From positions 1-64,000 of the forward strand of contig CAIVMQ010000001.1 in NCBI GenBank assembly GCA_903907075.1: a stretch of 64,000 bases of DNA. The letters are read 5' to 3'. Within the stretch, counting starts at the first letter, position 1; every line of letters begins with the position of its first letter. This DNA comes from an uncultured Bacteroidia bacterium (GTDB lineage Bacteria; Bacteroidota; Bacteroidia; Bacteroidales; Prolixibacteraceae). The position numbers and the translations under genes are program-made. Below are positions 1-64,000 of the stretch, piece by piece. The notes below the pieces were generated by a model that saw only the letters and a list, made by a program, of their open reading frames with translations, was not told the DNA's origin and made no database searches.

Positions 1-653
1 CCAAACTCCTTGCCAGCATCAAATATGGCATCCCAAATAGGTTGAGCATATTGGTTATCAAAGTAGAGCTCGAATCCTCCGGCACCGGTATATCCTGTAG
101 CCGAGATAATTACATCAGGAATTCCAGCCATTGAACCCACGTTAAAAGTATAATAGGCAATTGAAGTTAGGTCTATACTTGTTAATTTCTGCAACACCTC
201 TGTCGCTTTAGGTCCTTGAACAGCTAATTGGCTTATGCTAGAAGAGGCATTTTCAAGTTCTGCACCCAAATTATTTTGAGAACTAAGCCAATTCCAATCT
301 TTTTGAATATTGGAGGCGTTGACAACCAATAGATATTTGTTGGGTTCAAAACAGTAAACCAACAAATCATCGACAATACCACCATCTCCATTGGGGAAAC
401 AACTATATTGTGCCTGGCCAGGCTTAAGTGTAGCCGCATCATTTGAAGTCACCTTTTGAATAAATGATAAGGCGGAAGCTCCCTTAACCCAAAATTCGCC
501 CATATGTGAAACGTCAAAAACTCCAACACCGTTTCGAACGGTTAGATGTTCGTCTTTGATACCTGAGTACTCTACAGGCATCTCAAATCCACCAAATTCA
601 ACAATTTTAGCATTATAAAGTTTGTGGATATCGTAAAATGGAGTTCTTATCAT
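1..653 (-). CDS. gcvT: Aminomethyltransferase (glycine cleavage T protein), partial
   Basis: This is the N-terminal part (about 217 residues) of the T protein of the glycine cleavage system, which takes the aminomethyl group from lipoyl-H protein and passes it to tetrahydrofolate, releasing ammonia. The reading frame starts at an ATG at 651-653 and runs off the window start, so the C-terminus is not visible. Visible family features are the N-terminal segment [17 protein letters not shown], the motif [10 protein letters not shown], a later LAVQGPKA segment and the G-Y-T-G-A-G-G-F-E folate-site region. No other gcv genes are in the window. Identity is confident; the missing end cannot be judged. 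Confidence 0.95.
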
Positions 654-768
654 CTGCTGAAATAATTTATAATTAGAATAGTGTAAAAATAAAACTTTAA
701 GATTGACAAAATAGTGAAAAACCTTATAGAATAAATTAATATGTTGTAACTTTAACAAACAGATGTGA

Positions 769-1149
769 ATGTCAACTAAAAACAACCATGTTATGGCCTT
801 TACTAATTTAGAATACCTAAGAAATATTACGGAAAGTGATCCTAAATCGATGCGGGAAATTATTTTGCTCTTTATGGAACAAATCCCTGAACTTATCAAA
901 AATATGAAAATGGATTTAAATGATAAAAATTATATCCAGCTGGGAAAAGATGCTCATAAAGCCAAGTCTTCGGTTATGGTTATGGGCATGGATGAACTCG
1001 GCCAGGAATTAAAAGGACTTCAACTCGATACAGTATATGGCACAGGCAAGGAAGATTACGTTAATCACGTAAAGCGTTTCGAAGAGCAATGCAATAGAGC
1101 TATTGAAGAGTTAGAAAGAGAGTTGGAATTTTTAAAAGAATTAAATTAG
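769..1149 (+). CDS. Hpt-domain phosphotransfer protein
   Basis: A 126-residue, all-helical protein that matches a stand-alone histidine phosphotransfer (Hpt) domain. The phosphoacceptor region is visible as D-A-H-K-A-K-S-S-V, followed by a hydrophobic helix with M-G-M-D-E-L-G. Hpt proteins relay phosphate between hybrid histidine kinases and response regulators in the cytoplasm. There is no signal peptide or membrane segment, and no kinase or classical regulator lies next to it, so its partners are unknown. The receiver-like PPDK-N protein at 2218-5199 is the only receiver-type protein nearby, but a link is speculative. It starts at ATG 769; an in-frame ATG eight codons on is also possible. 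Confidence 0.85.
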
Positions 1150-1208
1150 TCCTATTACCCCGAATTGAAACTATAAGGACTAAAAACTACACTTTGGTGT
1201 CTTAAGAT

Positions 1209-2216
1209 TTAGTTAGGCATTATCTTAAGAATTTTTTCTGCAAAGACATAGGTAGAATTCGCCACCTGAGCAACACTTTTAGAGGTTAGACTGCAGGCAA
1301 TAACATGAGAATTGGCCTCTGGGAAGGCTTGTTTACATTTCATCGAATCAGGAGTTCCGATCTTTTGAAACATCTCTAATTCTGTTGCCACATCAACAAT
1401 CTGATCCTGTTTATCTTCATCTTTATAGTAATATCCCATAAAAAGAGGACATTTAACTTTGGAGAAAAGATTATCATTCATTGTTGCTTCCAGGAACTGC
1501 TGAAGATAAACAGGACCTTCTGCGCGATAACTGCAGTACCAATATTTACATATTTCGCCTGATGGGTCATCATCCAAAACACGAAAATCACCGCCGAAAT
1601 TTAACCTTGCAATCTGCAAACCCCAAGGTTTGGCTAATAAAACAGCGGATTTTTGTTTAATGGAAATATTTGGTGCATAGAGAATTAAACCATAAACCAG
1701 ATCTGGAAAATCAGCAGCCAATTTAAGAGCTAATGTTCCTCCTGTTGATGTACCCATAATTATTACCTTTTGTCCTAAATGCCTTGCTATAACAAGTGCT
1801 AATTTAGCAGAATCATAAAGCCTATCGGGAGTCATATCGATAAGCGGATTATCAGTTATCAACCCATGCGAAGCGAGCCTAGCCATATACGCATTACATT
1901 TATACCGTTTTGCAAAATCCTCGTTAACTGGAAATCCCTCTTGTCTGCAAGCTGAAAAACCATGTAAGTAAAGAAGTACGAATTCAGTCTTATTCTGAAG
2001 ATTATTGTTGGCCCAAATAATTTTAGCTTCATTATTGGCTTTTATTTTCTCTGTCGATTCTAGCTGACAAACAAACTCATTTACAGGGATATTAAAACTT
2101 GGAAGAATTGAATCTAATACAGGATCTGGCATCACTTGACCCAGGCTATAGGCCACAATAAGAAAAAGTAAACCAATTATACCTGTTTTAAATATTCGTA
2201 TTGAAAGAAAGTTCAT
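1209..2216 (-). CDS. Alpha/beta hydrolase (esterase/lipase-like), membrane-anchored or exported
   Basis: A 335-residue alpha/beta-hydrolase fold protein. The N-terminus carries one hydrophobic segment (about residues 8-27, IIGLLFLIVAYSLGQ), either a signal anchor or an uncleaved signal. The oxyanion-type motif LYLHGFSACRQE and the nucleophile elbow G-T-S-T-G-G (Ser in the middle) are present, and a C-terminal SHV histidine fits the catalytic triad. The substrate is unknown; the family includes carboxylesterases and monoacylglycerol-lipase-like enzymes. The ATG at 2214-2216 lies one base after the TAA of the upstream PPDK-N gene, so the two are almost certainly co-transcribed; an upstream in-frame TTG would overlap and is less likely. 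Confidence 0.82.
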   Translation of the reverse strand: MNFLSIRIFKTGIIGLLFLIVAYSLGQVMPDPVLDSILPSFNIPVNEFVCQLESTEKIKANNEAKIIWANNNLQNKTEFVLLYLHGFSACRQEGFPVNEDFAKRYKCNAYMARLASHGLITDNPLIDMTPDRLYDSAKLALVIARHLGQKVIIMGTSTGGTLALKLAADFPDLVYGLILYAPNISIKQKSAVLLAKPWGLQIARLNFGGDFRVLDDDPSGEICKYWYCSYRAEGPVYLQQFLEATMNDNLFSKVKCPLFMGYYYKDEDKQDQIVDVATELEMFQKIGTPDSMKCKQAFPEANSHVIACSLTSKSVAQVANSTYVFAEKILKIMPN

Positions 2217-2217
2217 A

Positions 2218-5199
2218 TTACTCAATTATGATAATGGCTGTTTGTTTTCTGCCATCCATAAGAATTTCCAAGGATTGTTTAAATCTGACATGCCTAACAT
2301 AAGTACCTTGATAAACTACTTCCTGATGGTAAAGCAATTCAAACTTAATAAAATCGACCGAATGAGTTGTGGGGATAGAGAAATAGCCAACATTATTAGA
2401 GGTGACATTATGGAAAAAATGAGAGCCCAATGAGGCTTCCAGAGGATAATCGGGCAAGCCAATTTCTACAATTACCTTCGCATTATTAATTTGTCCCCAT
2501 TTTACAGGAATACCTGTAAACGGATCACGGGTACCCCATCGCCCGGGTCCAATAAGGATAAACTGTCTGTTTTGCTCCCCTAAATGACTATTAACCTCCG
2601 CAACTTCCTTGGCTATGGCTTCAGTTTTAGTTTTATCAAATTTTTTAATATCTACATATACGACATCTGATATTCCTGTAATCCGTCCGTTACCCATCCC
2701 TTTTGTTGACAAAAGAAGGAGTTTAGAAGGATCGGAAAGATCAAGATTAATAGTAACTTCATCCACCCTGCGAATCAACGGCTTTAGTTGAAGAAGATAA
2801 AAAGTTGGCCAATTGTTTTCACTTTTTGTCAAGTCTAGAGCGAATTCGAGTTCAACAGGAGAGCCCATAGCTTGTTTAAAGAGTTTCATTAAAAGTATTA
2901 ACGATGAGGCCAATGGGATATTTTGATAATCAAGAATATTGGCGAAATTAATTACGAGAGAACCATGTTCTACAATACCTGGAATTAGATTATCATTAAC
3001 CATACTGTAGGTTGAAGCGCAGTTTGCTAAAACACTATCATTTTCAGCTTCACGAATTTTGTATTTTTTCACAGCCCCTAATTCACCCTGCTGAGTAAGT
3101 TCAAAATTACTATCAGCCATGTCTATGGCATAAAATTCCCTTTGAGAATCTCTAATCTGATCGTCAACAGAGCTATTCTTTAGTGCAGGAAATTTGGGGC
3201 AAAACCGCCAGGCCTTTTCTCCTCCAACAACAGCCTGCCCCAATCCCAAGGCAATCACAGCATAACCATCTTCAGGCTCAATGTAAGAAAACGGGTAATA
3301 ATTATATGATTGTGCCACACCACTGATGTCAGGATAGAATTTTTGATTATGATCTTGCCCTACAACAGGTTGGATCACAATCGCCATTTTTTCCTCCTCA
3401 ATTTTATAATTTATTGCATTAAAATAATTCCTAGCCTCATCACTAAAAACAGAGGCATAGACCAATTTTACCGCTGCACGTAATTGTTCGTATCGTACCG
3501 TTTCGTCAGGATGGTTATTCGGTATCAAATAGGTGGCGTAAACACCTGAGAATGGTTGAATCAACGAATCTTCAAATAATCCGGACGAACGTATTGCCAA
3601 TGGTTTATTAACCTGTCGGATATAATCCATTAGCTTATCATTTAATCCACTACTTAATGTTCCTTTTAAAAATAGCTGAGTTAACAGTTTATAATTCGTT
3701 GGAGCATAAGCAAATTCATAGAGGTTATTTGTCTCCATGAAATTATCAAATTCAATAGCGCCAATCACGACAGTGGCCGGCATACGAATATTAATTCCCG
3801 GGATAAGGCTCTTCATATCGATGTTCTCCATTAGATTCGACATAAAAGCTAAGCCTCTCCCCTTTCCGCCTAACGATCCAAGGCCCATTCTTAAAATATA
3901 GCGATTTCCTTCGACCAATGCAGGATCAAAATTTACGATCCTTCCGCGGTTTCTTTTCTCATGAACATCTGCAAAAACGCCTAAACAGATATCCCGAATT
4001 CGTGATGGTTCAACAAAATCATCAATCTTGTAGGGAATCAGCCTTTCTGCCATATTTATTTCTCCCCTTGCCATAAGCCAGGTAGAGAAATCGTTCGATT
4101 TACCATGATATACCAGAGATTCAACAGGAACAGTAGAAATTATCTTTTCAAATTCATGCAGATTGGTAGCTTTGCAGATAACCTCACCCTTTCCATTTCT
4201 AAAAATAAAATCTCCGAATCCTAAATTGCTATTTATAAACTGATTAACATCATGAGAAAGGGTATTCGAATTTTTATTGATAAACTCAGCATTTATCTCT
4301 TTCGCCTGAGTACCATTCGACATATCGTGCGATTGGAGTAAAAAAGGGATTGGATAACGAAGAATTTTTCTCGCATATTTTAGCATTTCTATACCTGCCT
4401 GATCATCCATAGAGCCATTTCGAAGAAACTTAACATCCGAAATAATAGACAACAGATTATCCTTATATTCATTGATCACATCCAAAGCCTCCTCGTATGA
4501 ACTAACTAGTAATACTTTAGGGCGTGCCCGATATTTGAATATTTTATGTAGCTCATCAACAGATTCATCCGAAACCAAAGCTTGAGTTTGAGTCATGACA
4601 CTTGCAAAGAGCAAAGGGAGATATCTGGAATAATATTTTATAGAATCCTCAACGAGCAAAATAATTCTCACCCCCCCTAAACGGGTATCTTTTGCCACAT
4701 TTTTTTTATCCTCAATATATTTAATCATTGCCAAAAACACATTGGAATTTCCATTCCACACAAAAACACGGTCGATAGCAGCTATTTGACTAGCTGCAAG
4801 TTTAAAATAAGTAACATCACTGTTATTGTTTACAAGCAAAAGAATTGGAATCCGCGGTTTTAAGGCATAAATCTCTTCAACAACTTTAAGAGGCATCTCT
4901 TTATCAACACCAGCCATAACAATAGCTAGATCAAAATGCCGAATATTAAGCATCTTATTTACATCTTCTTCTGTATTTACACTTGTAAAACGAGGTGCAG
5001 CATAAAGATTTAACTGTAGATATTCTCCAAAAATCTTATCCGAGAATTGTCCTTCGCGTTCAATCGTATAGGAATCGTAGAGAGTAGCAAAGAGTAAAAC
5101 CTCCTTAACTTTATTGGGCATGAGTTCCTGAAAGATATCCCGATCACTTTTTCGCCGCTTGTAAATAGCTGATATTGATATATTTTCAAATTTTTCCAT
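2218..5199 (-). CDS. Receiver-like / PEP synthase-type ATP-binding (PPDK-N) fusion protein
   Basis: A 993-residue soluble protein. Residues about 33-165 form a degenerate receiver-like fold. Residues about 177-320 form a more complete receiver: the acidic pair in LVED (182-185), candidate phospho-Asp D255 in SIISD, and K309. From about 435 onward comes the ATP-grasp nucleotide-binding domain of pyruvate phosphate dikinase/PEP synthase, with LGGKGRGL (443-450), AIRSS (535-539), E543-D544 and a later IQPVVG strand. The phosphohistidine swivel domain and the PEP/pyruvate TIM barrel of true PEP synthase are absent, so it should not make PEP by itself. Homologues of this layout are annotated in Bacteroidota as PEP/pyruvate-binding proteins. 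It precedes the hydrolase by one base and follows korB by 48 bases. The function is unknown; an ATP-dependent phosphotransfer role controlled by the receivers is inference. Confidence 0.82.
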   Translation of the reverse strand: MEKFENISISAIYKRRKSDRDIFQELMPNKVKEVLLFATLYDSYTIEREGQFSDKIFGEYLQLNLYAAPRFTSVNTEEDVNKMLNIRHFDLAIVMAGVDKEMPLKVVEEIYALKPRIPILLLVNNNSDVTYFKLAASQIAAIDRVFVWNGNSNVFLAMIKYIEDKKNVAKDTRLGGVRIILLVEDSIKYYSRYLPLLFASVMTQTQALVSDESVDELHKIFKYRARPKVLLVSSYEEALDVINEYKDNLLSIISDVKFLRNGSMDDQAGIEMLKYARKILRYPIPFLLQSHDMSNGTQAKEINAEFINKNSNTLSHDVNQFINSNLGFGDFIFRNGKGEVICKATNLHEFEKIISTVPVESLVYHGKSNDFSTWLMARGEINMAERLIPYKIDDFVEPSRIRDICLGVFADVHEKRNRGRIVNFDPALVEGNRYILRMGLGSLGGKGRGLAFMSNLMENIDMKSLIPGINIRMPATVVIGAIEFDNFMETNNLYEFAYAPTNYKLLTQLFLKGTLSSGLNDKLMDYIRQVNKPLAIRSSGLFEDSLIQPFSGVYATYLIPNNHPDETVRYEQLRAAVKLVYASVFSDEARNYFNAINYKIEEEKMAIVIQPVVGQDHNQKFYPDISGVAQSYNYYPFSYIEPEDGYAVIALGLGQAVVGGEKAWRFCPKFPALKNSSVDDQIRDSQREFYAIDMADSNFELTQQGELGAVKKYKIREAENDSVLANCASTYSMVNDNLIPGIVEHGSLVINFANILDYQNIPLASSLILLMKLFKQAMGSPVELEFALDLTKSENNWPTFYLLQLKPLIRRVDEVTINLDLSDPSKLLLLSTKGMGNGRITGISDVVYVDIKKFDKTKTEAIAKEVAEVNSHLGEQNRQFILIGPGRWGTRDPFTGIPVKWGQINNAKVIVEIGLPDYPLEASLGSHFFHNVTSNNVGYFSIPTTHSVDFIKFELLYHQEVVYQGTYVRHVRFKQSLEILMDGRKQTAIIIIE

Positions 5200-5247
5200 G
5201 CGGAAGACGAATCAGTTATTTACACCATAAAGTTAAATAAAATAGAT

Positions 5248-6264
5248 TTATTCAACCACCCATGTATTGCCGCTAGAGAGCAGATCATCTATGGATTTAA
5301 TCTTCGAATTTTTCTGAACGTTCGCAATTTGATCCTCCATCATTTGATCGTAAACGGGGGCCTGCACTGCGCGTATTACCCCCATAGCAACCGGAAAATC
5401 GGGTAATTTCATTCCGATTAATTGCTGATGCACATATCCGTTTGGTTCAGTAACATCATGAATAAGAATATCATCACGAGTTATACCATTTTCTCCTATG
5501 GTTGCTACTTTAAGGAGTGCTTTATCGAATATTAACCCTTTATCTTTTTGATTTCCAAAGATCATCGGCTCACCATGTCTTAAAAAAATCTGTCGTTCCT
5601 CGCGCATTTTAGGATCTGAGATTTCAGCATGAACACCATCGTTGAAGATAATGCAATTTTGCAACACTTCAACCACTGATGTCCCCTGGTGTTTTGCAGC
5701 TTCCTCAAAAACCTCCTGTGAATGTTTAATGTTGTTATCAACAGCTCTGGCAAAAAAAGTACCTCCGGCACCAAGAATCAATTGACCAGGAATAAATGGG
5801 CTCTCAATAGTCCCTTGAGGGGATGTTTTAGTAATTGAACCCCGATCGGAAGTTGGCGAATACTGACCCTTCGTGAGACCATAAATTTTATTATTGAACA
5901 AGATGATATTGAGGTCTATATTTCGTCTGATGCAATGGATAAAGTGATTCCCCCCAATAGCTAGTGCATCGCCATCACCAGTAATCTCCCAAACACTAAG
6001 TCGCGGATTTGCACATTTTACCCCCGAAGCCACAGCCGCAGCTCTACCATGGATGGTATGAAAACCGTAGGTGCTCATATAATAAGGGAAACGGGACGAA
6101 CATCCAATTCCTGATATTACAGCAAAATCTTCCTGCCTAATCCCTAAGGTAGTCATTGCCTTTTGAATTGCGTTCAAGACTGCGTGATCGCCACAGCCTG
6201 GGCACCATCTTACCTCGTTCTCACTCTTAAAGTCTTTCGGTGTATAGTCTATTACTTCAATCAT
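5248..6264 (-). CDS. korB: 2-oxoacid:ferredoxin oxidoreductase, beta subunit
   Basis: A 338-residue thiamine-diphosphate-binding subunit. It has the N-terminal W-C-P-G-C-G motif of beta subunits, the TPP/Mg motif beginning G-D-G-D-A-L-A-I-G-G-N-H and the N-N-K-I-Y-G-L-T-K-G-Q-Y-S-P-T-S segment typical of 2-oxoglutarate-type enzymes. With the alpha subunit it oxidatively decarboxylates a 2-oxoacid (most likely 2-oxoglutarate) to acyl-CoA and reduces ferredoxin. Its ATG overlaps the stop of korA by one base (TAATG), preceded by a GGAGG-like ribosome site, so the subunits are translationally coupled. The exact 2-oxoacid is inferred from the motif and subunit layout. Confidence 0.92.
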   Translation of the reverse strand: MIEVIDYTPKDFKSENEVRWCPGCGDHAVLNAIQKAMTTLGIRQEDFAVISGIGCSSRFPYYMSTYGFHTIHGRAAAVASGVKCANPRLSVWEITGDGDALAIGGNHFIHCIRRNIDLNIILFNNKIYGLTKGQYSPTSDRGSITKTSPQGTIESPFIPGQLILGAGGTFFARAVDNNIKHSQEVFEEAAKHQGTSVVEVLQNCIIFNDGVHAEISDPKMREERQIFLRHGEPMIFGNQKDKGLIFDKALLKVATIGENGITRDDILIHDVTEPNGYVHQQLIGMKLPDFPVAMGVIRAVQAPVYDQMMEDQIANVQKNSKIKSIDDLLSSGNTWVVE

Positions 6265-8105
6265 TATTTATCCTCCAAAAGTTTTTCAAAATTTTCAACT
6301 AATTCCTGAATAGTAAATGGTAAACCTTGAACTTTATTACATTGGTAATAATGAAAGGCTGACATCTTATCTCTTAAGTAACCGGCAAATTGGCCAAGAT
6401 TGAGTTCACACACTACGATTTTTTTATATCTCGAGAATACCCTTGCGGTATTGGCTGGCAGTGGTTTGATATAATTAAAATGAGCTAATCCCACTTTTAC
6501 ACCCTTACTCTGTAGTTCACGAACAGCACCATCCATATATCCAAATGTACCGCCCCAACCTACCACTAGCAATTCGCCTTGCTGATCACCATAGGTTTCG
6601 ATATCGGGTATTAGTTCAACAACTCTATTTACTTTAGCTTCACGAATATCGACCATTCGCTGATGGTTTAAAGGGTCGTGACTAACATTTCCGGCTTCAT
6701 CTTTTTCGAGTCCGCCAATACGATGTTGAAAACCATCCATTCCAGGAATAGCCCATTGCCGCGCTAAAGTAATCTCATCGCGAGAATAGGGTTTAAATAG
6801 TGATGGATCGGTAGCAAAACGTGGGGTAATCGATTCTAATTCATTAAAAGAAGGGATACGCCAAGGTTCAGAACCATTTCCTAAAAAACCATCAGTGAGC
6901 AAAACTACAGGTACCATTCGTTCAAGGGCAATTTTGGCTGCCATATATGCAAAGTGGAAACAATCAGATGGAGTCGAAGCGGCAATAACTACCAAAGGAC
7001 TCTCACCATTACGACCATAGATTGTTTGCATTAAATCTGACTGTTCCGTCTTAGTCGGCAGCCCCGTTGATGGTCCTCCGCGTTGCACATTAACAACAAC
7101 CAACGGCAGTTCGGCCATTACGCTTAAACCTAAGGCTTCGGATTTAAGGGCAAAACCGGGACCTGACGTTGTGGTTACAGCTAGTTTTCCGGCAAATGCA
7201 GCACCAATAGCTGTGCAAATGCCAGCAATTTCATCTTCTGCCTGAAAGCTTTTAACGCCCAGGTCTTTTCGATCGGCTAAGGCCTGAAGTATCTCTGTTG
7301 CCGGTGTTATAGGATAGGAACCGATAAATAGGTCAAGGCCCGCTTTATGAGCAGCAGCTAAAAGACCCCATGCCGTGGCCAGGTTTCCATTGATATTGCG
7401 GTATGTCCCCTTCTCGATTTCTGCTGGATGAACGACATAGCGAGGAGTAAGATGCTCTAGGGTAAGACCATAATTCCAGCCGGCATGTAAAACCCGTAAA
7501 TTTGTCTCCACAACAATAGGACTTTTAGCAAATTTCCGTTTGATAAATTTCTCAATGTAGTCCAGTGGCTTACTAAATACCCAACAAATAAGACCAAGAG
7601 CAAACATATTCTTACTACGAAGAATACTCTTATTGTCAATATCAAGATCTTTGAGTGCCTCTCTGGTCATACTTGTAATTGGAACGGCTACTTTAATAAA
7701 ATCCTGAAGGTTACATTCGGCAAATGGGTCATCAGTTTTTAACTTTGCCTTATCGAAATTCTTCTGAGTAAAACTATCGACATCATAAAAGATAGTACCA
7801 CCCGGTCGCATAAAATTGGCATTTGCTTTTACTGCTGCAGGGTTCATGGCAACAAGAACATGAGCAAAATCTCCAGGAGTTGTAACTCTGCCTTTCCCAA
7901 ACTGAACTTGAAATCCAGAAATTCCCCCAATAGTCCCTTGAGGTGCTCTAATCTCGGATGGATAGTCAGGAAAAGTAGAGATATCGTTTCCAAAAAGTGC
8001 CGAAGTATCTGAGAAAAGCGCGCCGGTTAGCTGCATTCCATCTCCAGAGTCACCAGAGAATCGTATTGCGACCTCTTCCAATTCAATGATTTTTGTCCCA
8101 ATCAT
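6264..8105 (-). CDS. korA: 2-oxoacid:ferredoxin oxidoreductase, fused gamma-alpha subunit
   Basis: A 613-residue subunit in which the gamma domain (about 1-200, opening with F-S-G-D-S-G-D-G-M) is fused to the alpha pyrimidine-binding domain. The alpha part shows SYPITPATEIL and the segment RGGPSTGLPTKTEQSD, whose S/P-S-T-G-L-P-T form is typical of 2-oxoglutarate (Kor) rather than pyruvate enzymes. No 4Fe-4S delta domain is present, so an external ferredoxin is needed. It is the first gene of the korAB pair and probably of a longer minus-strand operon continuing into the PPDK-N and hydrolase genes. In anaerobic Bacteroidota this enzyme links the TCA-like branch to ferredoxin. Confidence 0.92.
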   Translation of the reverse strand: MIGTKIIELEEVAIRFSGDSGDGMQLTGALFSDTSALFGNDISTFPDYPSEIRAPQGTIGGISGFQVQFGKGRVTTPGDFAHVLVAMNPAAVKANANFMRPGGTIFYDVDSFTQKNFDKAKLKTDDPFAECNLQDFIKVAVPITSMTREALKDLDIDNKSILRSKNMFALGLICWVFSKPLDYIEKFIKRKFAKSPIVVETNLRVLHAGWNYGLTLEHLTPRYVVHPAEIEKGTYRNINGNLATAWGLLAAAHKAGLDLFIGSYPITPATEILQALADRKDLGVKSFQAEDEIAGICTAIGAAFAGKLAVTTTSGPGFALKSEALGLSVMAELPLVVVNVQRGGPSTGLPTKTEQSDLMQTIYGRNGESPLVVIAASTPSDCFHFAYMAAKIALERMVPVVLLTDGFLGNGSEPWRIPSFNELESITPRFATDPSLFKPYSRDEITLARQWAIPGMDGFQHRIGGLEKDEAGNVSHDPLNHQRMVDIREAKVNRVVELIPDIETYGDQQGELLVVGWGGTFGYMDGAVRELQSKGVKVGLAHFNYIKPLPANTARVFSRYKKIVVCELNLGQFAGYLRDKMSAFHYYQCNKVQGLPFTIQELVENFEKLLEDK

Positions 8106-8284
8106 AAAAATAAAGTAATTATTATTAGTTGATTTATTTACCTAATTCACAATCTATCGAATATATTTATAACAAATTATTACGAAAAAATGAAAATCTA
8201 TGCAAAAATGACAAATACACGATCAAGCAATTTGGAGCCAAAAATTACGCCTGATTTCTTCCTATGAAATACAGTGCATATTAC

Positions 8285-8292
8285 TAATTTTG
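8285..8292 (+). promoter_or_regulatory. Possible Bacteroidota -7 promoter element for the gamma-CA-like gene
   Basis: TAATTTTG matches the TAnnTTTG -7 box of Bacteroidota primary-sigma promoters and ends 28 bases before the ATG at 8321. No clear TTTG -33 box is seen at the right distance, so support is weak. It sits in the 215-base divergent gap between korA and this gene. Confidence 0.35.
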
Positions 8293-8320
8293 GCTTACAT
8301 ATTCAAACTTATTTAATCAA

Positions 8321-8836
8321 ATGGCACTAATAAAATCGGTACTGGGAAAAACACCCATTTTTGGTCAGAATTGTTGGCTCGCTGAAACAGCAGTAGTTAT
8401 TGGCGATACTACCATTGGAGAGAATTGCAGTATATGGTATGGAGCAGTAATCAGAGGCGATGTTCACGCTATAAAAATAGGTAATAACGTAAACATTCAG
8501 GACAATGCAGTAATACACGCCACTTACGAGAAATCTCCTGCGACAATAGGTGATAACGTCTCCATAGCACATGGCGCGGTTGTTCATGGGTGTACGATTC
8601 ACAACAATGTACTTATTGGAATTAATGCAGTCGTTTTGGATGATGCGGTGATTCACAGCAATTCAATAATTGCAGCAGGGGCAGTGGTAACAAAAGGGAC
8701 AATTGTGGAATCGGGATCTGTGTATGCTGGTTCACCCGCAAAAAAAATAAAAGAGATCTCAGCTGAACTGCTAGAAGGGGAGATAAACAGGATAGCCAAT
8801 AATTATAACTTATATGCAAGTTGGTACAAAGAATAA
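8321..8836 (+). CDS. Gamma-carbonic anhydrase-family hexapeptide-repeat protein
   Basis: A 171-residue left-handed beta-helix protein built of hexapeptide repeats, of the YrdA/PaaY/gamma-carbonic anhydrase group. The three zinc-type histidines are at H66 (NAVIH), H84 (SIAH) and H89 (VVH), and R-G-D (45-47) lies in the conserved W-Y-G-A-V-I-R-G-D-V block. Length is normal. Family members are metal-binding trimers; carbonic anhydrase activity is proven only for some, so the reaction here is uncertain. It lies 50 bases upstream of the sugar permease on the same strand and may share a transcript with it. Confidence 0.9.
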   Translation: MALIKSVLGKTPIFGQNCWLAETAVVIGDTTIGENCSIWYGAVIRGDVHAIKIGNNVNIQDNAVIHATYEKSPATIGDNVSIAHGAVVHGCTIHNNVLIGINAVVLDDAVIHSNSIIAAGAVVTKGTIVESGSVYAGSPAKKIKEISAELLEGEINRIANNYNLYASWYKE

Positions 8837-8886
8837 AATTATTATTTTCGCATCTCACTTATTTATAAACTAAACAACAAAACTAA

Positions 8887-10116
8887 ATGGAAATGACTCA
8901 ATCAGGTAAAAAAAGTGCTTTGTTCCCCTTAATTATAGTAGGAATAATGTTTTTTGCTATCGGCTTCGCATTAGGTATTAACAGTTACCTGATCCCATTA
9001 CTGAATAAAGCGCTTCAGATCTCCTCCGGACAATCCTATCTGGTGATCGCAGCTACATTTTCAGCATTTCTAATTTTTGGTTATCCAGCTTCATTGGTGA
9101 TTGGTAAAATTGGGTACAAAAAAACCATGGCACTCTCATTTCTAATGTTTGCAGTGGGCTTTTATCTCTTTATTCCATCGGCAAAAATGGAGAGTTTACC
9201 ACTGTTCTTATTCGCTTCATTTATAAGTGGCATGGGAAATGCATTCCTACAAGCATCTGTAAATCCATATATTACAATCCTTGGACCTATTGAAAGTGCA
9301 GCTAAGAGAATGTGTTTTATGGGTATCGCAAATAAACTAGCATGGCCAATTGCACCACTCTTTCTTTCGCTTGTGATTAGTAAAGGTGTAAAAGACGTTC
9401 AGCTTACAGATATTAATCTACCCTTTTACATCATTATCGGAGTATTTATCCTTTTAGGTGTTTTAGCATTTCTATCACCTCTTCCTGAAGTTAAAGCCGC
9501 AGGTGAAGATGAGGAGAGTGCTCAAGACTCATCCTATGCCTCAAATAAGAAATCAATCTGGGAATTCCCTCATTTATTACTTGGAGGTCTAACACTATTT
9601 CTCTATGTTGGAGTTGAAACTGTGTCGTTGGGAACATTAGTCGATTACGCAGCAAGTATTAATTTGCCAAATCCAGATCTCTATGCCTGGATTGCTCCTG
9701 TGGCTATGGTGGTTGGATATATCTGCGGTGTAATTTTTATTCCAAAGTATATCAGTCAGGCAAAGGCACTATTGATTTGTTCAATAATAGCAATTATTGG
9801 CTCACTGATGGTTGTTTTAGTTACAGAGTCTATATCTATTTGGTTTATCTCCCTAATGGCCCTGGGATGTTCACTGATGTGGCCGGCGATATGGCCACTT
9901 GCTATGGCTGACTTAGGAAAATTCACCAAAGCAGGATCATCCTTATTAGTGATAGCAATTGTTGGTGGTGCTGTAATCCCTACTCTGTTTGGATTTCTTA
10001 AAGACGCTTTTGGAGCACAACATGCCTATTGGATTGCTCTTCCATGTTTTCTATTTATCCTTTACTATGCGTTAATTGGGCATAAGGTTAGAACAAACAC
10101 GGTTTCGTCAAAATAG
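8887..10116 (+). CDS. FucP-type sugar:proton symporter (MFS)
   Basis: A 409-residue inner-membrane protein with about 12 hydrophobic segments, of the fucose/glucose-galactose permease branch of the major facilitator superfamily. Typical segments are FFAIGFALGINSYLIPLL at the start and a conserved FISGMGNAFLQASVNPYI in the N-half; a polar charged loop (about residues 205-225) separates the halves. It is followed by a nucleotidyltransferase and a NahK-like kinase, so an N-acetylhexosamine or related hexose is the likely cargo, as with the GlcNAc permease NagP of this same MFS branch. That substrate is inference. A hairpin terminator follows it, so it may be transcribed apart from the kinase pair. 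Confidence 0.85.
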   Translation: MEMTQSGKKSALFPLIIVGIMFFAIGFALGINSYLIPLLNKALQISSGQSYLVIAATFSAFLIFGYPASLVIGKIGYKKTMALSFLMFAVGFYLFIPSAKMESLPLFLFASFISGMGNAFLQASVNPYITILGPIESAAKRMCFMGIANKLAWPIAPLFLSLVISKGVKDVQLTDINLPFYIIIGVFILLGVLAFLSPLPEVKAAGEDEESAQDSSYASNKKSIWEFPHLLLGGLTLFLYVGVETVSLGTLVDYAASINLPNPDLYAWIAPVAMVVGYICGVIFIPKYISQAKALLICSIIAIIGSLMVVLVTESISIWFISLMALGCSLMWPAIWPLAMADLGKFTKAGSSLLVIAIVGGAVIPTLFGFLKDAFGAQHAYWIALPCFLFILYYALIGHKVRTNTVSSK

Positions 10117-10137
10117 GCATATCAGATTTCAAATCGT

Positions 10138-10176
10138 AATAACAGGTCCCGATTTATCGAGACCTGTTATTTATTA
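10138..10176 (+). terminator. Hairpin terminator after the sugar permease
   Basis: Inverted repeat: AATAACAGGTC (10138-10148) pairs with GACCTGTTATT (10161-10171), with an inner CGA/TCG pair and a TTTA loop. The tail is AT-rich (TATTTATTA) rather than pure T, so it is moderate rather than strong. Confidence 0.65.
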
Positions 10177-10295
10177 AATATCACCCCTATGGGTGCAAAA
10201 TAGTTTTATTATCCGCTAAGCTCACTCAAAATATTCTTATAAATAGGAGGTTATTTTAATTAGCTTCGCAGTCAAATTGACATAAAAAAAGCAAA

Positions 10296-11195
10296 ATGAA
10301 GCCAACATTACTCGTACTTGCGGCCGGAATGGGTAGCCGCTATGGTGGACTAAAACAACTTGATGAAGTTGGGCCCAATGGAGAAGCGATCATCGATTAT
10401 TCCCTGTATGATGCAATACGAGCCGGTTTTGGCAAGGTTGTATTTGTAATACGGACAGATTTTGCATCCGAATTTAAAGCCAGATTTGAGCCCAACCTAA
10501 AAAACAGAATTGAGATCGAGTATGTCTATCAATCACTTGATAAGATCCCCTCCGGAGCTATTGTAAATCCCGAACGCGAAAAACCTTGGGGTACTGCTCA
10601 TGCTGCACTAATGGCTGAAGAGGCTATTCACGAGCCTATGGCACTAATCAATGCGGATGATTTCTATGGTCGAAAGGCTTACCAAGTAATGTCAGATTTC
10701 CTAAACTCATCATCAGACGAAAGTGAGTATTCAATGGTCGGGTATAATGTTGCGAACACCCTTTCTGATTTCGGGACCGTTTCTCGTGGGGTTTGTAATA
10801 CCGACGCCGAAGGAAATCTTACTACAGTTGTCGAACGGACGCAGATAATCCGCGAAAAAGAGGGTATTGTTTATTACGAAGAAGACAAACGAACCCTACT
10901 TGATGAACATACTCCTGTTTCAATGAATTTCTGGGGACTAAAACCCACTATTTTCAAATATCTCAATGAAGGATTTGCCGAATTTATTAAGGACCATGGC
11001 AATGAATTAAAATCAGAATATTTTATCCCCTTATTAATAAATAACAATATTATTAAAGGGAGAATTAAAACAAAGGTTTTGCAATGCGACTCTCCATGGT
11101 TTGGAGTTACCTATAAAGAGGATAAAGCATTTGTTCAACAACGCATTAAAGATCAAATAGAATTAGGAAATTACCCTAATAATCTTTGGATTTAA
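10296..11195 (+). CDS. Sugar-phosphate nucleotidyltransferase
   Basis: A 299-residue soluble GT-A-like nucleotidyltransferase. The NTP-binding signature is at the very N-terminus (LVLAAGMGSRYGGLKQLDEVG), and the metal-binding acidic pair is in LINADDFYG. Such enzymes join a sugar-1-phosphate to a nucleoside triphosphate, releasing pyrophosphate. The next gene encodes a sugar 1-kinase of the NahK type, so the natural reading is that this enzyme activates the kinase product (for example HexNAc-1-phosphate to UDP-HexNAc). The exact sugar and nucleotide cannot be told from sequence. The gap to the kinase is 65 bases. Confidence 0.82.
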   Translation: MKPTLLVLAAGMGSRYGGLKQLDEVGPNGEAIIDYSLYDAIRAGFGKVVFVIRTDFASEFKARFEPNLKNRIEIEYVYQSLDKIPSGAIVNPEREKPWGTAHAALMAEEAIHEPMALINADDFYGRKAYQVMSDFLNSSSDESEYSMVGYNVANTLSDFGTVSRGVCNTDAEGNLTTVVERTQIIREKEGIVYYEEDKRTLLDEHTPVSMNFWGLKPTIFKYLNEGFAEFIKDHGNELKSEYFIPLLINNNIIKGRIKTKVLQCDSPWFGVTYKEDKAFVQQRIKDQIELGNYPNNLWI

Positions 11196-11260
11196 TTTCC
11201 AAGAAATTCAAAATACACTAAATTCTCCTAACCATTCACAAACCAAAAAAACAAAAAGCT

Positions 11261-12355
11261 ATGAAGACTTCCACTCTTTCAGAATTAGCAACGCAGTTTA
11301 CTGTAGATATAATCATCGACACTATTAAACCATTTGGCAATGGATATATAAATGACACCTATTTAATCACTACAATGCCATCGTCTGCCCCCAACTATAT
11401 TCTGCAGCGTAAGAATCATAAGATATTCAAGAATGTGGCCGGGATGATGGATAATATTAGGATCACTACAGATCATATTCGAAAACAGCTGATCGCAGTA
11501 GGAACCACCGAAATAGAACGCAAGGTGATGACCTATTATTCGGCTAAAAATGGCAACCTTTTCATAAATGATGACGAAGGTAATTTCTGGACCCTATTCC
11601 TATTTATTGCTGATAGCAAAAGTGTTGAAAGTATTGAAAATCCAGCACAAGCCTATAGCGCTGCTCGTGCTTTTGGTCACTTCCAGAAACAGCTTGCCGA
11701 TCTACCCGGCGAAAAACTCATTGAAACAATACCAAATTTCCACAATGGAATCTCCAGATTAAACGATTTTAAGATAGCCATTAAGGAGGATAAAGCCGGA
11801 AGGGTCAAAGATCATCAGGACCTTATTGAAAAGATCCTGAATCGATCGGAACAAATGACCTCACTCCAGCGCGGACTTGAAAATAAAACTCTCCCGTTGA
11901 GGATCACCCATAATGACACCAAAATAAACAATATTCTTTTTGACAAGAATAATGAGCCTTTATGTGTGATTGATTTGGATACCGTTATGCCGGGATCTGC
12001 ACTGTACGATTTTGGAGATGCTATCCGATCAATAGGAAATAAAGCACCCGAAGATGAACCCGATCTCTCAAAAATAATTTTTAATACCGAAATTTATACT
12101 GCATTTGCACAAGGTTATCTCTCTTCCGCAAGAGACTTTCTAACCTCTGAAGAGGTAAACAACTTGGCATTCTCTTGCCGGTATATGGCCTGGGAGCAAA
12201 CAATGCGATTCTTTACTGACTTTATAAATGGTGATTTATATTATAAAACAGCTTATCCGGGACATAACTTAGTCAGAACAAAGGCACAAATGCGCTATCT
12301 TGAAGTATTGGAGGAAAATAGAGAGCAAATGGAAGAGATTGTAGCCAAAGGATAA
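11261..12355 (+). CDS. NahK-like sugar 1-kinase (aminoglycoside phosphotransferase fold)
   Basis: A 364-residue kinase with the aminoglycoside-phosphotransferase fold. The catalytic loop is ITHNDTKINNILFD with putative base D219, and the metal-binding motif is V-I-D-L-D-T-V-M-P-G (D238/D240). The P-G-S-x-x-x-D-F-G-D-A-I-R continuation and the length match N-acetylhexosamine 1-kinase (NahK, about 360 residues) of the lacto-N-biose pathway in bifidobacteria. An N-terminal FGNGYINDTYL glycine-rich loop is also typical. It would phosphorylate GlcNAc/GalNAc at C1 using ATP. Context (sugar permease, nucleotidyltransferase, and a hexosaminidase elsewhere in the window) supports amino-sugar salvage, but glucose or other hexoses cannot be excluded. 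Confidence 0.75.
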   Translation: MKTSTLSELATQFTVDIIIDTIKPFGNGYINDTYLITTMPSSAPNYILQRKNHKIFKNVAGMMDNIRITTDHIRKQLIAVGTTEIERKVMTYYSAKNGNLFINDDEGNFWTLFLFIADSKSVESIENPAQAYSAARAFGHFQKQLADLPGEKLIETIPNFHNGISRLNDFKIAIKEDKAGRVKDHQDLIEKILNRSEQMTSLQRGLENKTLPLRITHNDTKINNILFDKNNEPLCVIDLDTVMPGSALYDFGDAIRSIGNKAPEDEPDLSKIIFNTEIYTAFAQGYLSSARDFLTSEEVNNLAFSCRYMAWEQTMRFFTDFINGDLYYKTAYPGHNLVRTKAQMRYLEVLEENREQMEEIVAKG

Positions 12356-12367
12356 AAAGCCACGACA

Positions 12368-12396
12368 AGGTTAAATCAACCGTTTTGATTTAACCT
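12368..12396. terminator. Hairpin after the NahK-like gene
   Basis: A perfect 11-base inverted repeat, AGGTTAAATCA (12368-12378) and TGATTTAACCT (12386-12396), loop of 7. There is no T-run on the plus side. It lies between convergent genes and could serve either strand. Confidence 0.5.
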
Positions 12397-12471
12397 CTAT
12401 TCAAAAAACTCAAAGTGTTATCCTCTTAATAATCTCTGTTTATTTCCTATGTGAGATTTCATAGTAAACAG

Positions 12472-12509
12472 TTAGCCAACCTTGTAAAAACGACTATAAG
12501 GCTGGCTAA
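12472..12509. terminator. Second hairpin in the convergent gap
   Basis: TTAGCCA plus CCTT (12472-12483) pairs with AAGG plus TGGCTAA (12498-12509), each arm with one unpaired base, around a 14-base loop. It lies about 50 bases beyond the stop of the minus-strand TPR gene. A T-run after the stem is missing, so it is a terminator only by position. Confidence 0.4.
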
Positions 12510-12558
12510 TCAAGGTTAAACTATCTTAAATTAATGATCGTTCAATTGGTTTACCCGA

Positions 12559-14103
12559 TTATTCTTCTTTAGGTAAAGTAGCATAGTAATCAAGCCAATC
12601 TTTAGAAACTCTTGACATAAAATGTGGATTAATCGCACCAAAATTATATTTAGATACCTGATCAAATAATTCCTGTGCATTTTCCCATTCGCCTAATGCA
12701 TCGTAAGCGAGGCCAAGTTCGTATTTAACACATGTATTATTAAGATCTGACTTACGATAATGGTCAACAGCCTGACTATACCGTTTTTGTTTAAGATCAA
12801 TTAATCCCATTAGGTAATTATAGACCTGAAGTTTTTGAGGTTTCAGATCAGGGGCGATAATCAGCGCATATTGCTTTGCCTTAAGGGTTGCCATTTCGAA
12901 ATCATCTTGCATCAACGCGTGTACACTCTCCAGGAAAGTAATATTGGCAGTAACCATCTGTGGCCGTGGCGCCTTTGATTCCTGAGTAAATTCGCGTTTT
13001 AAAGCCTCTTGCTCACTTAGATCACCATAAGGGCTAACGTAAACTCCATGTTTCATCGAAATTACGGTACAACAGAAATAGTGATCATCTTCTGGAGCTT
13101 CAAGAGGATGCCTGGTACCACTGGCAAGATTATTTTGGGGCAAAATAGCCGTTTCCAGACCTACCACTTGTCCATTGCTACCATACAAATAAGAAACCAT
13201 GCTTTGGAAAGGGTCTGAAATAATCGGCATATCCTTCAACGCATTAGCTATTTTCCAATCGCTTCGAGCATTATCAAAATAACCTTGATAAATATTAACA
13301 TAACCTCGTTTAGCATAGGATATAGAACTATTTGGATCTAACGTTATAGCTTTGCTATAGGATTGTAATGCCATATCCCACATCAGCTGAGCACGATAAA
13401 CATCGCCCATGGCAATATGAGAAGCTGGTTCATTAGGACACATTGCTCTAAACTTTTCCATATAATTTTGTGCCAAAGAAAAGTCCTGTGGCTGATTTAT
13501 TAAGTAGGATGAGGCAATCATTCTATAACCCAATGGTGAATCAGGGTTCATCTGCATCGCATCTCGTGCTAGCTCTCTTACTTTACTAAATTCTTTACGA
13601 GACTGATATTCTGCGGCTAAAATAAGCTTAGCCCGAGCACTTTGCGGATAGAGCTCAACCAAATGCCTGGCCAATACTAACCGTTCTATACCATCTTTAT
13701 TTGATAACGCTGATTCCATTTGAATCATAATCTTCTCCCCTTCACTAACCCTATCGCAGTTCTTATTTGCCAAATCGATATATTTTTCCCATTCTGACTT
13801 TGAACCAGCACTGTATGCTTTGTATAGATAAGCCAAAGCAAATTGATTATCAAACTGAATAGCCTTATCAAATAGCATAGTGGCATCATTGAGGCGGCCC
13901 ATCTCAAAAGCCTCACGGCCGGATATAAAAGCTGTTAACGATTCAGCCGATGTTACAGAACACGTAATGGGGATCTCATTCTTATCATTCCCATAAGAGA
14001 GGCAAATAACTGCGAAGAGGAGCATTAAGACAAGTGCCGCTCGCATCCCTAAACCAAAATTTTCAATTAAATTTTTCATGGTGATTAATTTCAATATTTT
14101 CAT
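12559..14103 (-). CDS. TPR-repeat protein, exported or membrane-anchored
   Basis: A 514-residue protein with a hydrophobic N-terminal segment (about residues 19-37, ALVLMLLFAVICLSYG) that reads as a signal peptide. The rest is mostly tetratricopeptide helices: repeats with the A-x-x-x-Y-x-x-A pattern near residues 58-80, 190-215 and 225-285, and again at 410-490. TPR proteins are scaffolds; no enzymatic motif is seen. It lies downstream of, and on the same strand as, the membrane AraC/TPR regulator, 318 bases away with a palindrome between, so control by that regulator is possible. The start ATG is at 14103; an in-frame ATG eight codons later would also keep the signal peptide. Confidence 0.75.
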   Translation of the reverse strand: MKILKLITMKNLIENFGLGMRAALVLMLLFAVICLSYGNDKNEIPITCSVTSAESLTAFISGREAFEMGRLNDATMLFDKAIQFDNQFALAYLYKAYSAGSKSEWEKYIDLANKNCDRVSEGEKIMIQMESALSNKDGIERLVLARHLVELYPQSARAKLILAAEYQSRKEFSKVRELARDAMQMNPDSPLGYRMIASSYLINQPQDFSLAQNYMEKFRAMCPNEPASHIAMGDVYRAQLMWDMALQSYSKAITLDPNSSISYAKRGYVNIYQGYFDNARSDWKIANALKDMPIISDPFQSMVSYLYGSNGQVVGLETAILPQNNLASGTRHPLEAPEDDHYFCCTVISMKHGVYVSPYGDLSEQEALKREFTQESKAPRPQMVTANITFLESVHALMQDDFEMATLKAKQYALIIAPDLKPQKLQVYNYLMGLIDLKQKRYSQAVDHYRKSDLNNTCVKYELGLAYDALGEWENAQELFDQVSKYNFGAINPHFMSRVSKDWLDYYATLPKEE

Positions 14104-14421
14104 CTACAGACCTTACCGTATATCTTGTATCCTATAATATTAATAGAAATTTGCGCTTAAATTTAAGACTTTACTGAGATCAAAAAATAGGACCAAGAAC
14201 AAAACTCCACAATTTTAAACCTGCGTTTAAAATTAAAATAGTTAAAGAAAAGGTTTTGGAAGGATGGTTAAGTCTTGAGTAATTCTAATTTGAATTTCGG
14301 AAGAATTGGATAATATCAGTTCAAATCCTGTTGCAAAAAGTTTAATTTTTTCTGCCATCCTTATAAATATGACATGAAAACTTTAGAAAAATTAAAGAGT
14401 CAGCCATTAGAACTAATCTAT
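14104..14421. other. 318-base gap between TPR gene and AraC-type regulator
   Basis: No convincing gene. It contains the palindrome at 14211-14234 and a minus-strand reading frame of 38 codons (14242-14358, ATG after ATAAGG) whose product I cannot relate to anything. It may be the promoter region of the TPR gene. Confidence 0.5.
14211..14234. repeat. 10-base perfect inverted repeat, operator candidate
   Basis: AATTTTAAAC, a CTGC spacer, then GTTTAAAATT: perfect dyad symmetry with a 4-base spacer, about 110 bases upstream of the TPR gene start. It could be a regulator site or a weak hairpin; there is no T-run. Confidence 0.4.
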
Positions 14422-16386
14422 TTACCTTTTGAGGCTAGGAATTTCGGTGTTAAGTTGAACTAATCCCATTTGTTTAATAATCTGCTTGTAGCGTGCTTCT
14501 TGTCGAAGAGAAAGAAAATCAAGGTCATTATTAATTTCGGCGAGCTCTGGCGAATGTGACTGAAAAGCTTTGGTTAACAAGTGTAATGCTTCGAAGTTCT
14601 TCCCTGCCATAACAAACCATTTAGCCAAAGCTACCAGATGAGGCTCCTCTGTTTGTTGTTCCATTGAGATCAAGAATCTCAATAAAGAATTTATTTCAGA
14701 TCGTTTACTAAATTCGATGGCAGATACTTGATCTTTATTTTGCAAAGTATTACTAAGAATATCCCTTACGGTCATTAAAACTCCTGAGCTGTCATTAAGC
14801 CAATAAAAGTTCGCCAGACAACCCATTGAAGTCTTTACTTGAATTCCATTTAATTGTTCTGCCTTACGATAGCATTCAAGAGATTCAGCAAACTTGCCCT
14901 CATGATAATAGTATCTACCACTAAGAAGATAAGATACTGAAGAAATAGGATCCAGTTTTAATGCGATATTAATATGCAAGCGTGCCTGACCATTATTACC
15001 CATAATATCTAGATATTCTGAATAATTCTGATGTGCTCTGGAACTATTCGGATTTAATTCAAGGGCTAGGATCAACTCTTGCTGAGCCTCCTTCCAATTC
15101 CAATCATTTCGCCAAAGAATAGCCCCATTGGTCGCATGGGCCTCAGCCATTTTGGGTTCGAGATCAAGAGCGGTTCTTACATAGGCCTTCGCTTTCAGGT
15201 AATCAGAGGTTCCTAAAGAAAATCCCCACCAGGCGCGAAAATAATAGGCTTCGGCTAATCCTAAATAGGCAAGCGCATAGTTAGGATCGGCAGCAATAGC
15301 CATTTCAAAACATGTTATGCTCTTTTTCAAACCAGTTTGTGACATCTCCATAAAATTGAATCTCCCCTGCAAGTATAAATTGTAGGCCTCCATATTCTTT
15401 GTAGGAATCTGATTTATTTGTTCAAGTTCATGTGTTGTTAAAGCAGCCTCCAGTTGATCGGCAATCTGCTTTGCAATACTACTTTGAATCATAAATATAT
15501 CAGCGAATTCACGATCATATTTCTCGGACCAGATATGACGGTCACGACGAGCATCTATCAATTGAACAATTACCCTAACCTTGTTATCATGCTGTTGTAT
15601 ACTACCCTCCAATATAAAATTGACACCTAGTTTATGTGAAATCTCAGAAGCGGACACGGTTCCATTTCGATAAACATCACCTGATGTCCTAGATAGCACC
15701 TTCAATTCCTTAATTTTAAATAGCTGATTCAGAATATCTTCCATCATTCCCTCTGTGAAATATTGGCTTTGTGGATTATCACTTAAATTTTTAAAGGGTA
15801 AGACGACTAACGTTTTATCTTCCTGTTTTAGATGAGGAAGATCGGACATCGTAGCATCTTTAAAGAACAGAAAATACCAAAAAAAGGAAAGACAAAGGAA
15901 AACCGCAAATACGCTGGCTAAGACTATAAAATTCTTTCGACTAAAAAAATTCTGCTTCTCTACCAGATAATCATCAGAATAGGAAAAATCAGAGTCTGAT
16001 TCTGGATTTTCCTTTCGATCTCCTTGGATTAATTCACGGTCAAGAGAGATTCTTTTTCTCACCTCACCGGGTGGAAATCCAAAATATTGATGAAAACAAG
16101 AATTAAAATAGGTAGGGCTATTAAATCCAACCTTATAGGAGATCTCTGCTGCGGTAGCCATTTCTGCCTGAAGCATCTCCATTGCCTTGTAAAGGCGGAG
16201 TTCACGAATAAATTGAGTTGTAGTTTTATTTAATTCCGATTTTACATACCGGTTAATGAAGTATCTGCTCATTCCTGCTTGAATTGCTAAAGAATCTACA
16301 CCAAAATTCTCCTCTTCAAGATTTGCGTAAACAATTTCAGTCAGCTTTCTGACGATCTCTTGTCCCATAGAAGAAGTCGTATTCAT
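14422..16386 (-). CDS. Membrane-anchored AraC-type regulator with TolB-like and TPR domains
   Basis: A 654-residue chimera. Residues about 10-112 are an AraC-type double helix-turn-helix (segments AEISYKVGFNSPTYFNSCFHQ and YFGFPPGEVRKR match the second helix-turn-helix and its end). A charged linker leads to one membrane helix (153-175, NFIVLASVFAVFLCLSFFWYF). Residues about 190-315 match the TolB-like/FlgO-type domain found in TPR-containing adenylate-cyclase-like proteins (LVVLPFKNLSDNPQSQYFTEG). TPR repeats follow to about 600. The DNA-binding end faces the cytoplasm and the TPR end the periplasm, so it could act as a one-component transmembrane sensor. It diverges from the GH20-like gene. 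I chose the ATG at 16386 because the HTH begins soon after; ATG 16422 is also possible, while the in-frame TTG at 16437 is unlikely. Confidence 0.82.
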   Translation of the reverse strand: MNTTSSMGQEIVRKLTEIVYANLEEENFGVDSLAIQAGMSRYFINRYVKSELNKTTTQFIRELRLYKAMEMLQAEMATAAEISYKVGFNSPTYFNSCFHQYFGFPPGEVRKRISLDRELIQGDRKENPESDSDFSYSDDYLVEKQNFFSRKNFIVLASVFAVFLCLSFFWYFLFFKDATMSDLPHLKQEDKTLVVLPFKNLSDNPQSQYFTEGMMEDILNQLFKIKELKVLSRTSGDVYRNGTVSASEISHKLGVNFILEGSIQQHDNKVRVIVQLIDARRDRHIWSEKYDREFADIFMIQSSIAKQIADQLEAALTTHELEQINQIPTKNMEAYNLYLQGRFNFMEMSQTGLKKSITCFEMAIAADPNYALAYLGLAEAYYFRAWWGFSLGTSDYLKAKAYVRTALDLEPKMAEAHATNGAILWRNDWNWKEAQQELILALELNPNSSRAHQNYSEYLDIMGNNGQARLHINIALKLDPISSVSYLLSGRYYYHEGKFAESLECYRKAEQLNGIQVKTSMGCLANFYWLNDSSGVLMTVRDILSNTLQNKDQVSAIEFSKRSEINSLLRFLISMEQQTEEPHLVALAKWFVMAGKNFEALHLLTKAFQSHSPELAEINNDLDFLSLRQEARYKQIIKQMGLVQLNTEIPSLKR

Positions 16387-16604
16387 TGGCCTGATATTAT
16401 TGCAATTAAATATACAAAACATTGATATCTTAAGCAAATAATCTAGTTGACAACTAATCGAATCTAGCTGATTACACTATTGATCCATTATGATTGACTG
16501 AATATAAATTGTATTAATACTAATATTTGTAACAGATGAGAATTGTGAAAATCCAATCTTTATTCTCAATTTTAATAATTAATTATTCTATAAAAAATAA
16601 AATC

Positions 16605-17708
16605 ATGTCTAAACAATCTTTTTTTTGCTTAATCTTGTTTTGTTGGTTTATTCAAACTACAGGATATGGACAAGATAGCTTACCAATAAAAGGCTTTTGT
16701 ATCGGAGCTCCCAATTCGAAAGAGGTTTCCAAATTTATAAAATTTATTAACCAGGAACTTGCCCCCAGAGGTATAAACACCCTGGTTCTGCGTATCGATT
16801 TTAATTATCAATTCAAAAGTCATCCCGAATTAAGAGATTCTGGATCATTAACAAGTGAAGAGGTTAAAAAAATGGTGTTGGTTTGCCAAGAGAATAAGAT
16901 TCGTATTATTCCGCAAATAAACCTCTTCGGACATCAGTCCTGGGGAACTAAAGTCACAAACTTGCTAAAGGTATATCCCCAGTTCGACGAAACGCCAGAG
17001 GTAAAGATGCCTGAAAAATATCACTGGCCAAACAGTGATGGCTTATATTGTAAGAGTTACTGTCCCCTACACCCCGATCTTCACCCGATAATTTTTGAAC
17101 TTATCGATGAGATTTGTGATGTTTTTGATTCCGATGCTTTTCATGCCGGAATGGATGAGGTTTTTTATATTGGAGAAGAGCAGTGTTCGCGCTGTTCCGG
17201 GAAAGACAAGGGGGAATTATTTGCAGGTGAGGTTAACTTAATTCGGAACCATTTATTGGTTAAAAACAGACAGCTATGGATCTGGGGAGACAGGTTACTC
17301 GATGGGGAAACAGCAGGGTTTGGAATGTGGGAAGCAAGTATGAATAATACCCATCGGTCAATCGATTTAATTTCGAAAGATGTGCTAATTTGCGATTGGC
17401 ATTATGAGCGTGCTGATCAAACACCCCCTTACTTTGCACTAAAAGGATTTAAGGTAATAACCTGTCCGTGGCGAATGCCGGAGATTGCGATCCAGCAAAC
17501 GAACGACATGTATCGGTACCGGGGTTCAGCAACCCCTGAACTAAAGGAGCGTTACCAGGGAATGATGCAAACGATATGGAGTGATGCGGGTTCATTTATG
17601 GAGGAATTTTACAACAACAAGAGTGAAGAGTCATCAACATCGAATTCTCAGGTAAATTGCTTCAAGAGTATGCTTAAAATAATTAGTGATAGAGAGGGGT
17701 TGAAATAA
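16605..17708 (+). CDS. Secreted GH20-like (hexosaminidase-type) TIM-barrel protein
   Basis: A 367-residue protein with an N-terminal signal peptide (hydrophobic stretch about 6-22, cleavage near YGQ). The catalytic-type motif H-A-G-M-D-E-V (D184-E185) corresponds to the Asp-Glu pair of family 20 beta-N-acetylhexosaminidases, and upstream I-N-L-F-G-H-Q-S resembles the G-H strand of that family. It is smaller than classical GH20 enzymes and lacks the N-terminal GH20b domain, so it belongs to a distant branch whose substrate I cannot name. The ATG at 16605 is preferred over one at 16536 because it starts a clean signal peptide. It is divergent from the AraC/TPR regulator. Confidence 0.72.
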   Translation: MSKQSFFCLILFCWFIQTTGYGQDSLPIKGFCIGAPNSKEVSKFIKFINQELAPRGINTLVLRIDFNYQFKSHPELRDSGSLTSEEVKKMVLVCQENKIRIIPQINLFGHQSWGTKVTNLLKVYPQFDETPEVKMPEKYHWPNSDGLYCKSYCPLHPDLHPIIFELIDEICDVFDSDAFHAGMDEVFYIGEEQCSRCSGKDKGELFAGEVNLIRNHLLVKNRQLWIWGDRLLDGETAGFGMWEASMNNTHRSIDLISKDVLICDWHYERADQTPPYFALKGFKVITCPWRMPEIAIQQTNDMYRYRGSATPELKERYQGMMQTIWSDAGSFMEEFYNNKSEESSTSNSQVNCFKSMLKIISDREGLK

Positions 17709-17833
17709 GTTTCTGCAAATCCTATTTGATAGTTACACGTAAAGTATAATACTTAAAAGCAAAAAAAGAATATTTAAATACTGTACTTAGCAAGAGAAAG
17801 AACCCAAAAAGATCTGAATATATCAGAATCTAC

Positions 17834-19063
17834 TTATTCAATATAATTTAAATCTTTATGGTAGGTTTCCTCAGTATAATAAAGGGCTATAAGGGTTATA
17901 AAAAGAACAATTGAAGTAGTATAAATTCCACTCTTAATAATGGTTAGCCCCATCTCATTCTGGAATAAATTTAAAAACATCATATTAATAAGAGGCAAAG
18001 CCCCTCTTACCATATTTGGAATTGTTGTTGTGGCTGTTGCCCTTAGATTAGTACCAAACTGCTCTGCTCCCATGGTAATAAAGATGATCCAGAATCCAGT
18101 ACTAAATCCAAGTAAGCCACAAATAACCAACATCGAACTATTGCTATTATTGAAATCACTAAAAAATAGAAGTATACTAACCGCACAAAAGGCATAATAA
18201 AGTAAAAGTCCTTTTTTTCTGCTTTTAAAATATTGACAAATAAAACCAGCAACAAAATCGCCTAGGGCAATACCGGCATAAGCAAGCATTACTGCACGTC
18301 CAGAATTAAAATCAGTACTGCCAAACATAGCTTTAGCGAATCGATCACTTTGAGTAACTAAAATCCCAACAATGCACCAAGTTGGAAATCCTAGAATAAT
18401 TGCCGTACTATATTTTCTAAATCTTTTCCAATCTGAAAAAAACATCAAAAAATTTCCTCGTGAAGCATTTTGATGTTTAAGATCTTTAAACATCCCAGAT
18501 TCAGCAAGGCTTATTCGCATAAATAACAGAAGTAATCCAAGTACGCCACCGACCTGGTAACAAAGGCGCCAATCAGTAGTTATTTGGTACGTAAAATAAG
18601 CTGCTATGACGCCGGTAATTCCAAATCCAGCGACCATTGAGGTACCAATACCTCTTTTACTTTTAGGCATTAGCTCACTAACAAGTGTAATTCCGGCGCC
18701 TAATTCTCCGGCTAAGCCGATCCCTGCAATAAATCGGCAAATAATATATTGATCTACCGTTTGGATATAGGCCGTAAGAAAATTGGCTACTGAATATAAA
18801 AGAATAGATCCAAATAAAATGCTAAGCCTCCCTTTCTTATCGCCTAATACACCCCAAATAATTCCTCCAATTAATAGACCGATCATTTGCCAATTCATCA
18901 CAAGAATACTATCGTGTAAAATAGAATTGTCTGTCGAACCTACTGCAAGCAAGCTAGGCCGTTTAACAATGGTAAACAATAACAGGTCATACATATCAAC
19001 GAAATATCCTAATGAGGCAACAATAACGGCTAGATTAAAAATCGATTGATTTTGCTTATTCAT
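17834..19063 (-). CDS. MFS transporter (aromatic-acid/metabolite:H+ symporter-like)
   Basis: A 409-residue inner-membrane carrier with about 12 hydrophobic segments. TM1 carries F-V-D-M-Y-D-L, like the D-x-Y-D-L motif of the aromatic acid:proton symporter branch. The loop between TM2 and TM3 has the MFS signature GVLGDKKGR, and TM4 has RFIAGIGLAGELGAG. A central hydrophilic stretch follows TM6. The substrate is unknown. It lies 42 bases from the acyltransferase stop-to-start on the same strand, so the two may share a transcript. Confidence 0.8.
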   Translation of the reverse strand: MNKQNQSIFNLAVIVASLGYFVDMYDLLLFTIVKRPSLLAVGSTDNSILHDSILVMNWQMIGLLIGGIIWGVLGDKKGRLSILFGSILLYSVANFLTAYIQTVDQYIICRFIAGIGLAGELGAGITLVSELMPKSKRGIGTSMVAGFGITGVIAAYFTYQITTDWRLCYQVGGVLGLLLLFMRISLAESGMFKDLKHQNASRGNFLMFFSDWKRFRKYSTAIILGFPTWCIVGILVTQSDRFAKAMFGSTDFNSGRAVMLAYAGIALGDFVAGFICQYFKSRKKGLLLYYAFCAVSILLFFSDFNNSNSSMLVICGLLGFSTGFWIIFITMGAEQFGTNLRATATTTIPNMVRGALPLINMMFLNLFQNEMGLTIIKSGIYTTSIVLFITLIALYYTEETYHKDLNYIE

Positions 19064-19104
19064 GGGTAAGAGACAATTAGCAGTTAGAAATATGAAAAAT
19101 TTAG

Positions 19105-20280
19105 TTATTTTGAATGTGGATGACCAGGTGTAATGTTCGTCGAAGGTAACAAATGAACACGGTATTTCATAAATGGCTTTTCAATTACTATGTGCAACAG
19201 ATAGGCAGCAAATAAAGTTGAAATCACGCAAAGCAACATCATAAGATTGCTCTCCTTAGCAATATCCAATTTAAAGAGCTCTTCCTGTGTCATATGAATC
19301 ATAATCTTATGAATCAAATAAATACTATAAGATAGCATTGCAATTATCGAAACAAACGGAGAGTTAAGTTTATAAATAATACTTGAAGTACTAACAGCCC
19401 CCAGAACCAGTAATCCGCAACCAATATCTACCAAAGGAAAACCAAAAAGACATAAACTAAATGATCGCTCATTAAGGCAGATAATATAAGCTGCAGTTAA
19501 AACGAGAAATCCAATAAAGAGAGATAAATTGCCATATTTCATCAAACGGGTTTTGATTTCAGGTTTAAAGCTAAATATTCCAGCAATAGAAATTCCTACC
19601 AAGAGGCCATCTAACCGCGCATAAGTAGGATAATAGATCCACTCTTGCCAATAGACACCAAAGAGATCGGTTCCTAAAAACGGAAAGACTAATACATTCC
19701 ATGCATATAAGCGAGCCAAAAATCCGAGCACGAATAATAAGATCAAGATAATAAATCCCTTTTTAACGGCATTAAAATACATTAAAGTGATCAATATCAA
19801 GGGGAAAAAAAGATAGAATTGCTCTTCTACGCAGAGTGACCATGCATGTGAAAAAGCACCTTGTGTGCGTAGATCTAATCCAATATTTTGGGTAAAGGTG
19901 AGGAATTTCCAAGGGGGAGCAGGTGCCCCATGTTCTCGCAATACAGGAAAACTAATATAAAGGATAAGTACAGTAAGATAAGCAGGGACAATACGAAAAA
20001 ATCGTTTGATAAAAAAATCTTTAAATGAGATCCTTTTGTCCTCAACGATTTTGACAAATAACTGGGAAGCAATCAAAAATCCACTAAGTGCAAAAAATAG
20101 ATCGACCCCAATCCATCCAAATTTTGCCACACTCGCTAACCATTCCGGATGAGGGAATAATACAAGAATATGAAAAAATAAGACCATCGTTATTGCTAAT
20201 GCCCTTAAGAAATCTAAACCAACTAATTTTTCTTTCTCATTAATAACCTGATTACTAACTTGGGTTATGGAATTTGACAT
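19105..20280 (-). CDS. Acyltransferase family 3 (OafA/YrhL-type) membrane protein
   Basis: A 391-residue integral membrane protein with about 10 hydrophobic segments. The N-terminal motif LDFLRALAITMVLFFH includes the conserved Arg and His of the acyltransferase-3 family, followed by FALSGFLIA and an R-F-F-R-I-V-P-A-Y block. Such enzymes usually O-acetylate surface sugars, LPS, peptidoglycan or small secreted molecules. Nothing nearby identifies the acceptor. Confidence 0.88.
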   Translation of the reverse strand: MSNSITQVSNQVINEKEKLVGLDFLRALAITMVLFFHILVLFPHPEWLASVAKFGWIGVDLFFALSGFLIASQLFVKIVEDKRISFKDFFIKRFFRIVPAYLTVLILYISFPVLREHGAPAPPWKFLTFTQNIGLDLRTQGAFSHAWSLCVEEQFYLFFPLILITLMYFNAVKKGFIILILLFVLGFLARLYAWNVLVFPFLGTDLFGVYWQEWIYYPTYARLDGLLVGISIAGIFSFKPEIKTRLMKYGNLSLFIGFLVLTAAYIICLNERSFSLCLFGFPLVDIGCGLLVLGAVSTSSIIYKLNSPFVSIIAMLSYSIYLIHKIMIHMTQEELFKLDIAKESNLMMLLCVISTLFAAYLLHIVIEKPFMKYRVHLLPSTNITPGHPHSK

Positions 20281-20396
20281 TTCACTTATTTATTGAGATT
20301 TAAAGATTTGATGCACTAACAATTCTTACGATACGAACTAGTTATTTGCAGTTATTGTTTTAAAAAATACGATAATGATCCTGAATTGTAAAAAAT

Positions 20397-20735
20397 CTAT
20401 TTCTTCAGCAAAGCGTTTTCTTTCGCAAGGCTTTCCTTGTGGATAGCTTCCATGAGTTCCCGAATAAATGATTCTGAAAGTTGCACACCCCGCCCATTAA
20501 CAATATTTTTTTGTAAGATCTCTTCAAATCTTTTGGATTGTAAAGGTGGAATGTGATGAACGAATTTAAAATTTCCGATTGCGGTTACCACTTCCATTCT
20601 TTTACCCAATAACTGGATAAGTTGACTATCCAAACTATCAATCTGTTTACGATAAACCGAAAGACTATCAGTCTGGCAGTAGGCGACTGAATTAAAAGCA
20701 AAAAGAATAATCATCAAAGAAATAAATTTCAACAT
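20397..20735 (-). CDS. Exported AroQ-type chorismate mutase
   Basis: A 112-residue protein: signal peptide (1-20, ending VAYCQ) plus a single AroQ chorismate mutase domain, which converts chorismate to prephenate. Against E. coli chorismate mutase the active-site spacing is kept exactly: R29 (Arg11), R46 (Arg28), K57 (Lys39), R69 (Arg51) and S102 (Ser84). Glu106 sits where Gln88 would be, the form used by the yeast enzyme, and Asp48 and Glu52 are replaced by Q66 and F70. Exported AroQ enzymes are known in some pathogens and other proteobacteria; their role is unclear. The Cys at the end of the signal could suggest a lipoprotein, but the lipobox (VAYC) is imperfect. It stands alone beside a decayed gene. 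Confidence 0.85.
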   Translation of the reverse strand: MLKFISLMIILFAFNSVAYCQTDSLSVYRKQIDSLDSQLIQLLGKRMEVVTAIGNFKFVHHIPPLQSKRFEEILQKNIVNGRGVQLSESFIRELMEAIHKESLAKENALLKK

Positions 20736-20762
20736 AACTTTAAAACTTAATTTTATAATGCA

Positions 20763-21187
20763 CTATAGCGATTTCCCAACTAATTTCCATTTATTCACTC
20801 CTCCTACATTTGCAATCCCAAAATAATCAAAGGATCCTGTCCTGCACTTCTGTCTCCGGCAGCATTGAGTATAATCAGACCAGTAATACCATAATAATCT
20901 GTTTCGAACTAAAACACTGATTTCAACAATGAAAAATCAGTCGAATATTTAGTGAAAGTCGATTCACTGATTCAATCAGGATCATATACTGGTAAATATC
21001 CTTTATCGCCTAATTCATAGCTTTCTGTGAAGCAATGCCCAGGGTGGATCAATTACCGGTAAGAGATAGAAGCCCTCCAATCGTACATATTTTTGTTATT
21101 TGGAAAGATCCCATTTTACAACCTTCAGAACTAAACAAGAGAATTAAAACAGATAATAAACAGATATAACGCCTTGAAATATTACAT
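20763..21187 (-). pseudogene. Decayed ABC-transporter substrate-binding lipoprotein
   Basis: The 585-base gap between the chorismate mutase and larB holds a broken gene on the minus strand. After an ATG (21185-21187) with one inserted base comes a lipoprotein-like signal (RYICLLLSVLILLFSSEGC), then T-I-G-G-L-L-S-L-T-G-N, a stop, S-T-L-G-I-A-S-Q-K-A-M, a stop, A-I-K-D-I-x-Q-Y. This is the typical N-terminus of a type-I periplasmic binding protein (LivJ-like). In another frame follow Y-Y-G-I-T-G-L-I-I-L-N-A-A-G-D-R and, after a one-base shift, F-D-Y-F-G-I-A-N-V and K-W-K-L-V-G before a stop at 20763, matching the C-terminus of the same family. Most of the middle (roughly 250 residues) is deleted. 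At least two in-frame stops and two shifts make it non-functional. Confidence 0.8.
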
Positions 21188-21321
21188 TTAACTAAAAAGC
21201 TTAATCATAGATAGACCACCGGATATATGGATAACAAGAGCAAAAACTTGCACCTAAAAGAAAAAATATGATCGAGTATAAAATTTAGATAGTGAAAAAA
21301 ATTAGGAATAAGCCATGGAAG

Positions 21322-22059
21322 TTATAACTTATTTATGAGTGAAGCCTGGCATGCAGCGCCAAATCCATTATCTATATTCACCACAGAAACGCCACTAGCG
21401 CAGCTATTCAGCATTGAAAGTAACGCAGATAATCCCTGGAAATTAGAACCATATCCAATACTTGTAGGGACTCCAATGACCGGTTTATCGACAAGACCAC
21501 CCACTACACTTGCTAATGCACCTTCCATGCCGGCCACAACTATTATAACCTTAGCGTTACGAATAAGTTCCAATTTATGAAAAAGACGGTGAATGCCAGC
21601 TACGCCAACATCATAAACAGTTACAACTTTATTGTCCAAAAACCTTGCAGTCTCGACTGCTTCTTCAGCAACTGGAAGATCTGAGGTTCCAGCAGAGATA
21701 ACCACAATATAACTTTCGGTGATTGGGTGATCGTGATGCTTGTAGCTTATTGTCCGGGCTAAAGGATTGAATATCGCATTTGGCAGCACCTCTTTTACAG
21801 CCAAAAACATCTCTTCAGTAACGCGTGTAGCTAGTATATCCATCCCTTTATCATACATCCGTTGTACAATCTGACACACCTGATCTGTTGTCTTTCCTGA
21901 GGCATATATCACTTCGGGAATTCCTGTTCGTTTTGTTCTGTCTGTATCGAGGGTAGCAAATCCCAGCTCTTCAACGCCACGTGAGGATAGCTGATCCAAA
22001 ACTGATTCAAGCTCCAATTCACCGGTTTTATATTTTAGAAGGATATCGCGAAAATCCAT
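21322..22059 (-). CDS. larB: Pyridinium-3,5-biscarboxylate mononucleotide synthase LarB
   Basis: A 245-residue protein of the AIR-carboxylase-like family that carboxylates and hydrolyses nicotinic acid adenine dinucleotide in the first step of nickel-pincer cofactor synthesis. Visible motifs are VVISAGTSDLPVAEEAVETA, the D-V-G-V-A-G-I-H-R segment, VVAGMEGALASVVGG and G-V-P-T-S-I-G-Y-G. The ATG at 22057-22059 starts four bases after the larC stop; an in-frame TTG further up would overlap larC and is not preferred. It is the last gene of larE-larC-larB. Confidence 0.93.
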   Translation of the reverse strand: MDFRDILLKYKTGELELESVLDQLSSRGVEELGFATLDTDRTKRTGIPEVIYASGKTTDQVCQIVQRMYDKGMDILATRVTEEMFLAVKEVLPNAIFNPLARTISYKHHDHPITESYIVVISAGTSDLPVAEEAVETARFLDNKVVTVYDVGVAGIHRLFHKLELIRNAKVIIVVAGMEGALASVVGGLVDKPVIGVPTSIGYGSNFQGLSALLSMLNSCASGVSVVNIDNGFGAACQASLINKL

Positions 22060-22063
22060 ATAA

Positions 22064-23233
22064 TCAACGATTTTTAAACACAATTTTTTCTACTTCACTT
22101 AAGCTTAGCCCATGTTTTAAAGCTATTTTCTTCAAATCATCATATTCTGGTTTAGCATGGATCTCACGACCTTCGAAATAACTCGATTTTATGCGTATCG
22201 CCCCAAGTTCGGTAACAAGTTCTTTTTCTTGCCTTTCGAGAACCGTCTTAGACACCTCATAACAGACTAGGCCTATTGAGGTGCTATAATTAAAGATTAA
22301 TGACTTAACATCATCGACAGTTGATTTAGAACATAAGACACAAAGTCGGTTTCCCGGACGAGATTTTTTCATTATAACAGGGGTTAAAAAAACATCCCTG
22401 GCTCCCGCCTCAAAAAGCTTCTCGAACAGTAGATCGTACCATTCAGGATTCATATCATCGATATTACACTCCACCATCATGGCTCCTTCTGCAGTTGTAT
22501 GATCAGTAATACTATCATCAGACAGATAAACACGCAGAACATTAGGCAGATCAGAAATATCACGTTGCCCTATCCCATAAGCGATTTTATGAATCTGAAA
22601 ATTAATCTGTTCTGTAAATTCACCCACAATAGCGACCAATATAGCAGCTCCTGTAGGTGTCGTAGCCTCATGATTGACCAATCCACTTTTTACCGGAACA
22701 TGTCTTACAATTTCGGCTGTTGCCGGAGCTGGAACAGGCATAATACCATGAGCACATTTTACCGTACCGCCTCCTAACTGAATGGGTGAAGAAATTACCC
22801 TATCCACTTTTAAATAGTCAAGGCAAATCGCAGCACCAACAATATCGGCAATCGAATCCAGAGCCCCAACCTCATGAAAATGGACACGTTGTTTGTCAAT
22901 CTGATGGACCTTAGCTTCAGCTTCAGCTATTAAGTCAAATATCCGGATAGAGGTAGCTTTAATGGATTCTGAAAGAGAGCTCTGATTAATCAACTCCTCA
23001 ATATGTCTCAAATGGCGATGCTTTTCATTCTCTTGATTCTCGATTACTACCGTTGCTTTGGTTCCTGAGATCCCTCTCCGGCTGTCGCTAGAAATTTCGA
23101 GGCGAAAACCCTCAATATTTAATTTCTTCAACCCATCGATTAGAAACTCAGGGTCAACGCCCAGATCTATCATTGCACCAAGATTCATATCTCCGCTAAT
23201 ACCGGCAAAGCAATCGTAATATAATATTCTCAT
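22064..23233 (-). CDS. larC: Nickel insertion protein LarC, single reading frame
   Basis: A 389-residue CTP-dependent nickel-inserting enzyme that completes the nickel-pincer cofactor. The N-terminus has YYDCFAGISGDMNLGAMIDLG, and a histidine-rich region (KHRHLRHIEE, HFHEVGALDS) fits nickel handling. In Lactiplantibacillus plantarum larC is two frames joined by a programmed shift; here both parts are one continuous frame. It starts nine bases after larE and is followed by larB at four bases, so one transcript is clear. Confidence 0.93.
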   Translation of the reverse strand: MRILYYDCFAGISGDMNLGAMIDLGVDPEFLIDGLKKLNIEGFRLEISSDSRRGISGTKATVVIENQENEKHRHLRHIEELINQSSLSESIKATSIRIFDLIAEAEAKVHQIDKQRVHFHEVGALDSIADIVGAAICLDYLKVDRVISSPIQLGGGTVKCAHGIMPVPAPATAEIVRHVPVKSGLVNHEATTPTGAAILVAIVGEFTEQINFQIHKIAYGIGQRDISDLPNVLRVYLSDDSITDHTTAEGAMMVECNIDDMNPEWYDLLFEKLFEAGARDVFLTPVIMKKSRPGNRLCVLCSKSTVDDVKSLIFNYSTSIGLVCYEVSKTVLERQEKELVTELGAIRIKSSYFEGREIHAKPEYDDLKKIALKHGLSLSEVEKIVFKNR

Positions 23234-23242
23234 AACGTATCC

Positions 23243-24076
23243 TTATTTCTCATCTAGGGTAAATAAAACCCGATTCATCTTCCCGGAGACTATGCCCTCT
23301 GGATCTATTTCTATATTGTCAAAGCCTATCATTTTCATTTCGATACGAATTGACTCTTGAGAAGCGCGAAGTTTATCTATATCTTCTTGTTGAACTTCAA
23401 TCTTAGCTATACTTCCATAATGCCGTACACGAACATCTTCAAAACCAAAGGTATTAAGTAAATCTTCAGCAGCTTCAATCTGCCGAAGTTTATCAAAGGT
23501 TACCTCTTGATGGTAAGGGATACGAGAACTCAAACATGGGCTTGCTGGTTTATTCCAATTAGGCAAATTAAAGAACTGGGCTATTGAGCGGATATCAGCT
23601 TTTGAGAAGTTGCAGTCAGCCAATGGCGACAGTACACTTTTTTGTTTTGCAGCTTCAAGTCCAGGACGATAATCTCCTAAATCATTCACATTGGTCCCAT
23701 TTAGAATTTCAAATCCAGGATATTCAGTTTTAAGAGATTGAAGGTCATTATAGAGATGATCTTTGCAAAAGAAACAACGATTTATTGGATTCTGACTATA
23801 ACGGATATCGCTCAGTTCGTTCGTCTTTATCACATGAAGGTTGATATCAAAAGTCGCGCAAAATGATTGAGCAATCAGAAAATCTTTATTCTTCAGACTT
23901 TCGGAATTGGATATTACTCCCACAACAGCTGAACGGCCCTGGTACTTACGAGCCAAAAATAGGACTAAAGAGGAATCAATTCCCCCAGAGAAAGCGACAA
24001 TCGAACCTGTTCTTTGATTAAACCACGATTCAATATTTTTAAGTTTTTCAGTTAACGAAGCGTTCAGTTCGTTCAT
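23243..24076 (-). CDS. larE: Sulfur transferase LarE (three-cysteine type)
   Basis: A 277-residue PP-loop enzyme that converts the two carboxylates of the pincer precursor into thiocarboxylates. The ATP loop is S-G-G-I-D-S-S (30-36). C181 in ASPCLSSRIPY matches the sacrificial Cys176 of the L. plantarum enzyme. C101 and C104 form C-F-F-C; LarE proteins with this extra pair plus the third Cys are known to carry a 4Fe-4S cluster and work catalytically instead of destroying themselves. It is the first gene of larECB; its 342-base divergent upstream gap probably holds the operon promoter. Confidence 0.92.
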   Translation of the reverse strand: MNELNASLTEKLKNIESWFNQRTGSIVAFSGGIDSSLVLFLARKYQGRSAVVGVISNSESLKNKDFLIAQSFCATFDINLHVIKTNELSDIRYSQNPINRCFFCKDHLYNDLQSLKTEYPGFEILNGTNVNDLGDYRPGLEAAKQKSVLSPLADCNFSKADIRSIAQFFNLPNWNKPASPCLSSRIPYHQEVTFDKLRQIEAAEDLLNTFGFEDVRVRHYGSIAKIEVQQEDIDKLRASQESIRIEMKMIGFDNIEIDPEGIVSGKMNRVLFTLDEK

Positions 24077-24418
24077 CTGTATTAAATTATTTTTTTATAT
24101 TTTCGATCTAAAATCATCACCTAATTTTATAGAACCACCTAAGGAGTAGATTAAAAATAAAAAAAGCTAATGTTGTGTAAAGCTATAAATTATTAGTGAA
24201 GAAAAACCGTGGCTGAAAATAATACCTTAATTGCTATAAGCTTCTAAACAAACGAACAAATTAGATTAAAACGAAAAGGTTAAAAAAACTTATCCTTTTT
24301 AGAATAATTCTGATTAACCATCTTTCGACTATTCCCCCCACTGAATTATAAATAAATATAGATACTTTTGTTTCATAACACGTAAAAAACGTATCAATAA
24401 CTCTAAAGTAAAAAAGTT
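24077..24418. other. 342-base divergent promoter region (larE / OB-fold lipoprotein)
   Basis: No gene seen on either strand. AT-rich. It contains a short hairpin (AAAAGG and CCTTTT near 24280-24300) and a -7-like box for the plus-strand gene at 24363. Both divergent genes must be started from here. Confidence 0.6.
24363..24370 (+). promoter_or_regulatory. Possible -7 promoter element of the OB-fold lipoprotein gene
   Basis: TACTTTTG fits TAnnTTTG and lies 48 bases before the ATG. A matching -33 TTTG at 19-21 bases is not clear. Confidence 0.35.
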
Positions 24419-25123
24419 ATGAAAATCACTACACTTCTCATCTTAGCTATAAGCCTTATAATGGCTTTCTCATGTAAAACAAAGACAAAACAGACTGAAA
24501 ATCTAGCACCTAATGTTCACAAGGCAACTTCACAGGAGGTAATTCAATCGACAAATTACACCTATCTTCGGATATCGGAAGACGGGAAGGAAAGTTGGAT
24601 TGCTATTGCCAGACAAGAAGTGTCGATCGGCAAAGCATATTATTATGAGCCGAGTATCGAAATGACCGATTTCACCAGTAAGGAGTTACAGCGCACATTT
24701 CCGTCTATTATTTTCGTAGCCAAATTCAGTGAGATGCCTATTGTTGCCGCTGAAAAATATGCTGTTGCAGACCCGCCAAAAGGGAAACAAGCAGCAGTTG
24801 CTAAGGAAGGGTTAAAAGTTGCACGTGCTGCCAATGGGATAACTATAGCAGAGCTTATTGCTCAAAAGGGATCATATGCCGGGAAAAAGATCAAAATAAA
24901 AGGAGAGGTCGTTAAATACAATCCTCAGATAATGGGAAAAAACTGGTTGCATCTTCAGGATGGTAGTAGCAACAATGGCGTATTTGATGTGACTATAACC
25001 ACAACTGCGGAGGTTAAAATTGGAGATGTTGTAACAATTGAAGGCATCGTAGCATTGAACAAAGATTTTGGTGCAGGATATTCGTATGACGTAATTGTTG
25101 AAGAGGGCAAATTACTTCCTTAA
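24419..25123 (+). CDS. OB-fold lipoprotein
   Basis: A 234-residue lipoprotein. The signal has a hydrophobic core and a lipobox-like AFSC with Cys19, then a Lys/Thr-rich linker. Residues about 145-230 resemble the OB-fold of tRNA_anti/nucleic-acid-binding-like lipoproteins: G-x-K-I-K-I-K-G-E-V-V-K-Y, then N-W-L-H-L-Q-D-G, then V-K-I-G-D-V-V-T-I-E-G. The ligand is unknown, and in exported proteins this fold often binds small molecules or protein instead of nucleic acid. It ends with a strong terminator, so it is a single-gene transcript. Confidence 0.75.
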   Translation: MKITTLLILAISLIMAFSCKTKTKQTENLAPNVHKATSQEVIQSTNYTYLRISEDGKESWIAIARQEVSIGKAYYYEPSIEMTDFTSKELQRTFPSIIFVAKFSEMPIVAAEKYAVADPPKGKQAAVAKEGLKVARAANGITIAELIAQKGSYAGKKIKIKGEVVKYNPQIMGKNWLHLQDGSSNNGVFDVTITTTAEVKIGDVVTIEGIVALNKDFGAGYSYDVIVEEGKLLP

Positions 25124-25157
25124 CGATTATTAAGTCACTATAACACTGAAAATTTAA

Positions 25158-25195
25158 GAGCCCTTATTGCAGTAGCAGTAAGGGCTCAACTTTTT
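25158..25195 (+). terminator. Rho-independent terminator after the OB-fold lipoprotein
   Basis: GAGCCCTTA (25158-25166) pairs with TAAGGGCTC (25179-25187), with an inner TGC/GCA pair and AGTA loop, then CAACTTTTTG. Strong stem with a short T-run. Confidence 0.85.
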
Positions 25196-25260
25196 GATTT
25201 TCAATTAGCCAATTGTGTTGCTAAAATCTTTTGTATTTTAGTCCTCAATTAGGATCATGT

Positions 25261-28188
25261 ATGAAAAAAGGGATTTCGTTCGAAAAATTATCACAGTCTA
25301 TTGATGGTGAATTACATAGCGATAAAACACATCGTATTATTTATTCTACTGATGCCTCGTCATACCGTGAAATGCCTCTTGCCGTTGTATTACCCAGAAC
25401 GAAATCGGATGTTGTTAAGGTTTTAGCCTTTGCCCGTGAGCATAACACATCAATTATTCCGCGTGGAGCAGGCACCTCCTTAGCCGGGCAGGTAGTAGGT
25501 GGAGGAATTGTTGTCGACATCTCCAAATACATGGATCGGATCCTTGAGTTCAATAAAGAGGAGCATTGGATAGTTGTTGAGCCCGGGGTCAACCTGGCAG
25601 AACTAAATATTTTCCTCAAGCCATACGAGCTTCAATTTGGCCCTGAGACTTCTACAAGCAATAGATGTCGCCTGGGAGGAATGCTGGGCAATAACTCTTG
25701 TGGGCTTAGGTCCCTAATCTATGGCAGTGTACGTGAGCATGTTATTGAGGTAGAAACCTTACTTGCTGATGGTTCAGAAGTAACTTTCGGTCCCTTATCT
25801 AAAAATGAATTCGAAGAGAAGTGTCTTTCTGATCCCAATAAGCTGGAGACTCTTATCTATCTACAAATCAAAGCGGTACTTTCAGATAAAGAGATGCGTG
25901 ATAAAATCACCGAAGTATATCCTGAAGCTGCTGTAGCGCGCAGAAATATGGGATATGCAGTCGATTTCCTGATGGATACCGATCCATTTACGGGGAATGG
26001 AAAACCATTTAATTTTGGAAAACTCCTCGCCGGATCTGAAGGGACTCTAGCATTTACTACTTCCATTAAATTAAACCTCTCGCCGTTACCTCCAAAAGTT
26101 AAATGTGTTATTCCGGTACATTTCTCTTCCCTTGAAGAGTCATTAACTGCAAACATCCTAATTCTTAAACACCACCCAACGGCAATTGAGCTAATGGATG
26201 ATATTATAATGGATTGCACAAAGGATAGCCTATCACAACGTGAGAACAGGTTTTTCATCGAGGGCGATCCTAAGGCGATCCTTATGATTGAATTTGCGGC
26301 CGATACCCGTGAGGAGATTGAACTGATATACATCCAAATGGTAAATCACCTTAAGGAGGCTGGATTAGGATATCACTACCCATTAATTTTTGACGACGAT
26401 CAAATAAAAAAGGTTTGGGAACTTCGAACAGCAGGATTAGGACTTTTGTCAAACATACCGGGAGACAAGCGCAGCACTACTGTAATTGAAGATACAGCAG
26501 TTTCTCCTGAACGGCTGCCGGCATACATTGCAGAATTTAAGACAATCATTGAAAGATATAGACTCACGTGTGTCTATTATGCCCATGCAGCTGTAGGTGA
26601 GTTACATCTGCGGCCACTATTAAATCTAAAAATTGCTGAAGATCAACAAATATATGCCTCTCTGGCTCAGGATGTAGCAGAATTAGTAAAAAAGCATCGG
26701 GGATCTTTGAGTGGAGAACACGGCGATGGTCGTTTGCGCGGATCTTTTATCCCATTTATGTTCGGCGAAGAGATCTATAACTTATTTAAACAGATCAAGC
26801 ATACATGGGATCCATGGAATGTGTTAAACCCTGGTAAGATTACCGATGTACCACCAATTACACAAAACCTGCGGTTTGAAGTTACAAATAACTATCCGGA
26901 AATTCCGACATCCCTGAACTTCTCCGCTACACATGGTTACCTGCGTGCTGTTGAGCAATGCACTGGATCGGGCGACTGTCGTAAATCTGAGCTTATTGGT
27001 GGCACGATGTGTCCAACCTATATGGCTACCAGAGATGAGCAACAAACAACTCGTGCGCGTGCCAACATCCTCAGGGAATATATGCATCATTCCATTGATG
27101 AGAAGCCGCTTGTTCAAAAGGAGATCTATAAAGTCCTTGATCTTTGTATTTCGTGCAAAGGATGTAAGGGTGAGTGCCCATCAGATTTAGATATGGCGAA
27201 GATAAAGGCGGAATTTCTACAACATTATTACGACCAAAACGGTGCTCCCTTAAGAGCCAGATTAATAGCTAAATTACCCCGATTGGGCAAGATCGCGATT
27301 GCATTAAATCCGATTACCAATTTTATACTTGAACTGCGATGGCTCAATGGTTTATTGGGATTCACAAAAAAAAGACAACTACCACGATATTCAGAACAGA
27401 GCCTTGTAGATTGGGCTTCGAAGATCCCTTTAAAACCGGGTGCAAAGAAGAAAGTTTATCTTTTTGCCGATGAGATTACCAATTACCAGGAGGCTCATCT
27501 TGGTATAAAAGCGATACTTTTACTCAATCAACTAGGTTATGAAGCAGTAATACCCAAGCATCTTGAAAGCTGTAGAACATACCTTTCAAAAGGATTTGTC
27601 CGAGAAGCAAAAAAGATAGCAACAAAGAATGTGTTGTTATTAAAAGATATTATCTCAGATGAGACCCCATTAATAGGTATTGAACCATCAGCCATACTCA
27701 CATTTAGGGATGAATATCCGGATTTGGTTGATGAGACACTCAGAAATGAAGCGATAAAACTGGGTACGAATACATTATTATTTGATGAATTTTTTGTGCG
27801 CGAGATGGAGAAAGGGAATATCTCGGCATCACAGTTCACACAAGACCAAAAGGAGATAAAGCTTCATACCCATTGTCAGCAAAAGGCGATAGCCTCTTCA
27901 CTCCAAACGCGTCAAATGCTAACCCTACCAGAGAACTATACGGTTCAGGAACTTAAAACAGGGTGCTGTGGAATGGCTGGTTCATTTGGATATGAGAAGG
28001 AGCATTACCAGTTATCGATGCAAATTGGCGAAATGGTATTATTTCCCGAAGTACGAAAAGCAGATAAATCGGTTATCCTAGCGACTTCGGGGACAAGTTG
28101 CAGGCATCAGATTAAAGATGGAACAGGAAGATCAGCCATCCATCCTATAGAAGTGATGTATGGAGCAATAATTCCGGAAAAGAGATAG
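25261..28188 (+). CDS. FAD- and Fe-S-containing oxidoreductase, D-lactate dehydrogenase type
   Basis: A 975-residue fusion of a GlcD-type FAD half and a GlcF-type iron-sulfur half. The N-terminal part binds FAD (IIPRGAGTSLAGQ; GGMLGNNSCG; LLAGSEGTLA), followed by the FAD-oxidase C-terminal domain (LSGEHGDGRLRG). Then come two iron-sulfur cysteine clusters (C-T-G-S-G-D-C...C-P and C-I-S-C-K-G-C-K-G-E-C-P) and a CCG-type cysteine motif (TGCCGMAGSFGYEKEHY). Proteins of this type oxidise D-lactate, glycolate or related 2-hydroxy acids and feed the quinone pool. Its position across from larECB suggests D-lactate. The ATG at 25261 is used; an in-frame TTG at 25231 is less likely. Confidence 0.85.
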   Translation: MKKGISFEKLSQSIDGELHSDKTHRIIYSTDASSYREMPLAVVLPRTKSDVVKVLAFAREHNTSIIPRGAGTSLAGQVVGGGIVVDISKYMDRILEFNKEEHWIVVEPGVNLAELNIFLKPYELQFGPETSTSNRCRLGGMLGNNSCGLRSLIYGSVREHVIEVETLLADGSEVTFGPLSKNEFEEKCLSDPNKLETLIYLQIKAVLSDKEMRDKITEVYPEAAVARRNMGYAVDFLMDTDPFTGNGKPFNFGKLLAGSEGTLAFTTSIKLNLSPLPPKVKCVIPVHFSSLEESLTANILILKHHPTAIELMDDIIMDCTKDSLSQRENRFFIEGDPKAILMIEFAADTREEIELIYIQMVNHLKEAGLGYHYPLIFDDDQIKKVWELRTAGLGLLSNIPGDKRSTTVIEDTAVSPERLPAYIAEFKTIIERYRLTCVYYAHAAVGELHLRPLLNLKIAEDQQIYASLAQDVAELVKKHRGSLSGEHGDGRLRGSFIPFMFGEEIYNLFKQIKHTWDPWNVLNPGKITDVPPITQNLRFEVTNNYPEIPTSLNFSATHGYLRAVEQCTGSGDCRKSELIGGTMCPTYMATRDEQQTTRARANILREYMHHSIDEKPLVQKEIYKVLDLCISCKGCKGECPSDLDMAKIKAEFLQHYYDQNGAPLRARLIAKLPRLGKIAIALNPITNFILELRWLNGLLGFTKKRQLPRYSEQSLVDWASKIPLKPGAKKKVYLFADEITNYQEAHLGIKAILLLNQLGYEAVIPKHLESCRTYLSKGFVREAKKIATKNVLLLKDIISDETPLIGIEPSAILTFRDEYPDLVDETLRNEAIKLGTNTLLFDEFFVREMEKGNISASQFTQDQKEIKLHTHCQQKAIASSLQTRQMLTLPENYTVQELKTGCCGMAGSFGYEKEHYQLSMQIGEMVLFPEVRKADKSVILATSGTSCRHQIKDGTGRSAIHPIEVMYGAIIPEKR

Positions 28189-28195
28189 GTGAATC

Positions 28196-29044
28196 CTATT
28201 TCGCTGAGTAAATAACTGGAGGACGGGTTAATGCAAAATAGACTAAAGCAAGGCCCGCCAAGACAAATGGTATACTCAGTATCTGTCCCATATTTAACGA
28301 CATACCCGATTCGAAGCTCTCCTGGTTCTCTTTAATAAATTCAATAAAAAAACGGGCTGAAAAAATTGCGATAAAGAAAACTCCGGTCAGAAAACCGGTA
28401 CGGTCTTTAAGCTCTTTTTTCTTGTAATAGAAATAGAGGAGTAAACCAAAAGAGAGCAGATAGCATATTGACTCGTAAATTGCGGTAGGATGTTTGGCTA
28501 CCGTCTCGTTATTACGTTCAAAAATAAATCCCCACGGTAGATTCGTTGCGACTCCATAAATCTCTGAATTCATAAGATTTCCAAAGCGAATCATCGCACC
28601 CACCAGTGCGATAGGGACAACCAAACGATCGAGAGTCCATAAAATCGGCCTCTTGGTAACGCGGATAGAGAATAACCAAACTGCCAGGATGATACCCATA
28701 GCTCCACCGTGACTTGCAAGGCCCTGGAAACCAACGAATTTATATCCATTATCCCCCTTTGCAATAGGAAGAAATATTTCAATCAAATGTTTCGAGTAAT
28801 ATTCCCAGCCATAAAATATCACATGGCCCAAACGAGCTCCCACAATTGTTGCGACTATAACATACACAAATAGTTTCTCAACCAACAAAGGATCAGACCC
28901 TTCAAATTTTAACATTTGTGTCAATATAGAATAACCTAACAAAAACCCTAAGGCAAACATTAATCCATACCACCGAACAGAAATGGGACCGAGGCTAAAA
29001 AATTCGGGACTGGCGTTCCAGTGTATTGCCAAAAGAGTACTCAT
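28196..29044 (-). CDS. lgt: Prolipoprotein diacylglyceryl transferase
   Basis: A 282-residue inner-membrane enzyme with seven hydrophobic segments that transfers diacylglycerol to the lipobox Cys of prolipoproteins. Family marks are the WYGLMFALGFLLGY start, GLASHGGAMG, and the signature M-I-R-F-G-N-L-M-N-S-E-I-Y-G. It converges on the lactate-dehydrogenase gene (gap of seven bases) and lies 32 bases after secA on the same strand. Many lipoproteins in this window depend on this step. Confidence 0.96.
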   Translation of the reverse strand: MSTLLAIHWNASPEFFSLGPISVRWYGLMFALGFLLGYSILTQMLKFEGSDPLLVEKLFVYVIVATIVGARLGHVIFYGWEYYSKHLIEIFLPIAKGDNGYKFVGFQGLASHGGAMGIILAVWLFSIRVTKRPILWTLDRLVVPIALVGAMIRFGNLMNSEIYGVATNLPWGFIFERNNETVAKHPTAIYESICYLLSFGLLLYFYYKKKELKDRTGFLTGVFFIAIFSARFFIEFIKENQESFESGMSLNMGQILSIPFVLAGLALVYFALTRPPVIYSAK

Positions 29045-29076
29045 AGCTAGCTATTTTTTAATGCTTTTCGATTAAA

Positions 29077-32000
29077 CTATTCCACTTCATGACCGTGGCA
29101 ATTTTTAAATTTCTTACCACTGCCACAAGGACATGGTTCATTACGTCCCACTTTGGGAGCTACCCGCACAGGTTGAACATGTTTCTCCTCTGTAGGAGTA
29201 TCTCCTAGGCCTCCTGTTGCGTCACTCTTTTCTTCCCGATATTTCGAACGATCGGTATGGTGTCTGGCAGCTGGTGCCTCTTTAACCTGATCAGCATCAT
29301 TAATAGGAATCTGACCTTTCATCAAAGTTGAGACTACACCTTTATTTACACGATCCATCATCGCCTTAAAGAGGTTGTACGATTCAAGTTTATAGATTAA
29401 CAATGGATCTTTCTGCTCATAAGATGCGTTCTGAACCGAAGTACGCAATTCATCAAGTTCCCTTAAGTTTTCTTTCCAATGCTCATCAATAGTGGCTAGA
29501 ATAACCTGCTGCTCATACGATTTAACCAGGTCGTGACCTTTAGATAAATAAGCCTTTTCAAGATTGGTAACAATATTAAACAACCTAAGTCCATCAGTTA
29601 TAGGGACAACAATATTATTATACAGATGTGCCTTAGTTTCATAAACATTCTTTATAACCGGCATAGCCTGTTTGGAGATTGCGAGCGAGCGACGTGTGAA
29701 GTTCTCGATAGCAGAATGGTAAATCTTATCACATAGTTCCTCATATTTTAAGTCACTAAACTCATCGGCTGCAACGGGAGAATCAAGAGAGAGGGAACGG
29801 ATAAGCTCGATTCTAAAGTCCTCAAATGCCTCACTTCCATTCGGCTGATATTCAATTACAATAGAGTCTACCATGTCGTAGATCATATTTAAAATATCGA
29901 CATCGATTCGCTCTCCAAATAAGGCATGCTTCCGTTTTTTATAGATAACTTCACGTTGAGAGTTCATCACATCATCATATTCGAGAAGTCGTTTACGGAT
30001 TCCGAAATTATTCTCCTCAACCTTCTTCTGAGCCCGTTCTATGGCGTTAGTGATCATTGAGTGCTGAATCACTTCACCATCTTTTAAGCCTAGCTTATCC
30101 ATAATCCGCACGATACGGTCGGAGGAGAATAGGCGCATCAGATCATCTTCGAGGGAAACGAAGAACTGCGAAGAACCCGGATCACCCTGGCGACCAGAAC
30201 GACCACGTAACTGCCTATCGACACGACGAGATTCATGTCGTTCTGTACCAATAATTGCTAAACCACCTAACTCGCGGGTTTCAGGTGTCAGTTTTATATC
30301 GGTACCACGACCGGCCATATTAGTCGCTATGGTTACCATTCCAAACTTTCCGGCTTCGGCAACAATATCAGCCTCACGTTGGTGAAGTTTCGCATTCAAC
30401 ACCTGATGATTAATACCGCGCATCTTAAGCATTCGGCTCAATAACTCAGAGATCTCAACCGAGGTTGTTCCAACAAGCATTGGTTGTCCCTTTTCATTAA
30501 GCTTTACAATCTCATCAATAATCGCGTTATATTTTTCTTTTTTGGTTTTATAAACAAGATCTTCAAAATCCTTTCTGATAATAGCTCTATTGGTAGGAAT
30601 CACAACTACCTCCAATTTATAAATATCCCAAAGCTCGCCAGCTTCTGTTTCTGCAGTTCCGGTCATACCCGACAACTTATGATACATTCGGAAGTAATTC
30701 TGAAGGGTAATCGTTGCAAATGTTTGAGAAGCATCTTCGATTTTAACATGCTCTTTAGCCTCGATGGCCTGATGCAAACCATCTGAATAGCGCCTACCCT
30801 CCATGATACGACCGGTCTGTTCATCAACAATTTTAACTTTACCATCAATAAGCACATATTCAACATCCTTCTCGAACATCGTATAGGCCTTTAACAATTG
30901 ATTTACAGTGTGTACCCGCTCCGATTTCACAGCAAAATTCTGAAGTAAAACATCTTTCTGTTCCAATCGATCTGTCTCTGTAAGGGTATTATTATTCTGG
31001 ATATCTGCAATTTCAGCGCCAACATCCGGAAGTACAAAGAAGCTATTATCTTCATTATCTTTCGAGAGTATCTCAATGCCATTATCGGTTAACTCGATCG
31101 AATTTAATTTCTCTTCAATCACAAAGAACAGCGGATCTGTAGCTTCATACATGTTTTTATTATTATCCTGCATGTAGAAGTTTTCGATCTTAAGCATCTT
31201 TGATTTATTCCCCTCTTCACTCAAAAACCTGATCAGAGGTTTATGTTTAGGGAGACCTTTATAGGCTCTAAAGAGCGCAAGAGCCCCCTCTTCAGATTCT
31301 TTACTATTGGAGGAGGTTATTTTCTTTTTAGCCTCAACCAAATATTGACCTACCAATTCTCGTTGTGCTTTAACAAGTCGTTCCACTGGAGCTTTTAGGG
31401 CATCAAATAATTGATTCTCCCCTTTGGGAACCGGACCTGAAATAATTAATGGAGTACGTGCATCGTCAATCAAGACCGAATCGACCTCATCAACGATAGC
31501 AAAATGGCGTTTACGTTGCACTAAGTCAGCAGGACTTACGGCCATATTATCGCGCAAATAATCAAAGCCAAATTCATTATTTGTACCAAAGGTGATATCT
31601 GCCTCGTAAGCTTTACGACGTTCGGTTGAATTGGGCTGATGTTTGTCGATACAATCAACAGAAATACCATGGAATTGATAGATTGGTCCCATCCATTCGG
31701 AGTCACGCTTTGCCAAATAATCATTTACGGTAACTAAGTGAACACCACGTCCGGCAAGAGCATTAAGGAAAACAGGTAGTGTTGCCACTAGTGTTTTCCC
31801 TTCACCTGTACCCATTTCAGAGATCTTGCCACTGTGTAAAACGACACCTCCAATAAGCTGAACATCGTAATGCACCATATTCCATTTCTGGACAGATCCA
31901 CCCGCAAGCCATTCATTTTTATAGATTGCATTATCTCCCTGAATCTCGATAAAATCTTTGGAAACGGCCAGATCACGGTCAAAATCTGTTGCAGTAACCG

Positions 32001-32391
32001 TAAGAGTTTGATTCTCCATGAAACGCCTAGCAGTATCCTTAACAATTGAGAATGCTATTGGAAGAGCCTCATTTAAAGCGATTTCTAACTTCTTAAGAAT
32101 AACCTCCTCGAGTTTATCTACTTGATCGTAGATTTTTTCTCCCTCTTCGAGAGGCAACTCACCACTTTCCGCCTGCACCTTAAGAGCAGCGATCTCCTCC
32201 TCTTCAGCTTTCACACTCGCGTGTATTGTTGCACGTAGAAGTGCCGACTCAGCTCTCAGCTCATCATTAGTGAGGTCTGGAAACCTAAGGTATTCCTGCT
32301 TAATACTCTGTAATACAGGAATTAATTCTTTTATATCTTTTTGAGATTTATTTCCGAAAAAACTTGAAAGTACCGTATTGAAAAATGACAT
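29077..32391 (-). CDS. secA: Protein translocase ATPase SecA
   Basis: An 1104-residue preprotein translocase motor. The Walker A region is [13 protein letters not shown], the DEAD-type box is [18 protein letters not shown], and motif VI-type R-x-x-x-R-x-x-R-G-R-x-G-R-x-G is [16 protein letters not shown]. The C-terminus ends with the zinc-binding [15 protein letters not shown]. It is about 200 residues longer than E. coli SecA, due to an insertion around residues 330-480 usual in Bacteroidota. It follows ferritin on the same strand after a terminator. Confidence 0.98.
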
Positions 32392-32537
32392 TACCTTGCT
32401 GTGTATAATTAATAGCTAAAAAAACCATTGAGCTACAAAGTTAACTCAAAAGTTGAAAGTACCGAAACCTAATCACGAATTGTTACCAACTATACGTTAA
32501 GTTAAACCGATCGATTTGTGATAGGTTAAATGAGAAC

Positions 32538-32576
32538 TAAAAATTAGAGGAGCAGACTTAAAATCTGCTCCTCTAA
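32538..32576 (-). terminator. Rho-independent terminator after ferritin
   Basis: A perfect 13-base inverted repeat TTAGAGGAGCAGA (32544-32556) / TCTGCTCCTCTAA (32564-32576), loop of 7. On the minus strand the stem is followed by TTTTTAG. It lies 73 bases past the ferritin stop and upstream of secA. Confidence 0.85.
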
Positions 32577-32648
32577 ACATGGATGCTTTATAATTTTCTC
32601 AACCTAATTTTATTCTGATCGATATCAACTTTTTTTGTATGGCGATTA

Positions 32649-33164
32649 TTATCCTTTTGAGATAAAAGGATTAATAAAAACACGCTGCTGCATTTCGCGA
32701 TCCATCATCAGAAGACCCTGCCCTTCCCCCTTTATTAACCGGAGGTTATTCAAGATCTGTTCAACATTCCCCTCCTCTTCAACTTGCTCATCAACAAACC
32801 ATTGAAGAAAACTTTTTGTTGCATGGTCATTCTCTTCAATCGAGATATCCATTAGTTTATTGATCCTTCCCGTAACCATTTGTTCATGAGCCAGGGTCTT
32901 TTCAAAGACATCAACGATATCCAAAAACTCCACCTGAACCTCCTGAATTGGTGAGAGTCGAACACGACCACCCCGCTCATTAACATAATCAAAAATTCGC
33001 GCTGCATGAGCCAATTCTTCCTGAAACTGAATCCTCATCCAATTTGCATATCCAATTAGCCCGCTTGATTGAAAATGAGCCGACATCGATAAATAGAGGT
33101 AAGCAGAATGAAATTCCGCGTTAATTTGCTCATTAAGAGCTAACTCCACAGTTGATTTAATCAT
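32649..33164 (-). CDS. Ferritin (FtnA-type iron storage protein)
   Basis: A 171-residue four-helix ferritin. Ferroxidase ligands are in place: E17, E50 and H53, with later E94 and a Q in the SFLQWFVDEQVEEE helix. No haem-binding Met as in bacterioferritin is apparent. It oxidises Fe(II) and stores Fe(III) in a 24-mer shell. It has its own terminator; icd lies 76 bases upstream on the same strand. Confidence 0.95.
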   Translation of the reverse strand: MIKSTVELALNEQINAEFHSAYLYLSMSAHFQSSGLIGYANWMRIQFQEELAHAARIFDYVNERGGRVRLSPIQEVQVEFLDIVDVFEKTLAHEQMVTGRINKLMDISIEENDHATKSFLQWFVDEQVEEEGNVEQILNNLRLIKGEGQGLLMMDREMQQRVFINPFISKG

Positions 33165-33240
33165 ATTTCTAAATTTTAAATAGTTATGATTAGATAAAAT
33201 ATGCCAAATGTTCCAGCCACAAGTGAACTTAATCTACTTA

Positions 33241-34470
33241 CTAATTTCCCATTCTCAAATTCATAAGCTTTGATAATTCATCCATAAACTGTTCTGTAGT
33301 CAAATAATTTTCAGGCTTTAAATTTTCACCGTAAATAGATAAAGCAAGATCTTTTGTCATCATACCGGCTTCGACCGTATCGATACAAACACTTTCAAGC
33401 AATAGGGAGAAATCTATCAACGCCTGATTATTATCAATTTTGCCTCTAAATGCGAGTCCTCGAGTCCAAGCATAGATAGAAGCAATAGGATTAGTCGAGG
33501 TTGGACGTCCTTTTTGATACTCTCTATAATGACGTGTAACAGTTCCATGGGCAGCTTCTGCCTCCATAACCTCACCATCAGGAGTCATTAATACGGAAGT
33601 CATTAAACCAAGCGATCCGAATCCTTGCGCTACGGTATCTGACTGTACGTCACCATCATAATTTTTACAAGCCCAGATAAAATTACCATTCCACTTGAGT
33701 GCAGAGGCAACCATATCATCAATAAGGCGATGTTCATAGGTTATTCCTGCCTCTTTGAATTGTTCCGTATAAACTGTGATGAAGATCTCTTCAAAGATAT
33801 CTTTAAAAAAGCCATCGTATTTTTTTAATATGGTATTCTTGGTAGACAAATAAAGTGGCCATTTTTTCGTCAGAGCCATCTTAAAGCAGCTATGGGCAAA
33901 ACCACGTATAGAATCCTCCGTATTATACATTGACAGCGCAACACCTGGACCGTCAAAATGATAAACATCGTGCACTTGAGCACCAGTTTGATCATCAGGG
34001 GTAAATGTCATCGTTAATTTACCCGGGCGGTCAACAACAATATCTGTAGCTCTATATTGATCACCAAATGCATGGCGCCCAATAACAATAGGTGCAGTCC
34101 ACTGTGGAATAAGTCGTGGGACGTTCTTTACTACAATAGGCTCCCGGAAAATGGTCCCATCGAGAATATTCCGTATAGTTCCGTTTGGCGACTTATACAT
34201 TTTCTTTAATCCAAATTCGGTCATCCGAGCTTCATCTGGAGTTATTGTAGCACATTTAATACCAACCTTATACTTCTTAATCGCATTTGCTGCATCAACA
34301 GTAACCTGATCATCTGTTGCATCGCGATGCTCTATTCCAAGATCATAATACTTAATGTCGATATCCAGAAATGGAAGAATCAATTGTTCTCTGATCATTT
34401 TCCAAATGATTCGGGTCATCTCATCCCCGTCGAGTTCTACGACAGGATTCAGCACTTTAATTTTTTGCAT
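33241..34470 (-). CDS. icd: NADP-dependent isocitrate dehydrogenase, eukaryote-like type
   Basis: A 409-residue enzyme oxidising isocitrate to 2-oxoglutarate and CO2 with NADP. The N-terminus ([14 protein letters not shown]) and [13 protein letters not shown], followed by S-P-N-G-T-I-R-N, are those of the eukaryote-type (type II) subfamily, not E. coli Icd. The ATG at 34468-34470 is used, as the in-frame TTG at 34476 is a poor start. It would supply 2-oxoglutarate for KorAB elsewhere in the window. A 14-base palindrome lies about 75 bases upstream. Confidence 0.96.
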
Positions 34471-34545
34471 TGACAAGTTTTTATATTAAAAATTATACAC
34501 TAAAACCAACAGAAAAAAATCCCGGATTATCTTTTTTGACCCAGA

Positions 34546-34559
34546 TTATCCGCGGATAA
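34546..34559. repeat. 14-base perfect palindrome upstream of icd
   Basis: TTATCCGCGGATAA is perfectly self-complementary, with a CCGCGG core that stands out in AT-rich intergenic DNA. It lies 76 bases upstream of the icd ATG and downstream of the dnaX stop. A nearby CGGATTATC repeats part of its half-site. Operator candidate only. Confidence 0.4.
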
Positions 34560-34681
34560 AAAATGGTTAACTCAAAAGAATTGAACCGAAATGAGATCAT
34601 ATAGTTGAAAAATTAAAATTGCGATCACAAGCAATCCAATTAGTCTTTACCATATTATTTTACAAAAATAATCACTCGAAA

Positions 34682-35344
34682 TTAATAAAGCTCAAAATCC
34701 AACCCAAATTTTGATTTTAAAGGGGCAAGATCGGGATATCTGCTCACCAGAAGATTCCACTTCTCCTCATCGGTATATGGTATTTCAGAAAGATGACCCG
34801 TGCCATCCGATATCGTGAAGTGAATTTCAATCGAATCATTCTGAAGCTTCCGTCTTAAAAAACTCACTAATTTAGGTTTAACATCTGAGGTAAACCGATT
34901 AAATTGAAGTTCAGTATCGAGTTCAAATTCAAGTTGACTATTTTCAACGATTATTGGTTCACGGGCCGTTAGTGCCGACTTTAATTGTGGAATTTCCAGA
35001 ACTTCGACAAAATTCATCCACGCTTCCAAGAGTTCAGTCTGATTAAATATTCGGGCGCTCTCTTTAGGAACCAAATTATTCAGATCAGATTCTGAAATGA
35101 TATTTAAACTTGCTGCAGTAGGCTCATCTTTTAATGCATCTAAGATAGAAGGGGTTGAATATGATCCTCTACTCGTGTATTTAGGTGGTATTGGTTTTGA
35201 AACTGAAGCTTCCTGAGCCTCTGGCTTAGAGGGTTTAATTACAGGAGAAGTGATTTGCGAAACTACTTGAACTATTTGTTTATCAGGATCTATCAGAGAA
35301 AAAATTGGCAATAACGAGAGTGTCGCTATGGCGTCGTCAATTGT
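34682..35344 (-). CDS. dnaX: DnaX tau-specific C-terminal part, reached by -1 shift
   Basis: A 220-residue continuation of dnaX in the -1 frame. It is normal Bacteroidota DnaX C-terminal sequence: a Pro/Ser/Lys-rich linker, then the folded domain with E-L-L-E-A-W-M-N-F, E-F-E-L-D-T-E-L-Q and SFLRRKLQND. It has no usable start of its own: the frame is open up to the A-run, the first in-frame start-like codon is a TTG, and the first ATG comes about 107 codons in, inside the domain. It should therefore be made only as part of tau (about 589 residues) by slippage at 35344-35353. Confidence 0.8.
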   Translation of the reverse strand, partial: TIDDAIATLSLLPIFSLIDPDKQIVQVVSQITSPVIKPSKPEAQEASVSKPIPPKYTSRGSYSTPSILDALKDEPTAASLNIISESDLNNLVPKESARIFNQTELLEAWMNFVEVLEIPQLKSALTAREPIIVENSQLEFELDTELQFNRFTSDVKPKLVSFLRRKLQNDSIEIHFTISDGTGHLSEIPYTDEEKWNLLVSRYPDLAPLKSKFGLDFELY

Positions 35345-36450
35345 TTTTTTTTTAATAATTCGTCCAACTGATCAATTCGCACGAGGGTCAATTCTACTAA
35401 AAAACGTTGATTTGATGAGGATTTATATTGGATATCACATTCAGAAGCTAATTGCAGAGCACCAATCAGAAAATTAATCGAGCATAATTCAGCTTGCTTC
35501 TTATACTTTTCCCGAATCTCGCCACCCACCTCGAGAAGTTGAACCGTTACAGAATCCTTACAAATTAGCAAATCACGAAAATGCTGACCTAAGCCCATAA
35601 TAAAATGGTGAGCATTAAAGCCCTTATCCAATATCTCACTAAAGATCATTAAGGTTGCAGGAATATCACCTGCCTTAAAACAATCGGTCAGATTAAAATA
35701 GTAATCGTAATCGAGCACATTTAGATTAGCAATAGTATCTTTATAGGTAACATTTGATCCGCAGAAACTAACAACCTGATCAAAAATAGACAATGCATCA
35801 CGCATTGCACCGTCCGCTTTTTGCGCTATTACATTTAACGCTTCCGGCTCAACATTTATTTGTTCCTTTTGGGCGACCTCACGGAGATATTTTTCGATAT
35901 CCGGAATCGCGATCCTGTTAAAATCATAGATCTGACAACGGGATAAGATAGTGGGTAAGATTTTATGCTTCTCGGTGGTAGCTAGAATAAATACAGCATG
36001 AGCAGGAGGCTCTTCCAAGGTCTTTAAAAAAGCATTAAATGCCGCTTGAGAGAGCATATGAACCTCATCGATAATATAAACACTATATCTGCCAATCTGA
36101 GGAGGTATTCGAACCTTATCAACCAATGAACGGATATCGTCAACCGAATTATTCGAAGCAGCATCCAGTTCATGAATATTATAAGATCTGTTTTCGGCAA
36201 ACGACTGGCACGACTCGCAGCTATTGCAAGGTTCAGTATTGCTATCTAGGCTTAAACAGTTAATGGTTTTGGCAAAAATACGTGCAGAGGTGGTCTTCCC
36301 AACCCCACGAGGTCCACAAAAAAGATAGGCATGAGCAAGATGATTACTTCGAATTGCATTTTTCAATGTCGAAGTAATCGAAGGCTGACCCACAACAGAG
36401 TTGAAAGTGTCAGGACGATATTTCCTTGCTGAAACCAGGTAGTTTTCCAT
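35326..36450 (-). CDS. dnaX: DNA polymerase III gamma subunit (dnaX zero frame)
   Basis: A 374-residue clamp-loader ATPase. The Walker A is GPRGVGKTTSARIFAK, a four-Cys zinc module runs from NCLSLDSNTEPCNSCESC, the Walker B/DEAH-like box is YIIDEVHMLS and the sensor-1/SRC region reads LPTILSRCQIYDF. In the zero frame it ends nine codons after the A-run begins (L-K-K-K-Q-L-T-T-P-stop), giving a short gamma-like form; a -1 shift gives full tau. The gene converges on nothing here and starts divergently from glutathione peroxidase. Confidence 0.95.
   Translation of the reverse strand: MENYLVSARKYRPDTFNSVVGQPSITSTLKNAIRSNHLAHAYLFCGPRGVGKTTSARIFAKTINCLSLDSNTEPCNSCESCQSFAENRSYNIHELDAASNNSVDDIRSLVDKVRIPPQIGRYSVYIIDEVHMLSQAAFNAFLKTLEEPPAHAVFILATTEKHKILPTILSRCQIYDFNRIAIPDIEKYLREVAQKEQINVEPEALNVIAQKADGAMRDALSIFDQVVSFCGSNVTYKDTIANLNVLDYDYYFNLTDCFKAGDIPATLMIFSEILDKGFNAHHFIMGLGQHFRDLLICKDSVTVQLLEVGGEIREKYKKQAELCSINFLIGALQLASECDIQYKSSSNQRFLVELTLVRIDQLDELLKKKQLTTP
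35344..35353 (-). promoter_or_regulatory. Slippery run of ten A in dnaX (recoding site)
   Basis: The coding strand reads TTA AAA AAA AAA CAA with ten consecutive A. Shifting back one base at A-AAA-AAA joins the gamma frame to the tau frame. A weak, bulged stem (ACGACGC with GCG and TCGT) begins six bases downstream. E. coli dnaX uses A-AAA-AAG with ribosomal shifting; Thermus dnaX uses nine A with transcriptional slippage, so a run of ten fits either. Confidence 0.7.
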
Positions 36451-36620
36451 AAAAATAACACGACGTATTTCGAAGCCAAATATATCACTTTTTAGAAACC
36501 CGTCAACCTACAAAACAAAGAAGTTATGAACGAAATAACGAATGATGAAACATTTTAACCCAGCAACTGTTTGTTTCAAGTCTATAAGTAGTTAATTTCA
36601 AACCATTAAAAACGAATACT

Positions 36621-37172
36621 ATGAAAAAAATAGTTTCAGTTATTTTCCTGATGTCTGTAGTTCTTTTAGTAAACGCACAGCAGAAGAGTCTTTATGATTT
36701 CAAAGCTAATACATTAGATGGTCAGCCATTCGACATGTCAAGTTTAAAAGGGAAGAAAGTTCTGGTCGTTAACACAGCTTCCAGATGCGGATTAACACCC
36801 CAATATGCCTTGTTGCAAAAGCTTTATGACACCTACAAAGAACGTAATTTTGTAATCATTGGTTTTCCTGCCAATAATTTCATGGGACAAGAACCAGGTA
36901 CAAATTCGGAAATTAAAGAGTTTTGCACAAAAAATTATGGAGTTACCTTTCCAATGATGTCAAAAATATCAGTTAAGGGGGATGATATCGATCCGCTATA
37001 TAAATGGCTTACAACAAAAACATTAAACGGAGTAGTTGATGCGAATGTACAGTGGAACTTTCAGAAATTTATGATCAATGAGCAAGGGCAGCTAGTCGAT
37101 TTTGCATCCCCAAGAGAAAAACCCGATGCAGAGAAAATTATTAACTGGATTGAAGGGAAAAAAAATAATTAG
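36621..37172 (+). CDS. Glutathione peroxidase-like thiol peroxidase, exported
   Basis: A 183-residue protein with a signal peptide (about 1-19, LVNAQ) and a glutathione-peroxidase fold. The peroxidatic Cys56 is in N-T-A-S-R-C-G-L-T (cysteine, not selenocysteine), with the family segments F-P-A-N-N-F-M-G-Q-E-P and V-Q-W-N-F-Q-K-F supplying the tetrad Gln/Trp/Asn. Bacterial members often use thioredoxin-like partners rather than glutathione. It has its own terminator. Confidence 0.9.
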   Translation: MKKIVSVIFLMSVVLLVNAQQKSLYDFKANTLDGQPFDMSSLKGKKVLVVNTASRCGLTPQYALLQKLYDTYKERNFVIIGFPANNFMGQEPGTNSEIKEFCTKNYGVTFPMMSKISVKGDDIDPLYKWLTTKTLNGVVDANVQWNFQKFMINEQGQLVDFASPREKPDAEKIINWIEGKKNN

Positions 37173-37306
37173 AACCTACATATTTTTGGTTGATTTAGCC
37201 CACAGGCAAGTTCCACTGCTAGAATGATAATTCTAAATCTGAATTGGTCTCTGCATCTGTTTAGATCCTAAATTTATAAAATCGTGAAATCGTATTTTCT
37301 GAAAAA

Positions 37307-37343
37307 AGCCTGAGTTGACAATCATCCAACTTGGGCTCTTTTG
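37307..37343 (+). terminator. Rho-independent terminator after the peroxidase
   Basis: AGCCTGAGTTG (37307-37317) pairs along all 11 positions (two G-T) with CAACTTGGGCT (37327-37337), followed by CTTTTG and more T. Confidence 0.8.
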
Positions 37344-37402
37344 TTTTGGATAACGGTAAAAAAGTGTATCTTGCTCTTTGCAAACTCTAAAAAAATAAAC
37401 CT

Positions 37403-37771
37403 ATGAGATTAATTGGAAATATTACCTGGCTTATTTGTGGAGGCTTTTTTACTTGTCTTGGATATTTGTGGGGAGGTGCATTGCTCTGTCTGACGATTAT
37501 CGGAATTCCATGGGGATTACAAGCAATGAAACTTGGAATTGCTCACCTCGCACCCTTTGGCCGTAAAGTAGTCCCCTCCGGAGGATCGATACCTGTGATA
37601 TCGTTTGTTTTTAACCTAATATGGATCATTTTTGCGGGAATCTGGATCGCGCTAATAGAACTGCTCTTTGGCATATTACTCTGTATTACCCTAATCGGAA
37701 TACCTTTTGGATTACAACATTTTAAATTAATGCGTCTGGCTATCTATCCGTTTGGTTACGATCTGAAATAA
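37403..37771 (+). CDS. YccF-family membrane protein
   Basis: A 122-residue protein with about four hydrophobic segments containing the YccF/DUF307 repeat: two similar halves each with a G-x-x-L-C-L-T-I-I-G-I-P-W/F-G-L-Q motif (residues about 26-42 and 92-108). Function is unknown. It appears to be a single gene, between a terminator and a 228-base gap before cinA. Confidence 0.85.
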   Translation: MRLIGNITWLICGGFFTCLGYLWGGALLCLTIIGIPWGLQAMKLGIAHLAPFGRKVVPSGGSIPVISFVFNLIWIIFAGIWIALIELLFGILLCITLIGIPFGLQHFKLMRLAIYPFGYDLK

Positions 37772-37999
37772 TACCAACCTCTAAAAAACAACACTTCCAC
37801 AATAATCAAAAAGGGGTTATCGAAAATTAATAATATAAAATTAGCTTCTAAATAAACGATGGAATCTCTCATCAACAAATAGTTAGATTGAATTAAATCC
37901 CGTTTGATTTTAGTTAGAGAGGACGACTTAGGATTCTTAAAACTTCTTTAAATTTACATAAGCTTAAAAGTAATCGTTTAACAAACCCAGGGCACAAAA

Positions 38000-39256
38000 A
38001 TGGAAGCAGATATAATTACAATTGGTGACGAGATCCTAATCGGACAAATCGTCGACACCAATTCAGCCTGGATGGCACAACAGCTAAACGATGAAGGGAT
38101 CAATATCAGGCAGATCATAAGTATATCAGACCGTGTTGAACATATTATTAATACATTACGTGAATCTTCGGGAAAAGTGCCTCTGGTATTCGTTACTGGT
38201 GGACTTGGACCTACAAAGGATGACCGCACCAAAAGAGCCCTTTGCACCTTTTTCGAGACAACGCTGATTGAAGATCCTAAAGTATTAGATCATATTATTC
38301 AGTTACTTACCCCACGTGGCGTTTTAATAAACAAGCTTAATCAAGAGCAGGCGCTCGTTCCTGCAACGGCAACTATTCTGGCTAATAAGTTAGGGACAGC
38401 ACCCGGGTTATGGTTTACTGATAAAGGGACGATTTTTGTATTTATGCCCGGCGTTCCATTCGAGATGAAATATATAATGGAATATGAAGTTCTCCCCAGA
38501 ATAAAAAAACTTTACAATACCGCTACTATACTTCATCGTACAGTTCTTACTCAAGGAGCGGCTGAATCCATGCTGGCTGAGCGAATCGCTAACTGGGAAG
38601 AGGGATTGCCCGACTGCGTTAGTCTGGCTTATCTCCCGAGCCCTCATCATGTAAGACTACGACTTACTGCCCGTGGAGAGAATAAAAAATATCTATTGAA
38701 ACTTCTTGACCAGGAGATTAAGCAGTTAGCTGAGGTTATCCCCGATTACATATTTGGATACGAGGATGATACAATGGCCGGGAACATTGGAAAATTACTC
38801 GAAGACAGAGGAATGACCCTCTCTGTTGCTGAGAGTTGCACCGGGGGTAATATTGCACACCAAATCACCTTAAATCCGGGAAGTTCGGCCTATTTCAAGG
38901 GTGGAATTATTGCCTATTCGAATGAACTTAAGACCAGCTTACTGGAGGTTGATGCTCAGCTAATTTCAGACTACGGTGCAGTAAGCAGAGAAGTTGTGGA
39001 GGCAATGGCTATGGGGGCACGAAAAGTTATGGGGACCGAATATGCAATTGCGACTTCGGGTATTGCAGGCCCTGCAGGTGGAACAGAGGATAAACCGGTC
39101 GGAACTGTTTGGATTGCCGTAGCAGGTCCTGAAACTGTAATCTCAAGAGTCTCCAATTTCGCAAACCATCGTGAACGAAATATCATCCGTTCAAGTCAAA
39201 ATGCCCTTAATATGCTCCGGCTTGAATTATTAAAAAATAAGATCTCAAATTTATAA
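38000..39256 (+). CDS. cinA: CinA-like protein (ADP-ribose pyrophosphatase / NMN deamidase type)
   Basis: A 418-residue two-domain protein. The N-terminal MoaB/MogA-like domain has G-D-E-I-L-I-G-Q-I-V-D-T-N-S and V-T-G-G-L-G-P-T-K-D-D; the C-terminal deamidase domain has S-V-A-E-S-C-T-G-G and T-S-G-I-A-G-P-A-G-G. Characterised relatives recycle pyridine nucleotides (NMN to NaMN). The asmA-like gene starts three bases after its stop, so they are co-transcribed. Confidence 0.94.
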   Translation: MEADIITIGDEILIGQIVDTNSAWMAQQLNDEGINIRQIISISDRVEHIINTLRESSGKVPLVFVTGGLGPTKDDRTKRALCTFFETTLIEDPKVLDHIIQLLTPRGVLINKLNQEQALVPATATILANKLGTAPGLWFTDKGTIFVFMPGVPFEMKYIMEYEVLPRIKKLYNTATILHRTVLTQGAAESMLAERIANWEEGLPDCVSLAYLPSPHHVRLRLTARGENKKYLLKLLDQEIKQLAEVIPDYIFGYEDDTMAGNIGKLLEDRGMTLSVAESCTGGNIAHQITLNPGSSAYFKGGIIAYSNELKTSLLEVDAQLISDYGAVSREVVEAMAMGARKVMGTEYAIATSGIAGPAGGTEDKPVGTVWIAVAGPETVISRVSNFANHRERNIIRSSQNALNMLRLELLKNKISNL

Positions 39257-39259
39257 AAA

Positions 39260-41707
39260 ATGAAAAAAGGTATAATTATTAGCGCCATCGTGGGGATATT
39301 GATTATTGCAATGGTGATTATCCCCTATCTCTTTAAATCAAAAATAACGAGTAAGGTAAAAAATGTACTCAATGAATCTATAAATGCTAAAATTGATTTC
39401 TCCGACATTGAGCTCTCTCTTTTTCGCAGTTTTCCCGAATTAAATATCTCAATAAAAAATCTAACGCTCAGCGGTGTTAATGAATTTGAAAATATTCCGC
39501 TTTTGAATGTGTCGACTATCTCTACATCGGTAAATCTATCGACTCTATGGAGCAGCAAAGGATTAACGGTTAGTTCCCTTTTACTTCAAAGTCCCTCAAT
39601 AAACCTGATTACAACAAAAGGGGGAATATCGAACTGGGATATATCGAAAAAAAAATCACCCGAACCCACTAGTCAAAAAGAGAATGACAACCTTATAAAT
39701 CTTGATAAAATTGAGATTTCAGGGGCCATATTATCCTACCTTGACGACTCTTCACCCATGTTACTTAAGCTGAAAAATGGAAATTTTCAACTTTCGGGCG
39801 CCTTAAAGGGGGACAATTCTCGTTTAAGAATTTCAGGGGAGGGGGACAGTATCAGTTTTAAATATATGGAAACAACATATCTCTCTAATTTAGGAATAGG
39901 TATTAAAGGTGAGTTGCAATCCAACTTTGATAAAATGTCTTTTAAATTTTTATCCAATCAACTTTTAATAAATAAATTACCGCTTGAAGTCCAAGGTGAT
40001 TTTATCCTCGGTGAAAATGAAAAAACATTCAATCTTATTTTTAAATCCTCTAGCTCATCACTGACCGATCTGCTTGGATTTATTCCGGCCAACGCTCAAA
40101 AATACCTTAAAGGAATTGAGACACAAGGTTCAATTTCATTCGGAGGATTTTTGAAAGGCATTTATTCTGAGACTACGATACCAGGATTCGGATTAGACCT
40201 AAAAATATCAGAGGGGAAATTAAAATACCAAAAACTTCCGGATTCGGTAGATAATATCACGATAAACGCCAAAGTCACGAAAGAACAGGGAGCGATGGAT
40301 CTTGTTCAGATCGACCTAAAAGAGCTAAAGTGCTCAATAGCCTCAAATCCACTAACTGCATCATTACATGTAGAGACTCCACTTAGTGATCCTCAATTAA
40401 AAGGAAGTCTCAATGGACGAATTGACTTTGGTTCGCTTAAGAAGGCCATCCCGATGGATTCGATAGATATAAAAGGGACTATGAACGCGATACTCAATTT
40501 CAACGGCAAATATTCTTCTATAGAGAAGGGTGACTATGAAAACTTTAAAACAGAAGGGAAAATCACGTTGGACAATTTCATATTTACTACCAAGAGTTTA
40601 CCGCAAACCTTAGAGATCAAAACTGCCGCAATCGGGCTTAATCCGAAATCAATCTTACTAACTAGTTTATCGGGCAAAATGGGTGAGAGTGATTTTATGG
40701 CTAACGGATCAATCTCGAATTACTGGTCTTATGTAGTGAAGAATGGAATCTTGGGAGGCAACATTGCGATAAATTCAAATTACATAAATTTCAACCAGCT
40801 ATTTACAGGCTCATCCAATTCCGACTCAACGGCTACGGAACAACCATATAAAATTCCTGCAGGTCTGAACCTCACTATTCAAGCAGTTGTAAATAAAGCG
40901 CGCTACGACAAAATTAATATAACAGGTATAGCGGGGAGAGTTACAATCGGTGAACGCAAAGTCGTTCTTGAGGGATTAAATATGAATATGCTGAATGGGA
41001 AAATAGTGATTTCAGGTAGTTACCAAACACCCAAGGAGGCACTTCCGGATTTTGATTTCAAGATGGATTTAAAAGATTTTGATCTCCCGTCAGCCTACAA
41101 GTCGTCAGGAATCTTAAGGCACTTCCTCCCAATTGCCAATCAAAGTACAGGTACATTTAGTTCTGCGATAGCCCTTTCGGGTAAAATTGGATTAGGAAAT
41201 ACTCCTCAATATCCGACTCTCAATGGTGGGGGGATGATCGCGATACAAAATATAGAACTCATCGGAGCGGGACTCTTTAGTGATATCGGAAAATACTTTA
41301 AAAAAGGGATATTTGACAAAGTAAAAATTAACGACTTCGTAACCAATTTCAAAATCGCTGAGGGTGGATTAATTATCTCTCCATTTAACACCCGCATTGC
41401 AGGACAGGATGTTACGATATCCGGAAAACAGAGTGTGAACCTAAATTTAGATTATCGCATCAATTTCAAAGTTAGCAAGGAGGCCCTGAGTGAAGAGGTA
41501 ACACAATATATTGGCTTTGTTCCAGGTGCTGAAAACATATCCAAATACCCCATTGGGATTAACCTATCGGGAACATTTGATAAGCCCGAAGTAAAGGTTG
41601 ATCTTACAGAGGCGAAAGATTTGGTTGCAAAAGAGTTTAAGAAAAAGGCCGGTTCTGCAATTCAGGATGCGATAAAAAAATTCGGACTGGATAAACTATT
41701 TAAGTAA
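39260..41707 (+). CDS. AsmA-family inner-membrane-anchored protein
   Basis: An 815-residue protein with one N-terminal membrane helix (about 4-22, IIISAIVGILIIAMVIIPYLF) and a long periplasmic body rich in beta-strands. AsmA-type features: a domain after the helix with FSDIELSLFRSFPELNISIKN, and a C-terminal AsmA_2 region with G-G-L-I-I-S-P-F-N-T. AsmA-like proteins are thought to form bridges for lipid transport to the outer membrane; here that is by family only. Three bases after cinA. Confidence 0.88.
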   Translation: MKKGIIISAIVGILIIAMVIIPYLFKSKITSKVKNVLNESINAKIDFSDIELSLFRSFPELNISIKNLTLSGVNEFENIPLLNVSTISTSVNLSTLWSSKGLTVSSLLLQSPSINLITTKGGISNWDISKKKSPEPTSQKENDNLINLDKIEISGAILSYLDDSSPMLLKLKNGNFQLSGALKGDNSRLRISGEGDSISFKYMETTYLSNLGIGIKGELQSNFDKMSFKFLSNQLLINKLPLEVQGDFILGENEKTFNLIFKSSSSSLTDLLGFIPANAQKYLKGIETQGSISFGGFLKGIYSETTIPGFGLDLKISEGKLKYQKLPDSVDNITINAKVTKEQGAMDLVQIDLKELKCSIASNPLTASLHVETPLSDPQLKGSLNGRIDFGSLKKAIPMDSIDIKGTMNAILNFNGKYSSIEKGDYENFKTEGKITLDNFIFTTKSLPQTLEIKTAAIGLNPKSILLTSLSGKMGESDFMANGSISNYWSYVVKNGILGGNIAINSNYINFNQLFTGSSNSDSTATEQPYKIPAGLNLTIQAVVNKARYDKINITGIAGRVTIGERKVVLEGLNMNMLNGKIVISGSYQTPKEALPDFDFKMDLKDFDLPSAYKSSGILRHFLPIANQSTGTFSSAIALSGKIGLGNTPQYPTLNGGGMIAIQNIELIGAGLFSDIGKYFKKGIFDKVKINDFVTNFKIAEGGLIISPFNTRIAGQDVTISGKQSVNLNLDYRINFKVSKEALSEEVTQYIGFVPGAENISKYPIGINLSGTFDKPEVKVDLTEAKDLVAKEFKKKAGSAIQDAIKKFGLDKLFK

Positions 41708-41734
41708 AGATTCTATTAAAACTATCCCAATCTA

Positions 41735-43702
41735 ATGCTAAAAATTGTATTTACAACCTTAAGAGATCAAATAAAATTTCTCTGTTTTTTACTCCTTTTG
41801 TCGGCATATTCAAATCAAATTAGCGCGCAAGAAAATGACTATCATGGATTTAAATGCCTCGACTTTAAATTTGAAGGACATGATGCCAAAATTGTTTTCC
41901 CCAAAAGTGCAGAACCAGGTCGTCATTGGATCTGGAGAGCACGTTTTTGGGGTCATGAGCCACAGACGGAGATTGCTCTGCTGGAAAAAGGTTTTCACGT
42001 TGTTTGGGTCGATGCTGCCGAATTATGTGGCAACAAAGATGCCGTAAATCTGTGGAATCATTTCTACGATTTTTTAGTCGCTAAATATGGGTTGAATAAA
42101 AAAACGGTACTCGAAGGATTCAGTCGTGGAGGATTATATATTTACAATTGGGGATCCGAGAATGTTGAAAAAGTGGCCTGCATCTATGCCGATGCGCCGG
42201 TATGTGATATGAGAAGCTGGCCTGGAGGCAAGGGGAAAGGGAGCGGTTCGCCCGAAGACTGGAAAGCTCATCTTCTTGTTTATCAACAGACAGAGGAGAG
42301 CATGAGTAATTTCAAAGGGATGCCAATATTCAATGCGCGAAAACTTGCTCTGGCTCACGTACCTGTAATTCATGTATGTGGGGCAAAAGACGAAGTGGTT
42401 CCGATGGAAGAAAATACTTACATACTCGAAAAAACCTATAAAGAGGCCGGTGGCGAAATTAAAATAATCGTTAAGGAGGGAGGTGGTCACCATCCTCACA
42501 GCCTTAAGGATCCCTCTCCTATCGTTCAGTTTATTCTGTCTAATACAGCACCTGAATTAACCGATCAGCCCCTTCCCTACGAATCAAAGATGGCAATCAA
42601 TTCCAGAGGAAATTACGAGAATAGCAGGTTGAAATTCGAACGGTCAAAAAGAGGGAGAGTAGCTTTTCTGGGGGGATCAATAACTACAAATCCAGGCTGG
42701 AGAAATAAGGTCTGCGACTATCTCACACAGCGATTCCCGGCTACAAAATTTGAATTCATCAATGCGGGCATCGCTTCAACAGGATCGACACCAGGAGCTT
42801 TCAGACTCGAACGAGATGTGCTGTCAAGAGGTAAAATCGATCTGCTCTTCGAGGAGGCAGCAGTAAACGACGCCACAAACGGTATAAATCCAGAATTACA
42901 AGTGCGCGGAATGGAAGGGATTATTAACCATGCGCTGCACTCAAATCCAAAAATGGATATTGTTTTACTTTATTTTGTCGATCAGGATAAAATGTCGGAT
43001 TACAATCAAGGTAAGACGCCTGAGGTTATTGAACAGCACGAAAAAGTTGCCCAATACTACGCTATCTCATCAATAAATCTAGCCAAGGAGGTGAATGATC
43101 GAATCCTCAATGGGGAATTTACTTGGCGTGATGATTTTAAAGATCTTCACCCTTCTCCTTTCGGGCAGGAGTTATATCTAAAAAGTATCAAATATCTTCT
43201 TGAAAAATCGTGGAGTGCAACACATGCCACATCGCAATATGCAAAGCAAATTCCCGATACTCTGCTGGATAGGTTCTCTTTTAACATGGGTCACTTTAAA
43301 CCGATCACCCATGCCCGGCTGATCAAAGGATGGAAACTTGAATCCAATTGGAAACCTACAGACAATAGCTCAACGCGCGAAGGGTTTGTAAATATCCCTG
43401 TGCTCGAAGCAACCACTCCGGGTGCAGTTTTAAAACTTAACTTCACAGGCACTGCAATAGGGCTATTCATAACCTCGGGTCCAGACACGGGGATTTTAGA
43501 ATACAGCATCGATGGAAAAGATTTTGTTACGGTAGATCAATTCACCCAATGGAGTACAATTTTACACCTTCCGTGGCTGATTCTACTTGACGACAAGCTA
43601 ACGATTGGGAAACATAACTTAGTGTTGCGCACAGCAGCCACAAAAAACAGTAAAAGCACTGGATATAGCTGTAGGATAAACCAGTTTACTGTTAATAATT
43701 AG
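41735..43702 (+). CDS. Secreted two-domain esterase: alpha/beta hydrolase plus SGNH hydrolase
   Basis: A 655-residue exported protein. After a signal peptide (about 16-31, ending ISAQ) comes an alpha/beta hydrolase (about 35-270) with the nucleophile elbow G-F-S-R-G-G (Ser near 130) and a C-terminal G-G-G-H-H-P-H histidine. Residues about 300-495 are an SGNH/GDSL domain with block I F-L-G-G-S-I-T, the block V catalytic D-L-H-P-S-P-F-G (near 470) and an E-A-A-V-N-D segment matching block III. A C-terminal beta-rich domain (500-655) completes it. Such pairings are seen in polysaccharide or glycan deacetylation; the substrate is not identifiable. It lies 27 bases after the AsmA gene. Confidence 0.83.
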   Translation: MLKIVFTTLRDQIKFLCFLLLLSAYSNQISAQENDYHGFKCLDFKFEGHDAKIVFPKSAEPGRHWIWRARFWGHEPQTEIALLEKGFHVVWVDAAELCGNKDAVNLWNHFYDFLVAKYGLNKKTVLEGFSRGGLYIYNWGSENVEKVACIYADAPVCDMRSWPGGKGKGSGSPEDWKAHLLVYQQTEESMSNFKGMPIFNARKLALAHVPVIHVCGAKDEVVPMEENTYILEKTYKEAGGEIKIIVKEGGGHHPHSLKDPSPIVQFILSNTAPELTDQPLPYESKMAINSRGNYENSRLKFERSKRGRVAFLGGSITTNPGWRNKVCDYLTQRFPATKFEFINAGIASTGSTPGAFRLERDVLSRGKIDLLFEEAAVNDATNGINPELQVRGMEGIINHALHSNPKMDIVLLYFVDQDKMSDYNQGKTPEVIEQHEKVAQYYAISSINLAKEVNDRILNGEFTWRDDFKDLHPSPFGQELYLKSIKYLLEKSWSATHATSQYAKQIPDTLLDRFSFNMGHFKPITHARLIKGWKLESNWKPTDNSSTREGFVNIPVLEATTPGAVLKLNFTGTAIGLFITSGPDTGILEYSIDGKDFVTVDQFTQWSTILHLPWLILLDDKLTIGKHNLVLRTAATKNSKSTGYSCRINQFTVNN

Positions 43703-43811
43703 TTAAATGAACCCAACCTTGTTTCTACTTTCCAAACATGGGTGATTCAATCAATAATCTTATCTTTGTCGAGCTGTTTTAATAGCTGCATTTAATACTT
43801 AAGAAAGAAAT

Positions 43812-44528
43812 ATGAAGATTGCCCTTATCGGTTATGGAAAAATGGGGAAAGAGATCGAGCAGATCGCATTAAGCCGAGGCCACTCCATCACACTAAAAAT
43901 CGACATTCAGAATCAGGAGGAACTGACAATCGAAAATCTTAAACAGGCTGATGTTGCCATTGAATTTACCTCTCCGGCAACAGCGGTGAATAACTATAAG
44001 CTATGTTTCGAGGCAGGTGTTCCTGTTGTAAGTGGCACCACAGGGTGGCTAGAGCAAAAAACAGAAGTTGAGCTCTTATGTACTGCAAAAAAAGGTTGTT
44101 TCTTTTACGCTTCCAATTTCAGCCTGGGTGTAAATATTTTCTTTGCAATGAATAGATATCTGGCAAAAGTGATGAACGAATTTCCTCAATACGATGTCTC
44201 AATGACCGAGGTTCACCACACCCAGAAACTTGATGCCCCAAGTGGTACTGCTCTCACTATTGCTGAAGATATAATATCACTAAATGAATTAAAGAGCAGC
44301 TGGACTATTGATGAGCCAGCGTCAAAAGAAGAATTGTATATCAAACCTATCAGAGAGGGTGTTGTTCCGGGGATACACACAGTAAAATATGACTCCGAAG
44401 TTGATTTTATCGAGATAACTCATAGCGCTTATAGCCGTAAAGGTTTTGCCTTTGGAGCAGTATTGGCAGCAGAATATAGTGCAGGCCGAATTGGTATATT
44501 ATCAATGACGGATCTCTTAAATTTTTAA
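43812..44528 (+). CDS. dapB: 4-hydroxy-tetrahydrodipicolinate reductase
   Basis: A 238-residue enzyme of lysine/diaminopimelate synthesis. The nucleotide loop is I-G-Y-G-K-M-G-K-E, the E-F-T-S-P-A-T-A-V segment and the catalytic E-V-H-H-T-Q-K-L-D-A-P-S-G-T-A follow (His and Lys at the active site). Length matches the short Bacteroidota form. It precedes lepB by 12 bases. A TATCTTTG -7-like box sits about 45 bases upstream of the ATG. Confidence 0.96.
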   Translation: MKIALIGYGKMGKEIEQIALSRGHSITLKIDIQNQEELTIENLKQADVAIEFTSPATAVNNYKLCFEAGVPVVSGTTGWLEQKTEVELLCTAKKGCFFYASNFSLGVNIFFAMNRYLAKVMNEFPQYDVSMTEVHHTQKLDAPSGTALTIAEDIISLNELKSSWTIDEPASKEELYIKPIREGVVPGIHTVKYDSEVDFIEITHSAYSRKGFAFGAVLAAEYSAGRIGILSMTDLLNF

Positions 44529-44540
44529 AAAATTACAATA

Positions 44541-45878
44541 ATGAATAATCTATTCGAGAATAAATGGTTTAAGTTTCTCCTTGTTGGAGGTTTATACCTG
44601 TTATGGGTAATTTGGGTAACCAATTTCTGGTGGTTATTGGGACTGGTAATTATTTTTGACACGTACATCACTAAACGTGTACATTGGGCTTTTTGGAAAA
44701 AGAAGAATCCTCCTGAAGGGAAACAAACGAAAGTTGTTGAATGGGTTGATGCAATAATTTTTGCGGTTATTGCCGCAACTTTTATCCGTCTTTTCTTTAT
44801 TGAAGCCTATACGATACCTACCTCTTCGATGGAAAAATCGATGATGGTTGGGGATTACCTATTTGTTAGTAAGACTGCCTACGGTCCAAAGATGCCAAAT
44901 ACACCGATCTCCTTCCCTTTCGTTCATCATACAATGCCTTTTTCAAGTACTATCCCATCATTTTCAACAGCTATTCATAACCCTTACCGGAGAATTGCCG
45001 GAACAGGGAAAGTGAAAAATGATGACGTGGTTGTTTTCAACTTTCCTGAGGGAGATACCGTAGCGGTTAATATTCAGGAGAGAAGTTACCATGAAATGGT
45101 TAGATCCTTTGGCCGGGATCGAATTTGGAGTGGCAAGAGGACTTTCGGTGATATTATATACCGTCCTGTTGACAAACGAGAAAATTACATCAAACGATGC
45201 ATTGCCATCGCTGGAGATTCACTCAAAATAGTAAAAGGGCAAGTTTATGTAAATGGTAAACCGCAAAAGGAGATTCCCGGAATTCAATATAAATATCTCG
45301 TGACGATCAATGGAACATCATTTAATTCTGATGCGCTCGAGAAACTTGACATTACCCCTTCCGAAATTGAAGGTTCTGATTCCAGATATATCCTTTCTCT
45401 CACAGCTGAACAAGCTAAGAAAATGGATGGATTAAAGTTTATCCAATCCAAGGAGCGTGTTACCTGGCCCTCTGAAAACAGCGATCCTGCAATATTCCCA
45501 AGCGATCCAAAGTTCACCTGGAATCTCGACAATTTCGGACCAATATGGATTCCCAAAAAAGGGTCTACGGTTACACTTACCCTTGCAAACCTTCCTCTTT
45601 TCAAGCGTATTATTTCCGTTTATGAGGAAAATACCCTCGCGGTTAAAGATGAGGTAATTTATATTAATGGGGCACCTACATCGACATACACCTTTAAAAT
45701 GGACTATTTTTGGATGATGGGAGATAACCGCTACAACTCAGCAGACTCAAGATATTGGGGATTTGTTCCTGAAGATCACATCGTTGGAAAAGCATCATTC
45801 GTTTGGCTTTCATTGGATAAAAATAAAAGCTTCCTCGCTAAAATACGATGGAATCGCTTCTTTATGAGTGTTAAATAA
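44541..45878 (+). CDS. lepB: Signal peptidase I
   Basis: A 445-residue inner-membrane serine protease that removes signal peptides. Two hydrophobic segments lie near residues 11-42 and 70-87. The catalytic Ser96 is in I-P-T-S-S-M-E-K-S-M, the general base Lys218 in N-Y-I-K-R-C-I-A-I-A-G-D, and box E is M-M-G-D-N-R-Y-N-S-A-D-S-R-Y-W-G. It is longer than E. coli LepB (324), mainly through a large insertion (about 235-385) between the Lys box and box E, as is usual in Bacteroidota. Twelve bases after dapB. Confidence 0.96.
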   Translation: MNNLFENKWFKFLLVGGLYLLWVIWVTNFWWLLGLVIIFDTYITKRVHWAFWKKKNPPEGKQTKVVEWVDAIIFAVIAATFIRLFFIEAYTIPTSSMEKSMMVGDYLFVSKTAYGPKMPNTPISFPFVHHTMPFSSTIPSFSTAIHNPYRRIAGTGKVKNDDVVVFNFPEGDTVAVNIQERSYHEMVRSFGRDRIWSGKRTFGDIIYRPVDKRENYIKRCIAIAGDSLKIVKGQVYVNGKPQKEIPGIQYKYLVTINGTSFNSDALEKLDITPSEIEGSDSRYILSLTAEQAKKMDGLKFIQSKERVTWPSENSDPAIFPSDPKFTWNLDNFGPIWIPKKGSTVTLTLANLPLFKRIISVYEENTLAVKDEVIYINGAPTSTYTFKMDYFWMMGDNRYNSADSRYWGFVPEDHIVGKASFVWLSLDKNKSFLAKIRWNRFFMSVK

Positions 45879-46015
45879 TTAAAATATACTCATCAGGAGA
45901 TCTTTATACGTTAGTCATCATTTTCGGCCACTAAGGTTAGACGAATTATTAGTATCTGTTTTCAAAAAATATTTAAAAAGAGAAGAACCTTGATTGTATA
46001 AGAAATTGCACTGTG

Positions 46016-46516
46016 ATGATTATAAAAAAAATAACTCCGATAGCACTCTCTCTTTTACTACTCGGGTCGTGCACCATATCAAATTACATAACAGATCCTC
46101 AAAGTATCGAAAGACAAAAGAGGATGCATGAGCAACGGACTGGAGTTAATATCTTTGAGGGATTTTTATTTGTTGGATCAGCTATACTTTCAGTCTTTAC
46201 CGGATGGGTAGTATACCATGGCGAGGGTCAGTCGTATCGAAAATTAAAACTGTTTAACCAAGCTCCTGACACCCTATTTGTAAATTTAGTTACCGATTAT
46301 CAGTGGAAAGATTCCACCTTTTTCGATATTAAGGACATTGTATTACCCCCTAAAAAGAAAATGCGGTTAATTGTCCCTATGGGAGTATCCTATAATGTTT
46401 ACTTTAGAGACGCTTACAATAAGCCAGATGAGATAATGGAGATAAATACCGCAGGTACCGGAAAAATAAAATTAAAACCGGAAAATCCAGATATTGATAA
46501 TCCATCCACCAATTAA
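46016..46516 (+). CDS. Small lipoprotein of unknown function
   Basis: A 166-residue protein with a lipoprotein signal ending L-L-L-L-G-S-C. After the Cys, a second hydrophobic stretch (about residues 44-62, FEGFLFVGSAILSVFTGWVVY) could be membrane-associated. The rest is polar with beta-strand character. I recognise no family. The ATG at 46016 is chosen over the GTG one codon earlier. It is followed after 12 bases by the LapA-like gene. Confidence 0.7.
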   Translation: MIIKKITPIALSLLLLGSCTISNYITDPQSIERQKRMHEQRTGVNIFEGFLFVGSAILSVFTGWVVYHGEGQSYRKLKLFNQAPDTLFVNLVTDYQWKDSTFFDIKDIVLPPKKKMRLIVPMGVSYNVYFRDAYNKPDEIMEINTAGTGKIKLKPENPDIDNPSTN

Positions 46517-46528
46517 TAAATAGACACT

Positions 46529-46876
46529 ATGCAACGAGGGTTATTTACAGGTATAGCATTTGGTGTAGCCATGGTTATTTTTACCCTGCAAAATCCGGAC
46601 AAAGTTCCCGTGAAGTTTTTATGGCTTAAGTTTAACGATGCACCAATTGCGTTGGTTATTGTTATTTCAATACTAATTGGGGTGTTGGTAACTGCTGTTT
46701 TTGCTTTTATAGACAATCAAAAATTAAAAAGCAGAATAAAGAGGCTTCAAACGAAAATCAAAGAACTTGAAGATCATACCTATGAAGATCATATTCATTC
46801 AGAATCTGGTGATTTGAATTCTGATCACGGGATAACGATTGAAGGTGAACCGAATAATAAATTCTTCGATTATTGA
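46529..46876 (+). CDS. LapA-domain (DUF1049) membrane protein
   Basis: A 115-residue protein with two membrane segments (about 4-22 and 39-63), a short periplasmic turn with N-P-D-K-V-P-V-K-F, and a charged coiled-coil tail. This is the lipopolysaccharide-assembly-protein-A-like layout. Its TGA overlaps the ATG of the WbqC-like gene by one base. Confidence 0.82.
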   Translation: MQRGLFTGIAFGVAMVIFTLQNPDKVPVKFLWLKFNDAPIALVIVISILIGVLVTAVFAFIDNQKLKSRIKRLQTKIKELEDHTYEDHIHSESGDLNSDHGITIEGEPNNKFFDY

Positions 46877-47538
46877 TGAATATTATGCAATCAGGCGCAC
46901 TCTTAAGCAGCGCCTATCTGCCTCCAATACAATATTTTACAAAAATAATAAGCTATCCGAAACTCTTTATTGAAAATTCAGAAAGCTATCTGAAACAATC
47001 GTATCGCAATAGGGCTCTACTTCTTTCAGCAAATGGCATCCTTAAACTTACACTCCCAATTGTAAACGGCCCGAGAGCAAAGGGGCCAATTAAGGATCAA
47101 CAACTTTCTTATGATTATCCATGGCAGCTAATGCATTGGCGAGGAATCGTTTCAGCATATAACAATTCACCATTTTTTGAATATTATGCCGATGATTTTA
47201 GACCCTATTTCCAAACTAAGAAATGGAAATACTTAGTGGATTTTAACACGGAAATTTTGGATACCCTTCTCCGTTCTTTAAATATTGTTGCTGATATAAA
47301 ACATACAGAAAACTATTTTCCCATTGGTGAAGTTCCTTCAAACATTGCAGATTTTCGCTATTCTATACATCCCAAAGATCAAAAACAAACTCAAGACATG
47401 AGTTTTTCGCCCCAACCTTATGTGCAAGTATTTCAGGAAAAATATGGATTTGTTCCTAATCTAAGTATTCTTGATTTGATATTTAATGAAGGGCCTCAGT
47501 CCACACAGAATTTAAAATCCTGTATTACAGGTATCTGA
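46876..47538 (+). CDS. WbqC-family protein
   Basis: A 220-residue protein matching the WbqC-like family: Y-L-P-P-I-Q-Y-F-x-K near the N-terminus, S-Y-L-K-Q-S-Y-R-N-R, and P-W-Q-L-M-H-W-R-G-I. WbqC-like proteins are found in O-antigen clusters and elsewhere; a proven activity is not known to me. The start ATG overlaps the upstream TGA; the in-frame TTG one codon earlier is not needed. Confidence 0.88.
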   Translation: MNIMQSGALLSSAYLPPIQYFTKIISYPKLFIENSESYLKQSYRNRALLLSANGILKLTLPIVNGPRAKGPIKDQQLSYDYPWQLMHWRGIVSAYNNSPFFEYYADDFRPYFQTKKWKYLVDFNTEILDTLLRSLNIVADIKHTENYFPIGEVPSNIADFRYSIHPKDQKQTQDMSFSPQPYVQVFQEKYGFVPNLSILDLIFNEGPQSTQNLKSCITGI

Positions 47539-47641
47539 ACTGCTATTTACAGCTTCAAGATAATAAAATATGCAGCAACCTTGGAAAGCAGGAGAAATAC
47601 CCGCAAAATCAGATATATATAGTTAGCCACTAGAGATCTAA

Positions 47642-47749
47642 TTATTCACTCTCTTTTTCATCCTTCTTCTGTTTATCTCTATTTCGCAAAACGATAAAAA
47701 CAACGATTAAGATAGCAAACAGGTATCCAATTATATCAAGATGTCCCAT
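47642..47749 (-). CDS. 35-residue single-pass membrane microprotein
   Basis: A 35-residue frame with ATG at 47747-47749. Hydrophobic core (residues about 5-21, DIIGYLFAILIVVFIVL) then a basic/acidic tail (R-N-R-D-K-Q-K-K-D-E-K-E-S-E), which gives a clean N-out/C-in membrane protein. It begins 27 bases after the NlpC/P60 gene stop on the same strand, so it looks like the last gene of that transcript. Small genes like this are easily missed; its function is unknown. Confidence 0.6.
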   Translation of the reverse strand: MGHLDIIGYLFAILIVVFIVLRNRDKQKKDEKESE

Positions 47750-47776
47750 ACTAATTGAATTTAGAAATGAGTACTG

Positions 47777-48571
47777 TTAATCGGCAATAAGGCGACGCAT
47801 AAGCCTCATCTGATGCGTATATCGCCCGGTATCTATATTGAAAATCCCAAAGTGGTCAACATTATCAATTCGTACTTTACCCGAAGAATGGATAATCTTA
47901 TTCTTTTCCCAAATAATACCAACATGAAAAATTGACCCATCTTCATTATCAAAAAATGCGAGATCACCAGGTAATGCTTCTTCAACAAAACTAAGGTTTT
48001 CACCTAATAGCGATTGCTGTGCGGCTTCACGTGGTAATGATAGTCCGGCAATTTTATATAATACCTGCGTAAACCCGGAACAATCAATTCCAAATGGGGA
48101 CCTACCTCCCCAAAGATAAGGAGAATTAAAATATTTAAGGGCATTTTCAATGATTACTTCACGAACATTACGTGAGGGTTCAAAAGGACTATTTCCTTGA
48201 ATGCTATAATCCACATTACCGATGCTGAATGTTCTGGTAAGGGTATCAAAACAAGGCAGTGAACTACCTGCAACAATTAAGAAATTTGCATAATCGCCTT
48301 TGACTTGAACTATATTAAAAACATCAGTAGTCACAACACGTGATCTCTCTTCTAATTGGGTAAAGTAAAATTCGTCTACTTCATTAACCATTATCCGATC
48401 AATCCAACCTTCATAGTTATCTAATGCAAGCTTGACGCGGCACCATTTTTCCTGCTCTTCTAAGATTGTATAATGCTCACCAAAAAGAATTTGAGTACAC
48501 ATTTCACCTTTTTCACGCGGTTCTGACCGAACGGGTACAATACTGAGGTTGGAGATCCCATATCTCATCAT
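47777..48571 (-). CDS. NlpC/P60 peptidoglycan hydrolase with SH3-like domains
   Basis: A 264-residue protein. The N-terminal half is SH3-like (L-D-N-Y-E-G-W-I-D pattern), the C-terminal half the NlpC/P60 cysteine peptidase: Cys164 in F-G-I-D-C-S-G-F, His in I-F-H-V-G-I-I and a later I-H-S-S. It probably cleaves the gamma-D-Glu-meso-DAP link of stem peptides. I see no signal peptide at the N-terminus, so it may work in the cytoplasm on imported muropeptides, as some homologues do. Twelve bases after the barrel-like gene. Confidence 0.88.
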   Translation of the reverse strand: MMRYGISNLSIVPVRSEPREKGEMCTQILFGEHYTILEEQEKWCRVKLALDNYEGWIDRIMVNEVDEFYFTQLEERSRVVTTDVFNIVQVKGDYANFLIVAGSSLPCFDTLTRTFSIGNVDYSIQGNSPFEPSRNVREVIIENALKYFNSPYLWGGRSPFGIDCSGFTQVLYKIAGLSLPREAAQQSLLGENLSFVEEALPGDLAFFDNEDGSIFHVGIIWEKNKIIHSSGKVRIDNVDHFGIFNIDTGRYTHQMRLMRRLIAD

Positions 48572-48583
48572 TTTTTGGGCAAA

Positions 48584-49102
48584 TTATTTTTTTCGTACCT
48601 TACCTATTTCAATACTAAACATTGACATCCAAATTGATTGTTTGGAATTTAAATGTGCCTGAAGATCTATACCCAGACTTAACGAATTTGTGACTAATAT
48701 TTTAAGTCCAAGTTTTAAAGGCACTCCAAAAGTATAAATTTCTTCAGATATGTCCCTTTTTTCGTTTATTTTTTTCCCGGAAAGAGTACCCAATCCTCCC
48801 TGACACTGTAGTCGAAATATTCTTCCACCATAATATCTACCCACCATAAAGTCTATCATTTTAAGTCTCTCAGGATTCATAATCTGAAAAGTACGATAAT
48901 AATCAACACTATAGATAGTCCTCTTTGATGTAACATTGAATTCTCCTCCAATAATAAAAGCGGTATATTCCGTTTTATAAGCCCCTAGCTTTGGATTAAT
49001 TGCATACCCATCAATCTTAATCTGTGCCTTTATGACCTCACCTTTAATCATCAAGATTAAAACAACGATTATCATTCTTAATAGCGCGCCTGTAGTTTTC
49101 AT
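48584..49102 (-). CDS. Small outer-membrane beta-barrel-like protein, unknown
   Basis: A 172-residue protein with an N-terminal hydrophobic signal (about 8-26, ending VIKAQ) and alternating strands with aromatic ends, typical of a small outer-membrane barrel. No family is recognised. It starts an apparent three-gene minus-strand row with the NlpC/P60 hydrolase and the microprotein. Confidence 0.6.
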   Translation of the reverse strand: MKTTGALLRMIIVVLILMIKGEVIKAQIKIDGYAINPKLGAYKTEYTAFIIGGEFNVTSKRTIYSVDYYRTFQIMNPERLKMIDFMVGRYYGGRIFRLQCQGGLGTLSGKKINEKRDISEEIYTFGVPLKLGLKILVTNSLSLGIDLQAHLNSKQSIWMSMFSIEIGKVRKK

Positions 49103-49328
49103 ACTAACACTATTTAAATAAATGAATTATAAATATTTATGAAAAATTTAGTACAACGACATGAGCAAATAGTAGTAAGGAACCTGCTCGAAAACATTGT
49201 TAATGAACGTGGGAATTGTATCATCCAGAACAACCTGACATCAATTGAAAATCAGCTAATTTAAGCCTGATGTAGGTTTCACTATACGTGATTAGATGAT
49301 CATTAATTACTTTTGAAAAAATAAGTAC

Positions 49329-49362
49329 TTTTGATTATTCTTAAAAATACAAAATAGTTTTG
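49329..49362 (+). promoter_or_regulatory. Bacteroidota-type promoter of pgpH
   Basis: TTTTG at 49329-49333 and TAGTTTTG at 49355-49362 with a 21-base spacer match the -33 TTTG / -7 TAnnTTTG consensus. It lies about 30 bases upstream of the pgpH ATG. Confidence 0.6.
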
Positions 49363-49374
49363 TATTTTAAGAAT
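49337..49374. repeat. Long near-perfect palindrome over the pgpH promoter
   Basis: Left arm 49337-49354 (ATTCTTAAAAATACAAAA) and right arm 49358-49374 (TTTTGTATTTTAAGAAT) are reverse complements except for one extra A in the left arm, around a TAG centre. It covers the -7 box and likely start site. Operator or RNA hairpin candidate. Confidence 0.6.
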
Positions 49375-49391
49375 AGAATAATGCGATAAGT

Positions 49392-51479
49392 ATGAAAATA
49401 CAACAGAGAAAATGGTTTGATTCAGAGAGTTGGCATACGATTTATTTAACCATTTTATTTATAGTTACAGCACTGGTACTCTATTTTGCGTTGCCTCAAG
49501 AGGGCAGGTTTCGTTATGAATTTCAAAAAGGGAGACCCTGGATGCATCCCACACTTATAGCCCCATTTGATTTTGCAATTATGAAATCAGATCAGTCAGT
49601 GAGTGAGGAGCGCGATTCATTGCTTAAATCACTAACACCCTATTTTCTATTTAATGATTCGATAGAGCAGTTTCAAATAAAGGCATTATCAATAAAAATT
49701 GATGAAATCACCCTTAGAGAGAATACAGAAATCCTATATTCACGAATTGTAAAGAACAAAGTTCTTACCATTTTTGATAAAATTTATAAGAAAGGCATTC
49801 TCGAACAAGGGAATCTCAATGCACCAACTGCAATAGCAAATAGCGAAATATTGGTTGTAAGAAATAATCTGGCTGAAAGATATGCCAGTGGACAGCTATA
49901 TTCTTTAAAAACAGCCTACAATGAGGTATACTCGGCCCTTGAAATACTTAAAAAAAGTGATGTCGATTTAAAGCAAATCATTGAGAAATTTCATCCTGAG
50001 GATTACTTGTCGGCGAATTTGATTTTCGATCAGGAAAAAACCAACCTGGAAAAACAAAAAATACTTGAGAATCTATCTACTACCTACGGCGTCATTCAGG
50101 TTGGAGAACGCATTGTATCACAGGGAGATGTAATCTCACCACGAATCTTTTTAATCCTCGAATCACTAAAGTCAGTCTTTGAAAAAACACGCGGAGATCT
50201 AACAAAATACTACTTAATCGTCATAGGGAAAGTCCTTTTCATTAGCATGTTACTATTAACATTATTTCTTTTTATTTATAATATCCGTAGAAAGCTTTTA
50301 CGCTCAAAAAGAGATATAACGTTTACACTTACAATGATGGTCCTGATGATAATTTTCTGCCGAATTATCGTCTCATCGGGAACTTTACCCATATACATTG
50401 TCCCTTTTACAGCTTTAGCCTTAATTATCCGCACCTTTCTGGATGCCCGATTGGCAATCTTTGTCAACACCATTTCGGCCATTATTGTTGGCTATATGGT
50501 TCCAAATGGTTACGAATTCATGCTCCTTACGATTCCTGCAGGGAGTATTGCCGTAATAAGTCAGAATAATCTTCAACGACGTGATCAGTTAATTCTCACT
50601 TCATTAATAATCTTTCTCTCCTATGCCATTACATACATTGGAATCTCGTTAATTCAGGAAGCTAATCTAGCCTCGATTGATTGGGAAATGATCAAATGGT
50701 TCCTAATCAATGCCGCATTAACGTTAATCACCTACCTATTGGTTTTTGTTCTTGAAAAATCGTTTGGTTTCGTCTCAGATGTTACCCTCATCGAGTTATC
50801 CTATTCAAATCAGAAATTACTGCGAAGATTAGCCGAAGAGGCACCCGGAACATTTCAGCACTCCTTGCAAGTTGCAAATCTGGCAGAGGAGGCAATTGTA
50901 AGATTAGGAGGAAATCCACTGTTAGTAAGAGCCGGCGCACTTTATCACGACATTGGAAAGCTAGTGAACACTCAATATTTTATTGAAAATCAATCCTCAA
51001 ATTTTAACCCTCATGATCAGTTAACAGTAGAGCAAAGTGCAAAAATCATTATGGAGCATGTGAATTACGGAACAGAACTTGCCCGAAAACACAAAATTCC
51101 GGAACAAATTATCGAATTTATTCAAACCCACCATGGGACCACTCGAACAAGCTATTTTTATATCGAACAAAACAAAAATCCCAATCAGTATATTGACGAA
51201 CAACTATATACCTATCCGGGACCTATACCCTCAACGCGCGAAACAGCTGGAGTGATGCTCGCTGATAGTATCGAAGCAGCATCAAGGAGTATTGAGAACA
51301 AAAATAACTTCACGCTGAATGAATTGATAGATTCTATATTCCAACAAAAAGTGTCATCAGGTCAGTTAGATGAAGCCCCTTTGACATTCAAAGATATTAC
51401 TCAACTCAAAAAGATATTTCTAGAAAAACTTCTGAACATCTACCATATTCGAAATGCATATCCCCAAAAAGAGCTATAA
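49392..51479 (+). CDS. pgpH: 7TM-HD cyclic-di-AMP phosphodiesterase (PgpH-like)
   Basis: A 695-residue inner-membrane protein. One N-terminal membrane helix (about 17-33), an extracytoplasmic 7TMR-HDED domain (35-265), seven membrane helices (about 270-455) and a cytoplasmic HD domain with H-S-L-Q-V-A-N-L-A-E-E and Y-H-D-I-G-K (H519-D520). Characterised relatives hydrolyse cyclic di-AMP to pApA. No cyclic-di-AMP synthase lies in the window. A palindrome overlaps its promoter. Confidence 0.92.
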   Translation: MKIQQRKWFDSESWHTIYLTILFIVTALVLYFALPQEGRFRYEFQKGRPWMHPTLIAPFDFAIMKSDQSVSEERDSLLKSLTPYFLFNDSIEQFQIKALSIKIDEITLRENTEILYSRIVKNKVLTIFDKIYKKGILEQGNLNAPTAIANSEILVVRNNLAERYASGQLYSLKTAYNEVYSALEILKKSDVDLKQIIEKFHPEDYLSANLIFDQEKTNLEKQKILENLSTTYGVIQVGERIVSQGDVISPRIFLILESLKSVFEKTRGDLTKYYLIVIGKVLFISMLLLTLFLFIYNIRRKLLRSKRDITFTLTMMVLMIIFCRIIVSSGTLPIYIVPFTALALIIRTFLDARLAIFVNTISAIIVGYMVPNGYEFMLLTIPAGSIAVISQNNLQRRDQLILTSLIIFLSYAITYIGISLIQEANLASIDWEMIKWFLINAALTLITYLLVFVLEKSFGFVSDVTLIELSYSNQKLLRRLAEEAPGTFQHSLQVANLAEEAIVRLGGNPLLVRAGALYHDIGKLVNTQYFIENQSSNFNPHDQLTVEQSAKIIMEHVNYGTELARKHKIPEQIIEFIQTHHGTTRTSYFYIEQNKNPNQYIDEQLYTYPGPIPSTRETAGVMLADSIEAASRSIENKNNFTLNELIDSIFQQKVSSGQLDEAPLTFKDITQLKKIFLEKLLNIYHIRNAYPQKEL

Positions 51480-51594
51480 AATATTTTCGAGGTACTTGAA
51501 AATATTGCACGATAGTTGTAAGTAACTTCAGAATTTAACGCATTAGCTATCGTTCCATTTGAACCATAAGCTTCCTATTTTAATAGAATAACCA

Positions 51595-52893
51595 ATGAAC
51601 CGAATTCTTCATACAGCTTTTATCCTCCTTTTATTAATTGCCAACGGCTGCAAAAAAGATACCCAGCCGATAACAAGCGGCACGATTGATCCGTCAGTGA
51701 AATTTACTGCGGATACTTTTAAGGACCTATATCTATGGTATAAAGATATGCCAGCCGTCGATTTAACAACATTTAAATTACCTAGCCAATACATTACCTC
51801 CGTGAAAAATGCAAAAGACAGATGGAGTTTTACGATGACTTACACGGACATGGTAAATTTATTACAAAATGGGGTTACTTCAGGTTGGGGAGTTGGATTA
51901 GGTTTAGATGCTCAAAATTCGTTGCGTATCTTATATTCCTACGATAACAGTGCCATGGGAAAAGCCGGAATACAACGGGGTTGGCAAATCAAAGCAATTA
52001 ATAGCAAGCTAGTCTCAGCAATGACAACTTCGGAAATTAATTCAACTATTGCAAATACTACTAATTCCTTTACATTTATAAAGAATGATGCATCCGAAAT
52101 CAACCTTCAGATTACAAAAGGTGCAATCGTGATTAATTCGGTATTATATTCAAAAATTTACGAAATTGCAAGCAAGAAAATAGGCTATCTAGTATTCAAT
52201 GAATTTTTAGGCAGTTCAATCAAAGAATTAAATTCGACATTTAACAACTTTTCAACCGCAGGAATAACCGATATGGTTCTCGATCTCAGATACAATGGTG
52301 GAGGAACGCTCGATTGCGCAGACTCGTTAGTAGCGATGCTTGCCGGAAAAGGACACAAAGATATGATATACAATACACTTGTATACAACGACAAACACTC
52401 TAATCTTGGATTCTCGAGTACTATAAAGTTAAAAAGCAACAGTGTATTGTTGAATAATATCGTTATTATAACTTCAAAATCAACTGCATCTGCCAGTGAA
52501 CTGGTTATTGCCGGATTAATCCCTTACGAAAATATTAAACTTATCGGTGCAGCAACTCATGGAAAACCTGTAGGGATGAACATTGCGGGTGACACCAAAT
52601 TAAATATTGCTGTTGCGCCAATAAGCTTTCGAAATATTAATTCCCAAGGATACACCGATTATTTTGAAGGTATCCCTGTTAACTTTGTGGCCCAAGACAA
52701 CGCTTCTCAAGGGTGGGGAGATCAATCTGATGCCTGTCTGACAGCAGCCATTAATTATATATCGACAGGTACTATAGGATATATTCCAACTACAAAATCA
52801 GCAATTCCACCTCAAAAAGTAATCTATAAAGGGAGCGATAACCCTATAGAAAATCTGTATCAAATGAAAAATATTATCCCTAACTTCAAATAA
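51595..52893 (+). CDS. S41-family (C-terminal processing) protease lipoprotein
   Basis: A 432-residue lipoprotein (lipobox I-A-N-G-C at about residue 19). A short N-terminal helical part and an embedded PDZ-like region (about 105-170) lead to the S41 catalytic domain with L-R-Y-N-G-G-G-T, the catalytic serine region K-S-T-A-S-A-S-E-L (near 298) and a lysine in T-H-G-K-P-V-G. It cleaves unfolded or tagged proteins at C-termini in the periplasm. Single gene. Confidence 0.88.
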   Translation: MNRILHTAFILLLLIANGCKKDTQPITSGTIDPSVKFTADTFKDLYLWYKDMPAVDLTTFKLPSQYITSVKNAKDRWSFTMTYTDMVNLLQNGVTSGWGVGLGLDAQNSLRILYSYDNSAMGKAGIQRGWQIKAINSKLVSAMTTSEINSTIANTTNSFTFIKNDASEINLQITKGAIVINSVLYSKIYEIASKKIGYLVFNEFLGSSIKELNSTFNNFSTAGITDMVLDLRYNGGGTLDCADSLVAMLAGKGHKDMIYNTLVYNDKHSNLGFSSTIKLKSNSVLLNNIVIITSKSTASASELVIAGLIPYENIKLIGAATHGKPVGMNIAGDTKLNIAVAPISFRNINSQGYTDYFEGIPVNFVAQDNASQGWGDQSDACLTAAINYISTGTIGYIPTTKSAIPPQKVIYKGSDNPIENLYQMKNIIPNFK

Positions 52894-52980
52894 AATAATT
52901 TACATTTACGACCTTGATAGAATAAAAAATTAAATGTGTTATTATACTTTTCGACAACATATTTTTATTTCCTTTTGTCT

Positions 52981-54183
52981 ATGAAAACAATCAAAAAAGG
53001 GTTGCCTCTTTTTACGGCTTTGTTATTGTTCTTTACCTTTTGCTATGGAGGAAATAAGGATGATGTGGGTTATAAATTTGAATTAATAAAAGAGATTCCT
53101 CATACTTCAGTAAAGAATCAGAGCCAATCTTCAACATGCTGGTCATTTGCAGGAATGTCATTTTTTGAGTCGGAGATGTTAAGATTGGGTAAACCAGAGA
53201 TCGATCTATCCGAGATGTTTGTTGTAAGTCACTGCTACCGTGACAAAGCAAAAAAATATGTCAGACTAGATGGAAAGATGAATTTCGGACCAGGAGGAGA
53301 GCTATTTGATGATTTTTATATAGCCAATAAATATGGTCTCGTGCCCGAGAATATATTTTCGGGAATAACTTACAACGAGAAGAAACATACGCATGGTGAA
53401 ATGGATGAGGTACTCTTAAAAATGGTTTCAGCTGTAGTTGAGAATAAGAACAGTAAAATTTCTCCCGTTTGGGAAAATGCAGTTAATAGCACCATCGATG
53501 CTTATCTAGGTCAGCTACCGGATAAATTTGATTATCAAGGTAAGTCATTTACCCCAGAATCTTTTGCTTCAGAATTCTGCGGTATTGCTGGCGATAATTA
53601 TGTGCAAATCACATCCTTTACCCATCACCCGTTTTATGAAATGTTTAGTTTAGAAGTTCCTGACAACTGGTTATGGAGTCCTTTTTACAATGTTCCTCTT
53701 GATGAGCTACAGGAGATTGTTGATTATTCAATTCAAAAGGGATACTCTGTATTATGGGCAACAGATGTGAGTGATAAAGGATTTGCCACTTCTCAAAAAG
53801 GGGTTGCTGTTATACCTGACAAAACAGTAAAGGAGATGAGTGCTGCTGAATCAGCCAAATGGGATAGCTTATCGGAGAAGGAGAAAGATGCTACTTATTA
53901 TCTATTCGACAAACCGGAAAAAGAACAAGTTATAACACAAGAATACAGACAATTAGCCTTTGAAAATAAAGAGACAACTGATGATCATGCACTCCATTTA
54001 ATTGGATTAGCCAAGGACCAAAATGGCACCCTATACTATAAAGTTAAAAATTCATGGGGTAATTACAACTCGCTAAATGGTTATTTTTATGCATCACAAT
54101 CCTATTTTAAGTATAAAACAACCGCAATAATGGTTAATAAGGAGGCAATACCTGAGTCGATAAAGAAAAAACTTAATTTATAG
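52981..54183 (+). CDS. Exported C1 (bleomycin-hydrolase/PepC-type) cysteine peptidase
   Basis: A 400-residue papain-like peptidase. Catalytic Cys53 in S-S-T-C-W-S-F-A-G, His336 in D-D-H-A-L-H-L and Asn357 in V-K-N-S-W-G, with the length and inserts of the C1B group (PepC, bleomycin hydrolase). Cytosolic PepC lacks a signal; this one has one (about 5-23). The ATG at 52981 is chosen: the GTG at 52936 would add a second odd hydrophobic stretch. Confidence 0.85.
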   Translation: MKTIKKGLPLFTALLLFFTFCYGGNKDDVGYKFELIKEIPHTSVKNQSQSSTCWSFAGMSFFESEMLRLGKPEIDLSEMFVVSHCYRDKAKKYVRLDGKMNFGPGGELFDDFYIANKYGLVPENIFSGITYNEKKHTHGEMDEVLLKMVSAVVENKNSKISPVWENAVNSTIDAYLGQLPDKFDYQGKSFTPESFASEFCGIAGDNYVQITSFTHHPFYEMFSLEVPDNWLWSPFYNVPLDELQEIVDYSIQKGYSVLWATDVSDKGFATSQKGVAVIPDKTVKEMSAAESAKWDSLSEKEKDATYYLFDKPEKEQVITQEYRQLAFENKETTDDHALHLIGLAKDQNGTLYYKVKNSWGNYNSLNGYFYASQSYFKYKTTAIMVNKEAIPESIKKKLNL

Positions 54184-54185
54184 TT

Positions 54186-54215
54186 TTTTATTCACGGAAT
54201 TTATAGCTACTTTTG
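54186..54215 (+). promoter_or_regulatory. Possible promoter of rplS
   Basis: TACTTTTG at 54208-54215 matches the -7 box; a T-rich stretch about 18 bases upstream (54186-54189) could be the -33 box. This would give a leader of about 80 bases before the rplS ATG. Confidence 0.4.
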
Positions 54216-54303
54216 CGCCTCGTTCCGTACGTAATCTCTGACAGCAAACAAATAGACACTGTGAATATTGCGTTCGTTAAAAATATCGTTAAAATCAATC
54301 ATA

Positions 54304-54654
54304 ATGGATCTGATTAAAATTGCAGAAAATGCGTTCCTGGGAGAACAAAAAGTACTTCCTACATTTCACGCAGGTGACACGATAACTGTAAGTTACAAAA
54401 TTGTCGAAGGTGTCAAAGAGAGAATTCAGAATTACAAAGGTACTGTGATTCAGATAAAAGGTACTGGTACCACAAAAACATTCACTGTACGCAAAATGTC
54501 TGGTAATATTGGTGTTGAAAGAATTTTTCCTTTTTTCTCACCTTTTATTGATAACATTGAAGTTAATCGTATGGGACGTGTGCGTCGTGCACGTTTGTTC
54601 TATCTTCGTGATTTGACCGGTAAAAAAGCCCGAATCAAAGAGAAAAGATTTTAA
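54304..54654 (+). CDS. rplS: 50S ribosomal protein L19
   Basis: A 116-residue ribosomal protein at the 30S-50S interface. The typical [16 protein letters not shown] and the C-terminal basic [20 protein letters not shown] are present. The ATG at 54304 gives the normal N-terminus; an in-frame TTG further up is not used. It is followed by a strong terminator, so it is a single-gene transcript here, without the usual trmD/rimM/rpsP neighbours. Confidence 0.97.
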
Positions 54655-54668
54655 GAACAACAACTATT

Positions 54669-54702
54669 AAAGGGTTCCTCCACAAGGAACCCTTTTTTTT
54701 TC
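54669..54702 (+). terminator. Rho-independent terminator after rplS
   Basis: GGGTTCC (54672-54678) pairs with GGAACCC (54686-54692), extended by A/T pairs, followed by nine T. Strong. Confidence 0.93.
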
Positions 54703-54729
54703 TAATTTTATAGAAAATAAGTGTTGTGT

Positions 54730-55653
54730 ATGACTCTGCTCACCAAAGAAAAACAATTTACAAAACGTTCAGTTATCGATTACAGTTTGATAACCGCCGG
54801 TTCTTTCATAATGGCTGCAGGGTATGTCTTTTTTATAACCCCTCATAAAATCGTTCCGGGTGGAATCTACGGCCTCGGAATTATTATTCACTACCTAACA
54901 AAAGGGGTGGCCTTATGGCCCGAAGGATTTCCGATTGGATTATTTAACCTACTGGTAAATATCCCGCTAACCTATTTCGGCATCAAACTTCTAGGCAAGC
55001 AATTTGGCACAAAAACTATTTACGGTTTTATCTCCTCCTCAATATTTATGGACGGTATAACCTGGATGCGCGCTGTTGGTGACGCGCCTTTAGTTAGTGA
55101 TGTTTTGCTTTCATGTATCTTCGGAGGAGTATTAACAGGCATAGGATTAGGGATAATATTCAAAGCAAGAGCTACTTCGGGAGGAAGTGATATCATCGCA
55201 ATGGTTATCACGCGATATACGCGAATTCCGATTGGACAAATGCTGATCTGGGTAGACTCTGCTATTGTTTTAGTTGCCTTAGCGGCCTTTAAAGACTGGC
55301 AAATACCCCTTTATAGCATGATTGTAATCTACATCACCGGAAGAGCTATTGATCTAATTCTGGAAGGGGCGAATTATAATAAAGCTTTAATTATCATTTC
55401 AGAAAAACACGAAGACATTCGTGAAAAGATTATTGTAGACCTGGCACGAGGGGGTACCTACCTTAAGGGCGTTGGAATGTTCACAAATACCGAGAAAAAT
55501 ATTATATTTACTGTAGTGAGCCGCAGAGAAGTTGCTATTCTAGAAGAGCATATCAATAAGATCGATCCTCAGGCTTTTATTACAATAATGGATGCCAGTG
55601 AAATTCTAGGTGAAGGATTTCAATCCTTAAAACATAAAATTGAATACCATTAA
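54730..55653 (+). CDS. YitT-family membrane protein
   Basis: A 307-residue inner-membrane protein. About five or six hydrophobic segments (YitT/DUF161) with the typical I-T-P-H-K-I-V-P-G-G-I-Y-G and A-T-S-G-G-S-D-I-I-A motifs, then a C-terminal cytoplasmic DUF2179 domain (from about 225) with G-G-T-Y-L-K-G-V-G-M. Function unknown, often suggested to be transport. ATG 54730 is preferred over the upstream GTG. 26 bases before the patatin gene. Confidence 0.9.
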   Translation: MTLLTKEKQFTKRSVIDYSLITAGSFIMAAGYVFFITPHKIVPGGIYGLGIIIHYLTKGVALWPEGFPIGLFNLLVNIPLTYFGIKLLGKQFGTKTIYGFISSSIFMDGITWMRAVGDAPLVSDVLLSCIFGGVLTGIGLGIIFKARATSGGSDIIAMVITRYTRIPIGQMLIWVDSAIVLVALAAFKDWQIPLYSMIVIYITGRAIDLILEGANYNKALIIISEKHEDIREKIIVDLARGGTYLKGVGMFTNTEKNIIFTVVSRREVAILEEHINKIDPQAFITIMDASEILGEGFQSLKHKIEYH

Positions 55654-55679
55654 AGGTTTATAAAACCAACGGTTGTAGT

Positions 55680-57965
55680 ATGTTCAAAGTCCTGGTCCTT
55701 TTTTTAATTTGCACACTTGAAATTTCCGCATTCGGCCAAAAAGTAGGGGTTGTGCTCAGTGGAGGTGGTGCAAAAGGACTTGCCCATATCGGCGTAATAA
55801 AAGCGCTGGAGGAGAACAATATTCCAATTGACTACATCACCGGAACTTCTATAGGTGCTATAATTGGCGGACTCTATGCCGCCGGATATTCTCCCGAAGA
55901 GATGGAGACCCTATTTAAGTCAGAAGACTTTAAATACTGGTCGACTGGGAAAATCCCTTCTAAGTACAGCTTCTTCTTTAAGCAACTTGATGATAACCCA
56001 TCCTTTATAGATTTAGACTTTGCACGCAGAGAGGAAAAAATGCAACTTGCACTCCCTACAAATTTAATCCCATCAGGGCAGATGGATTTCGGTTTTATGG
56101 AACTATTTAGTCCGGCCAACGCATTAGCAGCAAAAGATTTCGACAAACTATTTATCCCCTTCAGGTGTGTTGCTACAGATATATATCGTGGAGAGCCGGT
56201 TGTGTTTCATTCAGGAGATCTTGGATCTGCTATTCGGGCATCAATGACCTTCCCATTTTATTTTAAACCTATTGAAATTGATAGTGTTCTATTGTTCGAC
56301 GGTGGATTGGTGAACAACTTCCCGTGCGATGTAATGATTCAAAATTTTCATCCCGGTTTTATAATAGGAAGTGCAGTCGGTTTTAAAGACGTTAAACCTA
56401 AAAAAGATGATATAAAGCTTCAGATTGAAAATATGATGGTTCGCAAAACGAACTATATAATCCCTGACAGTTTGGGCGTAACGATAAAATCGCCTGTAAA
56501 TCACATAAGCCTTATGGACTTTGAGCGACTCGATGAAATTGTTAAGACAGGATACGAATCAACGATGGCTCAAATCGAGAATATAAAATCAAGAGTATCC
56601 CGCAGAACAGATTTGGACCATCTAAACCAAAAAAGAGAAGAATATAGGAGTGAGAGTCCTGTGCTTCGTTTTAATAACATACAGGTCTCAGGAGTTAATG
56701 GATCGCAAAGACATTATATTATTCAATCAATACGACATCGATCAAAAATATTTGACCTCGAGGAACTACGTCAAGAATATTTTAAAATCTTAGCTGACGA
56801 TAAAATTAAATCGCTCTTGCCTACTGTAGACTACAATAAAGAAAATGGCCTTTACGATTTACAGTTAAAAGCGGAGCCTCACAAGCCATTGGCTGTAGGT
56901 GTTGGTGGATATTTTTCCTTGTCTGATGTAAATCAAGGATATATCGGCCTGGACTACCGCATTTTTAATAATTTACCTATTACAATTCAATCAAATATTC
57001 ATGTAGGAAAATTCTATAGCTCTTTTATGGCGGGAACCCGTCTGAATTTCACGACAAAACGCCCCTTCTCCTTAGAACTTTACTTTATCAAAAACAGAAG
57101 TGATTTTTTCTCTGGAACGACTCAGTTATTTTTCGAGAATCAACGCTCTCATTATACAATCAGAAATGATGATAATATACAGTTAAACCTAGCATTTCCT
57201 TTAAAAACAAAAGCCAAATGGGAGACAGGAATTGACTTTCTAAATCGATCCGATAATTATTTCCAAACAAATAATTACACCAAAAATGATTCCCCTGATG
57301 AGACTGTTTTTACTGCGGGTAATATACACTTAAGACTAGAAGCAAAATCATTAAATAAGAAGCAATACCCTACTGAAGGAAAGATGTATAAATTTGAGAT
57401 AAACTATATTTTTGGCACAGAAAAAGAGGATCCGGGATCAATGCATCTAACTGATTTACCATTTCGGGGATCACATGAATATATCCAGATGAAATTCGAT
57501 TATGAAAAATATTTCAAAACATTTAACCATCTCACTATTGGATTATCACTTAACTCGATGCTATCCAATATGGATCCTTTTCATAATTATACCTCAACAC
57601 AATTAGCTGCGCCGGGTTTTACCCCAACGGTAAACTCTTCAATAAGGTACTTCCCATATCTGCGATCCGATAATTTTGTTGCAACAGGAATAAAAGCGAT
57701 TGTCCCAATCTCGGCATCGACACACTTAAGGTTTGAAGGATATTACTTTCAACCATTTAAAGAGTTAATGAACAAGGATATAAACACCCCCTTCTTCAAT
57801 GATAACCTATTTACAACCAATGCATTTATTGGATGCGGAGGAATAGTTTTTCACACCCCATTGGGACCGGCAAGTTTACTCTTGAATTATTATAGCGCCA
57901 GCGATCCAAAATTCTATCTTCAGGTTAGTTTTGGGTATCTTCTCTATAACCATGGAAGAAATTAA
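55680..57965 (+). CDS. Patatin-like phospholipase with outer-membrane barrel
   Basis: A 761-residue exported protein. Signal peptide about 1-20 (ISAFGQ). Patatin domain: oxyanion loop G-G-G-A-K-G-L (28-34), nucleophile in G-T-S-I-G-A (near 58) and catalytic D-G-G (near 208). After about residue 330 comes one POTRA-like repeat (R-F-N-N-I-Q-V-S-G) and a C-terminal BamA-like beta-barrel. This is the type-V-d-like patatin/surface-antigen layout common in Bacteroidota. Substrate probably membrane lipid; not proven. Confidence 0.88.
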   Translation: MFKVLVLFLICTLEISAFGQKVGVVLSGGGAKGLAHIGVIKALEENNIPIDYITGTSIGAIIGGLYAAGYSPEEMETLFKSEDFKYWSTGKIPSKYSFFFKQLDDNPSFIDLDFARREEKMQLALPTNLIPSGQMDFGFMELFSPANALAAKDFDKLFIPFRCVATDIYRGEPVVFHSGDLGSAIRASMTFPFYFKPIEIDSVLLFDGGLVNNFPCDVMIQNFHPGFIIGSAVGFKDVKPKKDDIKLQIENMMVRKTNYIIPDSLGVTIKSPVNHISLMDFERLDEIVKTGYESTMAQIENIKSRVSRRTDLDHLNQKREEYRSESPVLRFNNIQVSGVNGSQRHYIIQSIRHRSKIFDLEELRQEYFKILADDKIKSLLPTVDYNKENGLYDLQLKAEPHKPLAVGVGGYFSLSDVNQGYIGLDYRIFNNLPITIQSNIHVGKFYSSFMAGTRLNFTTKRPFSLELYFIKNRSDFFSGTTQLFFENQRSHYTIRNDDNIQLNLAFPLKTKAKWETGIDFLNRSDNYFQTNNYTKNDSPDETVFTAGNIHLRLEAKSLNKKQYPTEGKMYKFEINYIFGTEKEDPGSMHLTDLPFRGSHEYIQMKFDYEKYFKTFNHLTIGLSLNSMLSNMDPFHNYTSTQLAAPGFTPTVNSSIRYFPYLRSDNFVATGIKAIVPISASTHLRFEGYYFQPFKELMNKDINTPFFNDNLFTTNAFIGCGGIVFHTPLGPASLLLNYYSASDPKFYLQVSFGYLLYNHGRN

Positions 57966-57987
57966 AATAAGGTTACTTAAAAATACA

Positions 57988-58887
57988 ATGAATAAGATTG
58001 AGAGATTAAATAGTGAATTCAAAATTTCTGAAAGATTACTATTCAGAGAAATGGAAAAAAATCTAACGTGCATCGTCATATCTAATCCATATGCTGAAGC
58101 CTTGATCTCTCTGTATGGAGGACAAATAGTGAGCTTCAAACCTAAAAATGAAGTGGATTTATTATATATGAGTCCATTAAGTAATTTTAAAATTGGGAAA
58201 GCCATTCGTGGAGGTATCCCAATATGCTTTCCATGGTTTGGGCCTCATCCAACGGATCAATCGAAGCCGCAACATGGATTTGGCCGATTAATGACCTGGG
58301 AAGTTGTCCAAGCGTTAGAACTCCAGAGCGGGGAAACAGAGATCACATTAAAACTCGGTGCATCAGATGAAACAAAAGAATATTGGGCCAATGATTTTGT
58401 TGCCGAACTGATTATATTAGTGGGTAAAAAGCTATCAGTTTCACTTAAAATAACAAACCAAGGAACTGCTCCATTTGACTATTCCTGTGCCCTTCATAGC
58501 TATTACCGTGTTTCTGACATTGCGAATATTTCTATTGCAGGCCTTATTAAAACACCCTATTACAAACATGGGGAACCAGGCGATTTCTTGCAAAATACGC
58601 CAGAATTGGTATTCAATCAAATGGAGGATAGGCATTATTACAATACCGAAGAAACATGCTTCATTGAAGATACAACCTATAATCGAACTATTAGGGTTTC
58701 TAAATCGGGAAGCAAAATAACAACTGTATGGAACCCATGGATAGAAAACTGTGCTTCCATTTCCGATCTTCCGGATAATGGATACCGCTCTTTTGTCTGC
58801 ATTGAAGCAGTAAATTCGTTCGGTAATTCCATCACATTAAACCCCGGCGAATCACACAAAACCGCTGCTTACCTCGAAATTTGCTAA
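57988..58887 (+). CDS. D-hexose-6-phosphate mutarotase (YeaD-like)
   Basis: A 299-residue aldose-1-epimerase-fold protein of the YeaD group, which interconverts anomers of hexose-6-phosphates. Segments G-G-Q-I-V-S-F, R-G-G-I-P-I-C-F-P-W-F-G-P, Q-H-G-F-G-R, A-L-H-S-Y-Y-R-V-S-D-I and V-C-I-E-A-V-N carry the His/Glu active-site positions. ATG 57988 is used; ATG 57952 overlaps the patatin stop by 14 bases and is also possible. Confidence 0.85.
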   Translation: MNKIERLNSEFKISERLLFREMEKNLTCIVISNPYAEALISLYGGQIVSFKPKNEVDLLYMSPLSNFKIGKAIRGGIPICFPWFGPHPTDQSKPQHGFGRLMTWEVVQALELQSGETEITLKLGASDETKEYWANDFVAELIILVGKKLSVSLKITNQGTAPFDYSCALHSYYRVSDIANISIAGLIKTPYYKHGEPGDFLQNTPELVFNQMEDRHYYNTEETCFIEDTTYNRTIRVSKSGSKITTVWNPWIENCASISDLPDNGYRSFVCIEAVNSFGNSITLNPGESHKTAAYLEIC

Positions 58888-58917
58888 TCAAACAGGACAA
58901 ACAGGAAGCGAATTAGA

Positions 58918-60468
58918 TCAATCAGCCCAAGGAATCTGCTTAGATGGATAAAAATTAATCTTAAGTAGCTTAAGTCTTTCTTTTTGATTGCCTAAACGAA
59001 TCTTGTATTCATTCCAATTTGCAGAAGATGGAGATCGCCAACCGATATCTGCAATTCCTAGTAGCCTGGGGAACGCCATATATTCAATATCGCTCATTGT
59101 AACCATAGTCTCGGTCCATAATGGTGCTTCAACACCAGCAATATTCTCTTTAGAAATCCCTTTTACCAGTGTTGCAGGATCCCAATTATAACTTTTATCC
59201 ACCTCTACGAAACCCGACCAATGGAGCCCAAGAGTGGTGGTTGAATCATATTGCATATCCAGATAGCAATTGTCCGCGGGCGACATGATCACTTTAGCAC
59301 CTTTGCGAACACCTAAAACAGCATTTTCGGCCTCAGCCCAATATTGCACGAAAGAGTTTGGTTTAAGCGACGACAACGCAATTTCATCCCACCCAATGAC
59401 CTGTTTGCCCAGCTTAACTACAATTTCCTGAACCATATTCACAAAAGGAATATAATCTTCAAGCTTAGTTACATGCGACTCATCGCCTCCAATATGCAGA
59501 TAAGGGCCTGGCGTAATCGAGGCAATCTCACCAAATACATCAGCAATAAATTGATATGTAATAGGTTTCTTCGTGCACAAGGAGCTAAATCCTACCTCGG
59601 TGCCGGTATAAAGGGCTGTTGCCTGATCATTACAATTAAGCTCCGGATAGGAAGCCAAGGCGGCATTGGTATGTCCCGGCATATCAATCTCGGGAATAAC
59701 AACAATAAAGCGAGCAGCCGCATAGTTGATGATCTCCTTATATTGCTCCTGGGTATAGAATCCCCCTTTACCTCCACCCACTTGCAAACTTCCGCCAACA
59801 GAGGTAAGCTTAGGCCATTTTTTAATCTCAATGCGCCATCCTTGATCATCAGAAAGATGCAAATGCAAAATATTCATTTTATACAGAGCAATCAAGTCAA
59901 TATATCGTTTAACATCTTCAATCTGAAAGAAATGACGCGCTACATCAAGCATTGCACCACGATAAGCATATTCAGGAAAATCGCGAATTTCGCCAGCAGG
60001 AATTTGCCATAAATCCGATTGTTTTGTAGTGCATTCTATTTTAGCCGGAAAGAGCTGCCGTAAAGTCTGAATACCGTTAAAGATACCCGCAGGTTTTCTC
60101 GCGATTAGATTAACACGATCTGACTTAATCGTAAGAAGATAACCCTCATCACCCAATAGAGGATCACCCGAAGACAAGGATATAGAAATATTCCCTACTA
60201 TCTGTTTAGAGCCAGTAGGCTGAACGGTCAGCGCAAAGCCAGTAGCAGGCCTTAATCTCTCAGCAAGAAAATCTCCAAGCCTCTTTAGCTCTTTATCCTG
60301 ATTTGAATAGGATATAATACTCTTGGATGTAAGGGAGAAATGTCCATCTGTGGAAGTTATCGATACCGGTTTTGGGATAAGACTTATTCCAGAAAGAGAT
60401 GTTGGAGCCAATGCCATTAAAGTTATTTGCAGCATAACAAGTCCGGCAATAAGAGAGAATTTCAGCAT
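58918..60468 (-). CDS. Beta-N-acetylhexosaminidase, family GH20
   Basis: A 516-residue exported enzyme. Signal about 1-24, a GH20b N-terminal domain (about 30-150) and the catalytic TIM barrel with H-L-H-L-S-D-D-Q-G-W-R, I-D-M-P-G-H and the acid pair Asp329-Glu330 in H-I-G-G-D-E-S-H. It removes terminal GlcNAc/GalNAc from glycans by substrate-assisted catalysis. It could feed the NahK-like route at 8.9-12.4 kb. It converges with the mutarotase gene and lies 72 bases after the helicase gene. Confidence 0.94.
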   Translation of the reverse strand: MLKFSLIAGLVMLQITLMALAPTSLSGISLIPKPVSITSTDGHFSLTSKSIISYSNQDKELKRLGDFLAERLRPATGFALTVQPTGSKQIVGNISISLSSGDPLLGDEGYLLTIKSDRVNLIARKPAGIFNGIQTLRQLFPAKIECTTKQSDLWQIPAGEIRDFPEYAYRGAMLDVARHFFQIEDVKRYIDLIALYKMNILHLHLSDDQGWRIEIKKWPKLTSVGGSLQVGGGKGGFYTQEQYKEIINYAAARFIVVIPEIDMPGHTNAALASYPELNCNDQATALYTGTEVGFSSLCTKKPITYQFIADVFGEIASITPGPYLHIGGDESHVTKLEDYIPFVNMVQEIVVKLGKQVIGWDEIALSSLKPNSFVQYWAEAENAVLGVRKGAKVIMSPADNCYLDMQYDSTTTLGLHWSGFVEVDKSYNWDPATLVKGISKENIAGVEAPLWTETMVTMSDIEYMAFPRLLGIADIGWRSPSSANWNEYKIRLGNQKERLKLLKINFYPSKQIPWAD

Positions 60469-60540
60469 TTGATTTAGGTTGATGATATTGATTAATTTAT
60501 TTTTAAACGCATTTAACTTTCGAAGGATAAAAATATCTAA

Positions 60541-63039
60541 TTAACCCGATAATTGATTGGAATAATAAAGATATTTAAGGACAAATTTTAATTCAGTATA
60601 TGTAGCCCTATTGCCAAGTGCAGCTTTCGCTTTTCCGATATTACTCGTATTGTTTGTTAAAAACCATTCGGAAATAAGGTTAACTTTATCTTTGGTGACA
60701 AATTTACTCAGTTCAAGATCACCTGTTCCTACAAAATGAGCCAGATGACCTTCAATAGTGGAAACGGTCACACTTCGCTCTCGGGCAATATCCGCAATAG
60801 ACCTACCTTGGTCAAAAAATGCTCTGGTTATCTGTTTTGTATCGACTTTAGAGGGTTTATTTTCTTCGACATCCGGATCCACTTCAAAAATAATATCAGG
60901 TACATGCATCTTATTGGCAACCTTATATTGGATGATCAATAGGAGCAGTGCGTGCCCAAACTGCGAAATTTTCTTTGCACCAAATCCTTTAATGGTTTTT
61001 AGTTCCTTTATCGATGCCGGCAAGTTGGTTACCAATTCCAGAAGCGTTTTCTGAGGTAGAATAAGATATGAATCCACATCTAATTCATCAGCCTTCTGGT
61101 TCCTCCAGATTTTAAGTTTCTTATATAATTCAGGATGGGGCATAGAGCTATCGGACACAAATACAACTGATTTATGCTTTAGTTTTTTCTCTTGTGGTTC
61201 TATAGCAGCCTTAGCTCTTATTTCTAGATGTCTTTTCACAAAAAAGCCCTCTTTAGAATCTAATAAACAGCAATGGATAAGATGTGCTTCCTCCATAATT
61301 TTAACAGTTATATCCAGCACTGATTTCTTAACACCCTTATTATCAATCTCAATATCAACGATCTTAAGTTTATTTAGGACTACCAGTGCCAGCTTATCAG
61401 AAAAATAGTGTGAAGCTTTACGAATCCGGTTTTGAAGGGGAAGATTCTCCTCAATATTACTATTCTCATCAATAAGTTCCAGAATCTGATCTTTAAATTT
61501 ATAAGCCACATCAAGCAAATCAGTTTTTAAATCCTTATTTAACTCAATAATACTCTCCCTAAGAATGGGATGTATACTCTCCTTGTGATCGAACATTAGC
61601 TTTGCAAAGTAACCCGTGCGACGAGATAAAGGTATAAAGTCAAAAAGACCCAATAAGAGTTGTTTCTGAAATGCCAACTTCGATTCACTTAAGAGCTCTT
61701 GCCCTGGTGGGTTTTGCTGTACATCATGGTTAAAGAGTGATATTCGAGAATCGCTCTTCATTCCGTGCCCCGAGATGGGTGTACTCAACACCATACCTTC
61801 CAGGGTCTTACATCTACTTAAGGCCACATATACCTGACCATGAGCGAATGCGGCATTGGCATCAATAATTGCACGATCAAAGGTAAGCCCCTGACTTTTA
61901 TGAATCGTGATGGCCCAGGCAAGTTTAAGTGGTATCTGGCGAAAAACACCAACTATGGATTCTTTAATCTCCTTTGTTTGCTCATCGATCGTGTATTTTG
62001 TATTTTGCCATTCTGCCCGACCAACCTGAATATCATCAGCATCTCCTTTACACCGGACGTGAATAACCTCTCCCGCTATTTTAACGACAGTCCCAATTTT
62101 TCCATTATAAAAAAGCTTATCACGTGAGATATCATTTTTCACAAACATCACCTGAGCTCCCTCTTTAAGGTGAAGATTAAACTCCGTAGGATAAGAATAC
62201 TCCGGAAAATCCCCTTCAATAATTGCGGTAAATCGTTCCGTTTTGGCTGATAACTTGGTCAGCTTATTCTCATTTAATAATTGTGCCTGTGCATTATGTG
62301 TTGTCAAGGTAATGTAACCATCTGTGTCGGCAGGGGCAAAACCGGGAATAAACCGTTTATTAAGAGCATCAAAAGTTTTTTGATCCCCATCATTATCCCT
62401 GATTTTATTCAGTAACTGAATAAACTGTTCATCGCGTTGGCGAAAAATATGGGTTAGTTCAATAGTTATAAATTCGGTTTTTCTAAGTGCCAGGCTACTG
62501 AAGAAATAAATCGATTCATAATGTTGTTTAAGTAAATTCCATTCATCATCCTTTGCTACCGGAGCAAGTTGTTGTAAGTCGCCGATCATAAGCAGCTGCA
62601 CGCCACCAAACGGCTGATTCCTATCTTTATAACGACGCAGCACACTATCAATACCATCAAGCAGATCAGAGCGAACCATACTTATTTCGTCAATAACCAG
62701 CAGATCAAGGCTTTTAAGGATGGAAATTTTTTCGCGATTAAATCGTTGGAAACGATCTATTGAATTGGGTGTACCACTCCCTTGTGCGGAATGATCGGCA
62801 GCAATAAATGGTCCAAAAGGTAATTGGAAAAAAGAGTGAATCGTAACGCCTCCGGCATTTATCGCTGCAACACCTGTTGGTGCAACAACGACCATTCTTT
62901 TCGGAGATAATTTTTTAAGCTGATGTAGAAAGGTTGTTTTTCCTGTCCCGGCCTTTCCAGTAAGAAAAATATGTTTACCGGTATATTGAACAAAATCAAA
63001 AGCCAATTGCAACTGATCATTTCGAATAAACTCTACCAT
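60541..63039 (-). CDS. PIF1-like helicase with HRDC and C-terminal helix-turn-helix
   Basis: An 832-residue superfamily-1 helicase. Walker A G-K-A-G-T-G-K-T-T (near 29-37), Walker B L-V-I-D-E-I-S-M-V and the late motif T-I-H-K-S-Q-G-L-T-F are PIF1/RRM3-like. An HRDC domain follows (about 645-715, L-P-A-S-I-K-E-L-K-T-I-K-G-F-G), then a small helix-turn-helix (about 745-800, S-I-A-D-I-A-R-E-R-S-V-T-V-S-T-I-E-G-H-L) like that of RecQ/HTH_40. It is probably a 5'-3' DNA helicase in replication or repair. Confidence 0.9.
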   Translation of the reverse strand: MVEFIRNDQLQLAFDFVQYTGKHIFLTGKAGTGKTTFLHQLKKLSPKRMVVVAPTGVAAINAGGVTIHSFFQLPFGPFIAADHSAQGSGTPNSIDRFQRFNREKISILKSLDLLVIDEISMVRSDLLDGIDSVLRRYKDRNQPFGGVQLLMIGDLQQLAPVAKDDEWNLLKQHYESIYFFSSLALRKTEFITIELTHIFRQRDEQFIQLLNKIRDNDGDQKTFDALNKRFIPGFAPADTDGYITLTTHNAQAQLLNENKLTKLSAKTERFTAIIEGDFPEYSYPTEFNLHLKEGAQVMFVKNDISRDKLFYNGKIGTVVKIAGEVIHVRCKGDADDIQVGRAEWQNTKYTIDEQTKEIKESIVGVFRQIPLKLAWAITIHKSQGLTFDRAIIDANAAFAHGQVYVALSRCKTLEGMVLSTPISGHGMKSDSRISLFNHDVQQNPPGQELLSESKLAFQKQLLLGLFDFIPLSRRTGYFAKLMFDHKESIHPILRESIIELNKDLKTDLLDVAYKFKDQILELIDENSNIEENLPLQNRIRKASHYFSDKLALVVLNKLKIVDIEIDNKGVKKSVLDITVKIMEEAHLIHCCLLDSKEGFFVKRHLEIRAKAAIEPQEKKLKHKSVVFVSDSSMPHPELYKKLKIWRNQKADELDVDSYLILPQKTLLELVTNLPASIKELKTIKGFGAKKISQFGHALLLLIIQYKVANKMHVPDIIFEVDPDVEENKPSKVDTKQITRAFFDQGRSIADIARERSVTVSTIEGHLAHFVGTGDLELSKFVTKDKVNLISEWFLTNNTSNIGKAKAALGNRATYTELKFVLKYLYYSNQLSG

Positions 63040-63112
63040 TACTATGCCAGGATATTTTTCATAAAGCTAATGAAATTTCAGGTGAATTTGGAAACAAAGT
63101 TGATGAAATACA

Positions 63113-63149
63113 ATGGTCCTGCCAGAACAAGTTGCTCCGACAGGACCAT
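63113..63149. terminator. Inverted repeat between rhaA and the helicase gene
   Basis: ATGGTCCTG (63113-63121) and CAGGACCAT (63141-63149) are perfect arms around a 19-base loop, just past the rhaA stop on the minus strand. No T-run follows; a terminator by position only. Confidence 0.45.
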
Positions 63150-63162
63150 CCTGAATTTCAAA

Positions 63163-64000
63163 CTATCTTTTGCTTAACACATCAGACTCATACTGCTGAA
63201 TTTCTGATATATAATCGATACCTGCAGGGACTTGATTTTCTAAACAATAGTAATCATACACAGCGCCAAAAGGCATCGTTTTCATCCCTTCCAGGTATGC
63301 TAAACGCTCGAAGTTTTTACCCCTCTCTTCATAACTTTTCAATTTCTCAGTTGGTTCAAGTAGGGCAAACAAAAAAGCTTGCTGAGCAGCGCGTGTGCCA
63401 ACCACATAAGCACCGATACGGTTTAAACTGCCATCGAAATAATCAAGCCCAATATTAACCCGGTCCAAAGCCTTACAACGGATAACCTCCTGAGCAATTA
63501 AAATAATTTCTTCGTTAAAGGTGACTACATGATCACTATCCCAACGGACCCCTCTGGTAAGATGCAATAAGAGCTCGTCAAGATAAAGCAAACAAGATGA
63601 AATTTTATCCCCTATTTGTTCGGTTGGATGGAAATGGCCGTTATCGAGACAAAGAAGAATATTATTTTTAAGTGCATATCCGAGATAAAATTCGTGCGAA
63701 CCAACAACCATGGCCTCAGAACCAATACCGAAAAGCTTACATTCAACAGCATCTTTGAGGAATTCTTTGGGATAGCTCACCTCCATAATTTCGTCGAGCG
63801 ACTTTTTAAGAATGGCGCGATGGCCACCTCTATCGACAGGCATATCTTTTGACCCATCCGGAATCCACAGATTATGAACGCAAGGGGTACCTAACTGCTT
63901 ACCCATTTCTGCAGCAATTAGTCTGCATCTCTTAACATGATCCACCCAAAACTTACGAATCGATTCATCCTTGCTTGATAAGGTAAAGCCATCATTAGCT
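63163..64000 (-). CDS. rhaA: L-rhamnose isomerase, C-terminal part (cut by window end)
   Basis: About 278 C-terminal residues of L-rhamnose isomerase, which turns L-rhamnose into L-rhamnulose. The frame is open through to the window end ([14 protein letters not shown]), so the gene starts beyond it and the GTG near 63945 is not a real start. Metal-site type segments are [26 protein letters not shown] and W-D-S-D-H-V-V. It suggests a rhamnose-use operon starting outside the window. Confidence 0.95.

Follow-up and report, generated by a model that had tools for sequence, protein, structure and literature searches.

A poly-A run at the gamma/tau border of dnaX as a candidate frame-indifferent transcript-slippage switch in Bacteroidia

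Results and Discussion

What is conserved at the gamma/tau border of dnaX in the loci compared here is a homopolymer of A together with nearby stops in both non-tau frames, and not the reading frame. The gene from which the comparison starts lies in the window (the whole stretch of 64,000 nt of DNA that was analyzed, from an uncultured Bacteroidia bacterium), where dnaX is split at a run of ten A. We consider it probable (about three chances in four) that this run acts as a frame-indifferent transcript-slippage switch through which both gamma and tau are made. RNA polymerase would slip on the ten A to give dnaX mRNAs with differing numbers of A, of which those with ten A would be translated into gamma (374 aa), those with one extra A (or two fewer) would enter the tau frame, yielding 589 aa when one base is added, and the remaining class would run into the immediate third-frame stop and also give a gamma-length protein. 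The anatomy, the conservation of the run, the frame changes, and the paired stops are seen in the sequences, and from there we infer slippage itself, the mix of A-numbers, the gamma:tau ratio, and the usefulness of gamma.

If this reading is true, many Bacteroidia make gamma besides tau by slippage, dnaX genes that resemble truncations or pseudogenes are intact, and dnaX is a rare case of an essential gene with a hardly selected reading frame. Run-bearing and run-less relatives would then form a clean system for asking what purpose gamma serves.

Loci Compared and Their Classification

Once duplicates (L001 and L032) were set aside, we had 268 dnaX loci, comprising 135 fused, 118 split with the tail in the -1 frame, nine split with the tail in the +1 frame, four undetermined, and two at contig ends. 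The last two groups were also left out before counting, leaving a classified set of n = 262. The classification used is centered on the run; a first pass had given 133 fused, 119 split (-1), and 10 split (+1) loci. Overall shares are not a census, since the loci were drawn from similarity lists as well as from draws. The phylum draw contained 104 same-class and same-order genomes, of which 103 were read (all but G226); in the same-order sample it was 21 of 24, the other three having no strong dnaX match. A dnaX match was obtained in all but two (G003 and G010) of the 18 genomes of the same genus, and in 130 of the 140 genomes of the same family, where the DNA was read for 65 loci. Named loci were assigned to Bacteroidia by their GTDB class, and other genomes by the label "same class".

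A Split Gene with Its Tau Tail in the -1 Frame

In the window, dnaX is encoded on the minus strand, with its ATG at 36450 and its zero-frame stop at 35326. This zero-frame ORF (35326..36450) corresponds to gamma (domains I-III, with PF13177, PF22608, and PF12169), comprises 374 aa (42.1 kDa), and matches positions 1-364 of the NCBIfam equivalog PRK14971 (614 positions) with E 7.7e-213. The shift site, a run of ten A in the sense direction, occupies 35344..35353 (minus strand), and the sense sequence at the junction reads ...GAA TTA TTA AAA AAA AAA CAA TTG ACG ACG CCA TAG. Five codons lie between the run and the stop in the zero frame, which is ended by the TAG at 35326..35328 (the gamma stop), and one codon in the third (+1) frame, closed by a TGA at 35337..35339, as against 219 codons in the -1 frame. 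A 374-residue zero frame that stops soon past ten A, as described in an earlier note on this DNA, is thus confirmed from the sequence; the same note placed the stop nine codons past the run, which is correct when counted from the first AAA codon; counted from where the run ends, the stop is the sixth codon.

The -1 frame after the run encodes the tau-specific C-terminal part (34682..35343, minus strand, 219 aa), as judged by its length, its matches to the tails of fused genes, and the codon-position bias in its last part. PRK14971 covers both halves of the split gene: a segment of the -1 frame at 34694..35221 on the minus strand (residues 51-226 of its translation, P0001) matches the C-terminal end of the model (positions 446-613, E 9.6e-16), which bears out the assignment of this frame to the DnaX C-terminal part. 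Against the tails of fused dnaX genes the best E value of the window tail is 7.8e-20, and at E 1e-3 it matches the tails in 85 of the 135 fused, 80 of the 118 split (-1), and 7 of the 9 split (+1) loci. Pfam domain III of DnaX is present in a single place in the whole assembly. Among 16 same-genus loci, the last part of the tail differs by 0.32/0.26/0.58 at codon positions 1/2/3, indicating that the protein encoded by the -1 frame is under selection in this part. The linker directly after the run shows little codon-position bias (0.51/0.44/0.59 in the same number of loci of the genus), which counts against the slippage reading.

The tail is open to 34682, and the ten-A run is its sole access. 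Its only Met (in EAWMNF) sits near the middle of the -1 frame, so the observation that no ATG precedes the middle also stands, and a one-base shift joins both frames into 1770 nt, or 589 aa plus a stop by arithmetic, in accord with the product of about that length that had been predicted. Recoding at the run is required for tau, and gamma plus tau is the natural reading of a split dnaX, as had been proposed and as the frame anatomy upholds. That gamma and the tail are instead two separate proteins, the latter translated by reinitiation or from a separate start, is very unlikely. A TTG does lie in the -1 frame 15 nt after the gamma stop in the window, and ATG, GTG, or TTG is found in the tau frame no more than 20 codons from the run in 38/118 split (-1) loci vs 20/101 fused ones. 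However, this excess is modest, ATG alone accounts for 9/118 and 5/101 loci, respectively, and all three codons are missing from this stretch in 80 of the 118 split (-1) loci.

The Same Run Recurs across the Class and in Fused Genes

A run of at least nine A is present at the gamma/tau border in all 118 split (-1) loci, in 8 of the 9 split (+1) loci, and in 101 of the 135 fused loci, that is, as A9-A13 in 227 of the 262 classified loci. The run lengths extend from 9 to 13 with a mode of 10, and none is of 8; A10 makes up 175 of 264 gamma/tau boundary runs. Runs of at least nine A are found at this boundary in 226 of 264 loci, as against a single such run over the initial 330 codons of 266 loci (262,482 nt). 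Across loci, the run occupies all three codon phases.

The earlier note had suggested looking at the same site in related genomes, and both the run and the -1 split recur there. Each of the 16 same-genus loci that could be read is split (15 at A10 and one at A9), and in the same family 57 of 64 readable loci are split (-1), with four fused and three split (+1) and the run present in 64/64 (the 65th being a contig end); in another genus (g53), 25/25 genomes are split at A10. An error of assembly or sequencing in the homopolymer, or a frameshift mutation that arose there recently, has in its favor that A-runs break other genes of this assembly as well (a GH3/beta-lactamase-domain gene and an alcohol dehydrogenase gene). 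This explanation nevertheless has a negligible probability given these counts, the paired stops described below, and the selection on the -1 frame. With the same split in 16/16 readable same-genus loci and in 118/262 classified loci, the error reading entertained in the note is refuted for the lineage, single-genome A9 and A11 states apart.

In the phylum draw, the run is present in 96 of 103 Bacteroidia genomes (49 fused, 45 split (-1), and 2 split (+1)) and absent in 7, and in the same-order sample 11 of 21 genomes carry it and 10 do not. The named loci number 79, of which 56 were classified as run-bearing (42 fused, 13 split (-1), and 1 split (+1)), 18 are fused and run-less, and 5 are undetermined or at contig ends. 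Among them, genes that have the run but are in one frame come from, for example, Pedobacter, Mucilaginibacter, Hymenobacter, Chitinophaga, and Marinifilum, and genes with a -1 split from, for example, Flavobacterium, Chryseobacterium, Culturomica, and Sunxiuqinia. The last (L033; Prolixibacteraceae) is 73% identical to the window gene, and the window genome probably belongs to Prolixibacteraceae on this basis. The three Bacteroidaceae among the named loci are all without the run. The element is dispensable, as seen from its absence in 7/103 and 10/21 genomes and in 3/3 Bacteroidaceae loci, a point against the slippage reading. A one-frame dnaX is, as the note assumed for Bacteroidota, common. 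However, most of the fused genes read carry the same A-run (101/135), such that the split resembles one of the frame states of a common element and not a separate origin.

Conservation of a lysine tract at the protein level was considered as an explanation for the run and rejected: in the upstream part of these genes, 31% of the Lys codons are AAG, a share that reaches 58.5% in the 19 run-bearing loci with a GC of at least 0.5, and the DNA letters are conserved in spite of this use of AAG; moreover, KKK at residues 335-400 occurs in none of 35 run-less loci.

Outside Bacteroidia, a run of nine was found in 1 of 20 dnaX loci chosen from the phylum's remaining classes. This locus (L284, in G180) is a fused dnaX with nine A near the same border, where the off-frame stops come 3 and 20 codons later. 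In three further loci (L223 in G037, L101, and L088), the zero frame ends close to the gamma/tau border although no A-run is present, which may reflect an assembly error or another mechanism. L088 was counted as fused without the run, L223 is the one +1 locus without it, and L101 is among the undetermined loci; in L088 and L223, the zero-frame stop precedes the point at which the frames were scored.

Frequent Frame Changes and Paired Stops

The frame at the run changes often. A quick maximum-likelihood tree was built from 201 DnaX N-termini, with no more than two rows for each genus and state; it requires at least 27 frame changes among 166 run-bearing tips, compared to 51-64 after shuffling of the labels, so that the states are clustered but frequently exchanged; the 35 run-less tips show one frame change on the same tree. 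Scoring the +1 state against the rest gives 7 changes on this tree. FastTree applied to 287 rows likewise gives 27 changes among the run-bearing rows, along with 18 changes of run presence. Within one genus, loci with similar flanks carry A9, A10, and A11 and are accordingly +1, -1, and fused (L255, L248, and L251; also L256, L027, and L252). Some of the single-genome A9 and A11 tip states could be assembly errors.

The stops, by comparison, stay. A stop follows within 5 codons of the run in the -1 frame of 98/101 and the +1 frame of 86/101 fused run-bearing loci, and in the zero frame of 114/118 and the +1 frame of 104/118 split (-1) loci, against a background of 27-39%, depending on the frame, at random in-gene positions. 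In fused run-less loci, the off-frame stops are at background (11/34 and 7/34). When identical 15-mers following the run are counted a single time, a stop is reached within 10 codons in both non-tau frames of 90/92 split (-1), 91/99 fused, and 7/7 split (+1) cases, compared to 2305/10640 random positions. The third stop would be useless to a ribosomal shift in the -1 direction only and useful to two-way slippage, and the paired stops thus count for slippage.

Slippage would feed all three frames, in which case the chromosomal frame would matter little and would drift while the run and the two stops are kept. We lean, by a small measure, towards the fuller reading that Bacteroidia dnaX is under a polymerase-slippage switch whose genomic frame is near neutral and drifts among three states even within a genus, with slippage that mostly adds A's. 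Few loci are in the +1 state (8 of the 227 that bear the run, and among these eight L142 and L239 are near relatives). Changes of run length treat the three frames alike, and drift should equalize them, so the +1 state is probably selected against. Under slippage, such selection would point to added A's being commoner than lost ones, and, if the near-neutral reading is true, the scarcity of +1 genes indicates that slippage mostly adds A's. We note, however, that the rarity of +1 is also predicted by a ribosomal mechanism that shifts only by -1, and that under slippage it requires the bias to added A's.

Polymerase Slippage Compared to Shifting by the Ribosome

In E. coli, dnaX undergoes a -1 programmed ribosomal frameshift on A_AAA_AAG, with a Shine-Dalgarno element and a strong stem-loop, and gamma is the shifted product. 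The window gene resembles it in being one gene for two clamp-loader subunits. In contrast to E. coli, its run is followed by C and offers only A_AAA_AAA, the strong downstream stem-loop and the upstream Shine-Dalgarno-like stimulator are lacking, and the shifted product is tau. Over the 36 nt after the run, the mean minimum free energy (MFE) is -3.7, compared to -4.0 in control windows and -19.1 for dnaX of E. coli K-12, and an MFE of -10 or below is reached in 12 of 227 run-bearing loci vs 7 controls; over 60 nt, the window gene has -8.1 and E. coli -23.2. The z-scores from shuffling (mean -0.39 after the run and -0.22 in controls, with z < -2 in 28/227 vs 19/227) are uninformative, since the E. 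coli positive control itself scores only -0.53, and the absolute MFE was used instead. Shine-Dalgarno-like 5-mers lie upstream of the run in 7 of 227 run-bearing loci, against a control rate of 3.2%, and by eye none of the 5-mers tested is found upstream of the window run.

Programmed -1 ribosomal frameshifting at A_AAA_AAA, in which tau would come from a uniform mRNA by the E. coli logic with the products reversed, is in our view improbable, though the likeliest of the alternatives. The ten-A run does include this possible -1 heptamer, which counts against slippage, and 118 of the 126 run-bearing split loci are -1; a single direction is, in excerpts of Antonov et al. 2013 (PMC3711429), a general sign of ribosomal shifting, though not for dnaX. 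In addition, E. coli-like potential stimulators are mentioned as unpublished for Chlorobium phaeobacteroides dnaX in the consulted part of the review of Atkins et al. 2016 (PMC5009743). Against this mechanism, all 118 split (-1) loci have at least nine A although 7 nt would be enough, most loci are without a stem-loop or Shine-Dalgarno sequence, the third frame is closed at once as well, and the eight run-bearing +1 loci would get no tau from a single -1 shift.

Two-way sliding of ribosomes on poly(A) that needs no stimulators would account for the missing structure, the paired stops, and the frame indifference, and it is, according to excerpts of the E. coli work, shown on AAA runs, where three AAA lysines are already enough to give a truncated product (PMC4363877). 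In the same excerpts, however, sliding on K3 inserts in vitro is robust at A11 and yields little product at A9 or A10, the latter being the length of 175 of the 264 boundary runs, and we regard this alternative as slightly less probable still than the programmed shift. For polymerase slippage, nine A's suffice in Thermus dnaX, as given in the part of PMC1088944 consulted. In a series of E. coli constructs of another gene, as excerpted from PMC3711429, the shifted product rises from 10% with 7 As to 40% with 9 As and 63% with 11 As, which shows that such runs suffice for shifting, the level of the shift not being told apart there. The floor of at least nine A, the occupation of all codon phases, the lack of E. 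coli-like structure and Shine-Dalgarno sequences in most loci, and these literature thresholds favor slippage of RNA polymerase. Of the two mechanisms that the earlier note had offered, transcript slippage thus fits better, and programmed -1 ribosomal shifting less well.

Relation to Previously Described dnaX Genes

The note's suggestion of a third, separately arisen case does not hold, as two-ORF dnaX genes are described in Antonov et al. 2013 (PMC3711429), the accessible text of which lists 17 genes from 12 genera, all -1, with slippage inferred; nine of them have ten A, and three from Chlorobi have nine, eight, and seven. These genes are like that of the window in having the gamma ORF first, the tau tail in the -1 frame, and tau dependent on a shift, and the window gene likewise has an N-terminal ORF ending at the gamma/tau border, a -1 tail, and a conserved poly-A junction. 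In contrast to this cluster, which in the accessible text is -1 only, the loci compared here include fused and +1 genes that share the run, and have paired stops. The Chlorobi genes with eight and seven A, when set against the floor of nine in our loci, count against the slippage reading.

Thermus thermophilus dnaX (Larsen et al. 2000, via excerpts of PMC1088944, PMC5009743, and PMC3711429) has a nine-A run with stops a short distance away in the remaining frames, and thus shares with the window gene an uninterrupted run of at least nine A and nearby stops in both non-tau frames. Its genome frame is that of tau, as in the 101 fused run-bearing loci, whereas that of the window gene is that of gamma. 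The reversed arrangement, with tau from the shift, is also noted in the consulted part of Atkins et al. 2016 (PMC5009743). In dnaX of the ant endosymbiont Blochmannia, a poly-A frameshift has been proposed to be corrected by slippage (PMC3017870, in excerpt); there, the frameshift lies inside the tau-only region and is a proposed rescue of a mutation, whereas the window run would be a gamma/tau switch. In the open-access literature, judged from listings, we found no report of the run in fused Bacteroidia dnaX or of frame indifference. The two-ORF dnaX with ten A is already known, and the new part is the class-wide, frame-indifferent conservation of the run.

Long A-Runs Elsewhere in the Assembly

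The assembly that contains the window has A10 at 11 distinct sites on both strands (15 overlapping matches), compared to about 45 expected from the base composition of the window alone, which is a crude estimate. Three of these runs lie in the sense direction inside ORFs of at least 100 aa (dnaX, GH3, and alcohol dehydrogenase), and all three are at frame breaks. The GH3 and alcohol dehydrogenase runs were considered as further switches and rejected, as the breaks are not common to most relatives.

The alcohol dehydrogenase gene is broken at its A10 (contig C120 of this assembly, G000, positions 23413-24090; L305), and the one relative found among 20 searched (G010, L307) is open, with 373 aa. 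The GH3/beta-lactamase-domain gene is likewise broken at A10 (contig C103, positions 2031-3548; L303 and L308), and its break is a mutation, an assembly error, or tolerated through slippage. By eye, no A-run was seen in four loci from elsewhere in the family (L325, L326, L327, and L330). In 16 genus mates the GH3 run is A11 in eight, A10 in one, A9 in four, and interrupted in two, and in genus mate G009 (L309) it is A12 with a break. With at least nine A in 15 of 17 loci of the genus, this run indicates that a long A-run can persist within one genus without a switch.
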